Of a DNA stretch of 40,571 nt, positions 1-40,571 are shown piece by piece. The notes beneath the pieces were generated by a model. That model worked only from the letters and a program-made list of their open reading frames with translations. It was not told where the DNA came from and did not search any database. The position numbers and the translations under genes were made by a program. The stretch covers positions 1 through 40,571 of the forward strand of contig SSFW01000034.1 of the NCBI GenBank assembly GCA_008015595.1, written 5' to 3'. Position 1 is the first letter of the stretch; each line of letters starts with the position of its first letter. Source of the stretch: Nitrosomonas sp. Its GTDB lineage: Bacteria > Pseudomonadota > Gammaproteobacteria > Burkholderiales > Nitrosomonadaceae.

Positions 1-186
1 GCCTACAACGCCTTTACTCGACGAAATCGAATATGGATGTCGAAATTAGATGCTTTTGCACACGATCTCTATACGATTATTACTGTTGATAATCAATCTA
101 ATAAGCAGCCTGAAGCAATAACACAAGCTCAACCCCGTTCTTTTTCAGCGACAATCGATACACCTGTGTTTGAGGTAAAACAGTAA
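1..186 (+). CDS. C-terminal fragment of a MotA/TolQ/ExbB-family proton channel protein (5' end outside window)
   Basis: Open frame 1 from base 1 to TAA at 184-186; the stop overlaps the start of the ExbD/TolR gene (TAATG), the usual exbB-exbD/tolQ-tolR arrangement. Only the variable tail is visible. Confidence 0.6.
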   Translation, partial: AYNAFTRRNRIWMSKLDAFAHDLYTIITVDNQSNKQPEAITQAQPRSFSATIDTPVFEVKQ

Positions 187-605
187 TGTCATTTCTTAAT
201 CAAGAACGGTATCAGAGTCAATCGACAATGTCAGAAATCAATGTTGTCCCACTGGTTGACGTGATGCTAGTGTTGCTCATCATTTTTATCATTACTGCGC
301 CTTTACTTACGCATTCAGTCAAAGTTGATCTACCTAAAGCAGCGAGTAATCCCAATATTACTCAACCTGATCACATAGAGTTTGCGATTCGAGCTGACGG
401 TAGCTTTTTCTGGAATGGTGAAGCAATTCATTTCGACCAGCTTAGTCAACGATTTACCGAAGCAGCAACACTTTCCCCAACAACGGAATTGCATATCCGA
501 GCCGATAAACATGCGCATTATGAATATGTCGCTCGCGTTATGAGTATCGCAGCCAAGTCCGGTTTATCTAAAATTGGATTTATTACTGATCCAACCATAG
601 AGTAA
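186..605 (+). CDS. exbD: ExbD/TolR family biopolymer transport protein
   Basis: 139 aa; MSEINVVPLVDVMLVLLIIFIITAPLLTHSVKVDLPKA is the classic ExbD/TolR N-terminal TM motif with the conserved Asp. Confidence 0.93.
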   Translation: MSFLNQERYQSQSTMSEINVVPLVDVMLVLLIIFIITAPLLTHSVKVDLPKAASNPNITQPDHIEFAIRADGSFFWNGEAIHFDQLSQRFTEAATLSPTTELHIRADKHAHYEYVARVMSIAAKSGLSKIGFITDPTIE

Positions 606-693
606 TTGTTGTATAGCGTTATACGCTCTTTAGCCATAACCATAAGAGACTTACTCTATTCTTGGAATTTGAGAAAAAGTATTCTTTTTTCTT

Positions 694-1203
694 ATGGCTA
701 GAGAAAAAGTAGAACTTACTATACCTACGCTAGTTATTTTATTGTCGCTTATTACTGGCATATTAATTTATTTCATTCCTCGCCCAATCATTACGCAAAT
801 TTATGAAAATTACGCTGAAAACTATCAGGTAATAGAAGTAAATCCTCGAGTTTTTATATATTTAGATACGGATAGCTCGATTACAATACGAAGAAATGAG
901 CCGATACAAATAGAATTAATACGTGGTGGAGCTTCTTTTGATATACAAGAAGCACAATCAAAAATACTAGATCAGTTAGAAATCATCATTGGGGATGCTC
1001 GCATTACTAATAAGGGCACTCGGTTTAATATCAAAATATATGATAAGCGTAGCGAGATCACAATTACCGATGGACAAATTGAATTACACTTGCCATCCCA
1101 GAAATATCTCATTGATTCAGGAAGGAAAATTGAAATTGATAATAATCAGATCATTACTGATAATATTATCAATCAAACTGAAGTACCTCCTTGGTTAAAA
1201 TAA
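694..1203 (+). CDS. FecR-domain-like protein with one N-terminal TM helix
   Basis: 169 aa; N-terminal hydrophobic segment followed by FecR-like pattern (GGASFDI...TNKGTRFNIKIYDKRSEITITDGQIELH...LIDSGRKIEID). No SD-like sequence at the start. Confidence 0.6.
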   Translation: MAREKVELTIPTLVILLSLITGILIYFIPRPIITQIYENYAENYQVIEVNPRVFIYLDTDSSITIRRNEPIQIELIRGGASFDIQEAQSKILDQLEIIIGDARITNKGTRFNIKIYDKRSEITITDGQIELHLPSQKYLIDSGRKIEIDNNQIITDNIINQTEVPPWLK

Positions 1204-1227
1204 TTATATTTGTAAGGTTTAGTGCTG

Positions 1228-2184
1228 TCAGTGAGCTACCTCGATTTCGTTGAACATATTCCGTATCATGCGTAATATAAAGAAACCCTCATTCAGATCC
1301 CAAGGCGTAAATCTCGGCAATTGATAGATATCGTTACCTGCTTGAGCAGCGCCCCAAGCTGTTGACACTGCTGCGTCAAAACCTATTTCTTTTACCATTT
1401 TGACATGATCAAGCAAATAGTCTTTATTAGGTTTTCCATTTGGATACGCAAATAAATTGACTGGTGCCTTGATTATTTCTTCAAGCATTTTTTTCCCTTC
1501 AGCGATTTCATTATAAGCGGTTGAATTTTCAATCCTGGCCAGAATCGGATGGTTTATAGTATGTGCACCAATTTCCATTCCCTCACGATGTAGTTCTCTA
1601 ACTTGATCTGATGTCATCATTAGATTGTTTGGTAATTTTGCCGCGATGAGTGCGCTCAATTTATCTACAAATTCTTGTCTTTGCTCTTGAGGCATATATT
1701 TTAACTTCTCAATTAATGTGATTAATACTTTCTGACGTTCAGTCAGGGATTTTATTGGATAACTTCCCATATTGAGCTGGCTAAGATCTAATATATCTCC
1801 TTGAGCATGGCGAATTGATTCTATAATCGTATCATTCCACATTCTTCCACCATCAATCACGCCAGCCGAAACAAAAAAAGTAGCTACTGCAGAATATTTC
1901 TTTAAAACTGGTAATGCAATTTCTGCATTATCTGCATATCCATCATCGAATGTAATACTGACTGCACGGCTGGGTAACGTATTACTTTTAAGCATACTTA
2001 TTGCTTTGGATAATGGAAGAACACTAAAATTTCTAGTCAAAATTCTCAGATGGGCATCAAAACTTGCAATATCTCCTTTCTGACCCAAAAGAAGATCCGG
2101 TTGAAGTAAAACACGATGATAAATAACAATCGATAACCGAGCTCTTTTACCTGGGGGTGAAAAAATTAATGGAAGGAGTTTCAT
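1228..2184 (-). CDS. polysaccharide deacetylase (NodB-homology) family protein
   Basis: 318 aa; SIVIYHRV, VSITFDDGYADN, MEIGAHTINHPIL and FAYPNGK motifs of carbohydrate esterase family 4. Confidence 0.9.
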   Translation of the reverse strand: MKLLPLIFSPPGKRARLSIVIYHRVLLQPDLLLGQKGDIASFDAHLRILTRNFSVLPLSKAISMLKSNTLPSRAVSITFDDGYADNAEIALPVLKKYSAVATFFVSAGVIDGGRMWNDTIIESIRHAQGDILDLSQLNMGSYPIKSLTERQKVLITLIEKLKYMPQEQRQEFVDKLSALIAAKLPNNLMMTSDQVRELHREGMEIGAHTINHPILARIENSTAYNEIAEGKKMLEEIIKAPVNLFAYPNGKPNKDYLLDHVKMVKEIGFDAAVSTAWGAAQAGNDIYQLPRFTPWDLNEGFFILRMIRNMFNEIEVAH

Positions 2185-2228
2185 GGGAGGTTTATTTTAC
2201 TCTTAATTTTTTTTCTAGTAATTTACTA

Positions 2229-2993
2229 TCAGTCGCTTGAGGAGTTTCTCTCAGCAGTAATAATAAATGCGTGACATAACGAACTTCCCATTAATGGAAC
2301 ATTCCGAAATACCCATTTTAAAAAAGGAGTCTCTAGTACCCACTGGAAACGAGCCAATTTTGAAGGAAGCATTGGTAACCAAAATAACTGAATATTACTT
2401 AGATTATTTTTTCTCATTAAATTGATAATATTAGCAGGAGTTTCATAACGAAGGTGCATGGGTTTTCCTTGTAGTCTACGCAGAAAACTTTCAATAAAAT
2501 GAACAATGCACCATCGATTTAATGCATCAACCCAGATTTTTCCACCTACCTTTGTAGCTGAAGCTAGTTCAGCAATCACAGTGTTAGAGTTTTCAAGTGC
2601 TTGTGTTACGCCAAAACAAATAGCGCCATCAAAAATACCAGTGCGTAATGGAATTTTAGTTGCATCTGCAACACACCATTCTATTGAAGAATAATTTCTT
2701 AATTGAGCTTTCTTTAAAGTTGGGAATGAATAATCTAGACCGATAACATACATCCCTTGATCTACAAGAAATTTAGAGTAAGTTCCTGCTCCACAACCAA
2801 GATCTAGCCATACTCCTTTTTGAAGTTTATTATTTTCCTTTCTCCAAACTTGTACAAAATAGCATAAGCGTGTTTCTAAGCCAGAGACAGACCACCCTGC
2901 AATCCCTGCATCATCTTGCGCGTGTGTTGCAAACTTTTCAAACAGTTTGCGCCACTTTTCTTCAAATTGATGCCTTACTGGTAATTTTGGCAT
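2229..2993 (-). CDS. class I SAM-dependent methyltransferase
   Basis: 254 aa; GVWLDLGCGAGTYSKFL (motif I), VIGLDYSFPTLKKA, CVADATKIPLRTGIFDGAICFGV. The 5' end overlaps the upstream CDS by 32 bp. Confidence 0.85.
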   Translation of the reverse strand: MPKLPVRHQFEEKWRKLFEKFATHAQDDAGIAGWSVSGLETRLCYFVQVWRKENNKLQKGVWLDLGCGAGTYSKFLVDQGMYVIGLDYSFPTLKKAQLRNYSSIEWCVADATKIPLRTGIFDGAICFGVTQALENSNTVIAELASATKVGGKIWVDALNRWCIVHFIESFLRRLQGKPMHLRYETPANIINLMRKNNLSNIQLFWLPMLPSKLARFQWVLETPFLKWVFRNVPLMGSSLCHAFIITAERNSSSD

Positions 2994-4296
2994 TTTTTAG
3001 AATCAAATGTTCATGGTCTGATGTGGTACTTGATTGTGAGTTTTCCGTAACTGATTGCCGCACTATTTTTAATAAAACTGCCAATATAACAAAGTAGTGA
3101 TAAAGAAGATCAAAATAAGACAATCCTAAAAAGGCACCGCCAACAGCATAACCCACAATACTAACCTGGATCATAGAGGCAAGATCATATGCCCATTTAT
3201 TTGATAAGGATGTTTTAGAAATTTTTATAATTGTACTAGCTGTTTTCCAACCCATAACTAACAAGCTCAAGTAAATTATTAAACCAATAAAACCATGTTC
3301 ACCAATTAATTCAAAATAAATACTATGAGCATCCTGATATCTTCCTCCCTCAGCTACAATATCAGGAGCATAGGTTAAATAATTTTCTTTAGTAAAACAA
3401 TCGAATCCTCCGCCCAATGGACGTGCTAATGCAAGTTTTGTAGCAAACTCCCAGGCCAGAAGTCGTCCTTTAGCAGAGCTATCCCTTTCTTCTTCTGTAC
3501 TGCTAATAGTTCCCATTCGCTGATGCCATGAATCTGGCATGAAATTATATAGAAGTGGCGCAAATAAAATAATTACAATAAATGGAGCAAGTTTTTTCCG
3601 GCTTTTTAACCAAAGGAAAAAACCAATTGCTACAATTGCTAATAATGCACCGCGTGATTGAGTTCCTAGAATAGCCACTGGTATTAGTATCATAGCGAAA
3701 ACTAACCCTGATCGGAGCCATGGCTGAATTGTATTGAGGTACAAATACCAAAATAATGGGAATACTGAAACCAATGCCAAGCCAATTTCCGTATTACCAG
3801 ATATAAAACTACCTGCTGGCCCTAGTACATGCTGACTACCACCTGTCGTAAGCGTAAATACACCGCCTTTGATACCATAGTACCCTATTGATAAAGCTAT
3901 AACCCAAATAAAATTATGAATTTTCTCTTTGTCGGTAATTATCCAAGGTATCATCAAAGCAATTAATTGTATTTTGATAACCTTTTCCCACTGAGTCCAA
4001 GAAATATCCGGTTGTATAGAAAAAAAAGTGGTAATCAGAAACCAGATATTTAGAATAATTAAGAGGCTAAAAATTGGTGACCAAAAATAAGTAATATTTT
4101 TACGAGCAATAACAAGCGATAAAATAATGGCAGCTGCCGCAATGACTCCAAAGGGGAAATTATATGCAAACCCCCACCCTAACCGATGCGGATTCATATA
4201 ACCAATCCAAGCCCATAAATAAACTCCGATCTGAGGTTTCTTAAAAACAAGGGGCAAGGCTCCAAAGAAAATAATCGTAACTAAAATATCCCTCAT
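2962..4296 (-). CDS. O-antigen ligase/polymerase family protein, resembling exosortase-A-associated O-glycosylation ligase
   Basis: 444 aa multi-TM; N-terminus MRDILVTIIFFGALPLVFKKPQIGVYLWAWIGYMNPHRLGWGFAYNFPFG matches the exosortase-A-associated ligase family as I recall it; GGFDCF...DAHSIYFELIGEHGFIGLIIYLSLL is O-antigen-ligase-like. Confidence 0.82.
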   Translation of the reverse strand: MRDILVTIIFFGALPLVFKKPQIGVYLWAWIGYMNPHRLGWGFAYNFPFGVIAAAAIILSLVIARKNITYFWSPIFSLLIILNIWFLITTFFSIQPDISWTQWEKVIKIQLIALMIPWIITDKEKIHNFIWVIALSIGYYGIKGGVFTLTTGGSQHVLGPAGSFISGNTEIGLALVSVFPLFWYLYLNTIQPWLRSGLVFAMILIPVAILGTQSRGALLAIVAIGFFLWLKSRKKLAPFIVIILFAPLLYNFMPDSWHQRMGTISSTEEERDSSAKGRLLAWEFATKLALARPLGGGFDCFTKENYLTYAPDIVAEGGRYQDAHSIYFELIGEHGFIGLIIYLSLLVMGWKTASTIIKISKTSLSNKWAYDLASMIQVSIVGYAVGGAFLGLSYFDLLYHYFVILAVLLKIVRQSVTENSQSSTTSDHEHLILKNAKITSKASI

Positions 4297-4359
4297 GAAC
4301 CAACCATTAATCTATTGAAGCAATTTGATAGAAAATTTTATCTACTACAGCTAGTAGAT

Positions 4360-6096
4360 CTATTGGACCTTAACCCAATATCGATATAAAACCGCAGGAA
4401 ATCGAATGAGATATGATTGATTAGATTTGCCCCATTGCAATAATAATTTCCATAATTCAAAGTAAAATTTATTAATGTAATTCGTCATAAACTGTTGATT
4501 TTGGCTAAAGGAATCTGCGAATTGTAAGGCTAGGTCAATAGCTTGCTTTTTATCCTCCTGGGTTGACTCCCATTGATATTCTAGATTCTCTGGTTTAGGT
4601 AAAGGACAAGGAACATGACCTGGATAAGCTTGCCATGGTATTTCCAGAACCTTAGAATCAAATTGACCTAACCAGTCGAGATAAAAAACATGTCGAAGAA
4701 ATCGATCAACTGGTTGCTGTACTATTTCGGTTATAAAATTAGCATCAAAGAAAGGTAATTCAAATTCGATGCGGTCTAAATCGATATTCTCAAAGTGTTC
4801 AACCATATGGCGACGCTGATCATTGAGAAGTAAAAACAAGTAGAACTGACGACCTAGATCTTCTGGGTGAATCGAATCTAATTCAGATTGAATGCCGTCT
4901 GCAAGTAACTGTTGAGCAGATGACGCCAAAGAGCGCTTCATTAATTTAGGAAATATTCCCCAGCGATTGTAGGAAGAAAAAAGTTGCTTTGCAGTGGTTA
5001 GATCTTTTTTTCGAGCAGCATCAATTATTTCTGAATTCTGGTAAATATGACCAAGGCCCATACTACCGCCATCACCAGACCAGATTACTCTTGGTTTTAT
5101 AGGGTTCCATGAAAGAAATTCTTTGGAGTTTATCCAATTAATCGTAGAAAGTTTATGATATGAATCCCCAATAGTTGTTTTACCTCTAGGAAGATGGCTA
5201 TGATGTGTACCCAACAAATCAGCTGCCAATTGACCAAATACCTGATCCTGACTTCCCTGTTGAGCAAAATTGGCCGTCAATACATCTATATTAAGTTCTC
5301 TTAGCGCTGCAACGATTGCACGTGAATCCAGGCCGCCACTTAAAAAGGCCGCAACGATTTTCTGATCTTTCAATCGAATTTTAATCGACTCGATGAAAGT
5401 CGCATGAAGCTGTTTAGCAAGATGTAAATCTTCTGCTTTTTTTGAGGGTAATTTGTTCCAATCCCAATATTTTTTTCTCTCAATTTTATTGGTATCAAAA
5501 CACACAATCTCACCCGCATAAAGTGAGAAAATATCTTTATATGGTGTTCGATCTGATAATGAATAACCAAAGCAAGCGATTTCAGTAATGCCTTTTAGAT
5601 CGATTTCTTTTTGATGATGTCTTAAAGACTCGAGAATCCGTAGCGCAGGTGCAAAAATAACAAAATCGGAATGTACCCAGAAATAAACTGGCCTCACACC
5701 AATTTTGTCAGTTACGAGAAAGAGTTTACCATTCTCATGATCGTAGATAGCCGCGCAGTATGTTCCCCTGCAGTTACGAAGTACTTCCAAATTATCCTTA
5801 CTGATATCAGAAGCAAGAAGCTTCAAGCTCTCTAATCGTGAATAAACATTACCAGAATTTTGCTGGAGAATTGGATTTCCTGCGATAAATCCGGATAGCT
5901 GAGAATCTGTGAAATGGCCAAGCTCACCTAATGCACCAATATCAATTTTAGCAAAATAAATATTATTATTTTTATATTCAATCAGTGCATTTTTATCATC
6001 AGGATGACGTGAAATTGCTCCCTGCAACGCTTCAATTATTGAATTTGGAATACTAGAGTTAGAGTAGCGCGCTAAAATCCCTGCAAAAATAGTCAT
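4360..6096 (-). CDS. asparagine synthase-related protein
   Basis: 578 aa; N-terminal glutamine-hydrolase-like fold (GVRPVYFWVH) plus PPi-loop FLSGGLDSRAIVAAL. Starts MTIFAG instead of MCGI, so no Cys2. Confidence 0.82.
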   Translation of the reverse strand: MTIFAGILARYSNSSIPNSIIEALQGAISRHPDDKNALIEYKNNNIYFAKIDIGALGELGHFTDSQLSGFIAGNPILQQNSGNVYSRLESLKLLASDISKDNLEVLRNCRGTYCAAIYDHENGKLFLVTDKIGVRPVYFWVHSDFVIFAPALRILESLRHHQKEIDLKGITEIACFGYSLSDRTPYKDIFSLYAGEIVCFDTNKIERKKYWDWNKLPSKKAEDLHLAKQLHATFIESIKIRLKDQKIVAAFLSGGLDSRAIVAALRELNIDVLTANFAQQGSQDQVFGQLAADLLGTHHSHLPRGKTTIGDSYHKLSTINWINSKEFLSWNPIKPRVIWSGDGGSMGLGHIYQNSEIIDAARKKDLTTAKQLFSSYNRWGIFPKLMKRSLASSAQQLLADGIQSELDSIHPEDLGRQFYLFLLLNDQRRHMVEHFENIDLDRIEFELPFFDANFITEIVQQPVDRFLRHVFYLDWLGQFDSKVLEIPWQAYPGHVPCPLPKPENLEYQWESTQEDKKQAIDLALQFADSFSQNQQFMTNYINKFYFELWKLLLQWGKSNQSYLIRFPAVLYRYWVKVQ

Positions 6097-6234
6097 TAAA
6101 AATCCAATTTTTTAGAGTGAAATATAAAAAATTAACCGGATAGTAACACTGATATGTAATTTTATTATTTTTAAAAAGAAACCTTATTCAAGGTATTTGT
6201 TCGCATCTGGCATCAAGGTAACTTGTCTAATATA

Positions 6235-8490
6235 TTATTTACCAGCAACTAAATAATATTCCGTCAATCCAGCTCCTGCTCCCAGCCAAAAGATTAGAAT
6301 AGCTAATTGGACTCTATAATAGGTTATAGCAATAAAATATTTACGAACCACCAACAGGCAGAATTCCTGAAGAACAAACAAAGCTAGCAATAGGTAACTT
6401 ATTTTTACTCGATAAGAGATGAGTGGTACTCTGCGAGTGCTTTTCTCATAAGCAGATTGTACCAACTGATTAATTGCTGAGATCTCATCCTTAGGGTATG
6501 GGATATCGATAAAATTAAGTATAGATTCTGAATGATTTAATTTATCTTTTGTTACCAAGTGAATCTGTTCTTTTGTTCGACTTAGCGAAAAGTTAATATC
6601 ACGGTAATTAGTTATAGTAGCTTCCCATTGGTCGTCATGAGTTAGATTAAAAAATGAAACTGTTGGAATCACTATATTAGGATAACGCGTGCTGTCATCC
6701 AGGATAAAAACTGCTAATTGCCAATCATCCTCTGTACTTGAATGAACTGTGATTGTATTAGCTGGCATAGGTGTTTCATCGATTACAACCCACCCAGCAA
6801 ATGGGTCAACGTTGCCAGATAGGATACTTGCTTCATTATTTGAACTTGTTTTGATGACGCTTATCATTGATTTATTTTTTTGAACATCTGTAGCCACAAA
6901 ACTATTAATCTCATCTCCTTTTCGTAATATCAAATCAGGGAAGAAAGTCCAATTTGTGCGCGTATTACGTGGAATAGAATTATCGAATTTATCTAATACA
7001 ATCCAAATATTTTTTTCAATTTGTATCACTTCACGTTGCACCATAAAATTTTCTGGACCATTTCTTATCATCTTGATATAGAAAATTTCATCATTAACAG
7101 CGAATTTAGTTGATCTAGCAGTACGGATTGATGATTTATTTTCATCGATTAAATGAGGTGCATTACTACCATCCCAGGATTCAGCTTTTAATCGAAGCGG
7201 GTGTCCATAAGGCCAATAACCCACATTTGTGATCCAATTTCTCTCATTCGCCCAGATTAAAATACTCAACTCATCTGCAAGTTTATGCCCTAAACCTGGA
7301 AAATATGACCAAGTTGTAACAAGTTGTGATTTAGATAGAGGATTAACGCTTTGATCCGTTGGGTACCACCAAATTGCGTACCCAGATCCTGGATATAAAG
7401 ACAAACCAGCATAATCTGATTTATTATTTTCGCGACGCAATGGCCCTGCAGCAGAATCTTCCAGCGGAAATGTTTTGGGGGGGCCAAACCAGTCAGCAAT
7501 ACTTCGGGTATCACCGATCATCGGTAATGTGCGATCCGGGCGCTGTAATGTGTCATAAAAATTTACAACTTTATGATATCGCCCCCACCAATCTTCTGGA
7601 ATTGGAAGCTCACTAAGTGTATAAAGGCGCATCACCATTGAAAAGAGTCTAACACCACCGTAGTTATATTCTGCGGAATGTAATAAAGTCACTCCTTCTT
7701 GATTAACATAATAAGGTAAATGCTCTGAAAAGCGCTGAATAGCTACATTTCTGAAATGCTCACTTTCCTGTAAAAATGGAAAAGCAGCGCTTATTTGTAA
7801 TAACCCGATATTCTGAATAATACCGTGACCGGTTCTCCACGAATAATGCTCGGGTTTAGCTAATAGCAAACCACTTCTAATGATTAATTTAAATAACTGC
7901 TGCGCTAGAGTAGATTCGAAATCGTCACGATCACGATAATATGACCAAAATTTAATCAATATAGGAATTCTTGCTGCTATTGCATGATCATTCCATAAGA
8001 AACCGATATCGAGGAAACGTGATGATTCAAAATTACAAAAAGCTTGAATTGATTTCATTGCTGCAACATAGAATTTATCTTGATGGGTAATATGGTAGGC
8101 TTCAAGTAAGTAATCGACTGTAATAAGACTTGCAAATAAAAGTTGTTGTTTAGCTGACCCTTGACTTAAATCACTCGCATCAAAGATAGGTGACACAGTA
8201 ATATCATCAAAACCCGGTATGCTCAAAATACCATTTAAGGCTTTATCAGCTAATCTAATTACTTGACTATCATCTAATGGGTTTGATGGGGGTTTAAGAT
8301 CCATTTGCCCCAATTCAATAAGCGTGCTAGTTGAAGGCAATGATCGAGATTCGTTGATGATTTCAGCCGTGGGTGTTTTTAAATTGACGTGCCACATAAG
8401 GAATTCGGGTGCCCATATCCAAATTAGTATTACAATTACAACGATTGTTCTAGTTAGTAGTAAACCGTACTTTATATTTATTTTTGGCAT
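6235..8490 (-). CDS. heparinase II/III-like / polysaccharide-lyase-like protein with N- and C-terminal TM segments
   Basis: 751 aa; alpha-helical lyase-like region (SWRTGHGIIQNIGLLQISAAFPFL...LLHSAEYNYGGVRLF...TLPMIGDTRS) followed by a beta-rich region typical of heparinase II/III proteins in EPS loci; terminal hydrophobic helices. Confidence 0.65.
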   Translation of the reverse strand: MPKINIKYGLLLTRTIVVIVILIWIWAPEFLMWHVNLKTPTAEIINESRSLPSTSTLIELGQMDLKPPSNPLDDSQVIRLADKALNGILSIPGFDDITVSPIFDASDLSQGSAKQQLLFASLITVDYLLEAYHITHQDKFYVAAMKSIQAFCNFESSRFLDIGFLWNDHAIAARIPILIKFWSYYRDRDDFESTLAQQLFKLIIRSGLLLAKPEHYSWRTGHGIIQNIGLLQISAAFPFLQESEHFRNVAIQRFSEHLPYYVNQEGVTLLHSAEYNYGGVRLFSMVMRLYTLSELPIPEDWWGRYHKVVNFYDTLQRPDRTLPMIGDTRSIADWFGPPKTFPLEDSAAGPLRRENNKSDYAGLSLYPGSGYAIWWYPTDQSVNPLSKSQLVTTWSYFPGLGHKLADELSILIWANERNWITNVGYWPYGHPLRLKAESWDGSNAPHLIDENKSSIRTARSTKFAVNDEIFYIKMIRNGPENFMVQREVIQIEKNIWIVLDKFDNSIPRNTRTNWTFFPDLILRKGDEINSFVATDVQKNKSMISVIKTSSNNEASILSGNVDPFAGWVVIDETPMPANTITVHSSTEDDWQLAVFILDDSTRYPNIVIPTVSFFNLTHDDQWEATITNYRDINFSLSRTKEQIHLVTKDKLNHSESILNFIDIPYPKDEISAINQLVQSAYEKSTRRVPLISYRVKISYLLLALFVLQEFCLLVVRKYFIAITYYRVQLAILIFWLGAGAGLTEYYLVAGK

Positions 8491-8599
8491 AACAATAATT
8501 TAAAGCTTAAAAACCCACAAAAATAAACCTACTTAGAAAACGTGTTATCTATTCTTATTTATGGTTGTATATAACATAGAATCCACATAATGAATTTCG

Positions 8600-10036
8600 C
8601 TAATTTTTCTTAAATAACTGGATAAATTCTAGGTAGCCAGCTTTATTAAACTTTATTGTTAACCCATAATAAACCAAAGCTCCAGAGATAATCATAATAG
8701 CGAGTTCAAGTAATTTATTTAGATTGTTTCCTAATAATAAATCTACACCCCATACGACAAAATACATTCCAATACCTGACGCCATAATTGGGATAAGGAC
8801 GTGGAGTAAGTCTTTAAGGCTTAATCCTATAACAACAAGTGATCGATGATAGTTAATGAAAAGTATGATTGGGAAAAAAGTTACCCAAACCAACGCTACA
8901 CCGGTAATTCCCCATTGAACTCCTATCAAAAGCGCAATTGGCATTAATACAGCAGATAACAAGACATTTTTTAGTGCAATCTCGGGATGCCCCAGCGCGT
9001 CTGTTGCTGATGGGAGAAAATTAGCTATAACGCGAAATGGCATTACTAGTGTCAATAATTGTAATGGCAATACTGCAGTAAGCCATTTTTCCCCCAAAAA
9101 TAAAAATACTAATTCATAGGCAATACTGGATATTCCCCACAATACGGGAAAAGCAATGAGCGATAGTATGCGAATCGACTTTAATACAAAATTACGAAAT
9201 CTTAATTGATCTTCTTGGACTTTTGTAAATACTGGAAATGCTACTTGACCAATTACCGATGAGATTCTCTGGACGGGTAAAGATGCCAAGTACATAGCAA
9301 CTGAATAATAACCCAATATTTCCTTACCGAGTACTTTACCTACTATCATTACATCAACTTGATTGTAAAAATACCAAAGAATACGTGTTAACGTAATATT
9401 TCCCCCAAAAGTCAGAAAACTTCGCATACCATCCAAAGAAAACTTCGGACGTATATAAAAAGGGGTTAGTACATTAAATACAATCATCTTATACACATTG
9501 ACCAAAAGGCTACCATAAATAAGAGCCCAAACCCCATAATTTAAGTAAGCTAAAATAAGAGTAACTAAGCTACCAATAATGGCTGCAATAAAATCAATTA
9601 ATGAGAGTTGCTTGAATTTAAGTTCTCGATAAAGCAGAGCTTGGGGAATTGTGATTGCTATTACCGTGAAAAACTGCAGTGATAGCACTCGAATAATTGA
9701 AATAAGCCGTTCATCATCAAAAAATTCAGCTATTAGAGGCGCAAGTAAATTGAGGATCGCGCATAAAGCTAAGTTTATAATGATGATAATAGCAAAAATT
9801 TGCTGCAATGCAGTATCACTCAACTCCTGCTTTTGTACTAGTGCTGGGGCAAGACCAGCTTCTGAGAGCATCAGCATAAATGCCAGAAAAACAGTGGCCA
9901 TTGCCAATAACCCATAATCTTCTGGATGTAATAGCCGCATGACAATAAGCGTGATACCCCAAGTAATCGCCTGAGCAGCTAATCTTCCCCCTGCCGTCCA
10001 TTTAATACCTGCGATTGCCTGTTCACGAATTGTCAT
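8600..10036 (-). CDS. lipopolysaccharide/oligosaccharide flippase (Wzx-like, MATE/MVF superfamily)
   Basis: 478 aa polytopic; KWTAGGRLAAQAITWGITLIVMRLLHPEDYGLLAMATVFLAFMLMLSEAGLAPALVQ is a classic polysaccharide biosynthesis flippase N-terminus. Confidence 0.92.
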   Translation of the reverse strand: MTIREQAIAGIKWTAGGRLAAQAITWGITLIVMRLLHPEDYGLLAMATVFLAFMLMLSEAGLAPALVQKQELSDTALQQIFAIIIIINLALCAILNLLAPLIAEFFDDERLISIIRVLSLQFFTVIAITIPQALLYRELKFKQLSLIDFIAAIIGSLVTLILAYLNYGVWALIYGSLLVNVYKMIVFNVLTPFYIRPKFSLDGMRSFLTFGGNITLTRILWYFYNQVDVMIVGKVLGKEILGYYSVAMYLASLPVQRISSVIGQVAFPVFTKVQEDQLRFRNFVLKSIRILSLIAFPVLWGISSIAYELVFLFLGEKWLTAVLPLQLLTLVMPFRVIANFLPSATDALGHPEIALKNVLLSAVLMPIALLIGVQWGITGVALVWVTFFPIILFINYHRSLVVIGLSLKDLLHVLIPIMASGIGMYFVVWGVDLLLGNNLNKLLELAIMIISGALVYYGLTIKFNKAGYLEFIQLFKKN

Positions 10037-10158
10037 TATAGTCAGATGAATAAGAAGAAAACGAGATCAACGTGTGTAACACGCTAATGAGTAAATAAGA
10101 AGCCCATATATTGATAATAATTCTATCTCTGAACGAATCAACTTAAGATCTGAGATAA

Positions 10159-11748
10159 TTATTGTGCTTTTTTTAATGATTTATCAGTATCATTAGTATT
10201 CTGCTCAAAGCGTGAGTGATAGCGATCTTTCACCTGATCTATCGCCCATGCAAAAACATATTTTCTGAAATGACTAGGTTTATCGAGGGAATTATTTGGA
10301 ACAAATCGCCAGAAATAAGGTATTTTCAATAACATGCGCTGAATAAAGTAGTATATTTTTTCTACAGTCTGCTCATAATGTTGATTAACGATTGGAGGAA
10401 CCCGCCCACGCTTAAACCATTCAAGGCGATTGTTAATTAACCAAGAGCGATAATTTTGCAAAGTAACAGCGCTTAAAAATTCCGTTGAATCAACTGCACT
10501 CGCTTTCTTAGTTATTCCAAAAGTATTGCGCGGAACTCCAGCTGACTCAGCTATTCTACGAGGGATTGGTCGGCTATAATCCCCAGGAATATCCCACGGT
10601 TTCATCTCTTCGGAGTTACTAATTTCATTAATAAAGCGAATTTGTTGAACACCCCAGAAAGTCATGGGGCAATGTATAAAAGCTTTCCAAAGACGGTACT
10701 CGGTTAATGAAAGACCTGATGAATCACCGCGAACTATATTCTCACTAAGATCTTTAGTATCTTTTGACCAGAGCTTATCACCATGGTAACCAGTCAATAA
10801 AACTTTATTAGTCAAAATATCACCAGCACTCACAATCGGTACCGCTTCTGCTGTACCATCAGCGGCCAAGAAAAATAATTCTTCTCCATTTAACTGGCGC
10901 CACGCGTCACGTTGAATTTTTATCGGATTAAGCTTTAAATAAGCTGCGATTTGATCTCCATTCTCTGAATTACCAAATCGATCTTTATCAATACACAGCG
11001 CATATTCACAACCAACCTTGCGAGAAAGTGCTGCAATCGCAGTTGAATCATAACCAGAGGATGCTGTGGAAAGTAATTGATATTTTCTTTTTCTATTTGG
11101 ATCAGACATATTTTCTACAAGTCTACTCAAATTACTTTGTAGAAATTGTTCATATTGATTAAAGTCAGAAAAAGTTCGGTCAGCAGCTTCTCTAACCGTA
11201 TATGATATTCCTAATTCACTCCAAATCACGAAGCCAAACATGGTAATTTGGATGTCACCCAATGAAGTTCTGAGCGTTTTCTTATATTCCAAAATTCCTT
11301 TTAGTATCGTTGTAAAATCTTCGTAATATTCGGGGTAAGTTGGATCGATTTTGGCTCCTGAGATTGCAAGTAAACATGCAAGAGAATTTGAAACAAAAAA
11401 TTTCTCTTCAGTTTCTAAAGATAAAATTCTATCAACTGTGTTACCAGGGGATACAAAAATAACTGAGTTTCCACGTATACGAGAACCTGTTCCAGCCATT
11501 AGATCCGTTTCATCAAAATCACCTTCCAGAAAATTACCGGGCCAAACTGCTTCGCAAAACCATTTTGGATTTATTTCTACACCATTTCCATGCCAAACAG
11601 TGATTTTATTATTTTCCTTTGAGCACTCCGAGAACCAAGCCAAAGGTGGCCAATCATTTATGCAATGATATTCAAAACATAATTCTGAATATGTTTTATT
11701 TGTAGTTTGCATACTTATATCTCCATTGTTTAATTCAGCTATTTTCAT
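10159..11748 (-). CDS. divergent asparagine synthase-like protein
   Basis: 529 aa; LLSTASSGYDSTAIAALSRKVGCEYALCIDKDRFGNSENGDQIAAYL resembles an ATP-pyrophosphatase PP-loop (SSGYDS in place of SGGLDS). N-terminus lacks the glutaminase Cys. Confidence 0.65.
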   Translation of the reverse strand: MKIAELNNGDISMQTTNKTYSELCFEYHCINDWPPLAWFSECSKENNKITVWHGNGVEINPKWFCEAVWPGNFLEGDFDETDLMAGTGSRIRGNSVIFVSPGNTVDRILSLETEEKFFVSNSLACLLAISGAKIDPTYPEYYEDFTTILKGILEYKKTLRTSLGDIQITMFGFVIWSELGISYTVREAADRTFSDFNQYEQFLQSNLSRLVENMSDPNRKRKYQLLSTASSGYDSTAIAALSRKVGCEYALCIDKDRFGNSENGDQIAAYLKLNPIKIQRDAWRQLNGEELFFLAADGTAEAVPIVSAGDILTNKVLLTGYHGDKLWSKDTKDLSENIVRGDSSGLSLTEYRLWKAFIHCPMTFWGVQQIRFINEISNSEEMKPWDIPGDYSRPIPRRIAESAGVPRNTFGITKKASAVDSTEFLSAVTLQNYRSWLINNRLEWFKRGRVPPIVNQHYEQTVEKIYYFIQRMLLKIPYFWRFVPNNSLDKPSHFRKYVFAWAIDQVKDRYHSRFEQNTNDTDKSLKKAQ

Positions 11749-11789
11749 GAGGTCATAAGCTTAGAGATAAATTAAATTTGTACCGTGCT

Positions 11790-13169
11790 TTATTTGTACC
11801 ACATCAGTTTCTGATGAAGCTTAACGACTTCACCAATAATAATAAGTGTCGGAGGCACAATATGTGCATTCATCGCAAGGGAAGGAAGTGTATCTAAAGA
11901 CCCGATTACAACGCGTTGATTATTGGTCGTAGCTTGCTGCACGATAGCTGCAGGCGTTGTAGCAGGTAGGCCATGGGCAATGAGCTGTTCACATAAGATA
12001 GGCAATCCCAGTAAACCCATATATACCACTATCGTTTGCTGAGGTCGAGCTAAAGTATCCCAATCAAGATCTAAACTATTATGCTTAAGATGTCCTGCAA
12101 CAAAAGTACAAGATTGAGCATAATCACGATGAGTCAGCGGTATACCTGCATATGAGGCCACCCCTGAAGCTGCAGTAATTCCAGGTACTACCTGAAACGG
12201 GATACGATGCTCAGATAAGGTTTCTATTTCTTCCCCGCCTCGACCAAAAATGAAAGGATCACCGCCTTTTAACCGTAGCACGCGTTTTCCGTCTTTGGCG
12301 AGACGCACTAATAACTCATTAATCGATTCTTGTGATAGCGTATGATTATTGCGCTCTTTACCCGCATAAATTCGGGTTGCATCACGTCGTGTGAGATCCA
12401 TTATACTTTTCGATACAAGACGATCATAAACAATGACATCTGCTTGCTGCATTAATTGCAAAGCCCTTAACGTTAATAAATCCGGATTCCCAGGGCCTGC
12501 GCCAACTAAGTAAACTTCACCCTGCGGTAGATCTTTTGGGTCATTCTCAATTGATTTTATGAAGTAGTGCTGAGCGGCCTGGTCTTTCCCTGAAAGAACC
12601 ATTTCGACAAATGGACTTTGCAAAAGCTTTTCCCAGAAAAATCTGCGCTGCTCTGGAAGGGTGAAATGTTGTTTTACCAAATCACGAAATTCCCCCAGAT
12701 ATTGGGCTAACTTACCATAAGCACTTGGTATTAGGGTTTCTAAACGGGTACGCAGCATTCGAACTAACACAGGTGATTTACCACTACTAGAAATTGCAAT
12801 TACCACTGGAGAGCGATCAATAATTGCTGGCATGATGAAAGAACACAAGCTCAGATTATCGACGACATTAACGGGGATATTTGCTTTGATGGCTTCTTCC
12901 CAGACTTGCTGATTTACTTGATGATTATTAGTAGCAGAAATGACTAAGGTGTAATTCGTGAGATATTTAGGGTGAAAAATATCTCGAATGTAGCTGATTT
13001 GAGATTGAGACGAAAGTGCTTCTAATGTTTCGCCTAATGTGGGAGAAATAACTGTGACAAGAGCATTTGCCTTAAGCAATAGCTCTACTTTTCTAGCAGT
13101 TATTTCTCCGCCCCCAACTACCAAACATTTTCGATCTCGGATATTAAGAAAGATAGGAAAAAAATCCAT
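11790..13169 (-). CDS. cysG: siroheme synthase (uroporphyrinogen-III C-methyltransferase / precorrin-2 dehydrogenase / sirohydrochlorin ferrochelatase)
   Basis: MDFFPIFLNIRDRKCLVVGGGEITARKVELL (CysG N-terminus) and VYLVGAGPGNPDLLTLRALQLMQQADVIVYDRLVS (SUMT). ORF track opens at 13184; the ATG at 13169 fits the family N-terminus better. Confidence 0.95.
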   Translation of the reverse strand: MDFFPIFLNIRDRKCLVVGGGEITARKVELLLKANALVTVISPTLGETLEALSSQSQISYIRDIFHPKYLTNYTLVISATNNHQVNQQVWEEAIKANIPVNVVDNLSLCSFIMPAIIDRSPVVIAISSSGKSPVLVRMLRTRLETLIPSAYGKLAQYLGEFRDLVKQHFTLPEQRRFFWEKLLQSPFVEMVLSGKDQAAQHYFIKSIENDPKDLPQGEVYLVGAGPGNPDLLTLRALQLMQQADVIVYDRLVSKSIMDLTRRDATRIYAGKERNNHTLSQESINELLVRLAKDGKRVLRLKGGDPFIFGRGGEEIETLSEHRIPFQVVPGITAASGVASYAGIPLTHRDYAQSCTFVAGHLKHNSLDLDWDTLARPQQTIVVYMGLLGLPILCEQLIAHGLPATTPAAIVQQATTNNQRVVIGSLDTLPSLAMNAHIVPPTLIIIGEVVKLHQKLMWYK

Positions 13170-13293
13170 ATGATCACCGAGCAAGATGATTTGGCAAGTT
13201 AAGTCTTTTGTTGATTAAAATTCTCTAGAGCCTAAAGCTTATCAGTAATCAATTTAAAAAGTGATTGTTCAAAATCGTTCAGAAATGTCAAAT

Positions 13294-14310
13294 TTACATC
13301 TGCTTTTCTAATTTAAGTAATTCTTCGATTCTGAGATCAATTTTACTTTCTCCACCGAATACGGTGCCAATTTTTCTTTTTTCCAAATGATCTAAGTTAA
13401 GCTGATAAACCTCAGATGGTAATGGAAAAAATTTTACTTCCTTTACCAAAGCAGGCGCATTATTCATATAGAAATTGATAAATTCTCTGACTTCCGGTTT
13501 ATCTAATGCTTTTGCGTTGACATAAATAAAAATAGGTCGAGATAACGGTTGATAACTGCCATTCTCAACAGCTTCAGCTGAAGGAGTTACCCCCCCTTTG
13601 CCATTATCAACAGCAGCAGCACTTACCTTTTTTTGATTCTCAATATAGTAAGCAAATCCAAAAAAACCTAAACTAAACTTGTCACTAGCGATGCCTTGAA
13701 CAAGTACGTTATCATCTTCAGAAGCAGTAAAATCACCTCGACTGGATTTGGCTTTGCCTACGATTGCTTCTGTAAAGTAATCAAATGTCCCAGAATCAGC
13801 GCCTGCGCCATATAATTTAATTTTTTCATCTGGCCAAGCTGGATTAATTTGATTCCATTTAGTGATTTTTCCTTGCGCAGAAGGCTCCCACATCGCTTTT
13901 AACTCAGCAACTGTAATGGTTTTACTCCATGTGTTCTTAGGATTTATGGCGATTGTCAATGCATCGAACGCAACGGGTAATTCAATATATTCGACACCAG
14001 CCGCTTTGCAGGTTTCCATTTCTGCTTTTTGAATAGGTCTTGACGCATTAGCAATATCAATTTCAGCACGGCAAAACTTTTTAAATCCTCCACCTGTCCC
14101 AGATATTCCAACAGTTACTCTGATTTCACCTTTTTTCATTGCTTGAAAATCTTCGGCAACTGCTTCAGTAATGGGATATACTGTACTAGACCCATCAATC
14201 ATCACAATCGCTCTCGCGCTAAGCTGGCTACTTAAAATAAGTAATAGCCCCCCACCAATAACGCTAATAAAACTTCTTTTATTCAGCATGTTCAAAATAA
14301 ATCTCTCCAT
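13294..14310 (-). CDS. pstS: phosphate-binding periplasmic protein, PstS family
   Basis: 338 aa; signal peptide then [20 protein letters not shown]...[27 protein letters not shown]...[14 protein letters not shown]. Confidence 0.92.
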
Positions 14311-14393
14311 ATTAAAGCAAGTTGATCAAATTGATCAGAATCACCATTTACCTTTTCCTTAAACTTTAAGAAAAGATAATATTAATTAATAAT

Positions 14394-14411
14394 TATTACA
14401 GAATTGTTACA
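14394..14411 (-). promoter_or_regulatory. putative Pho box upstream of pstS
   Basis: Minus strand reads TGTAACA-ATTC-TGTAATA: two near-identical 7-mers at 11-bp period, about 84 bp upstream of the pstS ATG. Matches Pho-box architecture; the sequence departs from the enterobacterial CTGTCAT consensus. Confidence 0.4.
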
Positions 14412-14455
14412 TGTAATAATTTTTGATTCGCTTTCAATTTAATAATGACCATCAA

Positions 14456-15835
14456 TTACGATTGTTTTGATTCTTGTTGTTGAGCAATTTCTTGTACAGA
14501 ATTAGCGATTTTCTCAGCCCAACTATTAACTTTCTGCTGATTACTGCCCTCTACCATGACTCGAATTAATGGCTCAGTTCCTGACGCCCGAAGTAACACT
14601 CGGCCCTCACTGTTTAAATCATTTTCAGCTTGTTGAACGATAGCCTGAATAGACGGATTGCTGAGATAATTCAATCCTTTTGCTACCCGAACATTAATAA
14701 GGCGTTGTGGAAATAGTTTAATATCACCAGTAGCTTCTCTTAAGTTCAATTTTGAATCACGGAGTGCGTACAGAACTTGGAGTGCAGAAATAATACCATC
14801 GCCGGTGGTATGTTTGTCTAAACAAACGATATGGCCAGAGCTCTCCCCACCGAGTTGCCATCCGTTTTTATTGAGCAGTTCAAGAACATATCGATCACCA
14901 ACATTAGATCGCTCAAAAGGAATATTCAATAGCATCATCGCTTTTTCTATAGCGAGATTAGTCATTGAAGTTCCTACTACTCCCCCTCTTAGCATACCTT
15001 TACTGTAGCGATGCTTAGCAATGATATAAATTAAAAGATCACCATCATAGATAACACCATCATTATCAACCATGATTACCCGATCGCCATCTCCATCTAA
15101 GGCTATGCCCAAATCAGCTGCATATTCTTTGACGGCAGATTGCAAAGTAGCACAGTGAGTAGCGCCGCATTGGTGATTTATATTGAATCCGTCAGGGTTT
15201 GCACAGATAGTCACTACATCTGCTCCTAGTTCATGGAGTACATGCCCTGCGATATGATAAGTTGCTCCCTTTGCACAATCGATGACAATCCTCAATCCTC
15301 TCAAATCTAAATGATAAGGGAAAGCGCTTTTACAGAACTCAATATATCTTCCAGTCGCATCTTTTAAGCGTTGCACTTTACCAAGCTTTACTGAAGGCAT
15401 CGTCCGAATCGGTGCTTCAAGTCCCATCTCAATTTTTAATTCCATTTCATCCGGTAATTTTGTACCTTCAGATGAGAAAAATTTGACACCATTATCATCA
15501 AATGGATTATGGGAAGCAGAAATTACGATCCCTGCTTGTAGCCGTAATGCTCTTATTAAATAGGCAATCGCTGGTGTTGGTAAAGGGCCTGATAAGAGTA
15601 CATCCACACCTGCTGCAGAAAATCCAGCTTCTAAAGCTGATTCTAATAAATAGCCAGATACACGCGTATCTTTTCCAATTAATACAACAGGCTTTTCTCC
15701 CTTTTTTAGGTGCCAATCGGATTCTAACAATACCTTACCAGCTGAATAACCTAAGTGGAGAATAATTTCAGGTGTAATTGGAAATTCGCCAACACGTCCT
15801 CGTATTCCATCTGTTCCAAAATATTTTTTCTTCAT
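14456..15835 (-). CDS. glmM: phosphoglucosamine mutase
   Basis: 459 aa; KKYFGTDGIRGRVGEFPITPE, GIVISASHNPFDDNGVKFF, LDGDGDRVIMVD, GGESSGH, RASGTEPLIRVMVEG. Confidence 0.96.
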   Translation of the reverse strand: MKKKYFGTDGIRGRVGEFPITPEIILHLGYSAGKVLLESDWHLKKGEKPVVLIGKDTRVSGYLLESALEAGFSAAGVDVLLSGPLPTPAIAYLIRALRLQAGIVISASHNPFDDNGVKFFSSEGTKLPDEMELKIEMGLEAPIRTMPSVKLGKVQRLKDATGRYIEFCKSAFPYHLDLRGLRIVIDCAKGATYHIAGHVLHELGADVVTICANPDGFNINHQCGATHCATLQSAVKEYAADLGIALDGDGDRVIMVDNDGVIYDGDLLIYIIAKHRYSKGMLRGGVVGTSMTNLAIEKAMMLLNIPFERSNVGDRYVLELLNKNGWQLGGESSGHIVCLDKHTTGDGIISALQVLYALRDSKLNLREATGDIKLFPQRLINVRVAKGLNYLSNPSIQAIVQQAENDLNSEGRVLLRASGTEPLIRVMVEGSNQQKVNSWAEKIANSVQEIAQQQESKQS

Positions 15836-15893
15836 TAGTCAGATATTCTGAATGAGAAATTAGTAATTTATTAATGGACTATCTTATTTTAAA

Positions 15894-16718
15894 TCATCGA
15901 TTTAATGCATTAAAAACTAAAATTGCTTCTTTTGTTGCTTTGACATCATGTACGCGCAAAATTTTAGCCCCCTTTTCCGCAGCTAATACGGCCGCAGCAA
16001 TACTGGCATAAGTGCGGTGATTGACGTCATTTCCAGTAATTGTTCCTAGCATCGATTTACGCGATACTCCTACCATAACCGGGATATTAAGAGTAGTAAA
16101 TTGATCAAGTGATCGAAATAATTCTAAATTATGTTGCAAAGTTTTACCAAAGCCAAAACCAGGATCGATTACTAGTTGATCATTTGAGATGCCCCAATCT
16201 TGAGCGATTTGAATTCGCTGCTGCAAAAACTCCCTAACCTCAGAAACTACATCAGCGTAAAGTGGATTATCTTGCATCGTTTTAGGTACCCCTTGCATAT
16301 GCATCAAGCATACCATAACTCCACTCTCAGCGATAATTTTTAATGCACCTTCCGTTCTAAGTGCGTTAATATCATTAATCATTGAAACACCTGCTTGAAC
16401 AGCAGCTTGCATTACTTCTGGTTTGGTCGTATCAACCGAAATAGGAATAGCTGCGGATTTTAAAGCTTCGATAACAGGAATAACACGGTTGAGTTCCTCA
16501 TCAAGACTGACGTAAGCGCTACCAGGTCGAGAAGATTCACCCCCAATATCAAGCAAGTCTGCACCATCCGCTATCAATTTAATAGCATGCTCAATCGCTT
16601 TCTCTGATGCAGCATATCGTCCCTGATCGGAAAATGAATCGGGCGTTACATTTATGATACCCATAATCAATGGCGTATCTTTCTTTAAATTTTCTTTTAG
16701 ATTAATGTGATTATTCAA
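15894..16718 (-). CDS. folP: dihydropteroate synthase
   Basis: 274 aa; PLIMGIINVTPDSFSDQGRY, DIGGESSRPG, VIDPGFGFGKTLQHN. Confidence 0.96.
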   Translation of the reverse strand: MNNHINLKENLKKDTPLIMGIINVTPDSFSDQGRYAASEKAIEHAIKLIADGADLLDIGGESSRPGSAYVSLDEELNRVIPVIEALKSAAIPISVDTTKPEVMQAAVQAGVSMINDINALRTEGALKIIAESGVMVCLMHMQGVPKTMQDNPLYADVVSEVREFLQQRIQIAQDWGISNDQLVIDPGFGFGKTLQHNLELFRSLDQFTTLNIPVMVGVSRKSMLGTITGNDVNHRTYASIAAAVLAAEKGAKILRVHDVKATKEAILVFNALNR

Positions 16719-16780
16719 AGGAAAAAAATGAATCTAGAAATAGCCCTATACCTGCAAGCTTAGATACAAAAAAAGAACAG

Positions 16781-16817
16781 AAAAAAACCGTAGATATATC
16801 AAAGTATATCTACGGTT
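16781..16817 (-). terminator. Rho-independent terminator downstream of ftsH (before folP)
   Basis: Perfect 13-bp inverted repeat aaccgtagatata (16786-16798) / tatatctacggtt (16805-16817), 6-nt loop. On the minus strand it is followed directly by a T-tract (A-run 16781-16787 on +). Lies between the ftsH stop (16849) and folP start (16718). Confidence 0.85.
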
Positions 16818-16848
16818 GATTTAAAGGAGAATTTGGACGATAAGAAGC

Positions 16849-18750
16849 TTATACTTCTTGTGCAGATCCCTCATTTGCAGCTGTTGAAGATACGGTTTTA
16901 TTGTCTTCTTTGGGCGCCGCAGATGATTTATATTGTGGTGGTTGAGGTGGACGTGGTGGCCTATTCTCCATAATATCTTTAATCTGCTCGCTATCAATAG
17001 TTTCCCACTCAAGCAATGCTTTAGTCATCGCTTCAATTTTATCTCTATTCTCTTCGATGAGTTTTCGTGCAAGTGCATATTGTTCATCAATAATACGGCG
17101 AATCTCTGCGTCTACCTTTTGCATTGTAGCTTCGCTGACATTTTTGTGTGTAGTTACTGAACGACCCAGAAACACTTCACCCTCATTTTCTCCATAAACC
17201 ATCGGACCCAACACATCAGACATACCCCATTGCGTAACCATTCTTCGCGTAGTTTCTGTGGCACGTTCAAAATCATTTGAAGCACCTGTTGTCATCTGAT
17301 TCATAAATATTTCTTCTGCAATGCGTCCACCAAACATTACAGAAATTGTTTGTAAAATTTGATCGCGATCCATACTGAAACGATCCTCAGTCGGCAATTG
17401 CATCGTAACGCCTAATGCTCTCCCACGAGGAATAATCGAAACTTTATGAACTGGATCAGTTTTGGGTAACAAATAAGCAACGACTGCATGACCTGATTCA
17501 TGATAAGCAGTGTTTCTTCTTTCATTTTCTGGCATAACAACTGAACGTCGCTCAGCTCCCATTAGAATTTTATCTTTTGCTCGTTCAAAATCATCCATAT
17601 CAACTAGGCGCTTATTAGAACGTGCAGCAAACAGTGCTGCTTCATTAACTAAATTTGCCAAATCCGCACCAGACATTCCAGGGGTTCCTCGCGCTAAAAC
17701 ATCAGCATGGACATCTGGTGAAATAGGAACTTTGCGCATATGAACTTGTAAAATTTGCTCCCTTCCTCGGATATCGGGAAGTGGCACAGTCACTTGACGG
17801 TCAAAACGTCCTGGACGTAACAGCGCTGGATCAAGTACATCAGGACGATTAGTTGCAGCAATAACAATCACCCCCATATTCCCTTCAAAACCATCCATTT
17901 CAACAAGGAGTTGATTAAGTGTTTGTTCACGCTCATCATTACCACCACCAAGACCTGCTCCACGCTGACGACCTACCGCATCAATCTCATCAATGAAAAT
18001 AATACATGGGGCATGTTTTTTCGCTTGTTCGAACATATCTCTTACTCGAGATGCGCCCACACCAACAAACATTTCCACAAAATCAGAGCCAGAAATACTA
18101 AAAAAAGGAACCTTAGCTTCTCCGGCAATCGCTCTAGCCAATAATGTTTTACCTGTACCTGGGTTGCCAACCATCAATACCCCTCTGGGTATACGACCAC
18201 CCAATTTTTGGAATTTGGTAGGATCTCTCAGAAACTCGACTAACTCAGCTACTTCCTCTTTTGCTTCCTCGCAACCTGCCACATCAGCAAATGTCACATG
18301 ATTGCTATTTTTATCCAACATCCTTGCTTTGCTTTTACCAAAAGAGAAAGCACCGCCACTACGACCGCCTCCTTGCATTTGCCGCATAAAGAAAATCCAA
18401 ACAGCAATTAATAACAGCATTGGAAACCATGATACAAAAATGCTCATCAGTATCGAAGGTTCTTCTTCAGGTTTAGCTTCAACGATAACGCCCGCTCTAA
18501 GTAAATCGCTGACTAACCAGGGATCTGATGGTGCAAATGTTATAAATTGACGCCCATCTGATTTAGTACCTTTTAATGTGCGCCCATCAATAGTTACCTT
18601 CGCGATCCTGCCTTGATTCATTTCATTGATGAATTGTGAGTACTCTATCGGTGATTGCGCTGACTGTCTTACAGTAAACTGATTGAATACTGTCATAAGA
18701 ACTATAGCAATCACTAGCCAAATAGCCATATTTTTTATTAAATTATTCAT
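16849..18750 (-). CDS. ftsH: ATP-dependent zinc metalloprotease FtsH
   Basis: 633 aa; [54 protein letters not shown] (HExxH). Confidence 0.98.
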
Positions 18751-18894
18751 AGTAGATCCTAAATTTATACATTAAAGTACTAGAATGTTTATTCCTATTA
18801 TTCGTATTAATAATAAATTCGTTTAGTATTCTTTTGCTAGAGTAATCACGATTTATTAACAAATTTAAATTATTTCTGTGAGATAAATAGCAGT

Positions 18895-19518
18895 CTAACA
18901 GATAATTTTACCTAATCCTAACAAATACAACTCCTTACTTTTGGAACGTGAAGCTTTTGGTTTTCGTATCATAACTTTATTAAAATGAAACCTCATATCT
19001 CGGATGTATTGATCAACATAACTTCCTTGAAAAATTTTGACAAGAAAACTCCCTCCTGGTTTCAATTTATTATTAGCAAATGCTAATGCCAATTCAGCAA
19101 GATTGATACTACGTGCTTGATCACTCATTCCAATTCCTGCGAGATTGGGTGACATATCTGAAAGGATAAGATCTGCCAGCTCTCCTGCCAATTGATTCTC
19201 AATCATCTCGCAAACTTTTTCTTCACTAAAATCACCTTGAATAAACGCTACCCCATCTAGTGGAAGCATATTTAATAAATCAAGTGCAATAATCTTACCG
19301 GATTTACCGATTCTTTCACGGCAGACTTGAGACCAACTGCCAGGGGCTGCCCCCAAATCAACAACGATCATTCCCGGACTAAAAAGCTGATCGCGCTCAG
19401 CAATTTCAATGAGTTTATAAGCAGCCCGCGATCGATAACCCGCTTTCTGCGCTTGTTTAACATAAAAATCATTAACGTGCTCATGAATCCACGCTCGATT
19501 AACTTTATTTGATTTCAT
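18895..19518 (-). CDS. rlmE: 23S rRNA (uridine-2'-O-)-methyltransferase RlmE/FtsJ
   Basis: 207 aa; YRSRAAYKLIEI, VVDLGAAPGSWSQV, LILSDMSPNLAGIG, GGSFLVKIFQG. Confidence 0.95.
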   Translation of the reverse strand: MKSNKVNRAWIHEHVNDFYVKQAQKAGYRSRAAYKLIEIAERDQLFSPGMIVVDLGAAPGSWSQVCRERIGKSGKIIALDLLNMLPLDGVAFIQGDFSEEKVCEMIENQLAGELADLILSDMSPNLAGIGMSDQARSINLAELALAFANNKLKPGGSFLVKIFQGSYVDQYIRDMRFHFNKVMIRKPKASRSKSKELYLLGLGKIIC

Positions 19519-19629
19519 AGAAGAGCTAAATAATTGCCAATGATAATCACCCTATTAATAAATCATTATGATCATCAAAACGACATCTTTTAATTGATTA
19601 TTTTTTAAAGCAAATAAAAGGTAAGTATT

Positions 19630-20193
19630 TCAAGGCTTACAATTGAACTCAGGGAAGTATATTTGTTTTAGGAGAATAAAATAATTATCAATGTTATTAA
19701 CGAGTTCTTGAAGATAGTAGATATACTGAATATTCAATATTTCGTATTCCCGAACGCCTGCAGGGGCAACGACTTCAACGATATCTCCAGCATATTTTCC
19801 AATCAACGCACGAGCGATTGGTGAGCTAATAGAAATTTTTTTCTCTTTGAGATTCGCCTCATCATCTCCAACAATTTGATAGATTACGGTTACATTTCCC
19901 CCAAAATCTTTCAATTCGACTGTTGCACCAAAAACACATGCACCATCCGCATCAATCAATGCCGGATTAATGATTTGTGCATTCGCGAGTTTACTTTCGA
20001 GTTCAGCAATTCTACCTTCAATAAAGCCTTGTCGTTCTTTTGCAGCATCATATTCAGCATTTTCTGAAAGATCTCCATGAGATCGAGCTTCAGCAATCGC
20101 TGCAATAACTGCAGGACGCTGTACTGTTTTCATTTCGTGAAGTTCAGCACGTAATTTTTCAGCACCCGCAACGGTCAAAGGGATTGGACTCAT
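19630..20193 (-). CDS. greA: transcription elongation factor GreA with a 29-aa C-terminal read-through extension
   Basis: 187 aa; residues 1-158 ([18 protein letters not shown]...[23 protein letters not shown]...[13 protein letters not shown]) match full-length GreA. The frame continues [29 protein letters not shown] to the stop. Confidence 0.95.
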
Positions 20194-20229
20194 TATGAAT
20201 TTTATCCTTGTCGGTAATAAGAAATCGAA

Positions 20230-23200
20230 TTACTGTATTGTTTGGTGATGCAACATCTGCATACTATAAGCATGCAATTCACGCATATTTGAAATACCCA
20301 TATAAGCAGCCCTCGCACCGGCCATTGTGGTGTAATAAGTAATTTTTGCGAGTAAAGCAGCATGTCGAATAGAGTAAGAATCTTGAATAGCTCTTCGTTT
20401 ATTCGCTACTGTATTGATAATCAAGCAAATTTCACCATTTTTGATCATATCGACTATATGAGGCCGCCCTTCCGCCACTTTATTTACTTTATGAACGTTC
20501 AAACCCGACTCAATCATCACCTCAGCCGTTCCTTGCGTTGCATAAATTGTAAAGCCAAGCTCAATAAATTTCTTAGCGAGTGTAACGGCTTCTAACTTAT
20601 CACTCGCGCGCACACTAATAAAAATCTTACCAGAGATTGGTAATTTAATCCCTGTCGCCAACTGTGATTTTACAAACGCTTCAGCAAAGGTGTTTCCGAC
20701 ACCCATGACCTCGCCGGTAGATTTCATTTCAGGCCCTAAAATAGTATCTACACCAGAAAATTTAGAGAATGGAAAAACTGCTTCTTTGACGGAGAAGAAT
20801 GTAGGCTCAATATCTTTAAAGATGGCTTGATCATATAAACTTTTCTTAACCATGCATCGTGCCGAGATCTTTGCAAGTTGGAGGCCTGTAGCTTTCGATA
20901 CAAAGGGTACCGTGCGCGAAGCTCTTGGATTTACTTCTAGTACATATACAATATCGTTCTGAATTGCAAATTGCACATTCATTAATCCGATCACATTCAA
21001 TGCACGAGCCATCACTTCTGTCTGCCGACGAAGCTCTTGCTGTAATTCAGTTGATAAGCTAAATGGTGGAATTGAACAAGCTGAGTCACCAGAATGAACA
21101 CCCGCTTCTTCAATATGTTCCATGATGCCACCAATGAGTATCGTTTTCCCATCAAAAATCGCATCGACATCAACCTCAATTGCATTATTTAGATAATGAT
21201 CAAGTAAAACAGGCGAATCATTCGTTACTTTGACCGCCTCTTGCATGTATCGCTCAAGGTCTTTCTGTTCGTGCACAATCTCCATTGCGCGACCTCCCAA
21301 TACATAGCTCGGACGCACAACTAAAGGGTAGCCAATTTCAGTTGCAGCAGCCAATGCCATTTCAACATTGCGTGCTATTCGATTCATAGGTTGCTTCAAG
21401 TTATAGCGATTAAGTAAATCCTGAAACCGTTCACGATCTTCTGCACAATCGATCATATCAGGGCTTGTACCAATAATCGGTACACCAAAGCGCTCAAGAT
21501 CTCTCGCTAGTTTTAAAGGCGTTTGCCCACCATATTGAACAATAACTCCATTCGGCTTTTCTACAGCAACGATATTCAGGACATCTTCTAGTGTAAGCGG
21601 CTCAAAATATAAACGATCTGATATATCGTAATCCGTTGAAACAGTTTCTGGATTACAGTTGACCATGATTGTTTCATAGCCGTCTTCACGTAATGCGAGT
21701 GACGCATGGACACAGCAGTAATCGAATTCTATTCCCTGCCCTATGCGATTCGGTCCTCCACCCAACACCATAATCTTCTTTCTAGTGCTGGGATTAGCTT
21801 CACATTCCTCTTCGTAAGTAGAATAAAGATAGGCTGTATCTGTGGAAAATTCAGCAGCACAGGTATCGACACGCTTATATACCGGGTATATTTTTTCATT
21901 TAGGCGACGGGTACGAATCGCTAATTCACTTGAATTGAGTAGCTTAGCCAATCTACGATCTGAGAATCCACTCCTTTTTAATTGGCGCAATAAGTCCGTA
22001 TCAATAGAATCCAATGTGCTATCAGTCAAAGATCGCTCTTGTTGTACAAGATTTGCTATTTGATGCAAAAACCAGGGGTCAATGTGTGTTAATTGATAAA
22101 TTTCATCAAAAGCCATGCCATGTCGAAATGCATCGGCTACATACCAAATCCGCTCAGGACCAGGATGTCCTAATTCAGCCGCTATCAAATCTAAATCGGA
22201 TGATTTTTCATCTAAACCATCAACGCCAATCTCAAGTCCACGCAACGCTTTCTGAAATGACTCTTGAAATGTGCGCCCGATCGCCATAACCTCACCCACT
22301 GATTTCATCTGAGTCGTTAGTCGATCATTGGCTTGAGGAAATTTCTCAAATGCAAATCGAGGGATTTTAGTAACGACGTAATCAATTGTGGGCTCAAAAG
22401 AAGCCGGCGTAACACCGCCCGTAATATCATTACTGAGTTCATTCAATGTATACCCTACAGCCAGTTTGGCAGCAATCTTGGCAATAGGAAATCCAGTGGC
22501 TTTAGAAGCAAGCGCAGAAGATCGGGAAACACGTGGATTCATTTCGATCACTAGCAGACGACCATCAGCAGGGTTAATCGCGAATTGAACATTTGATCCG
22601 CCCGTTTCAACGCCAATTTCACGTAATACCGCAATAGAGGCATTACGCATGATTTGGTATTCTTTATCAGTCAGTGTCTGGGCTGGCGCGACCGTAATCG
22701 AATCACCGGTATGAATACCCATCGGATCTAAGTTTTCGATCGAGCAAATGATAATGCAATTATCTTGCTTATCACGAATTACCTCCATTTCAAACTCTTT
22801 CCAGCCAATTACAGATTCTTCAATCAGTAATTCGCGAGTGGGTGAGGCATCCAATCCGCGTTCACAAATTTCTATAAATTCTTGTCGATTATACGCAATT
22901 CCTCCACCCGTTCCGCCGAGCGTAAAAGAAGGGCGAATAATTACTGGATAACCAATCATCGCCTGTACTTGCAGTGCTTCTTCCATGCTGTGAGCAATCG
23001 CAGAACGAGCAGAGCTCAAGCCGATATGAGCCATCGCTTGTTTAAATTTCTCACGATCTTCCGCTTTATCAATCGCTTCTCGCGATGCGCCAATTAGCTC
23101 AACTCCATATTTATCGAGCACTCCGTATTTAACTAAATCAAGCGCACAATTTAGAGCTGTTTGTCCACCCATGGTTGGTAAGAGTGCATCTGGACGCTCG

Positions 23201-23439
23201 ATATCGATAATTTTCTCAAGCATGGGCCAGGTTATAGGCTCGATATAGGTCGCATCCGCCATTTCTGGATCTGTCATGATCGTTGCCGGATTTGAATTGA
23301 CCAGTACAATTCGATAACCTTCTTCCCGTAGTGCGGTACAAGCTTGAACACCCGAGTAATCAAACTCACAAGCTTGACCAATAATGATAGGCCCTGCTCC
23401 AATCACAAGAATCGATTTAATATCAGTACGTTTTGGCAT
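20230..23439 (-). CDS. carB: carbamoyl-phosphate synthase large subunit
   Basis: 1069 aa; [30 protein letters not shown] and duplicated ATP-grasp domains (second copy [23 protein letters not shown]), C-terminal MGS-like domain. Confidence 0.98.
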
Positions 23440-23472
23440 TTATATTGCAGCAACAAAGGCTTAGTTTAAGTC

Positions 23473-24636
23473 TTACTTCGCAACGTGACTCTGTTGCTTC
23501 TTATATTGTTTGATTCGATCGATAAAACGATCAAATAGATAACTCGCATCATGAGGCCCAGGGCTTGCTTCTGGATGACCTTGAAAACAAAACGCAGGAC
23601 TATTGATTAACTCAAACCCTTGCAAGCTTTTATCAAATAACGATAAATGGGTTACTCGGATATTCGTTGGTAGTTGATTCATATCAACGGCAAAACCGTG
23701 ATTCTGACTCGTTATAATAACTTTCCCACTATCGATATCCAGAACAGGATGATTCGCGCCATGATGACCAAATTTCATTTTCATTGTTTTTGCACCTGCT
23801 GCCAGCGCTAAGATTTGATGTCCAAGACAAATTCCGAAAATTGGAATTTTCATATCAATTAATCTTCTCACGGTATCAATCGCATAATCACAAGGTTCTG
23901 GATCGCCTGGACCATTCGATAGAAAAACTCCATCAGGATTAGAGAGCAAAATTTCTTCAACAGGTGTTTGTGCTGGATAAACGGTTACACTACAGTTACG
24001 ACTTGCTAATCTACGTAATATGGTTTGTTTGACGCCGAAATCGAGTGCAGCAATCCGGTAATCAATAGTCGGTTGTGATGCATAACCATAGCCTAACCGC
24101 CAGTCTGATTCAGTCCATTGGTAAGCATGCTGGCAGCTGACTACTTTTGCTAAATCCATCCCTACCAATCCCGGAAAAGTTTGTGCACGTTGCAGCGCAG
24201 CTTCAATATTGATATCGCCAGCCATGATACAACCTGCTTGTGCGCCCTTCTCTCTTAAAATGCGAGTGAGTTTTCGCGTATCAATACCTGCAATTGCGAC
24301 AACATTATGGTTTTCCAGAAAAGTTGGTAAGGATTCCGTTTTTCTCCAATTACTTGCGGTAAGGGATAAATCTCGGATTACCAAACCTGCAGCAAAAACC
24401 TTAACGCTACCTGCTGATTCGATATCTTCTTTATTCGACCCGGTATTCCCGATATGGGGATAAGTCAGTGTAATAATTTGCTGGCAGTAAGACGGATCGG
24501 TCAAAATTTCCTGATAACCCGTCATGGCAGTGTTAAAAGCAACTTCCCCTACAGTTATTCCTTTTATCCCGATCGAAATACCTTGAAAAACTGTACCATC
24601 AGCTAAAACAAGGATGGCACGAGGTTGCTGCAACAC
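23473..24636 (-). CDS. carA: carbamoyl-phosphate synthase small subunit
   Basis: 387 aa; [63 protein letters not shown]. Confidence 0.98.
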
Positions 24637-24734
24637 AAAATACTCCTTTTAGGATACTTTCAAAAAAGGCTATCACGCTAAGTAGGTAATAGCTAAATCA
24701 ATACATAGTTGTACGAATTATACGTGATAAAGAA

Positions 24735-24760
24735 AGAGTTTTCTAACTCTAGTATAGAGA
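24735..24760 (-). promoter_or_regulatory. Two overlapping, mutually exclusive small hairpins in the carA leader region
   Basis: agagtt-ttct-aactct (24735-24750) and ctcta-gta-tagag (24748-24760) share bases ctct. On the minus strand the carA-proximal hairpin is followed by tttcttta. Confidence 0.25.
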
Positions 24761-24907
24761 ATATTGAGAGCAACCGAAGTCATCCTGTTTTTTTGGCACA
24801 AGATGATATCCAGTTTTTTTTATATTGATAATCCCACGAAGGCTAAGACCATTATCAATTACTTGTTGAAGTGCGAGCAAATCCCAATTAATGCATACAA
24901 CGATATA

Positions 24908-25282
24908 CTAATTTAGCTGTATCGTTAAAAGAAGATAATGAACCCCTTCTTGCTGAACATCACTAAAAAAAATTTCTCCTGTCGTACGCATATCATTTTT
25001 TCCAATCAACTCAAAATGATGACCTATCCGTGATAAAAACCGTAAATAGGCGTTAGCTCTACCCTGTTTCAGCAAAGTAATCGAGGCTAATTTCGGTATT
25101 ACTTCTGCAACTGAACGTCCAATTAAATCATGTTGCATCCAACCAAGCAGACTTGCCCCCTTCTCGCTACAATCGTAAATTAACCCTTGTTCCGACACAA
25201 TCATTACAGCAAATGCCTCATTAGCTATTGGTTTAAATTCGATAGGAGCTGTATTGCTTGCTTCCATGGGTGCGCTATTCAT
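24908..25282 (-). CDS. small stand-alone PAS-domain protein
   Basis: 124 aa; AFAVMIVSEQGLIYDCSEKGASLLGWMQHDLIGRSVAEVIP is a PAS core; no output domain. Confidence 0.75.
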   Translation of the reverse strand: MNSAPMEASNTAPIEFKPIANEAFAVMIVSEQGLIYDCSEKGASLLGWMQHDLIGRSVAEVIPKLASITLLKQGRANAYLRFLSRIGHHFELIGKNDMRTTGEIFFSDVQQEGVHYLLLTIQLN

Positions 25283-25320
25283 TTTCTTCTCCTTTAGAGG
25301 GGTTTTCCTTATTCAAAAAT

Positions 25321-25342
25321 ACGGTAAAAATAACTTTACCGT
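25321..25342. repeat. 8-bp perfect inverted repeat in the divergent PAS/methyltransferase intergenic region
   Basis: acggtaaa (25321-25328) aataac tttaccgt (25335-25342); possible operator. Confidence 0.4.
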
Positions 25343-25426
25343 GTTGGTGTTAATTATTTTTGACAGTGAGGATAAAAACACTAAAGAATAGGCGAACTAA
25401 AACCTGATTATTGTAAATTGACTTTT

Positions 25427-26143
25427 ATGAGCACCAACCAACCGACAACCATTTTTACTCAATCTTGGTCGTTGTATGACCTCATTACTGCATACAACTA
25501 TATGTTTCACCAAGAAATCTATGAGGGTGTACAAAAATTGCTTGGATTACGGCAAGACGTTACACGCTATCGTTTAATGGATCTTGGATGTGGAAATGCA
25601 CGCTTCATGGCGCCGTGCTTATTGAAATATCCACCAGCCTATTATGAAGGGGTTGATCTTTCAGAAACCGCACTGGCTGAGGCTAAAACCTATCTAGCCC
25701 CACTTACTTGTCCCGTTAAATTAACCCATAATGATTTGTTAACATCGATCGAATCAACTCAAGATCAATGGGACATCATTTTTAGTGGATTTGCAGTTCA
25801 TCACCTTACGCCGGAGGATAAAACACGATTTTTCAATGCAGTGGGCCGATCCTTGTCAAAACAAGGATGGCTTATCTTAGTCGATGTCGTACGTGAAGAA
25901 CATCAAGATCGTGAAACCTACTTAAATCACTATTTACAATTCATGCGGGAAACTTGGACTAAAGTTCCACCCGAACAACTTGAAGAAGCTTGTACCCATG
26001 TGCATGATCATGACTACCCTGAAACTTTTTCTACCTTGCAAAACATGGCAATTGCTGCTGGACTCCATGCGCAAAGAATTATTAGTCGCTATGGGCAACA
26101 CTACACACTGTTATTTTCTCCTGTGAATTTACCCACAATTTAA
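25427..26143 (+). CDS. class I SAM-dependent methyltransferase
   Basis: YRLMDLGCGNARFMAPCLL, YEGVDLSETALAEAKTYL, WDIIFSGFAVHHLTPEDK. ATG at 25427 is preferred over the upstream TTG used in the ORF track (25418). Confidence 0.88.
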   Translation: MSTNQPTTIFTQSWSLYDLITAYNYMFHQEIYEGVQKLLGLRQDVTRYRLMDLGCGNARFMAPCLLKYPPAYYEGVDLSETALAEAKTYLAPLTCPVKLTHNDLLTSIESTQDQWDIIFSGFAVHHLTPEDKTRFFNAVGRSLSKQGWLILVDVVREEHQDRETYLNHYLQFMRETWTKVPPEQLEEACTHVHDHDYPETFSTLQNMAIAAGLHAQRIISRYGQHYTLLFSPVNLPTI

Positions 26144-26161
26144 TTCCACTTCATCATCGGC

Positions 26162-27082
26162 ATGCTTCAAAAATTAACACTGCTTTTCCCATTGTGGATG
26201 CTGATATCAGCTACCTTTGCATTATTCAACCCTGAATGGTTTACATCCCTCAATCAAGGATCAACCGTCGTGCTCATCCTAGCTTTTGTAATGCTTTGCA
26301 TGGGGTTGACGCTTACCATCGATGATTTTCGTCGAATTGGCCGCATGCCAAAAGCCGTTGCAACTGGTTTTTTGGGGCAATATACCATTATGCCTGTTCT
26401 TGCCTGGGGAATCGCAATGTTACTAAATTTGCCGATTCATTTTGCGGTAGGGTTAATTCTAGTCGGATGCTGCCCAGGGGGTACCGCTTCAAATTTGGTT
26501 TCATATATTGCCAAAGCAGACGTTGCGCTCTCAGTCGTCATGACCGTTTGTTCGACGCTGGCTGCTATTATACTTACACCCCTACTCACTCAATTATTTG
26601 CTGGTACTTTAGTGCCAGTGGATACTTGGATGTTATTCAAACAAACGCTACAAGTTGTTATTTTACCGATCGCACTCGGCATCACACTCAATCACTGGCT
26701 GCCGAATACCGTGCAACGTATCATGCCTTTTGCACCATTATTGGCTGTCATCGGCGTGTGCATAATCTGTGCAACTGTTTTTGCCGGTCAGGCAGAAGGA
26801 ATCCGTCATTATATTGGTGAACTGATATTAGCAACGGCATTACTCCATGCGGGCGGTTTCTTCTTGGGCTATACCTTGGCCAGATACTCAAGTCATGATA
26901 AGCAAAGTATGCGCACCATTTCGATCGAAGTAGGTATGCAGAATTCCGGTTTAGCCATTGTGCTCTCGAAACAGGCATTTCCACTGCTCCCGCTTGCACC
27001 AGTAGTTGGCGCAATTTCAGTTTTGATGCATTCATTATTAGGAAGTCTTCTTGCTGTCATCTGGCGAAGCCAGAAAACCTAA
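26162..27082 (+). CDS. bile acid:sodium symporter (BASS) family transporter
   Basis: 306 aa polytopic; AFVMLCMGLTLTIDDFRRI, VGLILVGCCPGGTASNLVSYIAKADVALSVVMT, EVGMQNSGLAIVL. Confidence 0.92.
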   Translation: MLQKLTLLFPLWMLISATFALFNPEWFTSLNQGSTVVLILAFVMLCMGLTLTIDDFRRIGRMPKAVATGFLGQYTIMPVLAWGIAMLLNLPIHFAVGLILVGCCPGGTASNLVSYIAKADVALSVVMTVCSTLAAIILTPLLTQLFAGTLVPVDTWMLFKQTLQVVILPIALGITLNHWLPNTVQRIMPFAPLLAVIGVCIICATVFAGQAEGIRHYIGELILATALLHAGGFFLGYTLARYSSHDKQSMRTISIEVGMQNSGLAIVLSKQAFPLLPLAPVVGAISVLMHSLLGSLLAVIWRSQKT

Positions 27083-27209
27083 ATCAGCTCCAAAGTATCT
27101 TCAAAAAGCGAGATTATTCAGTTTGCATTCAGGGGTCATCTCGTATTGTTATTACTAATGATTGAATAACAGTTCGAGTGATCAACCAACCAATTGCAAG
27201 GAGACTATC

Positions 27210-27482
27210 ATGAGAAGGATGATCTTATTGATGTTTATGGTACTTCTATTATGCGGATTTCGCGCCCCTAATGGAGCTTTGATTTCTAAAGGCGATTTAG
27301 TTGATAAACTGATTATTAACTTAGGTCAACCCATCGTTCGTATTCCAGTTGCAACTCATCGCAGTATCTATCCCCCTTATCATAGCTCACGGGAAATTTG
27401 GACTTACAAAATCAAACAATATACCTATCGTTTCGTTATCGATAGTGGCGTCATTATTCATGAAGATTGGACTCGATTCTGA
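27210..27482 (+). CDS. small secreted protein resembling DUF2845 family
   Basis: SD aaggag at 27198-27203 upstream of ATG 27210 (MRRMILLMFMVLLLCGFRAPNGALISKGDLVDKLIINLGQP...EIWTYKIKQYTYRFVIDSGVI). The ORF-track start at 27162 is less likely. Confidence 0.6.
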   Translation: MRRMILLMFMVLLLCGFRAPNGALISKGDLVDKLIINLGQPIVRIPVATHRSIYPPYHSSREIWTYKIKQYTYRFVIDSGVIIHEDWTRF

Positions 27483-27495
27483 TGTGCGTAATAAC

Positions 27496-27545
27496 CATTG
27501 CTTAGTAAAAAGCTAAAACCAGAGCAGATACGATACTAAGCAATG
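27496..27545. repeat. 12-bp perfect inverted repeat between convergent genes (possible bidirectional terminator)
   Basis: cattgcttagta (27496-27507) and tactaagcaatg (27534-27545), 26-nt spacer; overlaps the last codons of the carbonic anhydrase gene. Confidence 0.5.
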
Positions 27546-28357
27546 AGTTCCACTCTTCCTGTATCGAGATGATAAATTCCGCCAACGATTTTCAGTTTTT
27601 TACGATCATGGTAATAATCAAGAATAGGTGTTTTCTCGCGAAGCCGCTCAACTGTCATGATTACGTTTTGCTTAGTAACGTGAATCAAGCGATCTTCCGT
27701 CGTATCGCTAACTTTTGCTATCTCGCTGACTGTTCTAACTGCGGGTGCGATTGCACTTGCTAGCAATTGGATATGGCCTGGAAAATCGCGGTGACGGTCT
27801 ACAGCGTCAATGGCCGCTTTCACAGCACCGCAGCTTTCATGTCCCAACACCATAATCAATGGTGTATTTAATACCGCAACCGAGTATTCAATCGTTGCTA
27901 AATTATCATTCGTTAGATAATTACCTGCGCCGCGCGCTACAAATAAATCACCCAGTGCTTCATCGAAGCAATGCTCCGGACTCACCCTAGAATCAGAGCA
28001 CCCCAGAATAGTTGCATAAGGATTTTGGCCTTTGACCAATGAGGTTTTTACATCATGAAAATCTAATGGTTTAGAATTTCCGGATACATAACGTCCATTG
28101 CCTTGCATTAATCTTTCTAACGCTTGATCCGGTGTCAATACATTTTCTGGCTTAGGTATGATTCTTTTTTTCTCATTCACCGTTTTCGATTCGGAAGCAT
28201 TAACTAATCCGGTTGCCAACAACCCCCAAGACATTAGTACAGCTGAGGTTCGTTTGATAAATTCACGTTTAGTTGGATCTTTGTGCTTATCTTGCACAAT
28301 TGAAGCCGGATAATTTGAATTACAATGATCGCTCGTTACCATACACTTCTGGCACAT
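27536..28357 (-). CDS. beta-class carbonic anhydrase with N-terminal export-like signal
   Basis: ATILGCSDSRVSPEHCFDEALGDLFVARGAGNYL...VLGHESCGAVKAA are beta-CA zinc-ligand motifs. ATG at 28357 with upstream AAAGGA is preferred to the 28447 start. TKREFIKRTSAVLMSWGLLATGLVNA resembles a (KR) Tat/Sec signal. Confidence 0.9.
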   Translation of the reverse strand: MCQKCMVTSDHCNSNYPASIVQDKHKDPTKREFIKRTSAVLMSWGLLATGLVNASESKTVNEKKRIIPKPENVLTPDQALERLMQGNGRYVSGNSKPLDFHDVKTSLVKGQNPYATILGCSDSRVSPEHCFDEALGDLFVARGAGNYLTNDNLATIEYSVAVLNTPLIMVLGHESCGAVKAAIDAVDRHRDFPGHIQLLASAIAPAVRTVSEIAKVSDTTEDRLIHVTKQNVIMTVERLREKTPILDYYHDRKKLKIVGGIYHLDTGRVELIA

Positions 28358-28448
28358 GTTCAAAATTCCTTTATTACTGATCAACTTAAAATACATCTTA
28401 TTATTTGTTCCAGCTTTGCACATAACACCGACAAACCGGTAAAACAAA

Positions 28449-29714
28449 ATGCACGATACTGAACAAATTCTGCAAACCGGTGAAAGCTCTGAGTTAGTTG
28501 AATTAGGTACCGTTCCTCATTTTACACCCATTCAGGAACGCCCCATTATTGCAGTACTTGCAGGAATTCATTTTATCCATATCATGGATTTTATGATGCT
28601 ATTACCGCTTGGTCCGCAGCTAATGAAGTTATTTGAACTCACACCTCAAGAATTTAGTTTATTAATTTCGATCTATGCATTTAGTGCGGGCATGTTCAGT
28701 TTTTTTGCTTCATTTATTATTGATCGTTATGATCGAAAAAGCTTTCTGATTTTCCTCTGTTGCGGTATTGGCATGGCTACACTGCTGTGTGCACTTTCAT
28801 TTGACTATTATTTACTATTATTAGCACGGATGGTCGCAGGTGGATTTAGTGGTGTACTTAGCGCTACTATTTTTACGATTATTGCGGATGTGACTCCTGC
28901 GCATCGACGTGGTGCTACAACTGGAACTGTCATGTCAGCATTTTCTGCTGTAGCAGTTATTGGAATGCCCTTCGGGATGCTATTAGTCAATCTATACAGT
29001 TGGCGTGCGCCCTTCTTATTTCTAACATTAATCAGTCTGGTAATGATTGTCTTGGCAGTATGGTTGCTTCCTTCTTTACACGGTCATCTAAAGCATCGCC
29101 AACACCGCCATCCTGCACAACATTTACGCACAATTTTTTATAACCGTAATCATTTATACGCTTTTGCATTGATTGCCATGCTAATGTTTGCAGGCTTTTC
29201 GGTCAGTCCTTTCATTACAACGTATATGATAACCAATATTGGCATGTCTGAAGTCGATATTCCTTATCTTTATTTCTGCGGTGGATTAGCAACTTTTTAT
29301 ACGGCACGGTTATTTGGCAAACTCTCCGATCAACACGGCAAGCATAAGATATTTAGTATTGCCGCCGCATTATCAGTGTTTCCAATTCTGATGATCACTC
29401 ATCTGAGTACGGCCTCGGTCCTATTGGCAATAGCAGTATCAACACTTTTCATGATGCTCGTTTCAGGTAGATTTGTCCCCGCCATGGCTTTAGTTACCGC
29501 AAGTGTTACCCCTCGGCTGCGCGGTAGTTTTCTTAGCTTCAACATTTCGATTCAGCAACTATCTGCCGGTATTGCTTCCCTTTTTGCTGGCTCTATCATG
29601 AGTACTACTGCTTCTGGCTCCATTATGCATTACGACACTGTAGGTATCATTGCAGCTATAGCTACTGTGCTTAGTATCCTACTCGCTTTCCAGGTTCACG
29701 CACTCCCCGAATGA
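28449..29714 (+). CDS. MFS transporter
   Basis: 421 aa, about 12 TM; DFMMLLPLGPQLM, SFIIDRYDRKSFLIFLCCGIGMATL, LARMVAGGFSGVLSATIFTIIADVTPAHRRGATTGTVMSAFS. Confidence 0.92.
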   Translation: MHDTEQILQTGESSELVELGTVPHFTPIQERPIIAVLAGIHFIHIMDFMMLLPLGPQLMKLFELTPQEFSLLISIYAFSAGMFSFFASFIIDRYDRKSFLIFLCCGIGMATLLCALSFDYYLLLLARMVAGGFSGVLSATIFTIIADVTPAHRRGATTGTVMSAFSAVAVIGMPFGMLLVNLYSWRAPFLFLTLISLVMIVLAVWLLPSLHGHLKHRQHRHPAQHLRTIFYNRNHLYAFALIAMLMFAGFSVSPFITTYMITNIGMSEVDIPYLYFCGGLATFYTARLFGKLSDQHGKHKIFSIAAALSVFPILMITHLSTASVLLAIAVSTLFMMLVSGRFVPAMALVTASVTPRLRGSFLSFNISIQQLSAGIASLFAGSIMSTTASGSIMHYDTVGIIAAIATVLSILLAFQVHALPE

Positions 29715-30550
29715 AGCGTGAACACATCGATCAATGGAAACCTCATTTCCTTGATTGCTCCCCGATGTTTGAGCCTTTGCGTCAGGCTGGTCAATTACTT
29801 AATCAATTAGAACAGTGGCCAACCCCTGATCAATTGAATCATTTGCTATCGGTTCAGAAACCAAATATTCGAACGAATACTCACCATCCGCTGCGATTTG
29901 TAGCACAAACCACATCGACATCGCTTTTTGAACAGCAATATGAGCCAAGAACCTATTTATGCGGTGAACTTCAGACAAGAGCACAGAATTGGCACGATCT
30001 TTTCAATGCACTCGCTTGGATGACTTTTCCTCAATCAAAAGCGCAACTCAATGCACTTCATTACCATGCGCTAAAAATAGCTGAGAAACAGCATCGATCG
30101 GCCCGAGGAAGATTAAGAGACGCTATTACACTACTCGATGAATCCGGTATTTTAGTAACGAGTAGCCATGAAGATTTAACATATTTGCTGAAAAATTTTG
30201 AATGGAAAACATTATTTTGGGAAAATCGTAGCGACTTGCTCCAACATATGAAATTTTTCCTATTTGGACATAGTCTTTATGAAAAAGCGCTATCCCCCTA
30301 TGTCGGCATGACGGGTAAAGGGCTGGTTTTTCACATTGAACCATCGTTTTATCAGCAAGACCTTCATCGTCAGATCGTGAGCCTAGATAACAAACTGGCA
30401 AATTTACTCTCAACCAAATCTATAACTTCCACTGATCTAACCCCGATTCCCCTGCTAGGCTACCCAGATTGGTCCCCCGATAATAGCAATGCTACTTATT
30501 ATGACAATTCAGACTATTTCCGTCCCCGTTCCAGCAGAAAAACTACCTAA
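29711..30550 (+). CDS. DUF3025-like domain protein
   Basis: 279 aa; LCGELQTRAQNWHDLFNALAWMTFPQSKAQLNALHY...RGRLRDAITLLDESGILVTSS pattern of DUF3025; start overlaps the MFS stop. Confidence 0.72.
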   Translation: MKREHIDQWKPHFLDCSPMFEPLRQAGQLLNQLEQWPTPDQLNHLLSVQKPNIRTNTHHPLRFVAQTTSTSLFEQQYEPRTYLCGELQTRAQNWHDLFNALAWMTFPQSKAQLNALHYHALKIAEKQHRSARGRLRDAITLLDESGILVTSSHEDLTYLLKNFEWKTLFWENRSDLLQHMKFFLFGHSLYEKALSPYVGMTGKGLVFHIEPSFYQQDLHRQIVSLDNKLANLLSTKSITSTDLTPIPLLGYPDWSPDNSNATYYDNSDYFRPRSSRKTT

Positions 30551-30577
30551 ACCAAGAAAGCAAAAAATTTAACACGA

Positions 30578-33500
30578 TTACCTCCCTTTCTCGGTAAACC
30601 CTTTATCAGGTTCTCCAATCAAGGTATTGGATTCATAAATCGGTAAATTGGGACATTGTTTCCGATACTTAATATTCGGTGAAACCCACTCTTGCCACTC
30701 CGTATGACTCATATTACGCGTCAATTTATTACAAAGCTCATCTACCCAATCCGTGTTAGCCATCCACAGGCGCAACGTTTTGTCCGCACTTCCCGATAAA
30801 ATGTGGGAACCATCTGGGCTAAACACAGCGCTCGTAACCGCACCAAGATGTCCTGATAAGGGATCACCAACCGGCAAACCCGTTTTCACATCCCAAAGGC
30901 GCAACGTCATATCGTGACTGCCAGAAATAATACGTTGACTATCGGGGCTAAAAGCAACACTATTGATACGTGCTTCATGGCCTTGAATCGGTTCATTAAT
31001 CGACTCACCCGTCTGTGCATCCCATAACCGAATCGTTTTGTCTTTGCTACCCGAAGCAATATATTGACCATCGGGACTAACTGCCACACTAACGACGTGC
31101 CCAGTATGGCCTTCCATCGGACTACCCAATTTATTACCTGTCGCGACTTCCCAGCGCTGTAAGGTATGATCATAGCTACCGGACACAATGACTTTTCCAT
31201 CGGGACTAAAAGCTACGCTACGTACCATTTCTTCATGCCCGGATAACGGTTCCCCTTCCTGTTTTCCTGTATAAGCATTCCATAATCGGATGGTTTTATC
31301 TTTGCTCCCAGATGCAACGAGTTTACCATCCGGACTATACGCAACTGTTTCTACACCTTCGAGATGGCCTTTTAAGGGTTCACCAATCGGTAACCCAGTT
31401 TGCGCATCCCAGAATCGTAACGTACCATCACTGGCACCAGAAACAATACGTGACCCATCGGGACTATAGACCACACCATTGATTGTTCCTTCATGGCCTT
31501 GTAGTGGTTCATCAAGCGGTTGTGCTGTCCAAGCATTCCATAATCGCAGTGTTTTATCATCGCTACCCGACACAATCTTCTTGCCATCTGGGCTATAGGC
31601 TACACTCGTAACCATATCTTCATGTCCCAATAAAGGGGTATCGATGATGGGGTGATCACGAGTCGACCATAAACGAATGGTGCCATCTCGACTACCAGAA
31701 ACGATTTGCTGTGCATTTTCAATGAAAGCAACACTGGTAATTATTCCTTCATGGCCACGTAAGGAGTCGATTCGCTGTGTACCAGTCTGGCGATCCCATA
31801 ATCGCAGCAGTTTATCTTCACCACTCGATACAATCTGAGTTCCATCAGCAGAAAACGCAACACTAAGAATAGTGTTTGAGTGCCCTCGAATCGGCTCACC
31901 AACCGCACGACCAGTTTGGCTATTCCAAACGGTTAAGCGCTTATCTTCTCCCCCGGAAACGATTTCAAGTCCATCACTTGAGAAAGCGATCGCGCGAATC
32001 GCCCCATCTTGCGAGTTAGCCATTTCATGGAGCATCGTTCCTGATGCCAAATCCCACAATTGAATCACCCCTTTACTACCAATTGCGAGTTGCTGGCCAT
32101 TAGGAGAGAAGCTGATGCTAAAAATAGGTTGCAGGTTTTTAAAAGTTTTTACTCGGGATTTAGTGGATCGATGCCAAATTTGAATCTCCCCATTATGGTC
32201 AGCGATCGCAAATTGAAGACTATCATTGGAGATAGCCAATGCCGCGATATTGGGATCACTTAATGTCAAAAAGGGTTCACTCGGCCATGCTTCTGAGGGA
32301 TCCCAGAAATAACACTTACCTTCATTGCTCAGTGCAAGAACATAGGTTTTATCCTGCACCTGGGTGATTGCAAACCATGCCGCACCAATATTCCATATCT
32401 TATCCGTCGTTACTCTTTTATTCATGAGATCAATCAGTGCTGCATCGACCTTGCGATGATTCGGCGTAATCTGCTTTGCTGCTAACAGTTGCAACAGCGC
32501 CCGCTCATCGCCACCCGGACGCAGTCCATTGGTAATATCAAGGCTCTCCGATACCAACCGAAGGCTGATTGATTCTCGTTGCGCCAGTTTTGTTTCTTTT
32601 AACCGCTCTGCAGCCAAATCTTCTGCAGCAGCTTGTTTCTCAAGCGCAGTAGATAACGCCAGTTGGCGTTGCCGTTCTTTTTCTTTTGCGCGAATCTTCT
32701 CGATCTCAAGTTTCTTTAAACGCTCATCTCTTACCTGACTCACAACACCGACTAATCGATCATGAATGAGCTCAATGCGATTAATCCCTAATTGTTGATC
32801 AATACGCAGTAAGCGATGTTGACTAGTCAGTCGAGTCAATTGTTCTTCTGTTAAAAATTTATCTTGTAACGCTTGATCAACTGGATAGCTACTTCGATAC
32901 CGGCTCCCTTGTATCAAATGGGTTTCAATGAATTCGGATACTGTTTCTGGCATACCTGCCAGCGCTTCGTGGTAAAAATCCTGCAGAATATCCTGCCCCG
33001 CTTGTTGTAATAACTCAATATCAATTTTATGGTTTGGTAAACGTCGCTGATTGAGCTGATAACAACACAAGCTTAGTAAAACGGGTTCAATAATCGGTAA
33101 TGATTTCAGCTTAGATGCCTCGAGATTCCCTACAAAATCAACAAGCGGTTCAGCTACACCTTCGGCTAGCACTTCGGCACCGGCAGCTTTAACCGCTTCA
33201 ATGGCACGTTCCCGAAACATCGGTAATAAACGTAAGCGATTACGGAGCAATGAAGGCGCTTGCTCCTTCCAATTCTCAATCTCAGGAAGAAAATCTTCAC
33301 GAAATGAAAGCACGATTCGATAGCGTTGCGCCTGTAAATCCAATTTCGATAGGGTTTGCCGATGTTTATCGCCTATTGTCAATTCTTGTGGAATTCGATT
33401 CTCAATCAGGTCAGCTAATGCGTTGAGTGTTAATTGTGTTTGTTCGGGGTAATGCTCACCTTGCGAAAAAATTTCTTCAAATTGATCAAAAACGAGAACG

Positions 33501-33961
33501 GGTTTTAGCAAATAATTATCGCTACTCCAAATTTCAAGATCTCGCCGATGGAGATAACGCCATAATCCCTCGTTTTCATTTGGAGTTGGAAAATCGGCGT
33601 TTGCCCCCGTTAATGCACCTAATAACTTCTGCAATACTTGCTCTAGAGGTGGATAAGGTGCAGAAGGTCTGAAATCGATGCGTAAATGAATCGGGAAAAA
33701 ATGTTCTGCACGTAACAGTGGATAAAGTCCAGCTTGTAACAATGACGTTTTTCCTAAACCTGACTTACCATAAAGCATGGTCAATCCAGATAAGCGAATC
33801 ATGCGCAATAACTCGGCTGCTTCCTCCTTGCGCCCGTAAAAATAATCGTGCGCCTCTTCCTCATACGCTGCCAATCCTGACCATGGCGATTGGGGTGACA
33901 AAGCCACTGGTATCTGGGTATTCATCGATTGTAAAGATGATGAAACTTGCTCTACAGTCAT
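30578..33961 (-). CDS. nSTAND-type P-loop NTPase with coiled-coil linker and C-terminal WD40 propellers
   Basis: 1127 aa; SPWSGLAAYEEEAHDYFYGRKEEAAELLRMI nSTAND1-like entry motif, Walker A LYGKSGLGKTSLL, Walker B PVLVFDQFEEIF, charged coiled-coil (RLKKLEIEKIRAKEKERQRQLALSTALEKQ), about 13 WD repeats. Confidence 0.92.
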   Translation of the reverse strand: MTVEQVSSSLQSMNTQIPVALSPQSPWSGLAAYEEEAHDYFYGRKEEAAELLRMIRLSGLTMLYGKSGLGKTSLLQAGLYPLLRAEHFFPIHLRIDFRPSAPYPPLEQVLQKLLGALTGANADFPTPNENEGLWRYLHRRDLEIWSSDNYLLKPVLVFDQFEEIFSQGEHYPEQTQLTLNALADLIENRIPQELTIGDKHRQTLSKLDLQAQRYRIVLSFREDFLPEIENWKEQAPSLLRNRLRLLPMFRERAIEAVKAAGAEVLAEGVAEPLVDFVGNLEASKLKSLPIIEPVLLSLCCYQLNQRRLPNHKIDIELLQQAGQDILQDFYHEALAGMPETVSEFIETHLIQGSRYRSSYPVDQALQDKFLTEEQLTRLTSQHRLLRIDQQLGINRIELIHDRLVGVVSQVRDERLKKLEIEKIRAKEKERQRQLALSTALEKQAAAEDLAAERLKETKLAQRESISLRLVSESLDITNGLRPGGDERALLQLLAAKQITPNHRKVDAALIDLMNKRVTTDKIWNIGAAWFAITQVQDKTYVLALSNEGKCYFWDPSEAWPSEPFLTLSDPNIAALAISNDSLQFAIADHNGEIQIWHRSTKSRVKTFKNLQPIFSISFSPNGQQLAIGSKGVIQLWDLASGTMLHEMANSQDGAIRAIAFSSDGLEIVSGGEDKRLTVWNSQTGRAVGEPIRGHSNTILSVAFSADGTQIVSSGEDKLLRLWDRQTGTQRIDSLRGHEGIITSVAFIENAQQIVSGSRDGTIRLWSTRDHPIIDTPLLGHEDMVTSVAYSPDGKKIVSGSDDKTLRLWNAWTAQPLDEPLQGHEGTINGVVYSPDGSRIVSGASDGTLRFWDAQTGLPIGEPLKGHLEGVETVAYSPDGKLVASGSKDKTIRLWNAYTGKQEGEPLSGHEEMVRSVAFSPDGKVIVSGSYDHTLQRWEVATGNKLGSPMEGHTGHVVSVAVSPDGQYIASGSKDKTIRLWDAQTGESINEPIQGHEARINSVAFSPDSQRIISGSHDMTLRLWDVKTGLPVGDPLSGHLGAVTSAVFSPDGSHILSGSADKTLRLWMANTDWVDELCNKLTRNMSHTEWQEWVSPNIKYRKQCPNLPIYESNTLIGEPDKGFTEKGR
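30760..32340 (-). repeat. Coding tandem repeats (about 129 bp, 43 aa) specifying about 13 WD40 blades
   Basis: Recurring unit GHEGxVxSVAFSPDGxxIVSGSxDKTLRLWDAxTGxPxxEPLx; the last eight or so units (translation order) are nearly regular, the first ones diverged. Confidence 0.9.
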
Positions 33962-33964
33962 AAC

Positions 33965-35335
33965 CTAGCCACTCTGCTGGCGTTCCGATCGAATTAATTT
34001 TTTGAGTAGCGCATTGGTTTGCTCATTGGGTTGACCCAGTGGTGCATGACCGAAATGCAAATTATCCTTCCAGGCCAATGGAACCCGAATGTAACCTTCT
34101 GGATCGTAATTCTGATCAGCGATAATGGGAACGATAAAGATACGCCCTTGAATTGATTTGCTTCGATCGATCGCTTCATTCCATTCACGCCGGAAGAATT
34201 TCTCATCTAATTGATCAGCATCGCTGGAAATTAGCGGAATAAAATAGCGGCAAGTACGAATACCGTCTAGAATTCGCTCCCGGAAATCTTGGCCCGGTTC
34301 GATCGCCGATTTATCGAACCATATTTCATGCTCTGCAACACCCAATGTTTTCAGTGCCGCTACCAGTTGTATTGCTGCAGGCAAATCCGGCGCACGGCAA
34401 TAGCTAATGAAAAAGAGTGTATTTTTGGGAACCATTTCAACTTGGGATAATGGCGCTTGCTCATCTGCACCATGACGCGCTAACCAGCGCTGAGAAAGTT
34501 GCTGGATAAAAGATTGCGGAGAGATGTCGGATAGCACTTCGGTTCCTTCACTATAGCTTTCTAAAAAATAGATTAGCTCTTTTTCTGGCTGTAGTGCATC
34601 GATCAACCACTCACGTTTGCGTTGCGTATCTGACAATCGTTTTTGATTCATCAATCGCAAGAAAAAACGACTCAGCCACTCTGGAAAATTGCAGCCGATC
34701 AATAGCAAATTGCGTTGTTGTAATTCTGCAAAAAATTTAACCGGGACATGACTTCCCCTTGCGATCACGTTATGCACATATTCCAGCATATCCTCATCAT
34801 GAATCGCAAACATTGGCGCAGATCTTGATTTGCCAAACAAATACAATAGATAAACTTCTCCCGGTCGAGAACGCCAATCATTGGGCAAATCAGAGCCCTC
34901 GCTGGTCGGTAAATAAGGTGAATGAATAATTTCATTGACAGTCACTTGCGCTTGTAAGCTGCGTGCTAGTAAATCATCAGGTGTCAAAGTTACAAACAAT
35001 CGAAAATCACGAATTGCAGTTATTTGTTTGATTGCTTCGGGAAGCTCTGCATCAGTATTAGGCGTTAATTGTCCAATGACATCATGAATATCACCATAAA
35101 GATCCTGAATAGGGTGATCGCGCTTCAAGCGCGTCACAGCATCGTTCAACTCTTGGTGTGGCATTAGCACATCATGACCTAACGCATAGTCATACATTTT
35201 AAGTAACTGTTGGGCAATCTGCGACTGAAACGAGGATGAGCTGTTAAGAGAAGTGATCAATTGTGGACCCATTACAGGCACAACTAGTCCCTCTTCTATC
35301 GATTTCAGCAAACGATCCCAATTACGCTCATTCAT
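33965..35335 (-). CDS. TIR-domain protein with N-terminal degenerate SIR2-like domain
   Basis: 456 aa; C-terminus TLFFISYCRAPDLPAAIQLVAALKTLGVAEHEIWFDKSAIEPGQDFRERILDGIRTCRYFIPLISSDADQLDEKFFRREWNEAID is TIR. N-terminus SIEEGLVVPVMGPQLI...FRLFVTLTPDDLLARSL...VYLLYLFGKSRSAPMFAIHDEDMLEYV...LLLIGCNFPEWLSRFFLRLM follows the SIR2-like template. Confidence 0.85.
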   Translation of the reverse strand: MNERNWDRLLKSIEEGLVVPVMGPQLITSLNSSSSFQSQIAQQLLKMYDYALGHDVLMPHQELNDAVTRLKRDHPIQDLYGDIHDVIGQLTPNTDAELPEAIKQITAIRDFRLFVTLTPDDLLARSLQAQVTVNEIIHSPYLPTSEGSDLPNDWRSRPGEVYLLYLFGKSRSAPMFAIHDEDMLEYVHNVIARGSHVPVKFFAELQQRNLLLIGCNFPEWLSRFFLRLMNQKRLSDTQRKREWLIDALQPEKELIYFLESYSEGTEVLSDISPQSFIQQLSQRWLARHGADEQAPLSQVEMVPKNTLFFISYCRAPDLPAAIQLVAALKTLGVAEHEIWFDKSAIEPGQDFRERILDGIRTCRYFIPLISSDADQLDEKFFRREWNEAIDRSKSIQGRIFIVPIIADQNYDPEGYIRVPLAWKDNLHFGHAPLGQPNEQTNALLKKLIRSERQQSG

Positions 35336-35440
35336 GGTTTAACAATCTTTACCTTAACAATCCGGATTTTATGACGGAAATCGTCGTTGTGGTTAGTTTT
35401 TAGCGCAGAATAGGCCTTGTGATTTTCTTCACGTCAGATC

Positions 35441-35455
35441 ACCGTAAAATACGGT
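35441..35455. repeat. Small palindrome in the divergent promoter region between the TIR gene and the patatin gene
   Basis: accgta-aaa-tacggt within the 229-bp intergenic region 35336-35564. Confidence 0.4.
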
Positions 35456-35564
35456 AGCATAGTAGAACAAGAACACAACATATCATCTGCGTACTCCATT
35501 ATCAAAGAACAACAGTAGCAGATGCTTTTGATTGAACGCATGTTATCGAACAAGGAGCTTGCTC

Positions 35565-38291
35565 ATGGCCCACGATTCAACCCCAAACCCTCAATTAGCA
35601 ATCATTCTAGAAGCGATCCAAAATCGCGATTATCCAGACTCTATCGAGCAAATTAAAGCCTATGTTGCGATACTAGAAACGGAAGAACGTTTCTATCCGG
35701 CTCGACAATTACTCAGCCAAGCACGCGAGAAATATCGCTCGATTCGACAATTCCAATCAGAACCCACCGCAGTAAACTGGTGGCAAACCGATGCTGCGCA
35801 GGATGAGGTTTGGATTACCCAAAAGCAGGCTTTCTTTACGTATAAAAATCCTGAACTGCCACCTCGTACACGATTTATCGATTCGCTGTTATTGCTTGAC
35901 GAAATCGGGTTACGTGACTCGACCAATCGTGACGCAGAAACGCTAGCCTTAGGGGGGAGTATCTATAAAAGAAAGTGGCAGCATTTTGGTCAATTAGAAG
36001 ATCTCATTGAAGCATTATTCTTTTATCGCGCCGCATTTGAACGTAACCCTCAACAGGATAAGGGCTATGGTGGCGTCAATGCTGCGCTCATTCTCGATAT
36101 CTTGGCTGATCGTGCTAAGCAAATTGCACGCCGCAGTGGCATTAAACTCAATGAAAGCGAAGCCAGCAATTTTTCTGCACAAGCTGCTGCGATACGCCAA
36201 AATATGGTACTACAGGTTCCGGTTTGGCAAACTGAGCTCGAACAATTACCAGAGTCAGAGCATTTCTGGCCGCAAATCACATTTGCAGAAATTTATTTTG
36301 GCTTGCAGCAATATGATCAAGCCAAGGAATGGTTGCAAAAAGCCAATGTAGCTCATGCAATCAATTGGAAAAAGCAAACTATATTCAGCCAGTTGCTGCA
36401 AATCGCGCGCCTACAAGACTTGATGATTCCGAAAGAAAGCGATCAGCCTGAAAATTGGCTACCAGTTTGGCAAATACTCGCGTTAATCATTGGTGAAGAT
36501 AGCGCTCAGCGTGCCTTCTCATCAGGAACTGGTAAAGTCGGATTATCGTTATCGGGCGGTGGTTTCCGAGCTTCATTTTTCCACCTGGGCGTCATGGCTA
36601 GGCTTGCTGAAATCGATGCATTACGCAGTATCGAAGCATTATCGACAGTATCGGGCGGCAGCATCGTCGGTGCTCATTATTACTTGGAAGTACAAAAATT
36701 GCTTGAAAGCAAACCAGACAAAGCAATCACACGTAATGATTACATCGAAATCGTGCGACGCATCCAAGACAATTTCCTGAAAGGCGTACAAACCAATATC
36801 AAACTGCAAACATTTGCAAGTTTGACTGATAATCTCGATGTATTCTTCCGCAAAAAACATTATTCTCGCAGCCACCGCCTCGGGGAATTATATGAGTCAG
36901 AAATTTATCAATCGGTTGACGATGGGCATACGAACCAGATACCGCGCATCATGCCTGAATTGCTTATCAAACCCGAAGGGGAAGCGGATACTCAGACGCA
37001 TAAACCAAAGCACTATAATTGGCTACGCCGAGCCAAAATCCCAGCGCTCGTGATCAATAGTACTTCATTGAACTCCGGACATAATTGGCAGTTTACCGCG
37101 CGTTCCATGGGCGAGCCACCCAGCCAAATCGATGGTGAAATTGATAACAATACACGCTATCGCCGTATGTACTATGAACATACCCCTAACGAAACCCTAC
37201 AAAAATATCGCTTGGGCTACGCCGTGGCAGCCTCAGCTTGCGTTCCCGGTTTATTTGAGCCATTAACAATCGCTGATCTGTATCAAGATAAAATCGTGCG
37301 CCTAGTCGATGGTGGCGTACATGATAACCAAGGAGTTGCAGGCTTGCTCGATGAAGGTTGTACGCGCATTCTGTGCAGCGATGCCTGTGGCCAAATGGAT
37401 GACGTCGATCAGCCTTCCGATTCACGTCCTGGTGTCGTACTCCGCGCTAGCTCAATCTTACAGGATCGAGTACGGGAAGCGGAATACCAAGATCTTAGCA
37501 ACCGCTTGGATAGTCATGCGCTCGATGGCTTATTTTTTGTGCACACCAAAAAAGAGCTTGAATCCCAACCATTGGATTGGATCAATTGCCAAGATCCTCG
37601 TACGCCTGCTCATCCGAAAGACCCTAAAACATCGTATGGCATCGATCGGGAACTACAAAAGAAGATTGCAGGGATCCGCACCGATCTTGATGCATTTACC
37701 GAAGTTGAAGCTTATGCCATCATGGCAAGCGGTTATCGCATTGCTAAACGGGAATTTGAGCTGCTACAAAATCAATACCAAAAAGAAGGTCATACCGATC
37801 ATTGGGGCGGATACGATATCGACGCACCGGGAACCGATTGGCCTTTCCGTAAACTAGAACCCATCATGGGGCTCAAAGCTGAAGCTAACAAACAAAGTCA
37901 AGATTTACATTTTCAGCTCCACGTTGCACGCAAAATATTCTTTAAAACCTACGATTTGCGACTGGATTATCGCATCATCGTTTGGTCATTATTAGCGCTG
38001 CTAATAGCAGGTATACTCAGTTTCCTTTATCAACAATGGAACACGCCACTGGCTGACGCGCTCCATTTAGGATCGCTCACATGGGGAAAATTATTCAGCC
38101 TAGTGATATTAATGTTCATTAGTGCATTGATACCAATGGTTCATTTGCTAAGTCCGAGTAATAAAGTAGCTAATATTTTCAAATTTATGGTTGCAGCCGG
38201 CGGTAGTTTATTAGCAAAATTTCATCTGGCAGTGCTCGATCGCTGGTTCTTGAGACGCGGCAAACTTGAGCGATTGTTGAAATTAAAATAA
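35565..38291 (+). CDS. patatin-like phospholipase with N-terminal TPR-like/DUF4071-like region and C-terminal TM helices
   Basis: ATG 35565 preceded by aaggag (35552-35557). KVGLSLSGGGFRASFFHLGVMARLAEIDALRSIEALSTVSGGSIVGAHYY (oxyanion hole and nucleophile Ser), LVDGGVHDNQGVAGLL (catalytic Asp). N-terminal ETLALGGSIYKRKW...GYGGVNAALILDILA. C-terminal hydrophobic helices IIVWSLLALLIAGILSFLY and LFSLVILMFISALIPMVHLL. Confidence 0.92.
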   Translation: MAHDSTPNPQLAIILEAIQNRDYPDSIEQIKAYVAILETEERFYPARQLLSQAREKYRSIRQFQSEPTAVNWWQTDAAQDEVWITQKQAFFTYKNPELPPRTRFIDSLLLLDEIGLRDSTNRDAETLALGGSIYKRKWQHFGQLEDLIEALFFYRAAFERNPQQDKGYGGVNAALILDILADRAKQIARRSGIKLNESEASNFSAQAAAIRQNMVLQVPVWQTELEQLPESEHFWPQITFAEIYFGLQQYDQAKEWLQKANVAHAINWKKQTIFSQLLQIARLQDLMIPKESDQPENWLPVWQILALIIGEDSAQRAFSSGTGKVGLSLSGGGFRASFFHLGVMARLAEIDALRSIEALSTVSGGSIVGAHYYLEVQKLLESKPDKAITRNDYIEIVRRIQDNFLKGVQTNIKLQTFASLTDNLDVFFRKKHYSRSHRLGELYESEIYQSVDDGHTNQIPRIMPELLIKPEGEADTQTHKPKHYNWLRRAKIPALVINSTSLNSGHNWQFTARSMGEPPSQIDGEIDNNTRYRRMYYEHTPNETLQKYRLGYAVAASACVPGLFEPLTIADLYQDKIVRLVDGGVHDNQGVAGLLDEGCTRILCSDACGQMDDVDQPSDSRPGVVLRASSILQDRVREAEYQDLSNRLDSHALDGLFFVHTKKELESQPLDWINCQDPRTPAHPKDPKTSYGIDRELQKKIAGIRTDLDAFTEVEAYAIMASGYRIAKREFELLQNQYQKEGHTDHWGGYDIDAPGTDWPFRKLEPIMGLKAEANKQSQDLHFQLHVARKIFFKTYDLRLDYRIIVWSLLALLIAGILSFLYQQWNTPLADALHLGSLTWGKLFSLVILMFISALIPMVHLLSPSNKVANIFKFMVAAGGSLLAKFHLAVLDRWFLRRGKLERLLKLK

Positions 38292-38334
38292 CGATGAAAC
38301 ATATTGTACGACCTAACAATAGAGAGGAAAAACC

Positions 38335-39129
38335 ATGACCCGCTACAAAGAAGGCGATTCTGGTAAGGATATTAAACGCATCCAAACAGCGCTAAAAGAT
38401 AAGGGGTTCAATCCGGGTGCACTCGATGGTGAATTCGGTCCAGGTACAGAGGCTGCCGTCATCGCTTTCCAGAAAAGTGAAGGTCTAGTGGCGGATGGGG
38501 TAATTGGTACCCAAACCCTGAAAGCGCTGGGTCTAATTGAATCAGATCAACCTGAATCCTTTGATCTACAAGGTGTTACTTCGATTAATGTATCGAAAAT
38601 GTTCCCACAAACCCCCATCAGTCATATCAAAACCCACCTTCCTTTTGTGCTTGATGCCCTAAAAGATGCGGGCTTAGCGGATAGGCAAATGATACTCATG
38701 GCTCTTGCTACGATTCGTGCTGAGACTGCAAGTTTCGAACCGATTAGCGAGGGCAAATCGAAATACAACACATCGCCCAATGGTCACCCATTTGATTTAT
38801 ACGATAACCGCAAAGATTTAGGCAATCGAGGTAAACCTGATGGAGATCGCTATAAAGGACGGGGATTTGTACAATTAACCGGGCGAGCCAATTATACAAA
38901 ATTCGGCAAAGAAATCAGCCAAGATCTAATCAATAATCCTGACTTAGCGAATGATCCCGGTATTGCAGCGCAACTGTTAGCCCGCTTTCTGAAAAAGGGT
39001 GAACGTAAAATTAGGGCATGCTTGGATGACCATGATTTAGCTGGAGCGAGAAAAGTCGTCAATGGTGGAAAGCATGGATTGGTTGAATTTTCAGAGGCTT
39101 ACAACATAGGAAACAAGCTTTTTGCCTGA
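38335..39129 (+). CDS. peptidoglycan-binding (PG_binding_1) + GH19 chitinase/lysozyme-like lysin
   Basis: 264 aa; YKEGDSGKDIKRIQTALKDKGFNPGALDGEFGPGTEAAVIAFQKSEGLVADGVIGTQTLKAL, then LMALATIRAETASFEPISE...DRYKGRGFVQLTGRANYTKFG. No signal peptide; SD gaggaa upstream. Confidence 0.9.
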   Translation: MTRYKEGDSGKDIKRIQTALKDKGFNPGALDGEFGPGTEAAVIAFQKSEGLVADGVIGTQTLKALGLIESDQPESFDLQGVTSINVSKMFPQTPISHIKTHLPFVLDALKDAGLADRQMILMALATIRAETASFEPISEGKSKYNTSPNGHPFDLYDNRKDLGNRGKPDGDRYKGRGFVQLTGRANYTKFGKEISQDLINNPDLANDPGIAAQLLARFLKKGERKIRACLDDHDLAGARKVVNGGKHGLVEFSEAYNIGNKLFA

Positions 39130-39162
39130 ATAATTCGGAGACATTAAACAAGTGCTTTTGCC

Positions 39163-39660
39163 GTGCTGAAAATCAAGTCGATTCTAGTTTTAGCTTTACT
39201 TGGAATCAGTCAATCAGTTGTTTCTGCCAATACACACTGCAGTCACCAGGAAGTAATTGTTTTCAATTGCAATATTGGTAAAAAAGTCGTATCAATTTGT
39301 GCTTCCCCAAACCTCAGTGCAAAAACTGGCTATCTGCAATATCATTTCGGCCCCATTCATTCCCCCGAGCTTGTTTTTCCAAGTAAAATTGCACCCCACG
39401 ATCAAGTGACAGGGGGTACTTTGACTTTTTCAGGAGGTGGTGGTGCTTATCTTCGGTTTATCCGCAATCACCATCGTTATGTTGTTTATACCGCAATTGG
39501 CCGTGGCTGGGGAGAAAAGGCTGGAGTCAACGTTGAAAAAGATGGTCATCGGAAAGCAAATCTAATCTGTCGTAATCAGCCCATCTCAGAACTTGGCCCT
39601 GATTTCTTTGAACGTGCAGCAATCAAGCAAGACCCAATCGGTTTTGAGCTACCGGAGTAG
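39163..39660 (+). CDS. small secreted Cys-containing protein of unknown function
   Basis: 165 aa, GTG start; signal peptide MLKIKSILVLALLGISQSVVSANT, then four Cys in the mature region. Confidence 0.65.
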   Translation: MLKIKSILVLALLGISQSVVSANTHCSHQEVIVFNCNIGKKVVSICASPNLSAKTGYLQYHFGPIHSPELVFPSKIAPHDQVTGGTLTFSGGGGAYLRFIRNHHRYVVYTAIGRGWGEKAGVNVEKDGHRKANLICRNQPISELGPDFFERAAIKQDPIGFELPE

Positions 39661-39671
39661 TTGGCATTACA

Positions 39672-40064
39672 ATGAATACAATGATACGTACCCTCCCTTG
39701 TCCTTGCGATAATGAAAAAAATTATTCTGAATGCTGTAGTGCATATCTGGATGAAGGAAAATTTGCACCTTCTGCTGAGACATTAATGCGTTCACGTTAC
39801 ACTGCCTATGTATTACAGCGCAATGATTATCTGATGAAAACGTGGCATCCAGAAACACGCCCAATAAACTTGAATTTAATAACCGATCAATCAAAATGGC
39901 TGGGGCTCACAGTAAAACGCTCTGAGCAAACTGCACCCGATCAAGCAATCGTTGAGTTTATTGCACGTTATAAAGTGAATGGTAAAGCGCAGCGCCTTCA
40001 TGAAATCAGTCGTTTTAAATGCATTGATAAACAATGGTACTATCTAGATGGCCATATTTTGTAA
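39672..40064 (+). CDS. ychJ: YchJ/UPF0225 family protein (SEC-C-like N-terminus)
   Basis: 130 aa; CPCDNEKNYSECCSAYLDEGKFAPSAETLMRSRYTAYVLQRNDYLMKTWHPETRP. Confidence 0.92.
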   Translation: MNTMIRTLPCPCDNEKNYSECCSAYLDEGKFAPSAETLMRSRYTAYVLQRNDYLMKTWHPETRPINLNLITDQSKWLGLTVKRSEQTAPDQAIVEFIARYKVNGKAQRLHEISRFKCIDKQWYYLDGHIL

Positions 40065-40095
40065 GACATTGCCGTCTTTTTATGAATTTATAGTT

Positions 40096-40569
40096 TTACT
40101 TCAGAACGACGGGCCTGTTCGGTAATTCGTTGGCCCCACTAGGATGTATTGGCGGAAAGAAAGTCTGCAATTGCTGCGTGATCGCCTCAATTCCCGTTAA
40201 TATTCCCTGCTCAAACTGACCTTGACGAAAAGCAGCTTCCATCTCTTGGCAAATGCGCTCCCAGCCTACTTGACCGACTTTAGCATGAATACCGCGATCG
40301 GCAATGATTTCTACATCGCGGTCCGCCATGAGTAAATAAATGAGGACGCCATTGTTGAGCTCGGTATCCCATACTCGCAGCATTGAAAAAACATCGATGG
40401 CTCGTTCCCGTGCAGACTTATCTCTCAACAGTGATGACAAATCCAATGCTGCTTCAACAGCAAATAAAATCTCCCCGGCGTGTCGATGTTCTGAAGACTT
40501 GATCGATTGCTCAATAGAGTCGAGTAAAACTGTAGGAAAGGCACGCCGAACGCTAAACTGCCCTGTCAT
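40096..40569 (-). CDS. TPM-domain (YgcG-like) protein
   Basis: 157 aa; GEILFAVEAALDLSSLL...ARERAIDVFSMLRVWDTELNNGVLIYLLMADRDVEIIADRGIHAKVG is a TPM_phosphatase/DUF477 pattern; no obvious TM. Confidence 0.82.
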   Translation of the reverse strand: MTGQFSVRRAFPTVLLDSIEQSIKSSEHRHAGEILFAVEAALDLSSLLRDKSARERAIDVFSMLRVWDTELNNGVLIYLLMADRDVEIIADRGIHAKVGQVGWERICQEMEAAFRQGQFEQGILTGIEAITQQLQTFFPPIHPSGANELPNRPVVLK

Positions 40570-40571
40570 GA

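What the first reader, a model, noticed from the sequence alone, without database searches (positions are those of the whole stretch)
30578..38291. Candidate TIR / STAND-WD40 / patatin conflict (anti-phage?) locus
Three proteins with immune-type architectures sit back to back. A TIR protein and an nSTAND NTPase with a WD40 propeller are encoded 3 bp apart (TAG GTT ATG). A membrane-anchorable patatin-like phospholipase is divergently transcribed from a 229-bp shared intergenic region. The STAND protein has no N-terminal effector domain, only about 25 residues before the nSTAND motif, so its effector is probably supplied in trans. The TIR (NAD+ cleavage) and the patatin (membrane phospholipid cleavage) are two candidates. 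TIR, STAND and patatin modules are each known separately in bacterial immunity (TIR-SAVED/Thoeris, Avs/bNACHT, CBASS patatins). I do not recognise this three-part arrangement as a named system. The defence role is inference.
Basis: partly seen in the sequence, partly recalled or inferred. Interest (0 to 1): 0.85.

Follow-up and report, generated by a model that had tools for sequence, protein, structure and literature searches.

The report
Split NLR-like TIR and sensor pair
Two of the three genes form a conserved, swappable-sensor alarm pair that probably makes an infected bacterium destroy its own NAD+ (a bacterial relative of animal and plant NLR immunity split over two proteins), while the third gene (patatin) belongs to a different system and is only a neighbour here.

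Summary
That domain matches the Thoeris ThsA SIR2 domain by sequence profile and by fold, but its catalytic Asn and His are lost, while the TIR catalytic Glu is invariant. In 41 of 41 distinct loci that keep both domains, an nSTAND1 NTPase gene follows directly, even where the effector is only about 25% identical; the two genes diverge together (Mantel r 0.95-0.97). The sensor half is exchanged (WD40, TPR, FGE/C-lectin, unknown) and evolves faster. In 16 Nitrosomonas orthologues the putative ligand hot-spots of several C-terminal WD40 blades are invariant. The patatin is not a partner: no other locus has it beside the pair, and 8 of its 10 orthologues sit beside another gene, an NDT/DRHyd-like + TPR-S protein missing here. 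Best reading: a split bacterial NLR in which an invader-triggered STAND sensor switches on a pseudo-SIR2-TIR NADase. The immune role, the ligand and the NADase activity are inferred. I found no description of this pair in the library, so I rate it a new variant of a known kind.

The parts
33965..35335 (-). Effector gene: 456-aa pseudo-SIR2 (residues 1 to about 290) + TIR (308-413) protein. SIR2 catalytic Asn/His replaced (T118, F167); TIR catalytic Glu present (E384).
   Evidence: Pfam TIR_2 1e-14 and SIR2_2 in 18 of 19 relatives; profile hit to ThsA SIR2, E 8e-8, residue by residue; AF2 model pLDDT 79.9 with Foldseek best hits ThsA, Avs5, KomC, DSR2; E384 invariant in 24 of 24
30578..33961 (-). 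Sensor/switch gene: nSTAND1-type NTPase (Walker A 65-72, Walker B 155-163), helical linker, then a WD40 propeller region (ten regular 43-aa units up to residue 1066), 1127 aa, 3 bp downstream of the effector gene
   Evidence: relatives score Pfam nSTAND1 PF20703
33962..33964 (-). 3-bp gap between effector stop and sensor start: likely one operon with translational coupling; other loci have 3 bp, a few bp or an overlap
35565..38291 (+). Patatin-like phospholipase with N-terminal TPR-S domain and hydrophobic C-terminal segments, 908 aa. Judged NOT part of the pair; an orphan member of a separate TPR-S/patatin module
   Evidence: Pfam TPR-S 1.5e-12, Patatin 4.7e-15; orthologue neighbourhoods
35336..35564 (.). 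229-bp divergent intergenic region between effector and patatin; no detectable similarity to the upstream regions of eight patatin orthologues

Best explanation
The effector and sensor genes (30578-35335, minus strand) form a two-protein NLR-like alarm. The nSTAND1-WD40 protein is the switch: its WD40 propellers hold it closed until they bind an invader-derived ligand, after which the NTPase opens and oligomerises. The pseudo-SIR2-TIR protein is the executioner supplied in trans. Its SIR2-like domain has lost NADase chemistry and most likely serves as the assembly or docking domain (SIR2 folds form tetramers and filaments in ThsA, Avs5 and KomC). Clustering on the opened STAND oligomer activates the TIR domains, which cleave NAD+ and stop the infected cell. 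The sensor end is exchangeable between loci. The patatin is not a component. Shown: domains, catalytic-residue status, 41/41 linkage, co-divergence, sensor exchange, hot-spot conservation. Inferred: ligand, oligomerisation, physical contact, NAD+ cleavage, anti-phage phenotype.
For: nSTAND1 directly downstream in 41/41 loci with both effector domains, domain-to-domain gap 12-124 bp; effector and NTPase distances correlate, Mantel r 0.972 and 0.954 against null maxima of 0.41 and 0.35. Patchy spread (22 of 85 Nitrosomonas genomes); the G419 pair (L074) is closest to a Myxococcales pair (66-67% identity), as expected of transferred defence genes. TIR Glu invariant 24/24, SIR2 His lost 24/24, Asn lost 23/24. 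Sensor less conserved than effector and NTPase (58 vs 76-80% in the nearest orthologue) and replaced on a fixed chassis: L074 TPR beside L023 WD40 (100/97 support), L064 TPR beside L062 WD40 (100/99). Hot-spots of several C-terminal blades invariant in 16 orthologues.
Against: No activity, interaction or phage data. No single-protein fusion of effector and NTPase was found. The window genes score no curated defence model above cut-off, and the window's other genes are housekeeping or exopolysaccharide, not a dense defence island. The window protein's own SIR2_2 score is below Pfam's cut-off (16.2 against 24.5 bits); the assignment rests on the family profile and the fold.
Confidence: 0.7

Rival explanations
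1. Three-part system as first read: STAND sensor, TIR and patatin act together, with the TIR making a NAD-derived messenger that the patatin's TPR-S domain senses, so the membrane is attacked as a second arm.
For: Divergent neighbours in the window. The patatin's usual neighbour is itself a TIR-superfamily-like (NDT/DRHyd) protein, and here its place is taken by the TIR protein. G400 and G469 carry both modules within about 20 kb.
Against: No other locus has patatin adjacent; both families in only 4 of 85 genomes, against about 2.2 expected by chance (17 x 11/85); the window patatin's upstream DNA matches no other patatin's.
Confidence: 0.1
2. The SIR2-like domain is not a dead scaffold but a nucleotide sensor (ADP-ribose or NAD+ binding) that regulates the TIR, like the ThsA SLOG domain.
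For: Invariant residues in the SIR2 pocket region (G168, D182 in 24 of 24; H179-D180-E181 invariant in the closer 19) although the catalytic pair is gone.
Against: No ligand evidence; fold similarity is to the SIR2 part of ThsA, and a dead fold can be kept for oligomerisation alone.
Confidence: 0.2
3. The pair is a house-keeping or developmental signalling switch, or a programmed-death module not aimed at phage.
For: STAND-WD40 proteins are also used in non-immune signalling; the conserved hot-spots of some blades could bind a host factor.
Against: Patchy presence, cross-phylum transfer, sensor exchange, and the NAD-cleaving TIR fold.
Confidence: 0.15

Closest known systems
Thoeris type I (ThsA SIR2-SLOG + ThsB TIR)
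   Same: Uses a SIR2 and a TIR domain; the SIR2 half of the effector here is closest to ThsA by sequence profile and fold
   Different: SIR2 and TIR are on one chain, SIR2 catalytic Asn and His are lost, no SLOG domain, and a STAND sensor is always next door
Avs5 / AVAST type 5 (SIR2-nSTAND3, PMC12931631)
   Same: STAND NTPase with repeat sensor plus a SIR2-fold domain; NAD+-depleting logic
   Different: There the active SIR2 is fused to an nSTAND3 NTPase; here a dead SIR2 is fused to TIR on a separate protein and the NTPase is nSTAND1
Bacterial CARD-NLR systems (PMC13236601 and references in it)
   Same: NLR-like STAND protein whose death effector is a separate protein
   Different: They use a CARD-containing component and gasdermin, phospholipase or nuclease effectors; no CARD found here
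nSTAND1 conflict systems (PMC8195603, PMC10907252)
   Same: nSTAND1 NTPases with varied C-terminal sensors, including FGE/C-lectin, and TIR among their effectors
   Different: In the passages read, effectors are fused N-terminally or joined through EAD/Death-like adaptors; the pseudo-SIR2-TIR partner in trans is not mentioned
Swarozyc / TEP1 (DUF4062, PMC13174449)
   Same: TIR-like NADase immunity; the preprint places its TIR-like domain in eukaryotic TEP1 (TEP1's NACHT + WD40 part is from general knowledge)
   Different: Different TIR-like family; bacterial Swarozyc senses portal directly, without a STAND partner
Apaf-1 apoptosome
   Same: NTPase followed by WD40 propellers, effector recruited in trans (general knowledge)
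   Different: Different STAND clade; caspase instead of TIR; similarity is of layout only

Membership tests
TIR-domain NADases | TIR fold with catalytic Glu | tested here: met
   TIR_2 1e-14; E384 invariant in 24 of 24 and aligned with the Glu of AbTIR in the profile hit
TIR-domain NADases | NAD+ cleavage | not testable with these tools
   needs purified protein or NAD+ measurement
SIR2-like domain | SIR2 Rossmann fold | tested here: met
   SIR2_2 in 18 of 19 relatives; ThsA by profile E 8e-8 and fold E 4e-11
SIR2-like domain | Catalytic Asn and His of active SIR2 NADases | tested here: not met
   ThsA TTNYD Asn aligns with Thr/Ser and the HG His with Phe/Leu/Tyr; His absent in 24/24, Asn in 23/24 (kept in L071)
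Thoeris type I | Separate TIR ThsB and SIR2-SLOG ThsA with active SIR2 | tested here: not met
   SIR2 and TIR fused, SIR2 residues lost, no SLOG hit
Avs (AVAST) | Effector fused N-terminally to the STAND NTPase | tested here: not met
   Only about 25 residues precede the NTPase motif in the window protein
nSTAND1 STAND NTPase | nSTAND1 domain with Walker A/B | tested here: met
   Relatives score PF20703 well above cut-off; Walker motifs in the window protein. In the window protein's own table nSTAND1 is crowded out by WD40 models; its NTPase part is 55-76% identical to relatives that score
CARD-NLR systems | CARD-containing component | tested here: not met
   No such domain in the two proteins by Pfam or PADLOC
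TPR-S/DRHyd-patatin module | Patatin adjacent to an NDT/DRHyd-like TPR-S protein | tested here: not met
   8 of 10 orthologues have it; absent beside the window patatin; a remote one (29% identity) on another contig
Anti-phage defence system | Protection from phage | not testable with these tools
   experiment needed

The most novel reading that the evidence does not exclude
A split bacterial NLR lineage in which one constant effector, a catalytically dead SIR2 fold fused to an active TIR, is driven by a series of exchangeable nSTAND1 sensors. The dead SIR2 acts as the recruitment and filament platform. WD40 sensors come in two modes: fixed recognition (invariant hot-spots in 16 orthologues) and rapid diversification (near-identical repeats that differ at the hot-spots, as in fungal HET-type NLRs).
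Probability: 0.35. Interest if true: 0.75.

Novelty: new variant of a known kind. Interest (0 to 1): 0.57.

Why it matters
It would add an NLR design in which sensor and executioner are separate genes inherited as a unit, with a decayed NADase domain recycled as an adaptor. The strict pairing and the sensor exchange make it a tractable model for how NLR sensors are swapped. The conserved hot-spots in the Nitrosomonas sensors and the homogenised repeats in G451 give specific residues to mutate to ask what bacterial WD40 receptors recognise. The genus includes the ammonia oxidisers that drive nitrification, whose phage defences are, to my knowledge, little studied.

Tried and rejected
Three-gene system: rejected on neighbourhoods. 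Pair as Thoeris or Avs: rejected on architecture and catalytic residues. Effector-STAND fusion as proof of interaction: apparent long frames (G805, 1132 aa; G836) are overlapping frames, not fusions. Diversity-generating retroelement on FGE sensors: no clear template repeat in L065; L066's 71% match is to another gene and was not followed up. Empty insertion site: the window's flanking genes DUF3025 and YchJ are not neighbours in relatives, so uninformative. Conserved promoter shared by patatin orthologues: none found. Mobile carriage: no phage record; one Paraburkholderia megaplasmid (46.5% identity). First AF2 model (pLDDT 70) replaced by one with a more diverse alignment. Paper searches found no such pair; the 2020 Burroughs and Aravind survey of prokaryotic immune components, which I believe defined TPR-S, was not held.

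Full report
WHAT IS THERE. The window lies in a Nitrosomonas-like genome (2.55 Mb, 176 contigs); the closest relatives in the searches are Nitrosomonas. The STAND protein has Walker A at 65-72, Walker B at 155-163, and at least ten regular 43-aa WD40 units.

(a) The first 290 residues of the TIR protein are a SIR2-like domain. The window protein alone is weak (SIR2_2, 16.2 bits, below cut-off), but 18 of 19 relatives match (best 4e-7). A 13-sequence profile of the region hits ThsA at E 8e-8 with a residue-level alignment. The AlphaFold2 model (mean pLDDT 79.9) matches ThsA (E 4e-11), Avs5, KomC and DSR2. In that alignment the ThsA TTNYD Asn falls on Thr/Ser and the HG His on Phe/Leu/Tyr: the His is missing in 24 of 24 and the Asn in 23 of 24 relatives. 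So this is a pseudo-SIR2. The TIR Glu (E384), aligned with the Glu of AbTIR, is invariant. (b) The patatin has a TPR-S domain.

THE PAIR IS THE UNIT. Across 43 distinct loci from genome contigs, the genus (85 genomes), order and phylum samples (about 400 each) and plasmids, every locus that keeps both SIR2-like and TIR domains (41) has an nSTAND1 NTPase directly downstream on the same strand, domain-to-domain 12-124 bp. The two exceptions (L026, L055) lack a recognisable TIR domain. This holds down to about 25% effector identity. Effector and NTPase distances correlate at r 0.972 (SIR2) and 0.954 (TIR), against null maxima of 0.41 and 0.35. The correlation shows co-inheritance, not contact. 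The pair is patchy (22 of 85 Nitrosomonas genomes; rare outside: 10 of 399 in the order sample including the genus). It has crossed phyla: the G419 pair groups with Myxococcota, Acidobacteriota and Nitrosospira pairs.

SENSORS ARE EXCHANGED ON A FIXED CHASSIS. After the NTPase come WD40 repeats in most loci, TPR in L064 and L074 (in L074 only one weak TPR model match), FGE-sulfatase/C-lectin-type in L065 and L066, and nothing recognised in L058, L070, L071, L123, L140, L142. On the effector tree 7 label changes are needed at least; TPR/WD40 sister pairs have 100/97 and 100/99 support. In the nearest orthologue the sensor is 58% identical while effector and NTPase are 76-80%.

WD40 SURFACE. In each 43-aa unit the most variable positions between blades include 18, 20 and 36, which I take to be the top-face ligand hot-spots (R1-2, R1, D-1 of the WD40 literature; from my own knowledge, not modelled here). 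Among 16 Nitrosomonas orthologues (two clades; sensors 43-58% identical to the window's) these columns are far more conserved than other blade-variable columns (0.76 vs 0.49 in clade A, p 9e-5; 0.77 vs 0.33 in clade B, p 7e-10; columns treated as independent, so p values are rough). Several are invariant in all 16, e.g. blade 5 N/S, blade 6 E/K, blade 7 M/R/Y. More distant relatives carry mostly different residues there. This fits a fixed ligand for these blades, which may be foreign, a host factor or the protein itself. In G451 (L067) the repeats are 73% identical on average (up to 93%), and their differences concentrate at 36, 18, 17, 16, 35 and 20. That pattern of homogenised repeats with variable hot-spots is known from fungal HET-type NLRs; that comparison is from general knowledge.

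THE PATATIN IS A NEIGHBOUR. It has 10 orthologues above 900 bits in the genus. In 8 the adjacent gene is a ~450-aa protein with an NDT/DRHyd-like N-terminus (assigned by eye from motifs) and a TPR-S domain (Pfam on six of them; the others by similarity), in divergent, convergent or tandem order. None has the pair adjacent; G400 and G469 have both modules within about 20 kb. Both families occur together in 4 of 85 genomes, against about 2.2 expected. In the window the usual partner is absent; a remote homologue (29%) is on another contig. A functional link between the TIR and this orphan patatin cannot be excluded but nothing supports it.

MECHANISM. The chain I favour: ligand binds the sensor, the nSTAND1 NTPase opens and oligomerises, the pseudo-SIR2-TIR protein is recruited and clustered, NAD+ is cleaved, the infected cell stops. 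Each step after domain assignment is inference from how STAND, TIR and SIR2-fold proteins work elsewhere (Avs5, PMC12931631; CARD-NLR, PMC13236601; TIR activation by oligomerisation, PMC13174449).

NOVELTY. Searches of the held papers found nSTAND1 systems with fused effectors or adaptors (PMC8195603, PMC10907252) but no pseudo-SIR2-TIR + nSTAND1 pair. PADLOC gives only weak, partial matches and NCBIfam none above its cut-offs. Most subscription papers and current DefenseFinder models were not available, so an existing description cannot be excluded.

Noticed in passing
L067:4396-7890 (genome G451): STAND-WD40 paralogue whose WD40 repeats are 73% identical on average (max 93%), with differences concentrated at putative ligand hot-spots: looks like concerted, diversifying repeats as in fungal NLRs.
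   Followed up: partly
window 35565-38291; L098, L099, L100, L101, L102, L104, L106, L107: TPR-S patatin with a conserved neighbour, a ~450-aa NDT/DRHyd-like + TPR-S protein, in variable orientation: a separate candidate two-gene conflict module of its own.
   Followed up: partly
L143:4043-15902 (genome G577 contig 62): Four TIR-bearing ORFs in a row (211, 747, 671 and 1121 aa), a TIR array.
   Followed up: no
L102:12631-17756 (genome G400): A second TIR + STAND-WD40 pair (481-aa N-terminal TIR protein without detected SIR2-like domain, then a 1245-aa STAND-WD40) in the same island as the patatin and the pseudo-SIR2-TIR pair.
   Followed up: no
L065:5640-8084, L066:990-3176: Pseudo-SIR2-TIR pairs with nSTAND1-FGE/C-lectin sensors, the domain type diversified by retroelements elsewhere; L066 shows a 71% match of its 3' end to a neighbouring gene.
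   Followed up: partly
window 2962-4296, 8600-10036: Exosortase-A-associated O-glycosylation ligase and a flippase: part of an exopolysaccharide/exosortase locus.
   Followed up: no
window 38335-39129: Small phage-like lysozyme (PG_binding_1 + glycoside hydrolase 19) just downstream of the patatin; weak homologues also near patatin or pair loci in L098 and L060.
   Followed up: no
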